Below are positions 1-41,624 of a DNA stretch of 41,624 bases, in pieces. Made by a program: the position numbers and the translations under genes. The stretch is from positions 1 through 41,624 of the forward strand of contig JANXZK010000011.1 in NCBI GenBank assembly GCA_025355565.1, read 5' to 3'. The notes under the pieces were generated by a model. It was not told the DNA's origin, did not search any database, and saw only the letters and a program-made list of their open reading frames with translations. How positions within the stretch are numbered: position 1 is the first letter of the stretch; the number at the start of each line of letters is the position of its first letter. The stretch is from a bacterium (GTDB taxonomy: Bacteria > Patescibacteriota > Minisyncoccia > Phycocordibacterales > PALSA-1337).

Positions 1-17
1 TTTGTCTGAAAAATTCT

Positions 18-719
18 TCATAATGCTCGTTTTAACTTTCTCCATGTAAAATGTTCATAGACGCTCGACCAAATAAAGCCAAAGCTTAGAGCGAAAAGCA
101 GTTCTTCAATCGGAATACCGAGAATTAAAATTCCGCTTATCACTTTAAGATTCCAGACTTTTTCCACGTACCCGGGTGATATAGCTATCAAAGTGAGAAA
201 ATAAACAAAATAGAGGGCAAGAAATAGAAACGCGCTCGTGATCATCTTGGTCTTCAAATCCGGCCGGCAGTACCAAGTGGCAAAACCGCCGATGATCATG
301 GCAATGATTGATGAATAGATTGGATTCAAACTTGTTGTCAGTAATAGCAAGACGAGAATCGCTGGCGCCGAGAGTATTGTCCATAGATGAAAGCGATGTC
401 TGCTCCCGTGGCGTTCCATGCCGGACATCTTTGTATCTTTCGCTTTAAAGACCAGACTGTATAAAACTACCGCAATGCCTCCGATGCCGAACGAGAAAAT
501 CAAACTCTCGATATCAAATCCGGTCCGTACCGCCAGGTCAAATAGAGAGCCCGGCATCCAATAGGCCGGTACAAAAAGAGGTTCAGTCAATCCAAGAAGC
601 GATGTCCACAAACTGACGATGAACATCTCTTTTTTCTCGGCCTTTGAGCCAAGAGAAAAGTAAATTGCGATCCAGACCGCAATCAATATTAAGCTCCAAA
701 TTAACCAGATGTATTGCAT
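18..719 (-). CDS. Lycopene-cyclase-domain-like integral membrane protein
   Basis: Polytopic membrane protein of 233 residues with about six or seven hydrophobic segments. It contains two related motifs, DIESLIF (residues 69-75) and PIEELLF (203-209), each at the start of a transmembrane stretch. The P-x-E-E-L-x-F pattern is the hallmark of heterodimeric or fused CrtYc/CrtYd-type lycopene cyclase domains, so this looks like a tandem two-domain version. No carotenoid genes are nearby. It is the last gene of the metal-stress operon, starting 4 bp after the preceding stop, so a role in membrane or metal stress is as plausible as lycopene cyclisation. Family resemblance is moderately sure; function is unknown. 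Confidence 0.6.
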   Translation of the reverse strand: MQYIWLIWSLILIAVWIAIYFSLGSKAEKKEMFIVSLWTSLLGLTEPLFVPAYWMPGSLFDLAVRTGFDIESLIFSFGIGGIAVVLYSLVFKAKDTKMSGMERHGSRHRFHLWTILSAPAILVLLLLTTSLNPIYSSIIAMIIGGFATWYCRPDLKTKMITSAFLFLALYFVYFLTLIAISPGYVEKVWNLKVISGILILGIPIEELLFALSFGFIWSSVYEHFTWRKLKRAL

Positions 720-723
720 AAAG

Positions 724-1182
724 TTATTGATTCAGTGTCCATGAAAATGTCCTGTCCACATCCCCAATACCCTTGATAATTAAAGTCGGGTGCTGCGGAT
801 AAGGAGCAATCGGGGCAAACGATAAAATCCCTTCACGATGATGGCCTCCGGTTGGTCCCTCCCACTTTGTCGGCTTGTATTCCTTGTTATCATCGCCGAC
901 AAGGACTGCCACTTGAGTCATGTCCTGATTCAGCTCGACCGAGTGTGTATTCATGCCGATGTCAAATTTCCATTCAGGGGATTGCTGCGATAAATCAGTC
1001 GGCGTGACCACTATATTCACACTGGCTTGATCGTCAGTTTTTGTTTCCCATTTCTGTGTATTTTCCTGCCGGCTAGGTTGGTTGCTGGTCTGGTTGTTTT
1101 GATTTTGCTGTGGACGATAAAAGATCAAAAAGCCTGCAATGAAAGCTACCGCCAGTATGATAATGGTTACTGTCTTTTTCAT
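724..1182 (-). CDS. Membrane-anchored extracytoplasmic protein, unknown function
   Basis: Protein of 152 residues with a short basic start, one hydrophobic segment (about residues 5-21) that acts as signal anchor, a Gln/Asn/Ser-rich linker (about 24-45), then a globular domain of about 100 residues exposed outside the membrane. The domain contains GGHHREG (about 112-118), which could bind metal. The start codon overlaps the stop of the upstream gene by 4 bp (1179-1182), which fixes the start and indicates translational coupling. I do not recognise the family. Position in a CsoR-type operon suggests a periplasmic-side metal or stress role. Confidence 0.7.
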   Translation of the reverse strand: MKKTVTIIILAVAFIAGFLIFYRPQQNQNNQTSNQPSRQENTQKWETKTDDQASVNIVVTPTDLSQQSPEWKFDIGMNTHSVELNQDMTQVAVLVGDDNKEYKPTKWEGPTGGHHREGILSFAPIAPYPQHPTLIIKGIGDVDRTFSWTLNQ

Positions 1183-1628
1183 AGATGTTTTTTGAATGTA
1201 ATGATTTTATTGCTGATAAATATGATGCCAAAAATGTTGAAAAGAAGTCCGACCCAGAAAATCTTGACCTGATACTGGGCGATTATAGACAGAGCTCCGG
1301 CAATGCCGAGTATCGGGACAATATTCGCCAGATAATGAGCGCAGCAAGAAATCATCGCAAGAGTGGAAGTAGTACCGGTTACCGCCACCGTTTTTCCCGA
1401 CATGGCCATACTGCCGTTTTTGACCAGCTGCTTCAGATACGAGTAGAGTCCTATTTGAACGCCAAATCCGAGAGCAAGGCTCACCAAGAAATACCAATAA
1501 CTTTCAAATTGCGACAGAGCAAACTTGAAGCCCGAAATTGCCGAGACAATGACAAAGTAAACAAGCAGAAGCGAAACTACTGCAATTACCGCCTTAAATA
1601 AAATTGTTGCTTTCTGCTTTGAATCCAT
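1179..1628 (-). CDS. Membrane protein with a vicinal Cys-Cys transmembrane motif (MerT/MerF-like pattern)
   Basis: About 149 residues with four predicted transmembrane segments. A vicinal pair C95-C96 sits in the third segment in the context SCCAHYL, followed by PILGIAGAL. Membrane CC followed by P-x-LG-x-x-GA resembles the mercury-transporter MerT/MerF arrangement, where the Cys pair carries the metal through the bilayer. That is a motif analogy, not a proven homology. The ATG at 1626-1628 is preferred. The alternative TTG at 1641-1643 would overlap the preceding YHS gene by 11 bp. The 3' end overlaps the next gene by 4 bp. Confidence 0.7.
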   Translation of the reverse strand: MDSKQKATILFKAVIAVVSLLLVYFVIVSAISGFKFALSQFESYWYFLVSLALGFGVQIGLYSYLKQLVKNGSMAMSGKTVAVTGTTSTLAMISCCAHYLANIVPILGIAGALSIIAQYQVKIFWVGLLFNIFGIIFISNKIITFKKHL

Positions 1629-1632
1629 ATTT

Positions 1633-1842
1633 TTAGTCTGCAAACTCCGAAGGGTTGGCTATAAACTGCTTCTGGCAATGATCAGAACAGAAATAATAGC
1701 TTTTGCCTTTATATTCAGCCTTGAACAAATCACCCGACGCTTCCATTCCACAAACCAGGTCTTTGTGCCCGGTCTTTTTTGGCTTCACACTGAAACCCAG
1801 CCTGCTCAATTTTTTGATTATTGATTTAATCTTGTTCTCCAT
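1633..1842 (-). CDS. Small YHS-domain metal-binding protein
   Basis: A 69-residue protein with a basic N-terminus and a complete YHS domain (about residues 28-68). It shows the VCGME start, the YYFCSDHC core and the F-x-x-xP-x-x-F end. The three cysteines match the metal-binding pattern of YHS domains, which are commonly attached to or encoded beside copper and heavy-metal P-type ATPases. Here no ATPase is visible, so this is a stand-alone soluble version. It is the second YHS domain of the operon (the other is fused to DUF302 at 2445-3005). The start is 15 bp after the preceding gene. Confidence 0.8.
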   Translation of the reverse strand: MENKIKSIIKKLSRLGFSVKPKKTGHKDLVCGMEASGDLFKAEYKGKSYYFCSDHCQKQFIANPSEFAD

Positions 1843-1857
1843 ATGGTTGGTAAGTGA

Positions 1858-2142
1858 TTAGTGACAGCATCCATGTCCTGAATGTGTTTTGTCATTATTT
1901 TTGTCTTCTTCGGACATCTTCTTCTGCTCCTCGTCCGAATGTCCATGCGACCTACCCATCATAAAGAAATGAGCGATAATCATCACCCCCATCGCACCAA
2001 AAATAATCCAAGTCGGAGCGCCCAGTGCCTTGCCTCCTGCACCGAATAGCAGAATGAGAACAAGCGGCACAGCACAGCAGATGACCATCATCCACATCAT
2101 TGATTTCATTCCTTTATCGTTGTTATTATTGTGATCGTGCAT
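1858..2142 (-). CDS. Small His-rich membrane protein
   Basis: A 94-residue protein with histidine-rich ends: MHDH at the start and HSGHGCCH at the end, plus RSHGHSDEE after the second membrane segment. Two hydrophobic segments (about residues 15-35 and 42-60) make a hairpin. The N-terminal segment also contains Met-Met pairs and a Cys-Cys pair (ICCAVP). Such His/Cys/Met-rich small membrane proteins often sit in copper or heavy-metal clusters (DUF2933-like proteins are one example). The family assignment is uncertain. The operon context supports metal binding. Confidence 0.65.
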   Translation of the reverse strand: MHDHNNNNDKGMKSMMWMMVICCAVPLVLILLFGAGGKALGAPTWIIFGAMGVMIIAHFFMMGRSHGHSDEEQKKMSEEDKNNDKTHSGHGCCH

Positions 2143-2161
2143 AATTTTTCTAATTATTTTT

Positions 2162-2428
2162 TTATAACTTCTTCATACTTCCGTTGTGCATCCAAACGTA
2201 ATACCAGGCGAACACCCAAGAGAAGATAAAGATATAAATTGCCATTAAAATAAAACCTCCGAACGTACCCCAAACAACACCGGGAAATGTTTCAAATAGT
2301 TGATGATGCAAGCTGATTCCGGCTTCCGATCGAAGTGGCAGAAAACCTCCGAGCCAGCAGAGGATAAATAATATTTCTCCTCCCAAAACACATTTCCAGC
2401 CGTATGATTTTAATGAAAGTTTATCCAT
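2162..2428 (-). CDS. Small two-TM membrane protein
   Basis: An 88-residue protein beginning MDKLSLKSYGW. It has two hydrophobic segments (about residues 12-28 and 50-75) and a short basic C-terminus. The open frame extends to 2476, which would overlap the stop of the DUF302 gene. I choose the ATG at 2426-2428, which has a purine-rich AGGAG site about 20 bases upstream and leaves a 16-bp gap. The pattern resembles the DUF5676-type small membrane proteins seen in metal-resistance neighbourhoods, but I cannot confirm this. Confidence 0.65.
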   Translation of the reverse strand: MDKLSLKSYGWKCVLGGEILFILCWLGGFLPLRSEAGISLHHQLFETFPGVVWGTFGGFILMAIYIFIFSWVFAWYYVWMHNGSMKKL

Positions 2429-2444
2429 ATTAATAAAATTATTT

Positions 2445-3005
2445 TTAATTTTCTCCTGCGTATTTTTCCGGATCATCGACGAAATGACCCTTGCAGGTTT
2501 CGGAACAGAAATAATATTCCGTTCCGTTATGTTCGGACGAATGTCTTACATTCTCTATATCAAGCTCCATTCCACACACGACATCAAAGACTTTTCTTGT
2601 TGGATGTTTGCTGTTTTCCATGTTTAAACTGCTTATAACTTTTACTAATTTATCCTCGACCTTTTTGGCAATGCCGGTCAATTTCGGATTGTCTATCATG
2701 TGCATGGCTATAGTCGGACGGATTGCCGAGACAAACACTCTGCCCTTGTCTTCATACACAATCACATTGCACGGGAGCATCAGCCCAACCTCTTTTTCTG
2801 CCTGAAGCGCTTCGTAAGCAAAAGGTGGATTGCATGCTCCAAGGATCACGTAATTGTTCCAATCGACATCGATCTTCTTTTTGAGAGTCGTTTTTACATC
2901 GATCTCAGTTAAAACACCAAAACCCTCTTCGGATAAAGCCGTTTTGACTTTTTCGACCGCTTCTGAAAAGGGAATATCAAATTGTTTCTTGATGCTATAG
3001 CTCAT
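2445..3005 (-). CDS. DUF302 domain fused to a YHS domain
   Basis: A 186-residue cytosolic protein. The N-terminal part (about 1-120) has DUF302 hallmarks: S-x-x-EAVEKVKTALSEEGFGVL, then ILGACNPPFAYEAL and LMLPCNVIVYE. The C-terminal part (about 142-186) is a YHS domain with VVCGMEL, YYFCSETC and a final F-x-DDPEKYA. DUF302 proteins are commonly linked to sulfur or metal stress, and the fusion with YHS suggests metal or redox handling. The ATG at 3003-3005 is chosen over an upstream in-frame ATG (3101) because that extension would run through the end of the preceding gene. The gap to that gene is then 2 bp. Confidence 0.8.
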   Translation of the reverse strand: MSYSIKKQFDIPFSEAVEKVKTALSEEGFGVLTEIDVKTTLKKKIDVDWNNYVILGACNPPFAYEALQAEKEVGLMLPCNVIVYEDKGRVFVSAIRPTIAMHMIDNPKLTGIAKKVEDKLVKVISSLNMENSKHPTRKVFDVVCGMELDIENVRHSSEHNGTEYYFCSETCKGHFVDDPEKYAGEN

Positions 3006-3007
3006 AT

Positions 3008-3610
3008 CTATTTTTTCCGAAGCCACTTTACTGCCGCGGCAATACCAAGAGCAAGAAGCGCCCAGATAAGGACGGTCGTAATCCAACCGCCGAAGCCCCA
3101 ATTGCCCATCATGTTCCAGCCCGACCAGCCGGATCCGTATCCCCCCATCATTCCGCCGGGATAATAATTGTTATAAGCACTGTACCCATTCATCATTCCG
3201 TAACCGCCCATCATCGGCATATAGACCGGCCCGGAATTGTAATTAGACCAGCACCCAAGATATGACCGGCCCATGTTTATATGAGCCTGCTTTAAGTCGG
3301 CCGATCCTTCGCCACCCATCATATTCTCCATCGCAGTATGCTGCGCTTCACTGCCAGCCATTACTCCCATGTAAGTATCACCGAGCTTCTCAAATTGATC
3401 ATCGGTAACTTTGCTGCAATCAAGCTGCGCCTGACTGGAAACATTCTGGCTTTTGTAGATATTCTGGACAGCGTCATTCAACGGCTGAATTGCGGCAGCG
3501 TTAGCTGTGTTTCCTTGCGAGTACCCGCCCATCATGCCCGTCTGTGCTGAAGCAGTACCGGCCAAGGCCAGCGCGCTGATAGCAATAACACTAAAAATAA
3601 TTTTTTTCAT
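3008..3610 (-). CDS. Secreted Met/Gly-rich membrane-tethered protein
   Basis: A 200-residue protein with a clear signal peptide (residues 1-22, ending ASA-Q), a mature part with repeated MMGGY/GMM motifs (for example at 25-30, 100-102 and 131-160), two cysteines likely to form a disulfide, and a C-terminal transmembrane helix (about 176-195) followed by RKK. Met-rich repeats facing the outside typically bind Cu(I) or Ag(I). It directly follows the repressor gene (14-bp gap), so it should be a main output of the operon. No family recognised. Confidence 0.7.
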   Translation of the reverse strand: MKKIIFSVIAISALALAGTASAQTGMMGGYSQGNTANAAAIQPLNDAVQNIYKSQNVSSQAQLDCSKVTDDQFEKLGDTYMGVMAGSEAQHTAMENMMGGEGSADLKQAHINMGRSYLGCWSNYNSGPVYMPMMGGYGMMNGYSAYNNYYPGGMMGGYGSGWSGWNMMGNWGFGGWITTVLIWALLALGIAAAVKWLRKK

Positions 3611-3624
3611 ATATTTAATCGGGG

Positions 3625-3897
3625 CTATTTATTTGACAAGGTATACACATCGATCAGTTCCTTGACGGCTTTGTCCACCCCCTCCTTTTGGGTCATCTGA
3701 TGACGAACATGTGTCTTCAAATGATTTTCTAAAAGAAAAGCGTCAAGGCTTTTGAGCGACCTTTGAATAGTAAGAGACTGTCCCAAAAGTTCGGGGCAGT
3801 ACATCTCTTTCTCGATAGCCTTAACAAGTCCGTCCAACTGACCGCGTATGATCTTGGCTCGATGAATAGCTCTGTTTTTTAATTCTTGGTCAACCAT
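3625..3897 (-). CDS. CsoR/RcnR-family metal-sensing repressor
   Basis: A 90-residue all-helical DUF156 (CsoR/RcnR/FrmR) repressor. It has the RIIRGQLDGL-type helix (here residues 13-24), then C34, H59 and H63. CsoR copper sensors carry C-H-C, while Ni/Co RcnR proteins carry C-H-H plus an N-terminal His. This protein has C-H-H with the RcnR-like H-L-x-x-H spacing, so the inducer need not be copper. These proteins release DNA on metal binding. The ATG at 3895-3897 gives the usual length; a longer start at 3927 would lie in the promoter leader. It is the first gene of the operon and probably regulates it. Confidence 0.88.
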   Translation of the reverse strand: MVDQELKNRAIHRAKIIRGQLDGLVKAIEKEMYCPELLGQSLTIQRSLKSLDAFLLENHLKTHVRHQMTQKEGVDKAVKELIDVYTLSNK

Positions 3898-3931
3898 AGT
3901 TTTGAATTTAATTATTTTCGACCTCACTAAT

Positions 3932-3960
3932 ACCTTATACCCCTATATCCTATTTGTCAA
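3932..3960 (-). promoter_or_regulatory. Promoter and likely CsoR-type operator of the metal-stress operon
   Basis: Read on the minus strand there is TTGACA (3955-3960), a 17-bp spacer and TAAGGT (3932-3937). The spacer contains a G4 tract flanked by AT on both sides (ATAGGGGTAT, 3937-3946). G/C tracts flanked by ATA/TAT are the recognition feature of CsoR/RcnR/InrS repressors, and this one lies between -35 and -10, where binding would block polymerase. The operator role is inferred. Confidence 0.7.
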
Positions 3961-4022
3961 CACTTGAAATGATTCGGAATGTGGATAAGCAGAAGCTTTA
4001 CTTTATTATAGCATTAATATAC

Positions 4023-4053
4023 AATGGAGAGGTGGAAATATCACCTTTCCATT
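4023..4053. promoter_or_regulatory. Inverted repeat upstream of abiEi (probable autoregulatory operator)
   Basis: A 12-bp inverted repeat (AATGGAGAGGTG, 4023-4034, and CACCTTTCCATT, 4042-4053; one mismatch) around a 7-bp spacer, ending 14 bp before the abiEi start. A TATACA -10-like box overlaps its left edge (4018-4023). AbiEi antitoxins of the type IV AbiE system are known to bind inverted repeats upstream of their operon, so this is a good operator candidate. As RNA it would form a leader hairpin. Confidence 0.65.
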
Positions 4054-4067
4054 AAACATATTTACAT

Positions 4068-4643
4068 ATGGCCACTGACAACCTTATTGCAAAATTATAT
4101 GAGTCCCCCAAGACAATCCTGACTATTAAGGATATTGCTTTAATTTGGGAGGAAACAAACACCACCAATCTTCTTTCAAAAATAAAATATTATGCCAGAC
4201 AAGGATCATTGATCCGTCTAACTCGTGGCGTATTTGCAAAGAGCAAAGATTACGATGTAAAAGAATTAGCAACCAGTATTTATACGCCATCATATATAAG
4301 TTTTGAAACCGTTCTCCGGGAAGCCGGAATTATTTTCCAACATCACGATTCAATCTTTGTGGCCGGTCCCTATCCCATCACCAAAAAGATTGGCGATAAA
4401 ACAATCACATTTAGAAAACTGAAAGACAGTGTCCTCTACAGTGCGGCTGGTGTTAAAAATGAAAAAAATTACAGTATCGCAACGCCAGAGCGAGCATTCC
4501 TCGATACCATCTACTTGTCTCCTAAGTTTTATTTCGACAACTTACGATCCATTAACTGGGATCAGTGTTTTGAACTGGCAAAAATATACGACAACAAACA
4601 ATTGATCAAGCGGATAACTAAATATAAAAAATATGCTGAATAA
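4068..4643 (+). CDS. abiEi: AbiEi-family antitoxin and transcriptional repressor
   Basis: A 191-residue protein with an N-terminal winged-helix-like region (about 12-60, including RQGSLIRLTRGVF, the typical G-x-L-x-R-L-x-R-G-V-F signature of AbiEi/DUF6088 proteins). The C-terminal domain contains TPERAFLDTIYL (about 143-154), also typical. In characterised AbiE systems the antitoxin represses its own operon and counters the AbiEii nucleotidyltransferase without direct binding. The gene overlaps abiEii by 11 bp. No unusual truncation is visible. Confidence 0.9.
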   Translation: MATDNLIAKLYESPKTILTIKDIALIWEETNTTNLLSKIKYYARQGSLIRLTRGVFAKSKDYDVKELATSIYTPSYISFETVLREAGIIFQHHDSIFVAGPYPITKKIGDKTITFRKLKDSVLYSAAGVKNEKNYSIATPERAFLDTIYLSPKFYFDNLRSINWDQCFELAKIYDNKQLIKRITKYKKYAE

Positions 4644-5346
4644 AGAAAAACACCAGCTCGTCATGGGACAGATTTTGAGAGATATCTATTCCGATACCTC
4701 CATCTCTTCCTTGATCGGGTTCAAGGGTGGCACCTGCGCTTACTTTTTCTATGGCCTGACAAGATTTTCCGTAGACCTCGACTTTGATTTATTTTCTACC
4801 GATGAAGCCACGCAAAAACTTGTATACGAAAGAATCGGTGGCATGTTGGGAAAATACGGAGAAATTAAGGATAATTATATAAAACGAAATACCATCTTCT
4901 TCCTACTCTCTTATGGAGATACCGATCACAACGTAAAGATTGAAGTGAATGTGAGAATCCTGATGCCGGATATCAAGGCACACTACGAAGTGAAAGAATA
5001 CCTGGGCATTTCCATGCTTGCTGGCAAGAAAGATTATCTCTTTGCGAGCAAGTTGGCGGCATTGACTACAAGAAGCGAAACGGCGATGCGTGATGTTTAT
5101 GATGTCTGGTTCTTTGGCACAAATCACTGGGATATAAATGCTGATGTGATCAAGGCGAGAACCGGCAAGACTATCAAAGAATACATGGCTGACTGCATCC
5201 TAGTTGTGGAAGCAATCAAAGACAATGAAATCTTGCGAGGTCTGGCCGAGCTTCTTCCGGGTGAAAAAGAAAAAGCGTGGGTAAAAACTCACTTAAGAAA
5301 AGACGTCATTTTTCTGCTAAAAAATTACCAATCCGTATTAAAATAA
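4633..5346 (+). CDS. abiEii: AbiEii-family nucleotidyltransferase toxin
   Basis: A 237-residue protein of the AbiEii/AbiGii (DUF1814) nucleotidyltransferase superfamily. The motif FKGGT (29-33) is followed by R44-FSVDLDFD, with D48, D50 and D52 as the metal-binding acids, and by K-I-E-V-N-V-R as the third strand. All key residues are present, so it should be active. Homologues transfer NTPs to tRNA or other targets and cause reversible growth arrest in phage defence. The start lies inside abiEi (translational coupling). A JAB-domain gene follows after 7 bp. Confidence 0.92.
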   Translation: MLNKEKHQLVMGQILRDIYSDTSISSLIGFKGGTCAYFFYGLTRFSVDLDFDLFSTDEATQKLVYERIGGMLGKYGEIKDNYIKRNTIFFLLSYGDTDHNVKIEVNVRILMPDIKAHYEVKEYLGISMLAGKKDYLFASKLAALTTRSETAMRDVYDVWFFGTNHWDINADVIKARTGKTIKEYMADCILVVEAIKDNEILRGLAELLPGEKEKAWVKTHLRKDVIFLLKNYQSVLK

Positions 5347-5353
5347 AAACATT

Positions 5354-5851
5354 ATGGACGATAAACAAAACAAACATCCGGACAAGCGATACCTCAAGAA
5401 ATTTGAGATCGTTGAGACCGAAGTCGAACTTCCGATCCAAGGTCAAGTCCGTGATCCAGAGGATCTGTATAAATTCCTGCGAGATTTGGAAAACGAAAGT
5501 GTCTCCAAAGTCATCGGCATTTACCTTGATGACAAAAATCTGTTTTTAGGCCATCAGGTATTCCTCGGTATGTCACCGAACATCTTTGATACCCAATTAC
5601 TCTACCACTACTACGCCCTGTTTTTGGCAAAGAAGTTTATGATCCTGATCAACCATCCGAATTCCACTGACCCAACCCCTGACGAAGCCGACAAGAAACT
5701 CATCCGGGCTCTGCAAGCCGATGCCCAAGTCCTATCGTTCAAGCCATTCTTCGCTGATTTCATTATTGTGGCCGGTCCGTCATATTTCAGCATGGCCACA
5801 AACGACGGCACGGTTGGTTCCAGTCACCAAAAGCATATCGCGGAGGAATAG
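5354..5851 (+). CDS. RadC-like JAB/JAMM-domain protein, degenerate metal site
   Basis: A 165-residue protein whose second half matches the RadC JAB domain: INHPNSTDPTPDEAD (99-113) corresponds to the HNHPSG...D signature, and FIIVAGPSYFSMA to the LLDHIVVG...YSF region. The first JAMM histidine is Ile99, so only H101 and D113 remain, and catalysis is doubtful. The N-terminal helix-hairpin-helix part of full RadC is absent. It lies 7 bp after abiEii and is almost certainly co-transcribed with it. RadC-like JAB proteins are frequent on mobile elements, but their role is unclear. Domain call fairly sure, function unknown. Confidence 0.75.
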   Translation: MDDKQNKHPDKRYLKKFEIVETEVELPIQGQVRDPEDLYKFLRDLENESVSKVIGIYLDDKNLFLGHQVFLGMSPNIFDTQLLYHYYALFLAKKFMILINHPNSTDPTPDEADKKLIRALQADAQVLSFKPFFADFIIVAGPSYFSMATNDGTVGSSHQKHIAEE

Positions 5852-6158
5852 ATTTCCAGTTATACACAGCCCGATATTGCCCGAACTAATGTTTGCCTAG
5901 ATCAGCCTTTCATGTTAAGTTGTACCTACTGTCTTTCCGTCGATGGGAGACAAAGTTCATTATTCGAGTGGTCGTGAGTAATCGTTCCTAGTAGGGTCAA
6001 ATATGGCCCACTCAAGCTAAGATGCGGTGAAAAATTCAAGACCACTCAAAAAAGTTAACAGAGATCAGTAAACCGTAGACAGATGAAGTCTCTGTTTACT
6101 GGTTACGGTTTACTGTTTACTCTAGCATTATCAATTTATCAATCATCAGATTTTAACT
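5852..6158 (+). other. Intergenic leader upstream of rpsL with a long inverted repeat
   Basis: No gene is visible. Its main feature is a 12-bp inverted repeat (6066-6077 and 6104-6115, arms CAGTAAACCGTA and TACGGTTTACTG) enclosing a smaller AGAC/GTCT stem. The transcript could form a stable hairpin about 43 bases before the rpsL start. The arms belong to the GTAAAC-type repeats that recur in other spacers of this window (see findings). No clear promoter could be fixed. Confidence 0.5.
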
Positions 6159-6578
6159 ATGCCCACAATCAATCAGCTAACAAAATCTGGCCGAAAGCGT
6201 TTCAAGTCCAAGTCAAAATCGATCGCATTGACCCGCACATTCAATTCGATCCAGAACCGACCAAGCTTTTTCCCGGCACCATTCAAGCGTGGTGTTTGCG
6301 TGAAGGTTACAACCAAAACACCAAAGAAGCCTAACTCTGCTATCCGAAAGATCGCTCGTGTTCGTCTCACTAACGGTGTCGAAGTCACAGCATATATCCC
6401 AGGTGAGGGCCACAATCTTCAGGAACACTCAGTAGTGTTGCTACGCGGCGGTCGTGTAAAAGATGTCGGTCTCCGCTATTCAGTTGTTAGGGGAGTATTA
6501 GACGCGGCAGGAGTAGAGAAGCGTCGCAAAGGTCGCAGCCAATACGGCAACAAGAAGCCGAAAGCAGCTAAAGTATAA
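6159..6578 (+). CDS. rpsL: 30S ribosomal protein S12
   Basis: A 139-residue uS12 protein of the decoding centre. It has the conserved [33 protein letters not shown] and RGGRVKD blocks. Two departures are visible. About 13 extra residues lie before KRGVCV (around 25-45), and the usual CPQ before KRG is replaced by PAPF. The LPGVRYH loop is one residue shorter (VGLRYS). The start ATG has no strong Shine-Dalgarno. It is followed 10 bp later by rpsG. Confidence 0.97.
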
Positions 6579-6588
6579 ATAAACTAAC

Positions 6589-7059
6589 ATGCGAAGAAAA
6601 CTAAACATAAAGAGAGAGCTAAAGCCTGATATCAACTACAACTCGGTAAAGTTGGGTAAATTCATCAATTACATTATGGAATCAGGTAAGAAGAACATCG
6701 CCAGGGCTATCGTTGCAGACTGTATGGCTATGATCAAAGAAAAAGCCAAGGTTGAAAATCCGCTCGAGGTCTTTGAACTCGCTCTCAAAAATACAACACC
6801 GGCCATGGAGGTTCGATCGAGACGTGTCGGTGGCGCGAACTACCAAGTTCCTCGTGAAGTTAGACCTGAGCGCAAACAGTCGTTGTCTATGAAATGGATC
6901 ATCGAAGCGGCTCGCGGCAAGAAAGGCAAACCTATCCACGAGAAGCTCGCTGATGAGATCATCGCCGCTTCCAAGAATGAAGGTGAAGCTGTGAAGAAAC
7001 GCGAAAACGTTCACAAGATGGCGGAGGCTAACAAAGCTTTTGCTCACTTTGCGTGGTAA
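6589..7059 (+). CDS. rpsG: 30S ribosomal protein S7
   Basis: A 156-residue uS7, the usual length, starting [14 protein letters not shown]. It has the conserved GGANYQVP and the [14 protein letters not shown]-terminus. It nucleates assembly of the 30S head and contacts the E-site tRNA. It follows rpsL as in canonical str operons, but the next genes are hicBA rather than fusA. A hairpin starts at its stop codon. Confidence 0.97.
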
Positions 7060-7078
7060 TTCTGCTGCGTAGCAGAAT
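7059..7078. repeat. Perfect hairpin at the rpsG stop codon
   Basis: ATTCTGCT (7059-7066) and AGCAGAAT (7071-7078) around GCGT. No T-run follows, so it is not a typical terminator. A further AGCAGAATT copy lies at about 7112-7120. It may protect the 3' end of the ribosomal mRNA or be a remnant palindromic repeat. Confidence 0.5.
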
Positions 7079-7149
7079 TATCCCGAGCGAAGGTGAGGGA
7101 TCGTGAAGCATAGCAGAATTGTTTGGAGGATCTGATTTTTCAAGAATGC

Positions 7150-7185
7150 AAAAAACGCCCAGTCAATATTGACTGGGCGTTTTTT
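7150..7185. terminator. Bidirectional intrinsic terminator after rpsG
   Basis: A perfect 36-bp palindrome centred at 7167/7168. Six A, a GC-rich stem with CGCCCAGTC, then the complementary arm and six T. It is symmetrical and therefore could stop transcription in both directions. It separates the rpsL-rpsG transcript from hicBA. Confidence 0.9.
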
Positions 7186-7202
7186 GGTAGTAAAATACTA
7201 GT

Positions 7203-7439
7203 ATGACTACTAAAAATCAATTTACTGCTATTTATAAAAAGACCAAAAATTGGTTTATTGCTTGGGTGGAGGAGATTCCTGGCGTCAATACACAAGGCAA
7301 AACCCTCAAAGAGACTCGTGAGAATCTACAGGAAGCTCTTTTTATGGTTCTTGAATCAAACCGTGCTTCCGCGCGTACTCAAATCAGGAAGAATCAGAAG
7401 GCTCGCAAAGAATTGATGGAGATAACGCTCCCGGCGTGA
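7203..7439 (+). CDS. hicB: HicB-family antitoxin
   Basis: A 78-residue protein with the degenerate RNase H-like HicB fold. FTAIYKKTKNWFIAWVEEIPGVNTQGKTLKETRENLQEAL-type features are visible: the W-x-A-W-x-EEIPG core and the TL-x-E-x-x-x-N helix. It neutralises the HicA RNase and usually represses the operon through a C-terminal DNA-binding part, which is short here (basic tail of about 25 residues). It precedes hicA by 4 bp, the antitoxin-first order. The start ATG is only 18 bp from the upstream terminator, so its promoter may overlap that palindrome. Confidence 0.88.
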   Translation: MTTKNQFTAIYKKTKNWFIAWVEEIPGVNTQGKTLKETRENLQEALFMVLESNRASARTQIRKNQKARKELMEITLPA

Positions 7440-7443
7440 CATC

Positions 7444-7632
7444 ATGCGTCGTAATGACTTTGTTCGTTACATAGAGCGATATAATTGTTGTCTGATTCGT
7501 GAGGGTGCGAGACATTCAATATTCCGCAACATGATTTCCGGTAGGACATCTACAGTGCCAAGACATAGTGAAATTGATGATTATTTAGCCAAAAAGATAT
7601 ATAAGGATCTGGGGATCCCAAAGAAGACATAG
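7444..7632 (+). CDS. hicA: HicA-family mRNA interferase toxin
   Basis: A 62-residue protein with the dsRBD-like HicA fold: G-A-R-H-S-I-F-R-N with the catalytic histidine, then TSTVPRHSEI and a C-terminal helix ending KDLGI, all typical. HicA cleaves mRNA and tmRNA when free. The length and all key residues are normal, so it is probably functional. It forms a module with hicB inserted inside the str operon. Confidence 0.9.
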   Translation: MRRNDFVRYIERYNCCLIREGARHSIFRNMISGRTSTVPRHSEIDDYLAKKIYKDLGIPKKT

Positions 7633-7672
7633 ATAAATCTATAGATTGGAAGGAAAAAATGAGGTCACACAT

Positions 7673-7701
7673 TTGATTTCTTCCTCCTTTTCCCGTATAG
7701 T
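7673..7701 (+). promoter_or_regulatory. Sigma-70-type promoter upstream of fusA
   Basis: TTGATT (7673-7678), a 17-bp spacer and TATAGT (7696-7701). Transcription should start near 7708 and give fusA a leader of about 110 bases. A short T-rich hairpin follows immediately (next feature), which makes the arrangement unusual. Confidence 0.65.
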
Positions 7702-7710
7702 ATGGTCAAT

Positions 7711-7730
7711 AAGCAGTCTCTGCTTTTTTT
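7711..7730 (+). terminator. Short hairpin plus T-run at the start of the fusA leader
   Basis: AAGCAG (7711-7716), loop TCT, CTGCTT (7720-7725), then T to 7730. It could end the hicBA transcript. It also lies only a few bases after the predicted fusA start of transcription. The stem is short (6 bp) with a 3-base loop, so its strength is uncertain. Confidence 0.5.
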
Positions 7731-7818
7731 AACACATTATTTAATAAATTAACCACATTTCCCGCATTCCTCCCCAGCAAAACTCCGGAGGACAAAGGTT
7801 GGAGATGAAAAAACCATC

Positions 7819-9984
7819 ATGAACCGCGACTACCCACTTGAGAAAGTTCGAAACTTCGGAGTCATTGCTCACATTGACGCTGGAAAGACGACAACATCTG
7901 AGCGTATCTTGTATTACACAGGTATGACTCACAAGATCGGTGAAGTGCATGATGGTAATACAACCACTGACTGGATGGAACAGGAGAGGGAGCGTGGTAT
8001 CACGATCACCGCCGCCGCCATAACTTGCTTTTGGAATCCTTCGTACATGTCAAAGACCATGACGAAGGAAGGGCAGGTCGACACGTCAAAGAAAGTTCGA
8101 TTTAACATCATCGATACTCCCGGTCACATCGACTTTACTGTTGAAGTGAAGCGATCCTTGCGCGTCTTGGACGGTGCTGTCGTTGTCTTCGATGGAGTTG
8201 CCGGAGTAGAACCTCAGTCTGAGACGAACTGGCGCTATGCTGACGACGGTAAAGTTCCGCGTCTATGTTTTATCAACAAGATGGATCGTATGGGCGCTTC
8301 GTTTGAACGTTCATTCAAATCGATCTTGGAACGCCTTAACAAAAATGCTGTCAGATTCCAGATCCCTATCGGTCTAGAAGGTGAACACAATGGCGTTGTC
8401 GATCTTGTGCGTATGAAGGCGTACTTCTTCGAAGGTGAGCTCGGTAGTACAGTTATTGAGAAGGAGATTCCAGCAGACCTCCTAGAAGACGCCAAGAAAT
8501 ACCGCGCAGAGATGATCGAGAAGATAGTTGAGAATGATGATGCCGCTATGGCGAAATATCTCGAAGGTAGAGAGATCGCTATCGATGAATTGAAGTCTAT
8601 CACCAGGAAAGCCGTTATAGATAACAAGATCTTCCCAGTTTTCACTGGTTCTGCGCTCAAGAACGTTGGGGTCCAGTTAGTATTGGACGCTGTCGTTGAT
8701 TACCTTCCGTCGCCTCTAGATATGCCAGCGGTTAAGGGTATTGATCCAAATACTGGTGAAGAGATCGAGAGACATGCTTCTGACACGGAACCTTTCTCAG
8801 CGTTGGCCTTCAAACTTCAGAACGATCCATTCGTTGGAGCGCTCACATTTTTCCGCGTGTACTCAGGATCTATAGAGGCCGGCACTTACATTTACAATTC
8901 TTCAACTGGTAAGCGAGAGCGTCTCGGCCGTATCGTCCGTCTCCAAGCTGACAAGCGCGAAGAAGTAAAGAAAGTCTTTGCTGGTGAGATCGCCGCTGCT
9001 GTTGGACTCAAGGACGCTCTAACTTCAAATACATTCTGTGACGAAGAAAAACCCATCGTTCTAGAGACCATCAAGTTCATGGAGCCTGTCGTCTCTCTAC
9101 GTATCGAACCAAAAACCAAGGCTGATCAGGAGAAGATGGGCATGGCATTGAAGAAGCTCGGAAACGAAGACCCAACATTCCGCGTATCATCGAACCAAGA
9201 AACGGGGGAGACGATCATCTCAGGTATGGGAGAACTCCATCTGGAGATCATGGTTGATCGCATGAAGCGCGAATTCAGTGTCGAAGCGAATGTCGGCGAA
9301 CCTCAAGTCGCGTATCGTGAAACCATCCTCGGTAAAGCAGAAGCAGAACACAAATATATCAAGCAGACAGGAGGTAAAGGTCAATACGGGCATGTCCGCC
9401 TCAGTGTGCGACCTATGGAAGCTTGGCCAGAAGGAGAGAAAATACCGAAGACTGTTCACAGGTATGATGATTTTGAGTTCATCAACTCCATAAAAGGAGG
9501 CGTCATTCCAAATGAATTCATACCGGCCGTAGAGAAAGGTGTTCATGAGGCCATGGACCGTGGTATCGTCGCTGGGTTCAAGATGGTAAATGTTTCCTGC
9601 GAGCTCACATTTGGTTCATATCACGATGTTGACTCATCAGAGATCGCATACAAGATCGCCGCTTCTCAGGCTTTCCAAGATGCCGCTAAGCGCGCCAAGG
9701 CTGTTATCCTCGAACCTATCATGAAACTCGAAGTCGTTTGTCCGGAGAAATATATCGGTGATGTGAACGGCAGTATCGCTTCCAAGCGAGGTCTTATCGA
9801 AGGTCAGAATCCAAAAGGCCAGAATATCTCGATCATTGCTAAAGTTCCACTCTCTGAGATGTTCGGTTACACCACTCAGTTGCGTTCGATGACGTCTGGT
9901 CAAGGTAGTGCGATGATGGAGTTCGATCACTACGAAGTCGTGCCTGCGAATGTTGCTTTAGAGATAGCCGAGAAGAGGAAGTAA
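7819..9984 (+). CDS. fusA: Elongation factor G
   Basis: A 721-residue translational GTPase. G1 is AHIDAGKTT (about 17-25), the effector region has ERGITITAA, G3 is DTPGHID and G4 is NKMD. Domain IV carries the conserved GGVIPNEFIPAVEKG and domain V ends with QGSAMMEFDHYEVVP. A lysine-rich stretch of about 15-20 residues between the CFW of the G2 region and the NIIDTPGH block is longer than in E. coli. A Shine-Dalgarno-like GGAGG lies about 27 bases upstream. A six-codon mini-ORF starting at 7805 (preceded by GGAG) ends overlapping the fusA ATG, which may couple initiation. Confidence 0.98.
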   Translation: MNRDYPLEKVRNFGVIAHIDAGKTTTSERILYYTGMTHKIGEVHDGNTTTDWMEQERERGITITAAAITCFWNPSYMSKTMTKEGQVDTSKKVRFNIIDTPGHIDFTVEVKRSLRVLDGAVVVFDGVAGVEPQSETNWRYADDGKVPRLCFINKMDRMGASFERSFKSILERLNKNAVRFQIPIGLEGEHNGVVDLVRMKAYFFEGELGSTVIEKEIPADLLEDAKKYRAEMIEKIVENDDAAMAKYLEGREIAIDELKSITRKAVIDNKIFPVFTGSALKNVGVQLVLDAVVDYLPSPLDMPAVKGIDPNTGEEIERHASDTEPFSALAFKLQNDPFVGALTFFRVYSGSIEAGTYIYNSSTGKRERLGRIVRLQADKREEVKKVFAGEIAAAVGLKDALTSNTFCDEEKPIVLETIKFMEPVVSLRIEPKTKADQEKMGMALKKLGNEDPTFRVSSNQETGETIISGMGELHLEIMVDRMKREFSVEANVGEPQVAYRETILGKAEAEHKYIKQTGGKGQYGHVRLSVRPMEAWPEGEKIPKTVHRYDDFEFINSIKGGVIPNEFIPAVEKGVHEAMDRGIVAGFKMVNVSCELTFGSYHDVDSSEIAYKIAASQAFQDAAKRAKAVILEPIMKLEVVCPEKYIGDVNGSIASKRGLIEGQNPKGQNISIIAKVPLSEMFGYTTQLRSMTSGQGSAMMEFDHYEVVPANVALEIAEKRK

Positions 9985-10011
9985 ATATTTAAAGGATGAC
10001 TGTTTCTTTAT

Positions 10012-10863
10012 TCATCCCGGAAATTCCCCAGACAACTCATTCGAGATATAGAAACTCCCGGCTAATCCGCCGAAACTATATGTAGATGAACCTATATCTA
10101 TTTCCGCACCACCGACTTGGGGGTGCGGATTTGGTTTTGAGTTAGAAAAACCTATGTTAAATAGTGTCGCGACTAAATCTGGTCTGTCAGAGATAGGAAA
10201 TCCCGCTTTTTGCCATTGGGTTTCGACTTCTTTGATCAAAATAGCAGCATATAGGTATGAGTAGTATCGGTCGCCCTCGTTCGTTAGGCGGGAAAATCGT
10301 TCAGCGTCAACGATCGATTCTGTTGATGTAGAGGCATAATCTAGTAAATGGCTGTATTTAGCGCCCAAATACCACGGTGAGGTCTCATCGAGGAGATTAT
10401 TTTCGATCTGTCTCGCGGTATCTTGTTTCACCCCCATTACGCCCCAGGAAAATTGAGATTGATTGCCGAGTATCTGCAATGGCGCGAAGATCGCCTTGAA
10501 TATCTCACGATCAGAATGGTATAGGCGTAGCTGTTCGACGATCAGTATGGATACTAGTAATCGAGGTTTGATGCCAACTACCGCACTAGCATTTCTTATC
10601 ACGTTCTGGTCTTTCAGGATCGCCGATCTCAGTGTTTGCCATTCTTCGCCTTGTTTCCAGACTTCACTGGATGTTGAAGTTGAGGAAGGGGGATTTGAAG
10701 CGCCGAGCGAGGATACGTTGGCCTGGTTTTTGAAATAATCATGCTGGACGTCGATGATTCCGGCAGTTTTCGTCAATCCGAGTGACATAGCAGAGTATAC
10801 GGCGAGCATTGCGAAGCCGATTCCGGCGAATATATAGATGATCATATTGAATATCATGCGCAT
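10012..10863 (-). CDS. Membrane-anchored lysozyme-like protein (putative peptidoglycan hydrolase)
   Basis: A 283-residue protein with an N-terminal transmembrane anchor (about 5-28), a Ser/Thr/Pro linker (about 50-68), then a helical domain. Residues around 100-150 include ILIVEQLRLY, with a candidate catalytic Glu, then QFSWGVMGVKQDTARQIE. Later come YYSYLYAAILIKEVETQW and RPDLVATLFNIGFSN. These are features of lysozyme-like/DUF1402-type lytic transglycosylases. Outward topology fits cell-wall remodelling. It is convergent with fusA (27-bp gap). Family call is tentative and based on motif recall. Confidence 0.5.
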   Translation of the reverse strand: MRMIFNMIIYIFAGIGFAMLAVYSAMSLGLTKTAGIIDVQHDYFKNQANVSSLGASNPPSSTSTSSEVWKQGEEWQTLRSAILKDQNVIRNASAVVGIKPRLLVSILIVEQLRLYHSDREIFKAIFAPLQILGNQSQFSWGVMGVKQDTARQIENNLLDETSPWYLGAKYSHLLDYASTSTESIVDAERFSRLTNEGDRYYSYLYAAILIKEVETQWQKAGFPISDRPDLVATLFNIGFSNSKPNPHPQVGGAEIDIGSSTYSFGGLAGSFYISNELSGEFPG

Positions 10864-10992
10864 ATTATCCGTATATTAACATAACGAGCTGATTCTTATC
10901 CCCAAACTCATGCGTGTTTCAGTTTGGTCTCGCCGTAGTGTATACTTGATGCAGTCGTTTATATTTATCTATTTATTAATTTAGTCAAAATC

Positions 10993-13929
10993 ATGAATAA
11001 GAAATACGTCTTCTTTATCGCTCTCGCCGTCGTGAGTATTTTCGCGCTGTTTTTTAATAATCCGGTGCATGCACAATTGTCCACACCGACAGTTCCAACA
11101 CGAACTACTGATGCGACCGTCACGGTGCAGGGGACACCAAGGTTGGTATTGTCCTATGATATAGCTAGGAAGGAGTCAGCCTTGACTGCGACATTCGATA
11201 TTGTCGTCAGAGGAAACAGGACTGGTATAAATATCGCTAATATTTCAGATGTCTCTTTTTCGAACGTGAGCATAAACGCACAAGGTTCAAAGACCAGCTA
11301 TTTTGTTGGGAATATATCGCCAATCACGCCTGTAACAACGATTCGAGACAATGTTGGTAAGTCATATTATGTAGTCCCTGTCGGCGCGACGAGAACTTTC
11401 CACGTCGTTTCTGTCGCTACGCCTTCAAAGATGTTTGCCGGGACGTATTACGCAACTCTCGGTTCGCTTTATGGAGTTGTCGGTACAGGATCTCTCAGTA
11501 ATAATGACATGGTTCCTCTCATGCCCCATATCGTAAGTTCAAATATGAAGGTTATAGTTGGTGAATTGTCGCCATATATCACGTCAGTTGTAGCAGTACT
11601 TACACCAAATCCGTTGATCACAGTCACTGGGCAGAGACTGAACAATACATCTGTGACTATTGATGGGAATCCGTTGTCTGGTGTTGCTGTCCTAGTGTCA
11701 ACGGATGGTAAGAGTTTGAGCTTTGCGATGCCACCGATGTATGCGAGTGGGGCGCATTTGCTCAGTGTGAATGATAATGCGACTGGCCAGAGCAACGTGG
11801 TGCAATTCCAAGTGGTTGGATCGAACCAAACTGGTTCGGCTCAAATCAGCAATACATCAACAGTTCTCGCTCAACAGACATGTGATTCTGCTGCTTCAAT
11901 CTGCACTCAGCCTGTGACATTCGCATTCGATGTGACTGCAGGCAATAATCCTATATTCTTAAGCAAATCTGTTACAGATATGGGCAACCTATCGCCAAAC
12001 TCCTCTATCGTATTTGCAGCTGGAGGAAACATTGTCCCGTCGAATGGTAGTTTTGCAGCTATAGGAGATAGTCTAAATGATACACCTTCGTATTATTACA
12101 TAGCTCCAGGTACATCGCGCTCATTCGGATTTTCTGGGATGTTTGACAGTAGCATGTGCCCTACGGGTTATTCGTGTTCTAACATAGTATCGCAGATAGC
12201 CGCTATTAATTATGGTACCAATTCAACAAATCTTTCAGCCTATTCTATAACTTCTGGACTTGACAATCTGAAAGCTATCGTGTCATTCCCTGGTAGTCCG
12301 ACACCGCCTGTCCCAACTTCCGCACCAGTTGTACGTTACATTTATCCAACAACCGCAACCCCACTTACTTCGGTAAGCATCTATGGCTCGGGATTCTACA
12401 ATCTCTACACGATGATCGGCATCAATGGCCCCTCATCTTTTCCAAGCAGTAGTCCTAACTCGATCTCATCAGATGGTACAAGGATGTCTGTGCTTTTACC
12501 ACCTAGTATACTTCCTGGACAATACGCGATCACCGCATCTAACTTGGTCAATGGAAGATGGGTTCGCAGTTTAGGGCATGCAGTCTTGGTGGTTACTTCA
12601 AGTCCAACTACCAATCTTCCTCCGGTTATTTCTAGTGTCACTTCTCCAACCACTCTTAGTGTAAATCAGTCTGGGACTTGGTCAGTAAATGCTTCAGACC
12701 CTGAGAATAGACCACTGAGTTATTCAGTCGATTGGGGCGACGTCAGGATCGGAATGACTGAATTATATAATACGCCGGAATCGTTTACTCAAACATCCAC
12801 ATTCACTCACTCGTATTCATCGGCAGGAAATTATACAGTCACAATCACAGTTAGAGACAGCGCTGGTCTAACTGCAAAGACGAGTTCAACAGTACAGGTT
12901 GGAACTCTGGTGACTACTTCTCCAGTCATCACTGTTATTTCTCCAAATGGTGGAGAGAATTGGCAGGTTAGAGCTAATCATCAAATTACTTGGTCAACCG
13001 CACAGACTTCTGGTCTTCCTTCACCAACTCAGGTTATGATTGAGTTGGAAGGACCATCATTTAATTGCATTGCTAGTTCTACATGTCCTGACTCTATTTA
13101 CAGGGTATCTGGTAATGTAGCGAATACAGGTTCGTATAAGTGGCGAGCTGGGGAACTTTATGGCGGCAATGAGTTTGCTCCAGCGGGTTCGTATCGTGTG
13201 AAAATCTGTACAGTGTCAACGTCAGCAGCTGTCTCAATATGCGACAATAGTGATGCGTGGTTTACTGTTACCCCTGGTTCAGTTATTACACCTGTTACGC
13301 CACCAGAGGCACCAATGCAAATATGGGGACCAACAGTTGCATCGTCACAGACCAATATTGTAAAAGTTGGTGACGTGGCACAGTTCACATCAACGAGGGG
13401 CGGTTCGTATGTCTATGATTGTGGAACAGGAGGAACACTTTCTGGTCAGACTGACCATGGTACATTTAACTGCACTTATAGTTCTGCTGGTTCTAAAATA
13501 GTAAAGATCACCAAGTTTACTAATGATGTTCCGACGGTGTTGGCACAAAAAGTCTTTAATGTTCTTTCATATCCTTCACCATCAACTCCAGCACCCACAT
13601 TGACCTTATCCGCAACTCCTACCGCTAGACTTGGAGGTAATGTCATCATCGCCTGGAATACAACGAACGTCACTTCCTGTAATCTGACTGGTACGAACGG
13701 TAATGCTACTTTCGGGAATGCAGATGGGCCGGTCAGGACTATTGGAAGTATACAGATGACTCAACTTTCTCAAACGGAGATAGACCATTTGCCTCTGACG
13801 CTAACAGTGACTTGTACTGGTGCAGGAGGCAGAGTTAGTAAAAGTGTAACTATCGCCCGACCCGTATCTTATGTTCTTACTAATAGCATTTCTGCCAGTG
13901 TCTGGGACGCTTTGAAGAAACTGTTTTAA
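10993..13929 (+). CDS. Large secreted multidomain surface protein (IPT/TIG, PKD, SPNGGE domains)
   Basis: A 978-residue protein with a signal peptide (1-28, cleavage after VHA-Q). It is built of beta-sandwich modules: an IPT/TIG-like unit at about 190-275, another at about 445-530, a PKD domain at about 545-635 (LSYSVDWGD, FTHSYSSAGNYTVTITVRD), a SPNGGENW...ITW module at about 648-755 and a final Ig-like module with paired cysteines at about 870-955. It also has a CPTGYSC motif near 378-384. No sortase signal or C-terminal anchor is visible. Likely an adhesin or cell-surface fibre, as is common in Parcubacteria. A TATACT -10-like box at 10941-10946 lies upstream. Confidence 0.85.
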   Translation: MNKKYVFFIALAVVSIFALFFNNPVHAQLSTPTVPTRTTDATVTVQGTPRLVLSYDIARKESALTATFDIVVRGNRTGINIANISDVSFSNVSINAQGSKTSYFVGNISPITPVTTIRDNVGKSYYVVPVGATRTFHVVSVATPSKMFAGTYYATLGSLYGVVGTGSLSNNDMVPLMPHIVSSNMKVIVGELSPYITSVVAVLTPNPLITVTGQRLNNTSVTIDGNPLSGVAVLVSTDGKSLSFAMPPMYASGAHLLSVNDNATGQSNVVQFQVVGSNQTGSAQISNTSTVLAQQTCDSAASICTQPVTFAFDVTAGNNPIFLSKSVTDMGNLSPNSSIVFAAGGNIVPSNGSFAAIGDSLNDTPSYYYIAPGTSRSFGFSGMFDSSMCPTGYSCSNIVSQIAAINYGTNSTNLSAYSITSGLDNLKAIVSFPGSPTPPVPTSAPVVRYIYPTTATPLTSVSIYGSGFYNLYTMIGINGPSSFPSSSPNSISSDGTRMSVLLPPSILPGQYAITASNLVNGRWVRSLGHAVLVVTSSPTTNLPPVISSVTSPTTLSVNQSGTWSVNASDPENRPLSYSVDWGDVRIGMTELYNTPESFTQTSTFTHSYSSAGNYTVTITVRDSAGLTAKTSSTVQVGTLVTTSPVITVISPNGGENWQVRANHQITWSTAQTSGLPSPTQVMIELEGPSFNCIASSTCPDSIYRVSGNVANTGSYKWRAGELYGGNEFAPAGSYRVKICTVSTSAAVSICDNSDAWFTVTPGSVITPVTPPEAPMQIWGPTVASSQTNIVKVGDVAQFTSTRGGSYVYDCGTGGTLSGQTDHGTFNCTYSSAGSKIVKITKFTNDVPTVLAQKVFNVLSYPSPSTPAPTLTLSATPTARLGGNVIIAWNTTNVTSCNLTGTNGNATFGNADGPVRTIGSIQMTQLSQTEIDHLPLTLTVTCTGAGGRVSKSVTIARPVSYVLTNSISASVWDALKKLF

Positions 13930-13989
13930 CAAAAAGGAAGCAGGTGCATGTCTGGTTAAATATATTGTATCGAGCTCTGAACAGCAGTA

Positions 13990-14022
13990 AAACAAAGCCG
14001 GCACGAAAAGCCGGTTTTGTTT
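13990..14022 (+). terminator. Intrinsic terminator after the 978-residue surface protein
   Basis: A 12-bp stem AAACAAAGCCGG (13990-14001) and CCGGTTTTGTTT (14011-14022) with one G-U pair. The T-rich arm doubles as the U tract. It is placed 60 bp after the stop codon. Confidence 0.8.
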
Positions 14023-14071
14023 GGCTTAGAGAGAGTTGATTTTGGTTTTTGTGCTACTGTGGATAACTCTA

Positions 14072-14099
14072 TTGCACCGGAATCCAGTTGCGCTATAAT
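14072..14099 (+). promoter_or_regulatory. Promoter for the 204-residue secreted protein gene
   Basis: TTGCAC (14072-14077), a 16-bp spacer and TATAAT (14094-14099). The predicted start near 14106 leaves a leader of about 160 bases before the coding start at 14265. Confidence 0.75.
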
Positions 14100-14105
14100 T
14101 AGCCC

Positions 14106-14264
14106 ACTACCCAAGACGTGGCCAGTGAAGGTCAGGTCTTTTCTGTCTTAATGGATGTACCCGATTTCCATTCGGGATATCTGAACAGACGATTATCAAC
14201 CATCATGGGCATCGATGATCATGTGCCCATGAACAGTCTCAGTTAATAAAATCAAATTACAAAG
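14106..14264 (+). promoter_or_regulatory. Long structured mRNA leader
   Basis: An ORF-free leader with at least two nested hairpins: CCCGA/TCGGG inside a larger TCTGT/ACAGA-closed stem (about 14150-14194), and CATGGGCA/TGCCCATG (8 bp) near 14204-14231 with palindromic ATCGAT and ATGATCAT in its loop. The second stem ends about 33 bases before the start codon. It may control translation; no known riboswitch class is recognised. Confidence 0.45.
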
Positions 14265-14879
14265 ATGAAAAAAGATATCTCGATGTTCGGGAATAACTTC
14301 AAATACGTGCTCGTACTCACGGCCTTGGCATACATAGTCTATACTTTGCCGACAGTGAGAGCGGCATTGAGCAACATGAATGAGTTTCAGCCGCCCCAAT
14401 TAGACGCCTCACTGGTGTTATCGGCAGGATCACAGATCGCAAGTGTCACTGGTGCGATGGCCGCCGCATCTGTCGCATCTCTACCGCCTCAGCCGGCAAA
14501 CTGTCCATCGGGATATGTTTGTATACCCATGACGATGGTTGCTACATGGTGTCCTCCTGGATATCAATGTACAGCGATAAAGCCAGTGATAATATCGATC
14601 TCGGCAACGCCTCAGGTGATCACTGATATTGAGAAGACAACGATCAAGTGGACTTCGATCAATGCGGACAATTGTTACGGTCTCGGTCGGAAAAATTTGC
14701 TGCCTACATCTGGATCGGTACAAGTCGGACCATTCGCCGTTGGTACGACGACGCTCACATTAACTTGTATGAAGGAAACGCCTTCACAGCGATCGGAAAC
14801 GAAATCGGTGTATTTGTTCGTGAGACCAGAAGTGCCAGTGGTTTCTACTACTACTTCTACTACTACGTTGTATAGATAA
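14265..14879 (+). CDS. Secreted protein with tandem CPxGYxC motifs and an Ig-like domain
   Basis: A 204-residue protein with an N-terminal hydrophobic signal (about 10-33), an Ala/Ser-rich segment, then CPSGYVC (about 84-90) and CPPGYQC (about 101-107), followed by an Ig-like domain (about 110-190; TTIKWTSINADNCYG, then TLTLTC) and a Thr-rich tail. The paired cysteines suggest disulfides, so an extracytoplasmic location. It shares CPxGYxC with proteins at 10993, 34099 and 41275. Family not named; probably surface or pilus-associated. Confidence 0.7.
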   Translation: MKKDISMFGNNFKYVLVLTALAYIVYTLPTVRAALSNMNEFQPPQLDASLVLSAGSQIASVTGAMAAASVASLPPQPANCPSGYVCIPMTMVATWCPPGYQCTAIKPVIISISATPQVITDIEKTTIKWTSINADNCYGLGRKNLLPTSGSVQVGPFAVGTTTLTLTCMKETPSQRSETKSVYLFVRPEVPVVSTTTSTTTLYR

Positions 14880-14899
14880 TGTTTAGTCGAAGCGATCAT

Positions 14900-14937
14900 C
14901 ACCCCCTCCAACGAAAATCACCCTTTTGGAGGGGGTG
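14900..14937. terminator. GC-rich hairpin after the 204-residue secreted protein
   Basis: Perfect 11-bp arms CACCCCCTCCA (14900-14910) and TGGAGGGGGTG (14927-14937) with a 16-base loop. It ends 58 bp after the stop codon. No T-run follows on either strand, so it may be a weak terminator or a 3'-end stabiliser. Confidence 0.55.
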
Positions 14938-15064
14938 GCATGGTATCTATCGTCTTGGTGCGTCATAAATGACGGCTAGTTCGTATTTGTAATGTATCTG
15001 AAAAGTGGTATCGTTAAAATATCGAGTATTACATGTATTTAATCATCAATTTATCAATAAAAAC

Positions 15065-16465
15065 ATGAAAAAATCTATCATTCTAACGAGTGTTGTGCTA
15101 TTTGCACTAGTGGCGGCTAGTTTCACGGTTTCTGCCCAAGTACCCTCGGCACAAAATTACTTATTTAACAGCGATCTCACTCTAGGCTCCAGTGGTCTCG
15201 ATGTTGTGGCGCTCCAAAGTTGGCTTATCAATAATGGTTATAGCATTCCTTCAGTCAGTTCCGGTATGACCGCTAAAGGATATTTTGGTGAGCAGACTAG
15301 AGGCGCGCTCATCTCGTATCAGAGGTCTATCGGTTTGCCTGCTTACGGATTTTTTGGTCCGATGACCAGGCAATATTTCAATCGTAGCGATAACAACAAC
15401 AATAATGCCGCTTCTTTCCGCATCACCAGTCCAAATGGCGGCGAATCATGGCAAATAGGCACGAGTCACAATATCACCTGGACGTCGCCGTATTTCTTTC
15501 GTGCGACTTATGTAGATATAAAGCTACAACCGAGCAATGCTTGCACATCCGGCACCTACTGCACGATGCTTTATAGGATGCCATACACGATCGCAACGGG
15601 TATCCCTATTAACCAGAACTCGTATAGCTGGAATGTTGGAAATGTCCAATCGTTTACGCCTCCTGTCGTGGCTGGTGGAGCGGTACCTTATCCGTCCACA
15701 CCGATCACTCCCGCTGGTCAATACACCATCCAGATCTGCCAGACAGGGACATCAGTCTGTACTTCGAGCCAGTCGACTTTCACCATCTATTCAAATGGTC
15801 AGACGAATAGCCAGCCGGTTATCAGCGGCATAGATGCACCGGTAACACTGTCAGTTGGGCAGTCCGGCACTTGGACGGTTCATGCGACAGATCCGATGAA
15901 TGGAACTCTCAGTTATTCAGTATTGTGGGGCGATGAACAGAATTACGCTTATACCACTAGTGGTGCGATGGCGAGTCCACAGGTGATGCAGACAACCACT
16001 TTCACTCATTCATATGCGAATGCTGGGGTCTATACGGTGACATTTACGGTTAGAAATAGCTCAGGATTACAGGCGCAAACTACAAGTACAGTCACTATCG
16101 GCGTATCTTCGAATTCATCAGTACCTGATATTAATATAGTCTCACCAAATGGTGGAGGGGCATGGTTGATCGGCACGAACCAAACGATTCAGGTAAATCT
16201 GACCGGTGATCCCACGAGGATCGGTAATACCGTGACAGCATATCTCGTCGATACGAACAATCAACAGGTATATGTTGGAAGTTTTGCTCAGGGAAGTGGA
16301 GCAGGATATAGGACATTCAATGCGACCGTGCCGACGAATATATCGGCTGGTTCGTATAGGCTTCTCGTCAATCTATATAATGCTAGCCAGCAACAGGCGT
16401 ATGACTACAGTGATGGGTTTTTTACAGTGACGAATAGTGATTCATATATTTATCCTCGGATTTGA
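15065..16465 (+). CDS. Secreted peptidoglycan-binding protein with PKD domain
   Basis: A 466-residue protein, start chosen at ATG 15065 because it begins a clear signal peptide (MKKSII...SFTVSAQ). The frame is open upstream to 15005. Residues about 30-105 form a PG_binding_1 domain (LTLGSSGLDVVALQSWL...GYFGEQTRGAL...YGFFGPMTRQYF). Next come an SPNGGESW...ITW module (about 118-230), a PKD domain (about 240-345; SVLWGDEQ, FTHSYANAGVYTVTF) and a second SPNGG-type module (about 355-455). Likely attached to the wall by its N-terminus and displaying the rest. It has an A-rich ATAAAAAC before ATG instead of a Shine-Dalgarno. Confidence 0.88.
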   Translation: MKKSIILTSVVLFALVAASFTVSAQVPSAQNYLFNSDLTLGSSGLDVVALQSWLINNGYSIPSVSSGMTAKGYFGEQTRGALISYQRSIGLPAYGFFGPMTRQYFNRSDNNNNNAASFRITSPNGGESWQIGTSHNITWTSPYFFRATYVDIKLQPSNACTSGTYCTMLYRMPYTIATGIPINQNSYSWNVGNVQSFTPPVVAGGAVPYPSTPITPAGQYTIQICQTGTSVCTSSQSTFTIYSNGQTNSQPVISGIDAPVTLSVGQSGTWTVHATDPMNGTLSYSVLWGDEQNYAYTTSGAMASPQVMQTTTFTHSYANAGVYTVTFTVRNSSGLQAQTTSTVTIGVSSNSSVPDINIVSPNGGGAWLIGTNQTIQVNLTGDPTRIGNTVTAYLVDTNNQQVYVGSFAQGSGAGYRTFNATVPTNISAGSYRLLVNLYNASQQQAYDYSDGFFTVTNSDSYIYPRI

Positions 16466-16641
16466 CTTATCGTACCCTCATCTGCTAGTATCATGAGTAC
16501 CTTAAACACAGGGTTTTGTAAGGATATATGGATTGGAAGCACATACCTCGATCGGGGGACAGCTAACCAATCATCTTTTCTTTCAAAAATCTGGTGTTTC
16601 GTGAGGTGATGAAGATCAGTTCATCTGATCAAACCAAATAA
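16466..16641 (+). other. Spacer before rpsN with a small perfect hairpin
   Basis: No gene. A hairpin GATCAG (16614-16619), loop of 5, CTGATC (16625-16630) ends 11 bases before the rpsN start and could affect its translation. The bases AGGTGATGAAGATC around it are purine rich. No clear terminator for the preceding gene is visible. Confidence 0.4.
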
Positions 16642-16827
16642 ATGGCAAAGACATCAGTTATAGCGAGATCCAAAAAGACGCCGAAATTCAAATCGCGCGT
16701 CGTTCGTCGTTGTTTCCGATGCGGGAGGAAGCGCGGATATATGAGGGATTTCGACTTGTGCCGTATTTGTTTTAGGGAGTTTGCCAACGATGGAGTTATT
16801 CCAGGTATCAAGAAATCTTCTTGGTAA
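16642..16827 (+). CDS. rpsN: 30S ribosomal protein S14, zinc-binding type
   Basis: A 61-residue uS14 of the short Zn type, with C24-x-x-C27 and C40-x-x-C43 and the conserved C-terminal [11 protein letters not shown]. It starts the local spc-like cluster. The usual upstream neighbours rplN, rplX and rplE are absent; surface-protein genes are there instead. So the spc operon is split in this genome. Confidence 0.97.
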
Positions 16828-16881
16828 TATAACGATTTTCATCATTTTCCATTTCGATATTTCAATTTTATATTAAATACC

Positions 16882-17277
16882 ATGGTAACAGACCCAATTT
16901 CAGACCTAATAACTAGACTCAAGAACGCGAGTGATGCGAAGAAGGCAACGGTCGTCGTCATCAATTCCAAGCTTTCTCTCAATGTCGCTCATGCCTTGAA
17001 AAAAGCAGGCTATGTCACCACGGTTGAGAAGAAGGGTAAGGGAGATTGGAAAGAGCTCGAACTCGGCATCGTCTCGAACGAGATAGACGGCCAGCGGATA
17101 CATGGTGTCGAACGAGTTTCCAAGTCTTCACGACGCGTCTACAGGAAATACACAGACATTCGAGTATTCCGCAGCGGTTTTGGTAACACATTCTTTTCAA
17201 CACCGAAGGGTATATTGGTAGATCATGAAGCCAAAAGGTTAAAGGTTGGTGGAGAGGTATTATTCAAGATTTGGTAA
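16882..17277 (+). CDS. rpsH: 30S ribosomal protein S8
   Basis: A 131-residue uS8 beginning DPISDLITRLKNA. The C-terminus is normally involved in 16S helix 21 binding and in feedback regulation of spc operons. The spacer upstream belongs to a family of similar AT-rich spacers that also precede rplF and rplO. Confidence 0.95.
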   Translation: MVTDPISDLITRLKNASDAKKATVVVINSKLSLNVAHALKKAGYVTTVEKKGKGDWKELELGIVSNEIDGQRIHGVERVSKSSRRVYRKYTDIRVFRSGFGNTFFSTPKGILVDHEAKRLKVGGEVLFKIW

Positions 17278-17324
17278 TAGCCGATAATTTTCCACTTTGA
17301 TTTTCCACTTTTACATCCAATAAC

Positions 17325-17858
17325 ATGTCCAGAATCGCAAAAAAACCTATCATGATACCAGCCAAGACAGAGGCGTCATTTTCTGGCGGCATCTTTACTG
17401 TAAAGGGACCTCTCGGCACTCTGACCAAGATCATGAAGCCGCACATCAGATTTACTATCGAGAAGGGCGCTATCACGCTCGAACCTACGAATCAGTCTCT
17501 CCAGGCCAAAGCTCTATGGGGAACCTATGCCGCTCATTTGAGGAACATGCTCGCGGGAGTCAACAAAGCCTTTGAAAGGAAGCTCATCATCGAGGGTATC
17601 GGTTATAAAGCTGATATCAAGGGCAAAGATATCGTGTTAGCGCTTGGCTTCTCACACACCATCACTGTTCCTATTCCTTCAGACCTTGCAGTAAAGTCAG
17701 AAAAGAACACTGTTACTATATCTGGTATGGATCGTGAGAGGGTTGGGCAGTTCGCCGCGCAGGTGAGAAGTCTGAAGAAACCAGAACCGTATCTCGGAAA
17801 GGGGGTTCATTATTCTGATGAAGTCGTGAGACGTAAGCAGGGTAAGAAGGCGGCGTAG
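17325..17858 (+). CDS. rplF: 50S ribosomal protein L6
   Basis: A 177-residue uL6 of normal length starting MSRIAKKPI. It has the usual duplicated domain arrangement and the C-terminal R-x-x-KKPEPYLGKGVHYSDEVVRRKQGKKA block that contacts 23S rRNA near the sarcin-ricin loop. Confidence 0.97.
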   Translation: MSRIAKKPIMIPAKTEASFSGGIFTVKGPLGTLTKIMKPHIRFTIEKGAITLEPTNQSLQAKALWGTYAAHLRNMLAGVNKAFERKLIIEGIGYKADIKGKDIVLALGFSHTITVPIPSDLAVKSEKNTVTISGMDRERVGQFAAQVRSLKKPEPYLGKGVHYSDEVVRRKQGKKAA

Positions 17859-17910
17859 TAAAGAAACAGTGATCAGTAACCGAAAAACAGTAAACAGGGC
17901 ATCAAATAAT

Positions 17911-18261
17911 ATGAAAACATTACAGAAAAAACAACTTCAATTCGCCCGCAGGAAGACTCGTACACGTGCGAAGGTTAGCGGTACGGCCGAGAGACCACGT
18001 CTGTCTGTTTTCAAGTCGCACAAATATATGTACGCGCAGATCGTGAATGATGACAAGGGTAATACCTTGGTTGCCATAGACTCCAGGAACATGAAAGGCA
18101 AGAAGCCGGTCGAGAGGGCAAAGGAAGTAGGTGTAGAGATCGCCAAGAAGGCAAAAGCTGCAGGCATTACCAAAGTCGTCTTCGATCGCGGAGGTTATAC
18201 GTACATCGGCAAGATCAAGATGATTGCTGACGCGGCACGTGAAGGAGGACTTGAGTTCTAA
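17911..18261 (+). CDS. rplR: 50S ribosomal protein L18
   Basis: A 116-residue uL18 that binds 5S rRNA. It has RPRLSVFKSHKYMYAQIV and VVFDRGGYTYIGKIKMIADAAREGGLEF. The frame is open from 17869, but ATG 17911 gives the usual length and start (MKTLQKKQ). The extra upstream codons come from a GTAAAC-type spacer repeat. Confidence 0.95.
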   Translation: MKTLQKKQLQFARRKTRTRAKVSGTAERPRLSVFKSHKYMYAQIVNDDKGNTLVAIDSRNMKGKKPVERAKEVGVEIAKKAKAAGITKVVFDRGGYTYIGKIKMIADAAREGGLEF

Positions 18262-18296
18262 TTTTCAATGCTCGATAATCAATGACCAATAAAAAC

Positions 18297-19085
18297 ATGA
18301 CAGTAAAAGATATAAAGATCAATAATGAAGGCGAAGCTACGAAAGTAGCTATTCCTGCGACTGGTGTTGCCGTTGCGGAAGTCATCACTCCAGCAGCTGC
18401 GGCCCCTATTTCGACTTCAAAGATCACTCAAGGAAGAGCTGGTCGCGGTGATCCTGTTCGCAGGGGAGGACGCAATGGAGCTGGTGCAGGTTCTGCTGGG
18501 AAAGGCGGCTCCGGAGGTGCTGGAGGACGAGGTGGACCACGTGGTGGTCGTGGTGGCGACCGTGAGCGCGTCAAACCAGAGTTTGATAGCAAGATCATCG
18601 ATATTAGACGTGTTACTCGCGTGACTTCAGGTGGACGACGCATGAACTTTAGCGTTGCTGTTGTTGCCGGTGACCACAAGGGTCGTGTCGGCGTTGGACT
18701 CGGAAAGGGTATCGATACTGCTGGATCGGTCGAGAAAGCAACACGCGAAGCCAAGAAGAATATGATCCGCGTCCCATTGTCCGCACAAATGACTATCCCT
18801 CACGCCGTCGAGGCCAAGTATGGCAGTGCTGTGATAAAGATCTTCCCAGCTCGAGGCAGTGGAGTTGTTGCTGGGAGTTCAGCTCGCGCGGTTATCGAGC
18901 TAGCAGGTATCAAGGATGTCTGTGCCAAATTTCTCTCTGGTTCAAAGAATAGATTGAACAATGCCAGAGTCACGATCGAAGCCTTGAAGAAGCTTTCCAA
19001 GAGTCCGAGATTTGGTTCGAAGCCAAAGGAAGTGAAGAAGGTGGAAGTCGTAGTCAAGAAAGAGGAAGTAATGGCAGCAAAGTAG
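18297..19085 (+). CDS. rpsE: 30S ribosomal protein S5 with long Gly/Arg-rich N-terminal extension
   Basis: About 262 residues, roughly 95 longer than E. coli uS5. The core starts near residue 95 (SKIIDIRRVTRVTSGGRRMNFSVAVVAGD) and has the usual GRVGVGLGKG and RGSGVVAG blocks. The N-terminal extension has an Ala/Thr-rich part followed by about 45 residues of RGG/GGR repeats (about 46-90). It ends in a Lys/Glu-rich tail. ATG 18297 is chosen because of the AATAAAAAC leader context seen in other starts here; ATG 18282 is an alternative. Confidence 0.93.
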   Translation: MTVKDIKINNEGEATKVAIPATGVAVAEVITPAAAAPISTSKITQGRAGRGDPVRRGGRNGAGAGSAGKGGSGGAGGRGGPRGGRGGDRERVKPEFDSKIIDIRRVTRVTSGGRRMNFSVAVVAGDHKGRVGVGLGKGIDTAGSVEKATREAKKNMIRVPLSAQMTIPHAVEAKYGSAVIKIFPARGSGVVAGSSARAVIELAGIKDVCAKFLSGSKNRLNNARVTIEALKKLSKSPRFGSKPKEVKKVEVVVKKEEVMAAK

Positions 19086-19129
19086 GCGATAATTTTCCAT
19101 TTTGATTTTTAAATTTTACATTAAATAAC

Positions 19130-19717
19130 ATGCAAACCCATCAATTACAGCGAAATAACCCAAACATGAAGCGGACGATCGTCGCTCGTGGTGGTAAGCG
19201 TGGAAAGACTGCCGGTCGTGGAGGAAAAGGCCAGTCAGCTCGCGCTGGTAACAAGCGTCGTCCAGAATGGCGTGATATCATCAAGCGCATTCCTAAGCTT
19301 CGTGGTCGCGGTATCAGTCCTCAGAAATCTTTCCAGGAAAGACCAGTTGTTTTGAATATTGATGTTCTCGAGCTTGCTTTTGGCGCGAATGAGGCGATCA
19401 CCCCGACTATCTTGATAGAAAAAGGTTTGGTCAGTACAAAATCAGGCAACATTCCAATGATAAAAATATTGGGCGATGGGGAGGTAACCAAAGCATTCAG
19501 ATTATCCGGTCTCTATATTTCAGAGTCGGCAAAGGTGAAAATAGAGAAGGTCGGCGGTTCGATCGTCGCTGTAGTTCCGAAAGTGATCGCGATGCCTGCC
19601 AAGATCAAGAAGGCAAAAGCCCCAGCGTTAGAAGGAACGCCTAAACGAGGTGAGATTGGCAAGGAGAAAGAGGTGAAAACAGAGAAAAAGGGAAAAGTGA
19701 AGGTGTCGGTCAACTAA
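19130..19717 (+). CDS. rplO: 50S ribosomal protein L15 with Lys-rich C-terminal tail
   Basis: A 195-residue uL15. The start MQTHQLQRN fits the family consensus, so the first ATG is used. The N-terminal GRGGKRGKTAGRGGKGQSARAG segment (partly listed here only by its pattern, residues 20-41) threads into 23S rRNA. About 40 extra residues at the C-terminus are Lys/Glu-rich. It directly follows rpsE with no rpmD between them. Confidence 0.94.
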   Translation: MQTHQLQRNNPNMKRTIVARGGKRGKTAGRGGKGQSARAGNKRRPEWRDIIKRIPKLRGRGISPQKSFQERPVVLNIDVLELAFGANEAITPTILIEKGLVSTKSGNIPMIKILGDGEVTKAFRLSGLYISESAKVKIEKVGGSIVAVVPKVIAMPAKIKKAKAPALEGTPKRGEIGKEKEVKTEKKGKVKVSVN

Positions 19718-19732
19718 TCGCGTAAAATAAAA

Positions 19733-21007
19733 ATGAATAATTTCTTAGCAAAAATTTCATTGGCGCTCAGAGATCAAGTCTTGCGAAAGAGGATAGGTTT
19801 TACTGTGTTGGCTTTGGTACTTTTTCGTCTCCTGGCCACCATCCCAGTTCCAGGCGTCGACGTGGGGAATCTAGCCAAACTGCTTTCGTCTAGCCAGTTT
19901 TTCGGTTTTTTGAATATATTCTCAGGTGGAGGCCTTTCCAATCTATCTATAGTGATGTTGGGTGTTGGTCCATTCATCACAGCATCGATCATCATCCAGC
20001 TTCTCACAATGATGTATCCAAGGTGGAAGAATCTGATGCACGAAGAGGGTCAAGCTGGCCGTATGAAGCTCTCACAATATTCTCGATATCTCTCTATTCC
20101 GCTCGGCATCATCTCCGCTATCGGTTTCATCACTCTCCTCCAGTCGCAGAATGTATTGCCCCATATCTCTCCCGCAGCATTTGCCATGAATGTCATCGTC
20201 ATTACCGCTGGCTCGACTCTCCTCATGTGGATAGGGGAGCTCGTTTCAGAGTTCGGTGTTGGCAACGGAGTATCGCTGATCATCTTTGCGGGTATCGTAT
20301 CGAGGTTGCCAAACGATGCCAATCAATTCATAGCTTCATACAATGCGGTCAATATCCCGGTTTATATAATCGCCATCGCCATCGCCCTAGCTGTCATCGC
20401 AGGTGTCGTCTATGTTACGGAAGCAGAAAGGTCAGTGCCTGTCACGTATGCGAAACAAGTCAGAGGCAATAAGGTCTATGGTGGCGCTTCTACATACTTG
20501 CCACTTCGCCTGAACCAAGCTGGCGTTATTCCGATCATCTTTGCATTGTCTATCCTTTTGTTCCCTCAGATAATCTCAAACCTTCTGTCGCACTGGACGG
20601 CACATCCTACTATCGCCGCCTGGGGAACGTCGTTCACCGTTTTCTTCAATAATCCTTGGGTATATGGCGCTTCATATTTCATTTTGGTTGTCCTATTTAC
20701 GTACTTCTATACTGCTGTAACCTTCGATCCTAAACAAATCTCTGAGAACCTCCAGCGATCTGGCGCATTCATTCCGGGTGTACGCCCAGGCCAGTTTACT
20801 ATGGAATATCTCGGAAATATCGTAACTCGTATCACTCTCGTCGGTGCTCTATTCCTCGGTATCATCGCCATATTACCGCTCGGTATGCAAGCCTTTACGT
20901 CCAATAAGACTCTGGCTATCGGTGGTACAGCCCTCCTCATCGTCGTTTCAGTCGTCCTAGACCTATTGAAGAAGATCGATGCCCAGGTTGCGATGAGGGA
21001 GTATTAG
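19733..21007 (+). CDS. secY: Protein translocase subunit SecY
   Basis: A 424-residue integral membrane protein with ten hydrophobic segments, start MNNFLAKIS. It shows the conserved RLLATIPVPGVD in the first TM, IVMLGVGPFITASIIIQLL (TM2), the cytoplasmic MKLSQYSRYL loop and the C-terminal PGVRPGQFT. It forms the protein-conducting channel with SecE/SecG. The position after rplO is canonical, 15 bp gap. Confidence 0.98.
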   Translation: MNNFLAKISLALRDQVLRKRIGFTVLALVLFRLLATIPVPGVDVGNLAKLLSSSQFFGFLNIFSGGGLSNLSIVMLGVGPFITASIIIQLLTMMYPRWKNLMHEEGQAGRMKLSQYSRYLSIPLGIISAIGFITLLQSQNVLPHISPAAFAMNVIVITAGSTLLMWIGELVSEFGVGNGVSLIIFAGIVSRLPNDANQFIASYNAVNIPVYIIAIAIALAVIAGVVYVTEAERSVPVTYAKQVRGNKVYGGASTYLPLRLNQAGVIPIIFALSILLFPQIISNLLSHWTAHPTIAAWGTSFTVFFNNPWVYGASYFILVVLFTYFYTAVTFDPKQISENLQRSGAFIPGVRPGQFTMEYLGNIVTRITLVGALFLGIIAILPLGMQAFTSNKTLAIGGTALLIVVSVVLDLLKKIDAQVAMREY

Positions 21008-21068
21008 TAACCCCCTCCCGCCTCACCCTCGAACGGCCGAGCCCCCTTTACAGAGCACTCTTTACGCT

Positions 21069-21096
21069 TTGCACTTTTCTCTATTCACTGTAAACT
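21069..21096 (+). promoter_or_regulatory. Promoter giving a probably leaderless adk mRNA
   Basis: TTGCAC (21069-21074), a 16-bp spacer and TAAACT (21091-21096). The -10 box ends 6 bases before the adk ATG, so transcription should start at or next to the A of the ATG. Confidence 0.65.
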
Positions 21097-21102
21097 GGTG
21101 GG

Positions 21103-21696
21103 ATGAAACCACAGGCATTTATCTTCATTGGTCGTTCGGGGTGTGGAAAGGGGACTCAGGTCAAGTTACTTATGGATGTGCTCGCGAAGAATGACCCGAC
21201 GAGAAAGGTCATGTATATTTCGACTGGTAATGAATTGCGTGAATTTATCAAGGGTGATTCGTACACGCAAAAGAGATGCAAGGAAGTCTATGATGTTGGT
21301 GGACTTCAGCCGGAATTTTTAGCAGTCGGTATGTGGGTAAACAGGTATTTCAGAGATTATACTGGCACGGAGCACGCGATCATGGATGGAATGCCTAGGA
21401 AACTACATGAAGCTGGAGTGTTGCATTCGGCATTGGAGTTTTATGGATTTGAGAAGCTATGGGTCATCAATATAGACATCAGTGATGCAGAATCAAAAAA
21501 GAGATTATTGGCTAGAAAACGCATCGATGATAATGCTCTCGAGATCAAGAAGCGTCTCGAATGGTACGAGACCGATGTCGTGCCTACTATGGAATATTAT
21601 GATGGCAATCCGAAGTACGATTTTATCAAAGTCTCTGGTGAGCGCTCTATCGAAGAGATCCATGCTGACATTGTGAAAAAGCTCGGATTAGCGTAG
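21103..21696 (+). CDS. adk: Adenylate kinase, short form
   Basis: A 197-residue nucleoside monophosphate kinase interconverting AMP, ADP and ATP. P-loop GRSGCGKGTQ (9-18), ISTGNELR in the AMP-binding region, and DGMPRK in place of the common DGFPR. The LID is reduced to a short segment without zinc cysteines. The position between secY and map is the classical one. Confidence 0.9.
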   Translation: MKPQAFIFIGRSGCGKGTQVKLLMDVLAKNDPTRKVMYISTGNELREFIKGDSYTQKRCKEVYDVGGLQPEFLAVGMWVNRYFRDYTGTEHAIMDGMPRKLHEAGVLHSALEFYGFEKLWVINIDISDAESKKRLLARKRIDDNALEIKKRLEWYETDVVPTMEYYDGNPKYDFIKVSGERSIEEIHADIVKKLGLA

Positions 21697-21706
21697 ATTG
21701 AGACCA

Positions 21707-22474
21707 ATGATCACGATAAAAACAAAAGACGATATACGGATTCTCCGTGAAGGGGGACGTCGCCATGCGGAGATATTACGCCAATTGGTGGCAATGGTTG
21801 CGCCCGGCATCTCAACAAATGACTTGGAAAATGCGGCGCGTAAGTTGATCGCCGAAGGTGGCGACAAACCGTCTCTATTGAATTACCTGCCATATGGAGC
21901 AAAGAGACCATACCCTGCGGCGCTGTGTGTCTCGGTGAATGATGAAATCGTCCATGGCATTCCAAATGAAAATGAGAAGATCCTGAAAGAAGGCGATATC
22001 GTCGGTCTAGATCTCGCGATAACGCACAAAGGTCTCGTCACGGATGCTACTGTCACCGTCGCTATCGGGAAGATCGCGCCAGAAGTTCAGGAACTGTTGG
22101 AAGTCACGAGAAAGGCCCTTGCGGCAGGCATCAAAGCAGCCAAGGGTGGCAAGAGGATTGGTGATATCAGCAATGCGATACAGCGGGTCGGTGTCGCTGC
22201 GAGATATGGCGTCGTCGAAGAATTGGCAGGCCACGGCGTTGGCTATGACGTTCACGAGGATCCCTATGTTCCGAATTTTGGTTTAGCTGGGAAAGGGGAA
22301 ATCTTGAAACCTGGAATGGTCTTGGCCATCGAGCCGATGTTCAATCTCGGGACGAAGAAGATCAAACTGGATAAGGATGGTTACACATATAGAACTGCTG
22401 ACGGTAGTTACAGCGCGCATTTTGAGCATACGGTGGTTATTACAAAGAGTGGCGCTGAAATTTTGACGGCGTGA
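21707..22474 (+). CDS. map: Type I methionine aminopeptidase
   Basis: A 255-residue metallopeptidase that removes the initiator Met. The metal ligands are present: two Asp in DLAITHKGLVTDATV, His in GHGVGYDVHEDPYV, Glu in LAIEPMF and Glu in AHFEHTVVI. The frame is open from a TTG at 21698, but ATG 21707 is the natural start, 10 bp after adk, so adk and map are probably co-transcribed. Confidence 0.96.
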   Translation: MITIKTKDDIRILREGGRRHAEILRQLVAMVAPGISTNDLENAARKLIAEGGDKPSLLNYLPYGAKRPYPAALCVSVNDEIVHGIPNENEKILKEGDIVGLDLAITHKGLVTDATVTVAIGKIAPEVQELLEVTRKALAAGIKAAKGGKRIGDISNAIQRVGVAARYGVVEELAGHGVGYDVHEDPYVPNFGLAGKGEILKPGMVLAIEPMFNLGTKKIKLDKDGYTYRTADGSYSAHFEHTVVITKSGAEILTA

Positions 22475-22531
22475 TTCAGACGGCGTGATTCGGTGGTAGA
22501 TTTGCAATAAATAATATATAATCACCCCACT

Positions 22532-23143
22532 ATGACAAAAACACATCCAAAGTACGAGCGCACATTGGTCATCATCAAACCGGATGGCATACAGAGAACG
22601 CTTATCGGAGAGATCTTGAAGAGATATGAACAGGTCGGCCTCAAGCTGGTCGCCATAAAGATGCTCATTCCGACAGCGGATCTCATCGAGAAACACTACA
22701 CTCTCGACCCTGCATGGCGCACGGTGACAGGACTGAAAACTATCAAGGGTTACACCGATAAAGGCTTGAAGCCACCACATACAGATCCATTAAAGATCAC
22801 TGCTATCATCTTGCAGAATCTAGTCAAATATATGACCAAAAGCCCCGTTGTGGCTATGGTTTGGGAGGGCGCGCATGCTGTTCAGATCGTTCGAAAGATC
22901 ACTGGCGGAACTGAGCCGCTGACTTCACCTATCGGTACTATTCGCGGCGACTACGTCATCGATTCATACAGTATGAGTGACGTCGATGGTCGTGCTGTGC
23001 GCAACCTGGTTCATGCGTCAGGATCTCCGAAAGAAGCGAATGACGAGATCGCTCACTGGTTCAACAAAGAAGAATTGTTTGATTACAGACACATATCAGA
23101 AGCGATGCTCTATGATGTCGACTTGGATGGAATATTGGAGTAA
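22532..23143 (+). CDS. ndk: Nucleoside-diphosphate kinase with internal insertion
   Basis: A 203-residue NDK. It starts with ERTLVIIKPDGIQR and has the catalytic H161 in NLVHASGSPKEA, SPVVAMVWEG, and RGDY/DSYSMSD. The common length is about 140-150; the extra part is mainly a segment of about 35 residues after EKHY (about 52-88). A TATAAT box (about 22511-22516) lies 9 bases before the ATG, so the leader is very short. Confidence 0.95.
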   Translation: MTKTHPKYERTLVIIKPDGIQRTLIGEILKRYEQVGLKLVAIKMLIPTADLIEKHYTLDPAWRTVTGLKTIKGYTDKGLKPPHTDPLKITAIILQNLVKYMTKSPVVAMVWEGAHAVQIVRKITGGTEPLTSPIGTIRGDYVIDSYSMSDVDGRAVRNLVHASGSPKEANDEIAHWFNKEELFDYRHISEAMLYDVDLDGILE

Positions 23144-23257
23144 TAACTAGTAACTAGTAGATATCAATATCGCATGTGAAATTTTGGTGCAGCAAAATAT
23201 TTCAAGACACACATTTTGATTTTGTATCAAAAAACGTGTCACAACTACTTTCCCCCC

Positions 23258-23285
23258 TTGCGAACTTCTGACGTAGTAATAAAAT
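23258..23285 (+). promoter_or_regulatory. Promoter of the structured RNA
   Basis: TTGCGA (23258-23263), a 16-bp spacer and TAAAAT (23280-23285), predicting a start near 23292, exactly at the base of the long closing helix of the RNA. Confidence 0.6.
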
Positions 23286-23291
23286 GAATGC

Positions 23292-23466
23292 AGGTTGCGA
23301 GAGTAAATTCCACAAAATTTATATTTACGGGAGGTCGACGAACTTCGGTTCACATTCCTGGGCACCTTGGTGTTCCAGGTGAGACTACCCACCTGTATTC
23401 ACAGGTATTGTACTCTTGCAATCCTTAGGAGAATGTCTGTAGATGAAGATCTGCAGGCATTTTTCT
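23292..23466 (+). ncRNA. Candidate structured non-coding RNA of about 175 nt, family not recognised
   Basis: No ORF covers this stretch convincingly. A 13-bp closing helix joins 23293-23305 with 23411-23423 across about 105 bases. Inside are a cUUCGg tetraloop hairpin (GAAC/GTTC, 23340-23351), a CCTGG/CCAGG hairpin (23357-23379) with an inner CAC/GTG, and ACCTGT-ATTC-ACAGGT (23391-23406). A 12-bp terminator hairpin (23433-23444 with 23449-23460) and five T follow. Promoter, compact fold and terminator together suggest an independent RNA gene. I looked for 6S, SRP, RNase P and riboswitch signatures and saw none. Confidence 0.6.
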
Positions 23467-23529
23467 ATTATCTGTCACGTGTGTTATATGTCGCTTTCTC
23501 GATTCCTCGTTCGGCGCTATACTTAGTCA

Positions 23530-23910
23530 ATGATCACATATATGTTCGCTTTGCTTTTCTTGTGTGCGACACTGATCGCGCATTTATTTGGGATATATGG
23601 TTGGTACATGCGATTTCCTGCGTATGACATCTTTATGCACATTTTGGGTGGTGTCGGAATAGGTCTATTCATCACTGCATTTGTGAAGTCAAATTTCAAA
23701 AGTTTTGCCCAGGCGGCGTCTATTCGACGTAATATCGTCATAGGAGTTCTCGCTGTTGGTATCGTATGGGAATTGTTCGAGATGTATTTTAATATTGCAG
23801 GTGCACCACTTTGGACAAAGGCTTATTACATAGATACGGCAAAAGATCTGATCAATGATTGCATCGGAGGAGTGATCGTTGGGTGGATATGTTTTAGAAA
23901 GAGTAAATAG
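23530..23910 (+). CDS. Small polytopic membrane protein (DUF2238/YjdF-like pattern)
   Basis: A 126-residue protein with four hydrophobic segments. Conserved-looking acids and histidine lie at membrane ends: YDIFMHILGG (about 32-41), WELFEMY (about 77-83) and DTAKDLINDCIGG (about 100-112). This D-x-x-xH...WE-x-x-E...D-x-x-xD pattern is like DUF2238/YjdF-type membrane proteins of unknown function. A TATACT box (23518-23523) ends 6 bases before the ATG, so the mRNA is probably leaderless and separate from the RNA gene upstream. Confidence 0.65.
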   Translation: MITYMFALLFLCATLIAHLFGIYGWYMRFPAYDIFMHILGGVGIGLFITAFVKSNFKSFAQAASIRRNIVIGVLAVGIVWELFEMYFNIAGAPLWTKAYYIDTAKDLINDCIGGVIVGWICFRKSK

Positions 23911-23967
23911 TAAACGGTAATCAGTAGACAGGAGGAAGAAAAAAGTCCAAAAAGTCCATAGAGAGAC

Positions 23968-25377
23968 ATGATAAACAAACCATCGATAAAATTCTGCACA
24001 GGGGTTGGCACTGTCACGGGAGCAAATTTTCTGTTGGAAACCAGTGGCGGGACGAAAGTACTAGTTGACTGTGGACTTGTTCAAGGCGAAAGAGTCGCGG
24101 AAGAGGTCAACAGGGAACCATTTCCATATGATGTGTCGACTATTGCGGCGCTGTTCATAACCCATGCGCATTTGGATCATGTCGGCCGCATCCCAAAGCT
24201 TGTTAGAGATGGTTATAGAGGACCGATATATTCGACTCCTCAAACGAAAGAGCTCGCAGAGCTGGTCCTCGATGATGCTGTCGGTATTTTGACCAAAGAG
24301 GCCGAGCAAGATGGTCTCGAGCCATTGTATTTTCAGGCGGATGTCGATATGGTGTTTCCCTTATGGAAGACGATCGGATATCATCAGGCATTCAAGTTAA
24401 ATGATGACGTCTCGGTGTATCTGAAAGACGCTGGACACATACTTGGATCGAGCATGATCGAATTTTCGTTAAAGCAGGGAATGGGTGATGATAGAGACGG
24501 AGAAATGATGAAGGTCTTATTCACCGGCGATCTAGGTAATTCTCCCGCGCCTCTATTGCGAGATACGGAAGAAGTCGGCGATGTCGATTACCTAGTCATG
24601 GAGAGCGTCTATGGCGATCGCAACCATGATGACAAAGAGGGGCGCACAAATAAATTCAAAAAGATCATAGACGAGACGATGGTACGTGGCGGCACCCTAG
24701 TGATACCGGCATTCTCGATAGATCGTACGCAGATCTTGCTGTATGAACTTAACAATATGGTCGAAGAAGGAAAGATCCGATCAATTCCAGTGTTCGTCGA
24801 TTCACCATTGGCGACGAAGGCGACAGAGGTCTATGCCGAGAATACAAACTTATTTAATCTGCATGTCCAAGCGCAGATAGCCAAAGGTGATGATATATTC
24901 AGATTTCCGCGTTTGGAATACACTGTATCACAGAATGATTCGAAAGATATCGAAAGGATGAAAGGCGCCAAGATCATTCTCGCTGGCTCTGGTATGTCTA
25001 TCGGCGGTCGCGTGATCGGGCATGAAGCACATTATTTACCTGACGAAAAAAGCACTATACTACTCGTAGGGTATCAAACTACAGGCTCTCTCGGCAGACA
25101 TCTGGCCGACGGAGCAAAGAAGGTTCACATTCGTAGCGAGCAGATAATAGTAAGGGCGCACATCGAAACTCTCTATGGATATTCGGCACACAAAGACAGC
25201 GATCACTTGGTCGATTTTGTTTCTACGGCTGGTGACAAAGAGGGAAAGACGCGGCTGAAAGAAATATTTGTCGTGATGGGTGAGCCGGGCGCATCTATGC
25301 ATCTCGCTCAAAGGATCAATGATGAATTGGGGGTGAAGGCCGTTGTACCAGAAAGAGGTTCGTCGATTCAAATATGA
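23968..25377 (+). CDS. Beta-CASP metallo-beta-lactamase-fold RNase (Cft2/CPSF type)
   Basis: A 469-residue MBL-fold RNA-processing exonuclease. Motif 1 is DCGLVQG, motif 2 is THAHLDHVG (about 64-72), motif 3 GHILGSSM and motif 4 FTGDLGN. The beta-CASP part has PAFSIDRTQ, a region with SGMSIGGRVIGHE, and the final GYSAHKDSDHL and GE-P-A motifs. The family (with YSH1 and RNase J relatives) matures or degrades RNA. Metal ligands look complete. A GTAAAC-type spacer repeat lies upstream and GGAGGAAG about 30 bp before the start. Confidence 0.93.
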   Translation: MINKPSIKFCTGVGTVTGANFLLETSGGTKVLVDCGLVQGERVAEEVNREPFPYDVSTIAALFITHAHLDHVGRIPKLVRDGYRGPIYSTPQTKELAELVLDDAVGILTKEAEQDGLEPLYFQADVDMVFPLWKTIGYHQAFKLNDDVSVYLKDAGHILGSSMIEFSLKQGMGDDRDGEMMKVLFTGDLGNSPAPLLRDTEEVGDVDYLVMESVYGDRNHDDKEGRTNKFKKIIDETMVRGGTLVIPAFSIDRTQILLYELNNMVEEGKIRSIPVFVDSPLATKATEVYAENTNLFNLHVQAQIAKGDDIFRFPRLEYTVSQNDSKDIERMKGAKIILAGSGMSIGGRVIGHEAHYLPDEKSTILLVGYQTTGSLGRHLADGAKKVHIRSEQIIVRAHIETLYGYSAHKDSDHLVDFVSTAGDKEGKTRLKEIFVVMGEPGASMHLAQRINDELGVKAVVPERGSSIQI

Positions 25378-25382
25378 GAAAA

Positions 25383-25414
25383 GTAGCCCAGAGCATAAAA
25401 AATCTCTGGGCTAC
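25383..25414 (-). terminator. Intrinsic terminator between the beta-CASP RNase and rplT
   Basis: Perfect 11-bp arms (GTAGCCCAGAG, 25383-25393; CTCTGGGCTAC, 25404-25414) with a 10-base loop. On the minus strand it is followed by TTTTC, so it best fits termination of infC-rpmI-rplT; the plus strand has no T-run after it. A second 9-bp hairpin (CACCGATTG/CAGTCGGTG, about 25456-25488) lies in the rplT 3' region. Confidence 0.7.
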
Positions 25415-25556
25415 CACCACGAGCGGGCATCACCAAGTATCCAGAACATCGTCACCGATTGAAGAGATCACTTGACCAGTCGGTGGTGGCTGACACAACA
25501 AACAACTAAAAGGTCAGCAGACAATGTTTGATTGGATCTAAGGATCACGCCAGTCA

Positions 25557-25901
25557 TTACTTTACCATATCAACGACTTTCTTGAAAGTTTCAGGTTTGA
25601 ATTCTGCTAGACCAGCGAGGGATTTGCGATCCAGAGCTATACCTTTCTTTTTTGCAGCACCGATGAATTTGCTGTATGAAAAACCGAGCGGTCGTAGTGC
25701 GGCATTGATCTTGACATTCCAGAGGCGTCGGTAGTCACCCTTCTTGTCGCGTCGGTGTGCAAAGGAGTAGGCACCTGCGTGTGCGAGTGCGTCTGTTGCG
25801 GCACGTTCTGTTTTTGAACGGCGGAAACGGAAGCCCTTGGCGGCTTTGAGGGTGCTTCGGCGATTCTTTAGGGCGTTAACTGCTTTTTTGACTCTGGTCA
25901 T
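25557..25901 (-). CDS. rplT: 50S ribosomal protein L20
   Basis: A 114-residue bL20 of normal length, early 23S assembly factor. It begins MTRVKKAV and has the conserved RRSTLKAAKGF, AYSFAHRRDKKGDYRRLW and LRPLGFSYSKFI blocks. It is last in the infC-rpmI-rplT operon, in which L20 acts as autogenous repressor in many bacteria. Confidence 0.97.
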   Translation of the reverse strand: MTRVKKAVNALKNRRSTLKAAKGFRFRRSKTERAATDALAHAGAYSFAHRRDKKGDYRRLWNVKINAALRPLGFSYSKFIGAAKKKGIALDRKSLAGLAEFKPETFKKVVDMVK

Positions 25902-25931
25902 GTTGGTTGGGTTTAAATATAGATGTAATAA

Positions 25932-26123
25932 TTATGCATTTACCAGGAAACGACTCTTTGCCTTGTTGCTCATGTGCGTGATAGCAACCATGCGTCTCTT
26001 GTTAGTGCTCTGTTTGCTCGAATCTTTCGCATTGAAATGATTCTGACCGGCCTTGCGTGACAAGATCTTGCCATTTCTGGTGACTTTGAAGCGCTTTAGG
26101 AATGATTTGTTGGTTTTGATCAT
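25932..26123 (-). CDS. rpmI: 50S ribosomal protein L35
   Basis: A 63-residue bL35, strongly basic. It starts MIKTNKSFLKRFKVTRNGKI and has KAGQNHFNAK. It is located between infC and rplT as in most bacteria, with gaps of 30 bp (to rplT) and 77 bp (from infC). Confidence 0.95.
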   Translation of the reverse strand: MIKTNKSFLKRFKVTRNGKILSRKAGQNHFNAKDSSKQSTNKRRMVAITHMSNKAKSRFLVNA

Positions 26124-26200
26124 AGTGTTATTGGTTTAATATAATTTGAAATATCAAGATTTTCTGGATGCTGGGGATTTCCGAGTATTTGACCTTGTCA

Positions 26201-26710
26201 TTACTTCTTCTCGATATATATCGTGAGTCCCTTCGGTCCCTTCGTTACTGCCTGCGCGATCTTGTATTCGACGGTAACGAGCTTCAATATGCGCTCCAGC
26301 CTCTCTCTAAGGAAATTCATGTCCATGTATTTGGAGCGCCCAACGAGGAAGAGGTCGATCTTTACCCGGTTGCCTTCACCTAGCCATTCGGAGACTTTTT
26401 TAGCCTTCAGCTCTAGGTCGTGGTCACCTGTACCGATCTTTACTTGGATAATCTTGACTTCGGTCGTTGTGGTTTTTGACTTGGCTACTTTCTGCTTTTT
26501 CTTTTCATCGTACTGATACTTGCCATAATCCATGATCTTGGCGACTGGTGGCAATGCAGTAGGAGAGATCTCGATCAGATCCAACCCTCGCACTCTGGCC
26601 TCTTCTAGGGCCTTTACCAGCGATATAACGCCAAAATTCGTGCCGTCGTCAGCAATGACCCGTAGTTCGGGGGCTTTGATTTGATGGTTGATTTTGACGC
26701 GTATACTCAA
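26201..26710 (-). CDS. infC: Translation initiation factor IF-3
   Basis: About 169 residues. It has the IF-3 N-domain (KINHQIKAPELRVI, PPVAKIMDYGKYQYDEKK) and C-domain. No ATG lies near the expected start. I choose TTG at 26708-26710 because the family N-terminus begins just after it and because the predicted promoter lies directly upstream. The longer TTG start at 26755 would lie before the promoter. Non-ATG starts are well known for infC and underlie its autoregulation. Confidence 0.9.
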   Translation of the reverse strand: MSIRVKINHQIKAPELRVIADDGTNFGVISLVKALEEARVRGLDLIEISPTALPPVAKIMDYGKYQYDEKKKQKVAKSKTTTTEVKIIQVKIGTGDHDLELKAKKVSEWLGEGNRVKIDLFLVGRSKYMDMNFLRERLERILKLVTVEYKIAQAVTKGPKGLTIYIEKK

Positions 26711-26720
26711 GGGATTACAG

Positions 26721-26749
26721 AGTGTATTTATAGCATGGCGGCTGGTCAA
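26721..26749 (-). promoter_or_regulatory. Promoter of infC-rpmI-rplT
   Basis: On the minus strand, TTGACC (26744-26749), a 17-bp spacer and TACACT (26721-26726). The start would be near 26714, about four bases before the TTG start of infC, so the message is almost leaderless. Confidence 0.6.
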
Positions 26750-26806
26750 ATGCAATAGTGGCTGCCTGGTGCAGTTGCCTGGACTACTATGCTTGGATCA
26801 TTTTTG

Positions 26807-27898
26807 TCATAGAAACTTTCTAACTAGTCTGATCAATATCTCAGGTATTTTCTCGATAAAAAAACGGTTTTTCCAGTCTTTCCAGAGGATTTCTCGAGTT
26901 TCGGCAATGTCACGAACGAAATGAGCAGAGAGTTCTTCAGCAAATGATGAGTTCGTCGTGACGATATTTGCCTCAAAATTGTAGAGCAGACTGACAGAGT
27001 CTAGATTCATCGAGCCTACAGATGCCCATGTGCCGTCTATCACTGTTGATTTGCTGTGAATCATGTTACCTGCGAATAGGAATATGCGTACGCCGGATTC
27101 TAGGAGCATATGGAAGAATGCACGGGCACCGAGGTCGACAGCTAGATGGTCAGACTTTTCAGGAATGATGATGCGCACATCGACACCTCTCTCGGCGGCG
27201 GCTCTCAATGTTCGTGCTAGGCGGTGTGTCGGGATGAAATACGGTGTGGTTATATAGATGTAATGGCGTGCTTCACGGATCGCCTCGATCAATTCTCTGT
27301 AAATATGTCTCTTACCTGGAGCGGGGTAGTTGGTGATATATCGGAATTCTCCATCACGAGCATGTCTCCTCATAGGCAGATCACGACTCTTTTGAGCTCT
27401 CCCCCACATGCGCTCGAAAGCATTCTTCATTTCCTTTACGACTCTACCTTCGATCCTGACGTTGGTATCACGCCAGCCCTTCATCGCGTCGCTCACACAT
27501 ATACTGCCCGTGTAGCCGACTTTCTCATCTATGACGACTGTGCGACGATGGTTACGGAGATACCAAGATCGGAAATTCGGTACTTTGAAATAGGACGGAA
27601 TGAGTGTCCTCCAAAACAGGAGCTCAATACCTTTGTTCTTTAGATCGTCGATTATGCCAGTACCGAAAAAAGTGAAACTACCAGCCGCATCCCATAGGAA
27701 TCGGACGGATACACCGGCGGCGGCTCTCTCGGCGCATATCTTGATAAGCTTTTGACCGAATTCATCGTTTACAAAGATGAATTGCTCGAGAACGATGGAC
27801 TTTTCTGCGCGAGCGCAGTCCGTGAGCATGGAGTACCAAGCTTCTTCGTTGGCGTAAAATAGTTTCCATTGGGTGGGAACTGGTGCTGTGGTGGACAT
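26807..27898 (-). CDS. Phospholipase D family protein, cardiolipin synthase-like
   Basis: A 363-residue enzyme with two HKD-type motifs: HRRTVVID (about 116-123) and HSKSTVID (about 281-288), each followed by G-S. It lacks the N-terminal transmembrane helices of ClsA, so it is closer in size to ClsB-type enzymes. Note that the first motif reads H-R-R rather than H-x-K, a possible loss of the first catalytic lysine. Likely makes or remodels anionic phospholipid at the membrane. It is divergent from smpB. Confidence 0.85.
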   Translation of the reverse strand: MSTTAPVPTQWKLFYANEEAWYSMLTDCARAEKSIVLEQFIFVNDEFGQKLIKICAERAAAGVSVRFLWDAAGSFTFFGTGIIDDLKNKGIELLFWRTLIPSYFKVPNFRSWYLRNHRRTVVIDEKVGYTGSICVSDAMKGWRDTNVRIEGRVVKEMKNAFERMWGRAQKSRDLPMRRHARDGEFRYITNYPAPGKRHIYRELIEAIREARHYIYITTPYFIPTHRLARTLRAAAERGVDVRIIIPEKSDHLAVDLGARAFFHMLLESGVRIFLFAGNMIHSKSTVIDGTWASVGSMNLDSVSLLYNFEANIVTTNSSFAEELSAHFVRDIAETREILWKDWKNRFFIEKIPEILIRLVRKFL

Positions 27899-27992
27899 TG
27901 AGAATAGTGTACATGGAAAATTGGTTGAGGCAAAGTTGACAAAATTATAGAATCAGCAAAAAAGCTATGATTTATGTTACGATATCAGAGTT

Positions 27993-28439
27993 ATGACGAC
28001 GTATATAGATAATAAGAAGGTATATTTTGACCACGAAGTCCTCGAGAAATACGAGGCTGGTGTTGAGTTGTTCGGATTCGAAGTGAAATCACTCAAGAAC
28101 AGTCAGGGTTCTCTCGATGGCGCATACGTCCTCATACGCGGTGGGGAAGCTTTCGTCATGAACATGCTCATTCCCCCATATCAGGAAAAGAACACTCCGA
28201 AAGACTATGAGCCCCGTAGAAATCGCCGACTCCTTATAACCAAGAAGGATATGGCGAAATTGGCCGGAACAGAGACGGATCGTGGCTTGACAATAGTGCC
28301 AGTTTCCATATATAATAAAAATAACCTCATCAAGATCTCCGTTGCCGTCGTAAGAGGTAAAAAGAAGTATGACAAGAGGGAGGTGACAAAGAGACGAGAA
28401 GTGGATCGATCGGTGAGGAGGGAGTTTAGTGATCGTTGA
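27993..28439 (+). CDS. smpB: SsrA-binding protein SmpB
   Basis: A 148-residue SmpB of the trans-translation system. It has YEAGVELFGFEVKSLK, GGEAFVMNM and the basic C-terminal tail KKYDKREVTKRR that enters the mRNA channel. Its partner tmRNA gene (ssrA) lies just 69 bp downstream on the same strand. Confidence 0.97.
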   Translation: MTTYIDNKKVYFDHEVLEKYEAGVELFGFEVKSLKNSQGSLDGAYVLIRGGEAFVMNMLIPPYQEKNTPKDYEPRRNRRLLITKKDMAKLAGTETDRGLTIVPVSIYNKNNLIKISVAVVRGKKKYDKREVTKRREVDRSVRREFSDR

Positions 28440-28452
28440 AAAATCAGAGTAA

Positions 28453-28490
28453 TGTCCTTCGAGCCTCACGTTCGTTCGGGTCTCAGGACA
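28453..28490. repeat. Imperfect hairpin between smpB and ssrA
   Basis: TGTCCT (28453-28458) and AGGACA (28485-28490) enclose GAGCC/GGGTCTC with mismatches. It is followed by AAATTT, not a T-run. It may be a terminator remnant for smpB or a dispersed palindromic repeat. Confidence 0.4.
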
Positions 28491-28508
28491 AATTTGCTCT
28501 GCAAACTT

Positions 28509-28885
28509 GGGGATGATCGGCATAGACAATCAGCCGTTTCCGTTCGTGCGGTGCGAGCACCATTAACTCGTAAATCTGATGGAAAACTCAAATGCTAAAT
28601 CAACCGTTTCTCCGTATTTCGGAGCAAAGGACTTTGCATTCGCTCTCGTTTAACGAGGCCGTCCTTCTGTAGGGATCCTGACTATAGTGTGGGCGTAATA
28701 ACTTGGATGTAGGGCAGTGTGTCTTCTCAACACATCGTCCGAAAAATAGAGATCGGAGTGTCGCGTTTTGCACGCTTTCTCGGACGACACTCTCAAATCG
28801 CCTTCGGGCGATGTAAAGCTTGCTAACACCGTAGATTCGTTCGATAAACATTGATTGCACGGCGGTTCGATTCCGCCCATCTCCA
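28509..28885 (+). ncRNA. ssrA: Transfer-messenger RNA (tmRNA)
   Basis: A 377-nt tmRNA that, with SmpB, rescues stalled ribosomes. The 5' GGGGATG (28509-28515) pairs with CATCTCC (28878-28884) as a 7-bp acceptor stem; A28885 is the discriminator and CCA is not encoded. The T arm is GGCGG-TTCGATT-CCGCC. Helix 2 is CAATCA/TGATTG. Pseudoknot 1 is visible as CGAG/CTCG interlaced with CCAT/ATGG, ending at 28582. The resume codon is probably GCT at 28594, 12 bases later, giving the tag AKSTVSPYFGAKDFAFALV with stop TAA at 28651-28653. An element is inserted at its 3' end. Confidence 0.95.
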
Positions 28886-30487
28886 CATTTCTTCATTTTC
28901 TTGGTACTTCTGTTTAATCCGTCCTTGCTCCGCCTCACTATTCGGAGGTTCCAACCGACCTGAAACAGTCTTTGCGAACATTACAGCTTTCTCAAGGGTA
29001 GATAGCTGTTTTGTGGGTAATATATTGAGTTTTCCATCTTTTAAGATGTGGTTCCAACCTAAAACGGTAAGTATCTCCTTCCTGCGTTCAGCGTCTCCTT
29101 TTTCAAACTCAGTTCTGGCTTTTGCGGCAAAATCCATGCATTTTTCAATCTCGACAATCCAGTTATTGATTCTGGCGTTCAAGTCTCCTAAGAATGAGGA
29201 AAGCTCGACCTCCTGCTTTTCCAATTCACTTTTCTTTCTTTTGTAATCTTCAGGGCTTATTTCATCTGCCATCCTTAATTCAAGCAATTTATCCAATTGG
29301 AAGGTAATGGAATTATACTCATGTTGTTTCCTTAGTATAAGGGAATCTCTACTATTCTTTTCTTGTTCGTGAATCTCTTTCAAGGTTTCGATAGCCCAGT
29401 CATGGAATACTTTGGGCATTTCCAGCCTTTGTAGAAATTCATTGATTTCCTTTTCCAGGACTTCCTCTCGGATGTTTTTCTGTTTACAGTTGGCATCAAT
29501 CCGTTTCGTGCATCCATAGTAGACATACCGGTGAACATTTCCATTTTGCTGAATCTTTATCTTCTCCTGAGCCGTTATGGCCGCACCGCATTCTCCGCAT
29601 TTCATGAGTCCTGTATAGGCAAAGAAGTGTGTCTTTGGTCTGGGTGCATGTCCTCTGCTTAAGAAGTATTGGATTTTGTCATACTCGGCTTTGGTGATAA
29701 TGGGCTTGTGTATTCCTTTGTACCAATTGCCTGAACCGACAGGGTACTCGAATACACCATAGTAGAAAGGATCTGTAAGTATTCTGTATATGTTGCTTTT
29801 GGAGATTCCCGACTTCTTTCCAGTTCTTGTAGTAAGTCCCAGTTGTTCGTTGGCTATCTTTGTCAATTTGAGGGGGGAGTAGGCGGTAGTTAAAGCAAGG
29901 TCAAATAGTTTTCGTACGATTGGGAATCTTTCCTCATCAACCAAGATTTCCTCTTTTCCTTTCTCGTGGTATTTGCTGTTCTTGTATCCGACAGGGGCGA
30001 TGCTCGGCCTAACGCCTGATTCCAGTCTGGCTCTCAAGCCTCTTTTGATGTGCTTGGAAAGGTCACGGGAATATTGGGTAGCAACTCCGAACTCAACAGC
30101 CGCAAGTAATGCGTTGTCATCAGACCGCCAATCTCTATCAGTTGCCTTGATATGCTTAATAATCCCTTTCTGTAGCAGATATTTAACAGTTCCTTCATCT
30201 ACGGCATTTCGTGCTAATCGATCAATCTTCCAACAGAGAATACCGTCGGCTTTGCCTTTCTGTATCGTATCTATCATCTTTTGGAATTGTTCACGCCTAT
30301 ATGGTTCTTTGGCCGACTTGGCTTCTTGGAATGTTCCTATAACTCTTAAACTTTCCTTTTCGGCCATCTCTTTGACCTCCTTGATTTGAGATTCGATTGA
30401 AGCGACCTTGTCTTCCTTACCCGTCTTTTCAACCGACCGACGAGCATAGATAACATATCTGATTTCCTTTTCTTGTAAGTTTTTCAT
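28823..30487 (-). CDS. Large serine recombinase (integrase)
   Basis: A 554-residue site-specific recombinase. The resolvase domain (about 8-150) has YARRS with the nucleophile S18, and DGILCWKIDRLARN. The recombinase domain (about 165-280) has PVGYKN and ILTDPFYYGVF. The zinc ribbon has CGECG (about 308-312) and two later Cys, followed by a coiled coil (about 355-450) typical of this class. It inserts or excises the element. The last 20 residues (after EEM, starting WRWAESNRR) are antisense ssrA sequence. A TATAAT-like box at 30503-30508 within a TATTATATAATA palindrome lies just upstream of the start. Confidence 0.95.
   Translation of the reverse strand: MKNLQEKEIRYVIYARRSVEKTGKEDKVASIESQIKEVKEMAEKESLRVIGTFQEAKSAKEPYRREQFQKMIDTIQKGKADGILCWKIDRLARNAVDEGTVKYLLQKGIIKHIKATDRDWRSDDNALLAAVEFGVATQYSRDLSKHIKRGLRARLESGVRPSIAPVGYKNSKYHEKGKEEILVDEERFPIVRKLFDLALTTAYSPLKLTKIANEQLGLTTRTGKKSGISKSNIYRILTDPFYYGVFEYPVGSGNWYKGIHKPIITKAEYDKIQYFLSRGHAPRPKTHFFAYTGLMKCGECGAAITAQEKIKIQQNGNVHRYVYYGCTKRIDANCKQKNIREEVLEKEINEFLQRLEMPKVFHDWAIETLKEIHEQEKNSRDSLILRKQHEYNSITFQLDKLLELRMADEISPEDYKRKKSELEKQEVELSSFLGDLNARINNWIVEIEKCMDFAAKARTEFEKGDAERRKEILTVLGWNHILKDGKLNILPTKQLSTLEKAVMFAKTVSGRLEPPNSEAEQGRIKQKYQENEEMWRWAESNRRAINVYRTNLRC
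28879..28887. repeat. Putative attL core in ssrA
   Basis: ATCTCCACA at the end of ssrA. It matches the copy at 37626-37634. The left side is intact ssrA; the right side is element sequence inside the recombinase gene. Confidence 0.65.
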
Positions 30488-30539
30488 AATGATTACACCA
30501 TTATTATATAATATTGTATAGTAATGTACACTTTTCAGT

Positions 30540-30617
30540 TAACATCTAAGGGTATGCTGTGGCCATAAAAGCCGCAGGCATACCCAATGAAGTTAACAAT
30601 ATTAATGTTGTTAATGT
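30540..30617. repeat. Strong hairpin between recombinase and helicase genes
   Basis: Arms GGGTATGC..TGTGGC and GCCGCAGGCATACCC (about 30550-30585, one bulge) around CATAAAA, flanked by GTTAAC on both sides (about 30538-30543 and 30594-30599). It lies 3' of the helicase gene on the minus strand and before the recombinase start. It could be a transcript end or a protein-binding site. A similar GTTAACAT...GGGTAT arrangement lies near the right end at about 37575-37595. Confidence 0.5.
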
Positions 30618-32060
30618 TTAGAAGGGAATGTCTTCGGGGTTTATTGTGTCTGACCCGCCATTTAGGGGTAGTTCGAGGTTGTTCTTGCTGTGTTTTGGTG
30701 CCCAAATGGGTTTTTCCAAACCATACCTGTCAGCAAGGGCTTCCAGAGTGTTTATTTCTTGAGGAAGTGGAATATAGAAGCCACCGCCGTCATGAGCCTT
30801 TCTGATACCTAACTTTTCGACATAAGTCCCGACACGCTTGGCTGATATCGCTCCACTTTTGTAAGAGGATGCACCGTTTTCTGCGCCATAGTGTTTGCCG
30901 TGACTATCGTCGTACTCGTTGTAGTATCGGCGGTCAAACTCTCTGCTGATATCCAGCATGTACATCTTGTTGTGAGTGGTAGTGCTATTGTTTTTGACAA
31001 GGCCTAATATGCATTCGAGGATGTCCGCCTTGATGTCCTGACGCTGTACTAAGGTGAGTTCTCTTTCATAGGAGCGTAAGAATTTCAGCACTTCTGACAG
31101 AACATCGTCGCCTAGTATTTTGGCGACCGTCGTCAGAGCTAATGCACTTTGTTGGAGTCGTGGGAACTCAATCCCTTCGAGGGTGTCCTCATCGGCAATA
31201 ATCTTATTTCGGTGGTCAAATCTGAAGGACATGAGTTTGTTCCTGAGTTCCGCAGCCTTTGCTTCAAACTCATTTGTTAAGTGAATAGGCCGCTTGATGT
31301 TTCTCAATGGTAATAATTGTACCGTGAGACATCTTGATTCCAACGCTTCATCTTCAAACCTTTCCCTCGAAGCCAGAATCTTTGGACCAAAGACATTGAA
31401 TGCCTCGGTTATCCAAGTAGTTTCATTGGCATTTGGTCTCATACGAACAGCAGGACTATTTTTTGTATGGCCTGAATTCAAGTTCTTAACTATCTGGGAC
31501 GACATGTCTGAGTTCTTATAATCTGCTTCATCCATGAGCATTGTGCCTTGGATGAAGTCGTTAGTCCGAAACACCGCAGAGTTGGATATCACACCGCTTG
31601 CAGCGAACGACCTGTAGCAAAGGCGGTTCATGATCTGTAGGAACCTGCTTTTACCCGTACCGAATGTACCGATAACTCGAAGGTAGCCGAGTGCCGAGAA
31701 ACAGTCGTATGTCCATGTAAGGAATACATATACTGCGGCAATCGTTAGAAAACTATCGGGTAATTTCATGTATTGGGCTATGAAATCTCTCACCTCCTGA
31801 AATAGTTGACTGTTGCCTGCATATTGTTTGAATCCTGAGGCTAACTGTATAAACTGCTTTAGGATTAGATGATTCGACGCTGGTACAGGGAAGAAGTCGC
31901 CTTCCTTTTCATTGCTGTATTTATCTTCGAATTTTGGCTCACCATCTCCATGATAAACCAGAAAATTGGTCTCGTAAGTTTCTGGATTGTAAACCGTTTC
32001 CACAATGTCTCCATTGCAAAACACCTTGGAAAATATATACTTTTTATCTTGTTCCTTCAT
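30618..32060 (-). CDS. P-loop ATPase, DUF3631/primase-helicase-like
   Basis: About 480 residues, start ATG 32060 (MKEQDKK), chosen because it follows the upstream small gene by 1 bp. Walker A GTFGTGKS at about 130-138, Walker B LMDEAD at about 173-178, then a region RFEDEALESRC resembling the sensor/arginine-finger part of DUF3631-type helicases found on phages and plasmids. The C-terminal 120 residues are probably DNA binding. It may drive replication of the excised element. The exact family is uncertain. Confidence 0.7.
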   Translation of the reverse strand: MKEQDKKYIFSKVFCNGDIVETVYNPETYETNFLVYHGDGEPKFEDKYSNEKEGDFFPVPASNHLILKQFIQLASGFKQYAGNSQLFQEVRDFIAQYMKLPDSFLTIAAVYVFLTWTYDCFSALGYLRVIGTFGTGKSRFLQIMNRLCYRSFAASGVISNSAVFRTNDFIQGTMLMDEADYKNSDMSSQIVKNLNSGHTKNSPAVRMRPNANETTWITEAFNVFGPKILASRERFEDEALESRCLTVQLLPLRNIKRPIHLTNEFEAKAAELRNKLMSFRFDHRNKIIADEDTLEGIEFPRLQQSALALTTVAKILGDDVLSEVLKFLRSYERELTLVQRQDIKADILECILGLVKNNSTTTHNKMYMLDISREFDRRYYNEYDDSHGKHYGAENGASSYKSGAISAKRVGTYVEKLGIRKAHDGGGFYIPLPQEINTLEALADRYGLEKPIWAPKHSKNNLELPLNGGSDTINPEDIPF

Positions 32061-32061
32061 A

Positions 32062-32220
32062 TTACTTATTGTTATTCTTGTAATCAAGCGGATCGCCGAA
32101 AATTGACTGGTATAGTCGAATCAACCACGATGTCGTCTCGGCAGCTTCTTCCTTCTTAATATCGCTACCGAACTCCTCTATGTAGATTTCAATGAACATA
32201 TCAATTTGTTTTTGTGTCAC
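32062..32220 (-). CDS. Small protein upstream of the helicase-like gene
   Basis: A 52-residue acidic, helical protein read from GTG at 32220 (start MTQKQIDMF); an ATG at 32199 would give 45 residues (MFIEIYIEEF). The stop codon is one base from the helicase ATG, which argues for a real coupled gene. The start follows the T-run of an attenuator-like hairpin. No family recognised. Confidence 0.55.
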   Translation of the reverse strand: MTQKQIDMFIEIYIEEFGSDIKKEEAAETTSWLIRLYQSIFGDPLDYKNNNK

Positions 32221-32418
32221 ATAAATAAAAAGCCCTCAACCACTCACAAGCAAAAAGCTTATAAGCAATTGAGGACTTTCCTAAAGAAGGTGAACGGACA
32301 TCAGCCGTTCTGCCCATCGACATGCAGATGAGGACTTCCTTGGTTTACAAGGGGCAGGACAACAGCCTGCCTGTCCATCACGAATCTGAGTTTAAAAGGA
32401 ACTTGATTAACTGATAAC
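32221..32418 (-). promoter_or_regulatory. Attenuator-like leader of the helicase operon
   Basis: A leader of about 200 nt on the minus strand. It contains GGCAGG/CCTGCC (32353-32371), GAACGG/CCGTTC (32292-32310) and, next to the coding start, a 9-bp stem AGTCCTCAA/TTGAGGGCT (32231-32277) followed by TTTTATTTAT (32221-32230), a terminator-like structure. A second AAGTCCTCA copy (32329-32337) could compete for pairing with the same arm. This looks like an attenuation or antitermination switch controlling replication genes. Confidence 0.6.
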
Positions 32419-32424
32419 GTGTGT

Positions 32425-32453
32425 ATTATAGCAGATTGGAAGAAACAAATCAA
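32425..32453 (-). promoter_or_regulatory. Promoter of the helicase operon
   Basis: On the minus strand, TTGATT (32448-32453), a 17-bp spacer and perfect TATAAT (32425-32430). It overlaps no gene except the short gap after the zinc-ribbon gene. Confidence 0.75.
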
Positions 32454-32458
32454 GCCGA

Positions 32459-32872
32459 TCATTTTCCATGTGTGATATCATATTTATTATCAATTGCTTC
32501 GTCTGCATTATCGGTTTCTTCATTGGGCTGTTCATCCAATGCATCACCAGAAACGGGGTGAAAAATTTTTGAACACTTTCGATTTTGACACTGGAATCTA
32601 TACTCACTTTTTGGTTCAAGTAATTTCGTTCTGCCCCCTTTACCGCAAAATACGCAGAATATCGCCGGATACGAGCCATCTTCTAAGGAATTATCGACGA
32701 TAGTTTTCCCCGAATATCTTGTCATCTTAAGGGTCATCTCATCTGAGTCCAATCTGCTATCGATTGTGAATACACAGCTGCACTTGTGGCAAGCTAGTCT
32801 ACTTCCACTTTTCCGTATTTTTTGACTAGGTGATCCGCAAGATACGCAATATATTTGAAGACGTATATCCAT
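32459..32872 (-). CDS. Double zinc-ribbon protein
   Basis: A 137-residue protein with two predicted zinc ribbons. The first has C9-x-x-C12 and, after about 15 residues, C-x-x-C (LACHKCSCVF). The second has C-x-x-C (FCVFCG) and C-x-x-x-x-C (FQCQNRKC). The C-terminus is acidic. It may bind nucleic acid and regulate the element. The longer overlapping frame at 32407-32679 is rejected as a shadow. Confidence 0.65.
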   Translation of the reverse strand: MDIRLQIYCVSCGSPSQKIRKSGSRLACHKCSCVFTIDSRLDSDEMTLKMTRYSGKTIVDNSLEDGSYPAIFCVFCGKGGRTKLLEPKSEYRFQCQNRKCSKIFHPVSGDALDEQPNEETDNADEAIDNKYDITHGK

Positions 32873-32878
32873 ACGTCT

Positions 32879-32907
32879 ATATTCGTCCCCATTGAATCAG
32901 ATGTCAA
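32879..32907 (-). promoter_or_regulatory. Promoter of the double zinc-ribbon gene, leaderless
   Basis: On the minus strand, perfect TTGACA (32902-32907), a 17-bp spacer and GAATAT (32879-32884), which ends 6 bases before the ATG (32872). The mRNA should start at or next to the start codon. Confidence 0.65.
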
Positions 32908-33070
32908 GTATGATAATTCCTATACGCCCTGACTTTCTCTTCTTTCCAGACATAAAACCTAACATCTGGGACGTATTGTAGCGCATAATGACAATTACAG
33001 AGTAAAGAGCTATCATGGACTTACAACCAAATACAAGGACCTAATCCCCTAAAAAGGCAAGGTTGAAAAT

Positions 33071-33179
33071 CGTTCAGCATATTAAACCCGTCATTTAGGG
33101 CGTGCTGAACGTTGTATAGGGAAACCTATATAGAGCTCTTCGGAGCTTCCTAGTGGCGGGCTTTATGTACACCACTAGG
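33071..33179 (+). ncRNA. Cluster of four tetraloop-type hairpins (structured RNA or replication site)
   Basis: Four adjacent hairpins: CGTTCAGCA/TGCTGAACG (33071-33111, inner CCC/GGG), TATAGG-GAAA-CCTATA (33115-33130, GNRA loop), AGCTC-TTCG-GAGCT (33134-33147, UUCG loop) and CCTAGTGG/CCACTAGG (33149-33179). Stable GNRA and UUCG loops suggest selection as RNA. It ends 9 bases before the small ORF at 33189, so it may be its leader, an independent RNA, or a single-strand origin. It is part of a 316-bp gap (32873-33188) without other genes. Confidence 0.5.
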
Positions 33180-33188
33180 TCATCTCAC

Positions 33189-33392
33189 ATGACCAAACAT
33201 AGACAAATAGCAGAAGAAATCAATAAAAATGCCACAAGCATGGTTATTAACGGCCTCGGCTACCTCGTATACCTTGCTGAGAAGCACTCAAACCTCGCTA
33301 GGACCATAGTCTCCTATAGAGATGATAAATCCATCATCTATGACATATTCAATGGGACTGGAGGGAAGAATTTACATCTGAAGTCGTCCTAA
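33189..33392 (+). CDS. Small hypothetical protein of the element
   Basis: A 67-residue protein (start MTKHRQIAEE) downstream of the hairpin cluster. The frame opens at 33153, but that start lies inside a hairpin. The sequence is amphipathic, helical and not recognised. It precedes the zinc-ribbon membrane gene by 33 bp on the same strand. Moderate doubt whether it is real. Confidence 0.45.
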   Translation: MTKHRQIAEEINKNATSMVINGLGYLVYLAEKHSNLARTIVSYRDDKSIIYDIFNGTGGKNLHLKSS

Positions 33393-33425
33393 TATAATCA
33401 ATCATTATAATTAACCTTCAATTCT

Positions 33426-34046
33426 ATGTATTGTAAAAAATGTGGGGAACATATTTCGGATGATGCAAAATTCTGTAAAGGATGTGGTGAGTCAGTTATG
33501 ACAGATGAGAATAAAGATACTGATGAGGAGACGGAAGATGCTGTCACAGAATCCAGTAAGGAACCTAGAAAGAAAAGAAGGGTATGGATTTGGGTGCTGG
33601 TAGTAATTATCGTCGTTTTTATTTTTGTCGGGTTAAGTCAGAGTCAGAATTCAATTACTTTGTACCCCATCCAGTGTACTGATTGGGCGACGAATCTGCC
33701 AACGGAACCAGGTTTCGTGAACTGCAATCACTCAGAAGCATTGGAGAGGCAAGTATTTACCGTAGATTCTGCTAAAGGACAGGTTATGGAGACGTCTCCT
33801 GATGTGACGGATGTTACTCAACTTAAAAATTGTACTATCCAAGATAATCAACATTGGAGTTGTGGTGACGGCAGTTTCTTTAAAATGCCTGGTGGTATAT
33901 TAACAGCGACACAAATAAGTAGGAGCGGAGACAATTTTAGTGAGCATGGTTTGAGAGATGTTATTTTCGTCACAGAAGACCAGTGGAATTCAATCAATGG
34001 TGGTAGGTCGAGTATCTGCGGCATGAAGTGGTGCGATTCACAGTAG
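33426..34046 (+). CDS. Zinc-ribbon single-TM protein
   Basis: A 206-residue protein. An N-terminal zinc ribbon (YCKKCG at 2-7 and FCKGCG at 16-21), an acidic linker (about 26-48), KKRR, one transmembrane helix (about 57-73) and an outside domain of about 130 residues with six or more cysteines. Such zinc_ribbon_2 plus TM proteins are widespread and poorly understood. Topology places the ribbon in the cytosol. The C-terminal domain is not recognised. Confidence 0.75.
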   Translation: MYCKKCGEHISDDAKFCKGCGESVMTDENKDTDEETEDAVTESSKEPRKKRRVWIWVLVVIIVVFIFVGLSQSQNSITLYPIQCTDWATNLPTEPGFVNCNHSEALERQVFTVDSAKGQVMETSPDVTDVTQLKNCTIQDNQHWSCGDGSFFKMPGGILTATQISRSGDNFSEHGLRDVIFVTEDQWNSINGGRSSICGMKWCDSQ

Positions 34047-34098
34047 ATTTCAAACGCAAAATTCCTACGAATATTAATCAATTATCAATCAAAAAGTT

Positions 34099-35115
34099 AT
34101 GAAAAAATATATCACAATCTTGTCTACAATTGCTGTAATTACGATTCCGTTAGTGACTCATGCAATTTGGTGGAATCCTGTGTCATGGTTTGGAGGTCAA
34201 ACCAATAGTCAGGATGTTACTGAGACTGACAGACAGGCATCGCCTTCGGACAGAATTACCTATTTGAATTCCGTCATTATGTCGAAGGACGAGGAGATAT
34301 CCAATCTTAACACTCAATTGGCAAGTACAACAAAACAGGTGCCCGTCATTCAGACAAAGATTGTGACACAGACGGTGCATGATAATAGTTCAGATGTTCA
34401 GATTGCTAATCTGAATGCTCAAATAACTAATCTAAATACGCAAATATCGGCCATACAAAACAAATACAATATTTGTACGAATCAACTTGCAGCACAAAAC
34501 CAGAATACCCAGATAACTTTACCAGGTAGAATCAACCTTTCGTTAGACTATAGTAATCCTCAAGCAAAATCAGTAAGCACTACGAATGGTCAGTATCAGG
34601 GTCTGCCTGTTCTGATCTTTGATGTCAGTCCGTTAAGTAATGCAGACAGCAGTTTTCATCTTCATACTGTAAATCTTAATATCACAAGCTCAGGACAGGG
34701 TACTATCACCAAAGCGTATCTTTATGGAGTTTATAGTAAAGACCCGATAGCAACTGCGATTGTTAGTAACGGAATGGCCATATTCAATGTTGATGACATT
34801 TATCCAACCACTGTTGGCACTCAGGTATTTACGATTAAAATCGATGCATCAGGTATAAAAGACGTCGGTTCTTTGGTGATATCGGCTTCGGTATCAAACA
34901 TTACTGTGACTGATTCAGGAAACAAACAAATAAATGTTGACGGTTCAGTACAAGGAAAAATAATTACTATAACTAACGCCGTTACCAATAGTTCTAATAA
35001 CTCCTCGAATGTTGTTCCACAAACCTGTCCACAAGGTTATTCAGTGGGAACAGGATTACGTGCAGGTTGTTGCATATCTGGTTCGAATTGGAATGATGTG
35101 TCTTGTGGTGGATAG
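34099..35115 (+). CDS. Secreted coiled-coil protein with Cys-rich C-terminus
   Basis: A 338-residue protein with a signal peptide (about 1-22) followed by WWNPVSWFGG, a start seen in many Parcubacteria exported proteins. Residues about 50-135 form a heptad-rich coiled coil (NLNTQL/NLNAQI repeats). A beta-rich domain follows (about 140-300), then an Asn/Ser linker and a Cys-rich end with TCPQGY and CCISG. Likely a surface fibre or adhesin carried as element cargo. Confidence 0.75.
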   Translation: MKKYITILSTIAVITIPLVTHAIWWNPVSWFGGQTNSQDVTETDRQASPSDRITYLNSVIMSKDEEISNLNTQLASTTKQVPVIQTKIVTQTVHDNSSDVQIANLNAQITNLNTQISAIQNKYNICTNQLAAQNQNTQITLPGRINLSLDYSNPQAKSVSTTNGQYQGLPVLIFDVSPLSNADSSFHLHTVNLNITSSGQGTITKAYLYGVYSKDPIATAIVSNGMAIFNVDDIYPTTVGTQVFTIKIDASGIKDVGSLVISASVSNITVTDSGNKQINVDGSVQGKIITITNAVTNSSNNSSNVVPQTCPQGYSVGTGLRAGCCISGSNWNDVSCGG

Positions 35116-35120
35116 AAAAT

Positions 35121-35301
35121 TACATGAATCCCAATACTGGACGGCGTCATTCTGCTATCAACGCAATGTCGTCAATATATCGATGTCACTGATACTTCCG
35201 ATTTGACCGGACGATATGTTTGTGAATGTTCATCGGGTGATAAATATTGTCAGAAGTTAGAATTTGCTAATAGCAGCTTTTGTATGACAGATTATTATTA
35301 A
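35121..35301 (+). pseudogene. Possible Cys-rich C-terminal gene remnant
   Basis: An open frame without a usable start reads to TAA at 35299-35301. It encodes a Cys-rich end (YVCECSSGDKYC and SSFCMTDYY). Its cysteine spacing resembles the end of the secreted protein just upstream, so it may be the debris of a duplicated or frameshifted C-terminal domain. Weak evidence. Confidence 0.3.
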
Positions 35302-35960
35302 TCCAACGACCCCAATTGGACACCCTCAATAATGGGTAATAGTGTCACAATTCTTGCAGCACCTTAGTAATTAAATAGTCTGAGTTGTCCTCTCATTAAG
35401 TCATTGTCAAAGTCATCTAGAAACATTCTGGCAGGGACTCTAACCTCTCAGTAGCCCCTGATTGTGTAAAGTTGGATGACTCTATACTCTTCATATATCA
35501 ATGTACAGAAGAAATTGTGGGTATGCTGATAACAGCATAGAATGCAGTAGTCGAGTCACATCTCGCCCTAGGGGCAGGTCTTTGTTTTTGACTGTTGAAC
35601 AGTGGTATAACAGTTAATATCTCCTGAGAAGCAGGAAATTAACAAGGAATTTTGATCTGGAAACAGATGAATATCAGATTGGTTGTAAGGTATAATTATA
35701 TAAAAGCGGTTACGAGACCTCTTCGCAAAGGGGCGCCTTTGGGCGGTATTGGCCGCCGCTTTTTGTTCTTAAGAAGAATAATTTATGAGTTTGTGTATAT
35801 ATTCGTATAGTCAAAATCTGAGCTGTTTGACTGGTATTTCATACGTCTACCGCTATTTCATTTCAAGAAGACATAAAGTCTAGCGCTTTAAGTCACTCTA
35901 AAATTATCGTCTCGATCTTTGACATTTTGGTACCCTTTATTTAGTATCTACTACGAGTAT
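35302..35960 (+). other. ORF-free tract of about 650 bp with dense RNA hairpins in its second half
   Basis: No plausible coding region on either strand. The first part (35302-35515) shows nothing I can name. From 35522 to 35769 hairpins are packed closely (next feature). The last part (35770-35960) is AT-rich upstream sequence of the HEPN-like gene. Confidence 0.5.
35522..35769 (+). ncRNA. Candidate structured RNA island in the element
   Basis: Hairpins in order: TATGCTG-ATAA-CAGCATA (35522-35539); GTTAAT/ATTAAC enclosing CCTG/CAGG (35613-35643); ATCTG-GAAA-CAGAT with a GNRA loop (35655-35668); then AAAAGC/GCTTTT (35702-35763) closing AAAGG/CCTTT (35727-35740) and GGCGG/CCGCC (35742-35757), ending in a T-run. 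A TTGACT at 35588-35593 could be a -35 box. The final multibranch stem works as a terminator. No known RNA family recognised; coordinates of the 5' end are uncertain. Confidence 0.45.
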
Positions 35961-36470
35961 ATGGAGAACAAATATCCAGTTGAATTTATAAGAGGGACTC
36001 TGATTGGAACACTTGAGTCAATGTTACCCTCAGGACAACACGGTTATCCTTATGAATTATTTATTCTAATTTCGATTGGAATCGAATACCTTGGTGCGTG
36101 TGAAGATTCGTTTCCTTGGCATAAAAAGAGATGTAGCGAAAGTAGATTTCATGCAGGTCTTCGTCTTCTCGGTCCTATTTATGAAAAGGAAAATGAAATA
36201 TTATATAAGAAATTACGATGTGGTATGGCACATGTATTTGCGCCTGTTATTGGTTTAGGATTGGGGGAAAATCGTCATAGTACTGAAAATTTGCACACAT
36301 TCACTTATGGTGATAACGAGAAAGGGCTTGATCTTAATGTTGACATTCTATTTTCCGATTTTAAGAAAGCATGCAAATTAGTTATTAATAAGATTGATGA
36401 AAGGGGGTATGTAGAGGGTAGTAAAGTCTATGAACCTTTTTTATCGGTGCCAATTTCAAAAAATGGTTGA
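35961..36470 (+). CDS. HEPN-like protein (possible RNase of a defence type)
   Basis: A 169-residue, mostly helical protein; start ATG 35961 (MENKYPVEF) within a frame open from 35919. It has R86-C-G-M-A-H91, fitting the R-x4-6-H motif of HEPN RNases, in a context LYKKLRCGMAHVF that matches the usual helix. HEPN proteins are frequent toxins or antiphage effectors on mobile elements. No clear antitoxin partner is adjacent. Classification rests on one motif and predicted helices. Confidence 0.4.
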   Translation: MENKYPVEFIRGTLIGTLESMLPSGQHGYPYELFILISIGIEYLGACEDSFPWHKKRCSESRFHAGLRLLGPIYEKENEILYKKLRCGMAHVFAPVIGLGLGENRHSTENLHTFTYGDNEKGLDLNVDILFSDFKKACKLVINKIDERGYVEGSKVYEPFLSVPISKNG

Positions 36471-36529
36471 TGATACGGGAGAACCATTATAATCACATTT
36501 AAGTCCAAAATCTATTACTCAAGATATAC

Positions 36530-37243
36530 TTACGCTTGCTTCAATATATTTGTAAGTTGTATCTCTGATTTGATAAGATTGGGTAGAATTTTGTTATTAA
36601 AAGTGTCAATTTCGTAAACAAATATGTTAGTAGGAAAAGGCGTTTTCTTTGCTGATATTAACTTTTCGATGTCATCTTGAGAGATGGTTTTATTCACGGA
36701 TATGAAATAAACGTTGCATTCCAGATGTTGGTATTTTGGCAATTTAATGTTTATTTGGCCACGAAGACTATCAAGATCGCGAGCAAAGAAAAGATCTATC
36801 GCAAACCCATTTATTTCTGATGTGTAAATAAAAAAATCAGTATCTGTTTTGTCTCCGTTATTTCTCATGACCTTATGTTCATGTACAAAAACAGGGGGTA
36901 TCCGTTTAATGAGGAAATCATAGTATTCTTCTTCGTACTTGTTAGCTCGCAAAAAAGCCATCTGAGCGATGTCACTTCTTCCTTTGCCACGATGATTATC
37001 AGTGATTTCGTGTTTTAATCGCAAAGTCTTTCTTATTGTCTGAATTCCTCCGAAGTTCCTTTCTATATATCTTCTTGTCGGTAAGTACTTATATTCATCA
37101 AGTTCTCTTGAATTAGGATAATGGCCGTATTCAATAAAATATTGTTCAAAACCCGCCTCAATATTTTCGATTGTCCAGCTGGAGTCACTAACAATTGGTC
37201 TACCGACGCTTGTTATATTCCATGTCTTCAAACTATTTTCCAT
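36530..37243 (-). CDS. Putative PD-(D/E)XK-like nuclease with an N-terminal DNA-binding repeat
   Basis: A 237-residue protein. Residues about 28-75 (GHYPNSRELDEYKYLPTRR, then FGGIQTIRKTLRL) resemble the short helical repeat associated with homing endonucleases. Residues about 125-190 show a pattern of D in TDTDFFIY, then AIDLFFARD and INIKLPKY, which could be a D...(D/E)xK nuclease core. It is convergent with the HEPN-like gene. Likely a cargo endonuclease of the element. Confidence 0.45.
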   Translation of the reverse strand: MENSLKTWNITSVGRPIVSDSSWTIENIEAGFEQYFIEYGHYPNSRELDEYKYLPTRRYIERNFGGIQTIRKTLRLKHEITDNHRGKGRSDIAQMAFLRANKYEEEYYDFLIKRIPPVFVHEHKVMRNNGDKTDTDFFIYTSEINGFAIDLFFARDLDSLRGQINIKLPKYQHLECNVYFISVNKTISQDDIEKLISAKKTPFPTNIFVYEIDTFNNKILPNLIKSEIQLTNILKQA

Positions 37244-37347
37244 ATGTATTTATTGAATAGATTCGATAGTTCTTTTAATTTCTTCTCAAAAAGAAATTAC
37301 TTCTTCTAGCGTACAAGTATATATCGTCATTCACCCAAAATGGAATC

Positions 37348-37539
37348 CTACTTGCATCTAAAACCCAACGGTTCTAATTTCCTTACTGATGCAGTTTCGA
37401 TTTTTATATCATCACTGATGATAGCACTTCCCTTATAGCACTTCAACAAAGCAATCTGTTCCGCCTTCTTTTGGTTTTCAGCTTCTACGATTATGTAACC
37501 TTCGGAAATCTTTTTTACGTGTACTTCATATTTTTTCAT
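37348..37539 (-). CDS. DpnD/PcfM-like small protein
   Basis: A 63-residue protein starting KKYEVHVKKISEGYIIVEAENQ-like: a beta strand, then VEAENQKKAEQIA helix. This is the pattern of DpnD/PcfM proteins, found on plasmids and conjugative elements with unknown function. It fits a mobile-element context and is the last gene before the predicted right end. Confidence 0.55.
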   Translation of the reverse strand: MKKYEVHVKKISEGYIIVEAENQKKAEQIALLKCYKGSAIISDDIKIETASVRKLEPLGFRCK

Positions 37540-37625
37540 AAAATGTGTATCAGATAATTAATGTCATTAACATCGTTAACATTGGAGAAGGGTATCCCTG
37601 AAACAGGTTCCAACTTCATTCACTA

Positions 37626-37634
37626 ATCTCCACA
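37626..37634. repeat. Putative attR core
   Basis: Second copy of ATCTCCACA. The bases right of it form ACAAAAATA...TATTTTTGT (about 37632-37669), which would be a natural terminator directly after an intact ssrA. Confidence 0.55.
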
Positions 37635-37746
37635 AAAATAAGGAGCGTAGCGACTATATTTTTGTAGGATGCCGCCTGCAAGGCGGCGCCACAAAAATGT
37701 AATGATATATATTTAGGGTCTCTTGCTCATTGCACAGGTATCCTCA

Positions 37747-38044
37747 CTACTCAATTTCCTCTAAAACCATTTTAAGGACTGTATATTTTGGTGTTCGATA
37801 AGGTACGCCGTAGTCGTACTCGGCAAGACCATCTGACTCCAATTGCTCAAGCTCGGCCGCCAACTTCTCAATTTTCTTTTCGTATTGAGCAATCACTGAC
37901 GGGACCTTAGCTTTGCCGGCACGTTCCGTATAGTTTTCAATATCGGCCTCACGTTCTTCTTTCCGCTTGGCGTATGTTTTCTTTTCCAAAGCCGACTCTT
38001 TCTCATCAATCTCTTTTGCGTCAATGAAGCAGAAACCGCCATTG
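37747..38044 (-). pseudogene. 5'-truncated gene fragment with coiled coil
   Basis: An open frame of about 98 codons with no ATG near its upstream limit (in-frame TGA at about 38045); only a TTG at 37989 would start a shorter 80-residue version. It encodes TASNGGFCFIDAKEIDEKE then a charged coiled coil and ends YRTPKYTVLKMVLEEIE. This is the look of the C-terminal half of a larger protein. It lies between the predicted attR and the orphan genes, so an older insertion or deletion may have removed its start. Confidence 0.4.
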
Positions 38045-38106
38045 CTGGCGGTGCAGATTAGAGCTCAATAGTAACTGTCTCGATGTATTTCGGTCCGTGT
38101 AATCCA

Positions 38107-38135
38107 TTGACTACGTTTGCATTTAATGCTAACGT
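38107..38135 (+). promoter_or_regulatory. Promoter with an inverted repeat in its spacer
   Basis: TTGACT (38107-38112), a 17-bp spacer and TAACGT (38130-38135). The spacer and -10 contain ACGTT-n-GCAT-TTA-ATGC-n-AACGT (38113-38135), an operator-like inverted repeat. It is 20 bp before the start at 38156. Confidence 0.55.
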
Positions 38136-38155
38136 AATTTTGGAGTGAGTGAACT

Positions 38156-38353
38156 ATGAAATCATTATTTAGAGCTAGCAGTTTTATCTATCAGGAATCG
38201 AGCATTCCTCGCAGTTTGTTATCGAGACTTAGTTCGGGGACAGAGGAGAAGATCCCGGAGATCTTGTCGAAGAAATGGATGCCTGAACGAGATGGCTGTG
38301 ATGTCCCTGTCCCAACAACGAATCAAAGATCAACCAAAGGCGAAGTATGCTAA
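38156..38353 (+). CDS. Small hypothetical protein
   Basis: A 65-residue Ser/Arg-rich protein, not recognised. GGAG lies about 11 bases before its ATG and a promoter with operator-like repeat lies just upstream. Its stop overlaps the start of the next gene (ATGCTAA), as expected for coupled genes. Confidence 0.45.
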   Translation: MKSLFRASSFIYQESSIPRSLLSRLSSGTEEKIPEILSKKWMPERDGCDVPVPTTNQRSTKGEVC

Positions 38354-38847
38354 ATACCGATATCAGCAAGGACAACAACGGTCTCAGGATAGACTGTTCA
38401 ACCGGGCCTCGCACAGGATGGAGATCTTTCGATCCATCTGGTCCGACCAAGGTCGAAGGAGGGACGTCGAGGTTCTGTCCTCATTGCCTGAAGGATGGAA
38501 TCAAGAGACGTCGCAAGCGAGAGTACAGGAAGAGTACTCCGTTATCAGAAGTTGAGTCTGGTCCTGAGCAGGATTACCCGACTCGTCAGCCGCGGATCAT
38601 GGCGAAGAATCACTGGTGGAATATCTACCTTGCAGAGTGGTTGGTCAATCCAGGTAGTTCGCTTCCGTGGTTCCGGTGCTGGGAAAATGCGGAATGTCCA
38701 GCTTGTGGTCCAGGAAGAGTGCGGGAAAATGATTACCGTCGCCAATTTGGGAGGCTTAGGCTCGCCGCTCTCATCTTAGAGCGGAAAGTATCACTATCAG
38801 AGCTCATCACTTGGCATATCAAGCAAGCGCTATCGAGCGAATCATGA
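38347..38847 (+). CDS. Hypothetical protein with CPHC and CPAC motifs
   Basis: A 166-residue protein. FCPHC (about 43-47) and ECPAC (about 119-123) could provide four zinc ligands. The region between is basic and Trp-rich (HWWNIYLAEWLV). The C-terminal helix is amphipathic. It overlaps the preceding small gene by 7 bp and is followed by a good terminator. Other frames here (38292-38555, 38495-38779) are shorter and lack these features. Family unknown. Confidence 0.45.
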   Translation: MLNTDISKDNNGLRIDCSTGPRTGWRSFDPSGPTKVEGGTSRFCPHCLKDGIKRRRKREYRKSTPLSEVESGPEQDYPTRQPRIMAKNHWWNIYLAEWLVNPGSSLPWFRCWENAECPACGPGRVRENDYRRQFGRLRLAALILERKVSLSELITWHIKQALSSES

Positions 38848-38877
38848 CTGTGCCATAGTGAGTCCGATCAGTTTCAG

Positions 38878-38901
38878 AGGATCCATGCAGGGTCCTTTTT
38901 T
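38878..38901 (+). terminator. Intrinsic terminator before ftsH
   Basis: AGGATCC (38878-38884) and GGGTCCT (38890-38896) with a 5-base loop, followed by T to 38901. It ends the 38156-38847 transcript 31 bp after the stop codon. Confidence 0.8.
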
Positions 38902-38967
38902 GTAAATTAGATTTTACAAGATTTTATTTTTCTTTCATTTATTCTATTTTTATGGCATCATGGGGAT

Positions 38968-40938
38968 ATGGCTGAAAATAGCACAAATTTCAATCAAAAA
39001 AACACTAGATTATCTAATAATGGTAAAAAATCTGGCAAGAAAATCTCTGGAAAAATCGGTAGTTCTGGTACGCCAAAGATGAGTTTTTTGAATATCATCG
39101 CGATCGTAATATTGGTATTTCTATTGCTCGGTGGCCTGTATTCTCAATATTCTTCGAAATCGACCAATACCACAGCGACTTCACTCTCATCGATCGCTCA
39201 GGATGTGCAAAAAGGTAAGGTGACCTCGCTCGATGTCCAAGGGGACAAGATCATCGCGGTTTATGTCGACAAGTCTGTCATGACTACGCAAAAAGAAGCG
39301 GATTCATCGATCACAGAAAGCCTCTCGAGGCTGGGAGTCTCATCGGCGGTTCTCGCTTCGACGACGATCACCATCGAGAGCCCTAGCGGCTTCTGGTATG
39401 TCGTGGGAGAGATCGCGCCGTTCCTCGTGCCGCTCATATTTTTGGCGATATTTATCTGGATGATATCGAGACAAGTCCGCGGCGCTGGTATGCAAGCGAT
39501 CTCATTTGGTCAATCCAAAGCTCGTATCACTCTGCCAAATGACACAAAACAAAAGGTCACGTTCAAAGATGTCGCGGGAGCGAAGGAGGCCAAGCAAGAA
39601 CTATTGGAAATCGTGGATTTTCTCAAGAATCCAAAGAAATTTATCGATATCGGCGCGGAGATTCCAAAAGGTGTGATACTCATGGGGGCACCTGGAACAG
39701 GTAAAACACTACTCGCACGTGCGGTCGCAGGTGAGGCGAACGTGGCCTTTTTCTCAATATCCGGATCAGAATTCGTGGAGATGTTCGTCGGCGTCGGTGC
39801 CTCTCGAGTGAGGGATCTATTCAAGATGGCCAAAGATGCTTCGCCATCTATCGTGTTCGTCGATGAGATCGATGCTGTCGGTCGAGCGCGTGGATCAGGA
39901 ATGGGTGGTGGTAATGATGAACGTGAGCAGACGTTAAATCAGATACTAGTCGAAATGGACGGATTCGAACCAAATGAAAAAGTGATCGTGATGGCGGCAA
40001 CAAATAGACCTGATGTCCTGGATCCGGCACTCCTGCGTCCTGGCAGATTTGATCGACGCGTGGTCATCGACTTGCCTGATAGGGCAGACCGCGAGGAGAT
40101 ACTCGGGATACATTCGAGCAAGAAACAGCGAGCCGAAGATGTGAATATGAAGATCGTGGCAGAGAGAACACCTGGCTTCTCTGGTGCGGACTTGGCAAGT
40201 CTGATGAATGAAGCGGCGATATTAGCGGCGCGAGAGAATCGAACGAAGATCGGCCAGTTCGATCTCATGCGCTCGATAGAGAAAGTTATGCTCGGTCCTG
40301 AGCGTCGCAGTCATGTCCTGTCGGTCAAAGAAAAAGAGATCACTGCATATCATGAGGCCGGGCACGCGATCATCTCATCAGTTTTGCCGTATTCTGATCC
40401 AGTCCACAAGATTTCCATCATCTCCCGAGGTCGTGCGGCTGGTTATACATTGAAATTGCCTTTTGAGGAAAGGAGACTGCAATCACGACGGGAATTTCTG
40501 GATGATATCGCGGTATCGCTCGGTGGTTATGTCGCCGAAAGGATGATCTTTGGGGATATGACGACTGGAGCCTCGAATGATCTGCAAGTTGCCACAGCTC
40601 TCGCTCGTGATATGGTTACTCGATACGGCATGTCGGAAAAGATCGGTCCAGTTGCACTCGAGAGTGCTCAAGGCAAGGTCCTCTTTGGCATGGGGGTCTC
40701 TGACAGGGAATATTCGGAGAAGGTTGCGGCTGAGATAGATTCTGAGGTCTCACGTATCATGATGGATGCGCGTGCTCTGGCAGAAAAAACATTGGGTGAG
40801 CACAAGAATGCTTTTGATGCTGTCGCCAAAAGGTTGGTTGAAACAGAGACCATCGAGAGAGAGGAATATGAGCTTCTGATCGCGTCACAAGGTATAATAG
40901 TGAAGAAGAAAGAAGGTAGCTTGCCAGTTTCTGGCTGA
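38968..40938 (+). CDS. ftsH: ATP-dependent zinc metalloprotease FtsH
   Basis: A 656-residue membrane AAA+ protease that degrades misfolded or regulatory proteins. A polar N-terminal extension of about 40 residues, TM1 (about 41-60), a short outside domain, TM2 (about 148-168), Walker A GAPGTGKT (about 240-247), Walker [13 protein letters not shown] with RPGRFDR, and the zinc site HEAGH (about 462-466). The 40-residue Asn/Lys/Ser-rich extension before TM1 is longer than in E. coli. Complete and probably active. Confidence 0.98.
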
Positions 40939-40997
40939 CATCAATAATTACAGCACAGAGCCTATAGCGACAAATGAGTACCTTTGAAAAACTATGT

Positions 40998-41071
40998 CCG
41001 CCCTTAGCTCAGTTGGTTAGAGCACAGAGCTTATACCTCTGGGGTCCTAGGTTCGAATCCTAGAGGGCGGA
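40998..41071 (+). tRNA. tRNA-Ile with UAU anticodon
   Basis: A 74-nt tRNA. Acceptor CCGCCCT/AGGGCGG, D stem GCTC/GAGC, anticodon stem CAGAG/CTCTG with loop CTTATAC (anticodon TAT, reading AUA), T arm CTAGG-TTCGAAT-CCTAG, discriminator A, CCA not encoded. Flanks ACTATGT and ACATAGT extend the acceptor stem by 7 bp, which may help 5'/3' processing. Most bacteria read AUA with a lysidine-modified CAU tRNA instead. Confidence 0.93.
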
Positions 41072-41073
41072 CA

Positions 41074-41274
41074 TAGTCTTGCACATGGTGCGAACGCCGT
41101 CGATTGTTCATGTTTTCAGACGTTAATCTACTGTCAACTGTGCACTAACCCAGTGCAATTCTCGCGTCACTTTATATGTTATCAACGGGCGTGGAGGAAT
41201 TTCGTGATTCAAAGTTTCGTGATACAATAAGCCTGTCAACAAACAGGTATTTTTATAATCTCTAATATCAATAT
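41074..41274 (+). promoter_or_regulatory. Spacer with promoter-like box and leader hairpin
   Basis: No gene. TACAAT (41223-41228) could be a -10 box, preceded by two TTTCGTGAT copies. A small hairpin CCTGT/ACAGG followed by TATTTTTAT (about 41231-41254) lies between it and the start at 41275 and could act as a weak attenuator. Confidence 0.4.
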
Positions 41275-41624
41275 ATGAAAAAAACTATAACCATCGTAAG
41301 TTCAGTCGTATCAGGGGTCATTTTCATGGCGATCTTTACTTTTTCCACATTCGGACAAGTAAATGCCGAAACCACTATGCCTGATGGACAGATCTGTCCA
41401 GCGAACTTCATTTGCAGAATCAGACCAGTGACACCGACAGCAATAACTTGTCCAACCGGGTATGTCTGTACTCTACAGAGTGCAACATCAACGAGAGCAA
41501 CGTCGAGGGCAGGAGAGAGACCATACAGACCAGGATCGTATTACAGTCTTCTTACACAGAATGCAAATACTACAGGGAGTACGACACAACAGATGACCGC
41601 AGCTCAAATCCAAGCGGCTGCACA
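41275..41624 (+). CDS. Secreted CPxGYxC-motif protein, 3' end outside the window
   Basis: Partial, at least 116 residues. Signal peptide about 1-31 (ends VNA-E), then CPANFIC (about 40-46) and CPTGYVC (about 57-63), then a Thr/Ser/Arg-rich and Gln/Ala-rich stretch. The arrangement of two Cys motifs after a signal peptide mirrors the protein at 14265, so the two are probably distant paralogues. Likely exported and disulfide bonded. Confidence 0.75.
   Translation, partial: MKKTITIVSSVVSGVIFMAIFTFSTFGQVNAETTMPDGQICPANFICRIRPVTPTAITCPTGYVCTLQSATSTRATSRAGERPYRPGSYYSLLTQNANTTGSTTQQMTAAQIQAAA

Follow-up and report, generated by a model that had tools for sequence, protein, structure and literature searches.

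A mobile element at ssrA in a patescibacterium is predicted to carry attP within its own large serine recombinase gene

In the 41,624-nt contig analyzed here (the window), a large serine recombinase (LSR) gene ends inside the antisense strand of ssrA, and the locus raises the question of whether a mobile element exchanges the C-terminus of its own recombinase upon integration and whether such an exchange would regulate the enzyme. The genome that contains the window comprises 832 kb in 27 contigs. An insert of 8747 bp (~8.75 kb) separates ssrA from ftsH, and the ssrA 3' end is the target of the element (attB half). The locus contains the following features:

28509-28886, plus strand: ssrA (tmRNA), identified by ARAGORN and by Rfam RF00023 (88.6 bits)
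28879-28887: left core copy ATCTCCACA (attL)
28823-30487, minus strand: LSR, 554 aa when integrated, with residues 537-554 from antisense ssrA
30618-32087, minus strand: 489-aa protein adjoining the LSR, family unassigned
32459-32872, minus strand: 137-aa Cys-rich, zinc-ribbon-like protein, 47% identical to a protein of the G002 element
33038-33148, plus strand: LOOT RNA (Rfam RF03000, 61.5 bits)
33426-37539, both strands: five cargo ORFs, namely 206 aa (zinc ribbon and predicted membrane segment), 338 aa and 183 aa on the plus strand, and 237 aa and 63 aa on the minus strand
37626-37634: right core copy ATCTCCACA (attR)
37635-37669, plus strand: displaced ssrA terminator-like region, matching the sequence directly 3' of ssrA in G012
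38968-40938, plus strand: ftsH

The tag encoded by ssrA was AKSTVSPYFGAKDFAFALV. The 489-aa neighbor of the LSR was found to be kept in the G002, G017 and G389 elements (46-52% identity), and family searches with the cargo proteins yielded no informative family. We also observed that the LOOT RNA sits within the mobile element, between divergent ORFs.

The sequence-only reading had considered the two core copies, which are identical over 9 bp, as putative crossover sites. By itself, this repeat is weak evidence for element ends; the 9-mer falls within a 10-kb interval in 4.9% of Markov-1 simulation trials, and no direct repeat longer than the core was present between the element ends. Comparison across genomes proved decisive. 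G012, a genome of the same genus, revealed an empty site in which ssrA is joined directly to CTCCACAAAAATAAGGAGCG. The sequence CTCCACAAAAATAAGGAGCGAAGCGACTATATTTTGTAGGA lies directly 3' of ssrA in G012 and only after the right core in the window. Over 35 nt, G012 was 94% identical to window positions 37635-37669 (E 3.7e-10), whereas the G012/window alignment spanning ssrA reached only 71% identity. Among the window's own genome and 99 related genomes, a 20-mer of the G012 junction flank occurred exactly only in G012 and at window position 37628. The downstream flank of this empty locus matched the sequence after 37634, which backs the proposed ends. The predicted empty ssrA junction is CATCTCCACAAAAATAAGG, and the rejoined ssrA flank folded as a terminator-like hairpin of -26.8 kcal/mol (60-nt fold), with similar hairpins after ssrA in several empty loci; the hairpin was absent from the integrated flank (0.0 kcal/mol). 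The gene order smpB, ssrA, ftsH, tRNA-Ile was conserved within the genus, and the ssrA-ftsH gap of the window without the element was 1.33 kb, with the shortest gaps in the same genus ranging from 0.7 to 1.1 kb (G008, G012, G021, G029 and G033). GC content fell from ~0.46-0.50 outside the element to 0.32-0.44 inside. A chance core match, with the true ends elsewhere, would fit the 9-mer probability of ~0.05 and the absent longer repeat, but is scarcely credible, as it is countered by the terminator reconstruction, the spacing and the GC step and is refuted in the main by the G012 empty-site match. At the level of these sequence comparisons, the empty site, terminator, ssrA-ftsH spacing and GC settle the element boundary.

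The window enzyme is an LSR by its domain set, comprising the Pfam domains PF00239 (Resolvase), PF07508 (Recombinase) and PF13408 (Zn_ribbon_recom), each above its cut-off, and it would presumably catalyze attP x attB recombination. The structure model contained long helices at residues 359-406 and 412-462, which fit the coiled coil expected of a serine integrase. A CcrB model matched residues 1-404 (E 1.5e-26, under the curated cut-off). The recognized domains ended early, at residue 352 for Pfam and at residue 489 for a phage integrase family match. The LSR frame runs over the left core to a stop codon within antisense ssrA and, as the earlier reading had it for coordinates, frame and peptide, both 9-bp copies are in place and EEM is followed by 20 residues, WRWAESNRRAINVYRTNLRC. 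Upon joining of the inner ends, which gives the predicted circle junction CACTAATCTCCACATTTC, the ORF becomes a 552-aa LSR ending in MWRLVNEVGTCFRDTLLQC, so that attP would lie within the recombinase gene, as had been proposed. The two predicted forms were identical through residue 536 and then differed over 18 residues (integrated) and 16 residues (free), which is close to the anticipated change of ~17 residues; the C-terminal ends were LVNEVGTCFRDTLLQC (free) and WAESNRRAINVYRTNLRC (integrated). The ORF thus stays open on integration, with 554 aa versus 552 aa. The C-terminal change is well supported at the level of sequence, with excision as a prediction. We found no attP junction in the assembly itself or in viral contigs, and no close viral relatives of the window LSR were found.

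We then compared the window LSR with relatives inserted at ssrA. The LSRs of G002 and G017, both 68% identical to the window LSR, enter ssrA in the same phase and stop 64 nt from the core, and the G002 element measures ~8.5 kb with the right core TGTGGAGA. In the sister element of G002 (L063:5454-6374), a 306-aa ORF was found in place of the window cargo, and its start resembled a reverse transcriptase as judged by eye. More distant LSRs sited at ssrA were found in G325, G297, G199, G086, G083 and G312. Eight of the nine ssrA-targeting LSRs read through into ssrA, seven of the nine in the same phase, a count by which read-through could be favored. The exception, L209 (G312, 51-53% identical), ends at a stop of its own 10 nt short of the core, which indicates that an element can insert at ssrA without such a fusion. 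Comparison of C-termini among relatives, which the sequence-only reading had called for, showed the ssrA architecture to be shared with G002 and G017 and the predicted free tails of the window and G002 to be unrelated. As far as sequences can tell, the insertion-linked overlap of LSR and ssrA is confirmed.

The same arrangement was not confined to ssrA. Among 97 complete LSR ORFs of at least 480 aa, from this order and a few outliers, 77 ended within an antisense tRNA or tmRNA gene (74 by ARAGORN and three further tmRNA cases by Infernal), and because the sequences are related and were gathered by similarity to the window LSR, these counts are descriptive rather than independent. None of the 97 LSR ends overlapped a tRNA or tmRNA gene on the sense strand, and three ended just before a tRNA. 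The stops of L125 and L212 precede their tRNAs, and both other LSRs of the same genome end in antisense tRNA genes, namely tRNA-Leu for L200 and tRNA-Arg for L201. The targets across the order included tRNAs for Ser, Gln, Asn, His, Tyr, Lys, Arg, Leu, Ala, Thr, Glu, Phe and Trp, together with tmRNA. On these annotations, an LSR ending in ssrA or a tRNA gene is a common arrangement in these bacteria. In contrast, 28 of 30 members of a shorter LSR group (~430-480 aa) were without such an overlap, and this contrast group has a different target preference; several of these proteins (L127, L139, L144 and others) end near EKRELL.CLKSK.

Several other arrangements were observed at LSR ends. In two others of the 97 ORFs, L112 (17577-17840) and L214 (3145-3506), group I introns were located on the antisense strand right after the LSR ends, and they probably split the target tRNA genes, which ARAGORN misses. 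The upstream LSRs at L167:7078-8550 and L179:8317-10089 had tails without a tRNA and likely belong to tandem elements. The L179 tail LCALWDDIRTEL was found again in the free tail predicted for L175, a recurrence that suggests an attP-like junction between elements. A fecal phage contig, L235 (MT836653.1), encodes at 7535-9156 an LSR of 26% identity that ends in antisense tRNA-Glu, which indicates that the pattern reaches beyond this order.

All three antisense frames were in use (36/13/10), and the tails were unrelated. The frame used had a median tail of 19 codons, compared with 25 codons for the remaining two (Mann-Whitney p 4e-6, computed on related sequences); since the used frame stops earlier, the stop is often provided by the host tRNA gene. 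This frame comparison gave no indication that long fused tails are selected for. An automatic attR search of 30 tDNA-linked LSRs with at least 2 kb upstream revealed clear long cores only in L136, L175 and perhaps L142, so the free tails are not comparable at a large scale.

The explanation that we regard as quite probable is that of an integrative element whose attP overlaps the end of its recombinase gene. The LSR would insert the circle at the ssrA 3' end, with the circle's attP overlapping the final LSR codons, and recombination at the core would place antisense ssrA in frame behind the LSR codons, so that the final 18 residues and the stop would come from ssrA; upon excision, the circle would supply 16 other residues and a stop. 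The overlap would be kept since the end of the gene also acts as an arm of attP, not for regulation by the tail, which would be essentially neutral. The DNA itself shows both element ends, the frame, the predicted tails, the empty site of G012 and a matching architecture in related elements, and from these we infer LSR catalysis, excision and a near-neutral tail. Because the tails are unrelated in three frames and a relative stops early, the tail looks like a by-product of attP overlapping the gene end. Codons for identical residues were conserved more often just before the core than elsewhere (19/27 vs 489/1033, Fisher p 0.02), and the predicted window attP had imperfect inverted-repeat arms around the core (p 0.02), with the G002 attP inverted repeat not significant (p 0.29). 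Pre-core conservation and inverted arms would fit a DNA-binding site, as modest signals. Some caution is due, as the neutrality is deduced from tail non-conservation.

In an alternative explanation, the integrated and free LSR forms would differ in activity, stability or direction through their C-termini, much as the sequence-only reading had envisaged in a built-in switch. The C-terminal change is real at the sequence level, the tyrosine integrase of phage Mx8 offers a precedent (PMC6070905), and McMurdie et al. floated the same idea for DsiB (PMC3146451). However, the predicted G002 free tail, MWRRCEDTLNRDRNADDVLVFHNDEIITHLCMNYYFH, shares only MWR, which belongs to the core, with the window free tail; in addition, L209 at ssrA stops before the core, and tail frame and length vary with each target. 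The last 35 residues had pLDDT values under 50, in a model that was built from a six-sequence alignment and is too poor overall (mean pLDDT 63) to weigh. With unrelated free tails, an early stop in a relative and dissimilar tails in three frames, the switch function is unsupported by the comparisons, and we consider it unlikely. A broader version, in which tRNA and tmRNA genes across the order would be both target and source of the C-terminus and the host-encoded tail would set LSR activity in some elements, appears similarly improbable; if true, the integration state would be written into the protein.

A transcriptional alternative appears unlikely, by which loss of the terminator would let ssrA read-through produce antisense RNA that damps the integrated LSR gene, whereas the free circle would have no ssrA promoter. 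The loss of the hairpin between the predicted empty site and the integrated flank (-26.8 vs 0.0 kcal/mol) would agree with such a switch, as would the weakly folding flanks of G002 and G017 (-6.3 and -7.6), but a clear hairpin is also missing in some uninserted loci (G008, -1.1).

Under the attP-overlap explanation, the window element is an uncomplicated instance of a recombinase gene with attP inside it, the element ends being proven by an empty site. Of greater weight is the pattern across the order: according to a 2015 survey of genomic islands located in tRNA and tmRNA genes, no serine integrase was known to use a tRNA gene as its target (PMC4383910), whereas tRNA or tmRNA genes are the targets of most long LSRs here. 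The pattern gives many att site predictions, and it also serves as a warning that the database C-termini of such LSRs are partly antisense tRNA rather than conserved protein.

Several known systems resemble the window element in part. In the integration-dependent immunity of mycobacteriophage BPs, the gene with the attachment site is the repressor, and the C-terminal change controls lysogeny. Thus, the repressor gene is altered in BPs, whereas the recombinase gene is altered in the window. For BPs and its relatives, the attachment site is situated inside a coding gene, and the protein C-terminus is altered on integration (PMC4557955). Suicidal (SSV-type) archaeal integrases have their att site inside the integrase gene (PMC8371274). 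These tyrosine recombinase genes are split by integration into two inactive parts, whereas the window LSR gene is not disrupted and only its last 18 residues change. The Mx8 int protein also belongs to the tyrosine family, unlike the window serine recombinase. As in the window, attP lies inside int in this Myxococcus phage, and int acquires a different 3' end on integration; the altered int remained active with changed specificity and was described as a molecular switch (PMC6070905). For Mx8, the swap was thus reported to affect function, in contrast to the window, where it is a sequence prediction.

The overlap architecture and the switch idea both have precedents; its serine-recombinase form in Patescibacteria, and how widespread that form is, are apparently undescribed in the literature searched. 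The ssrA-specific islands of Dehalococcoides are comparable to the window element in LSR type, ssrA target and 3'-end overlap, with DsiB considered here from its description. DsiB is a CcrB-like LSR of ~540 aa (McMurdie et al. 2011, PMC3146451); its gene adjoins attL, its 3' end overlaps ssrA and its stop codon lies beyond the island, and the authors noted that the circular form may carry a functional end (PMC3146451). The window host differs in belonging to Patescibacteria, another phylum, and the gene neighbors are different. No element ORF of the window matched reductive dehalogenase models, the six-gene integration module with DsiA that marks DsiB-type islands was absent, and no second small recombinase (DsiA counterpart) was present among the element proteins scanned. 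For want of this second recombinase, we do not file the window element in that island family; with insertion at the ssrA 3' end, an empty site and an LSR stop inside ssrA, its sequence indicates that it works like a DsiB island.
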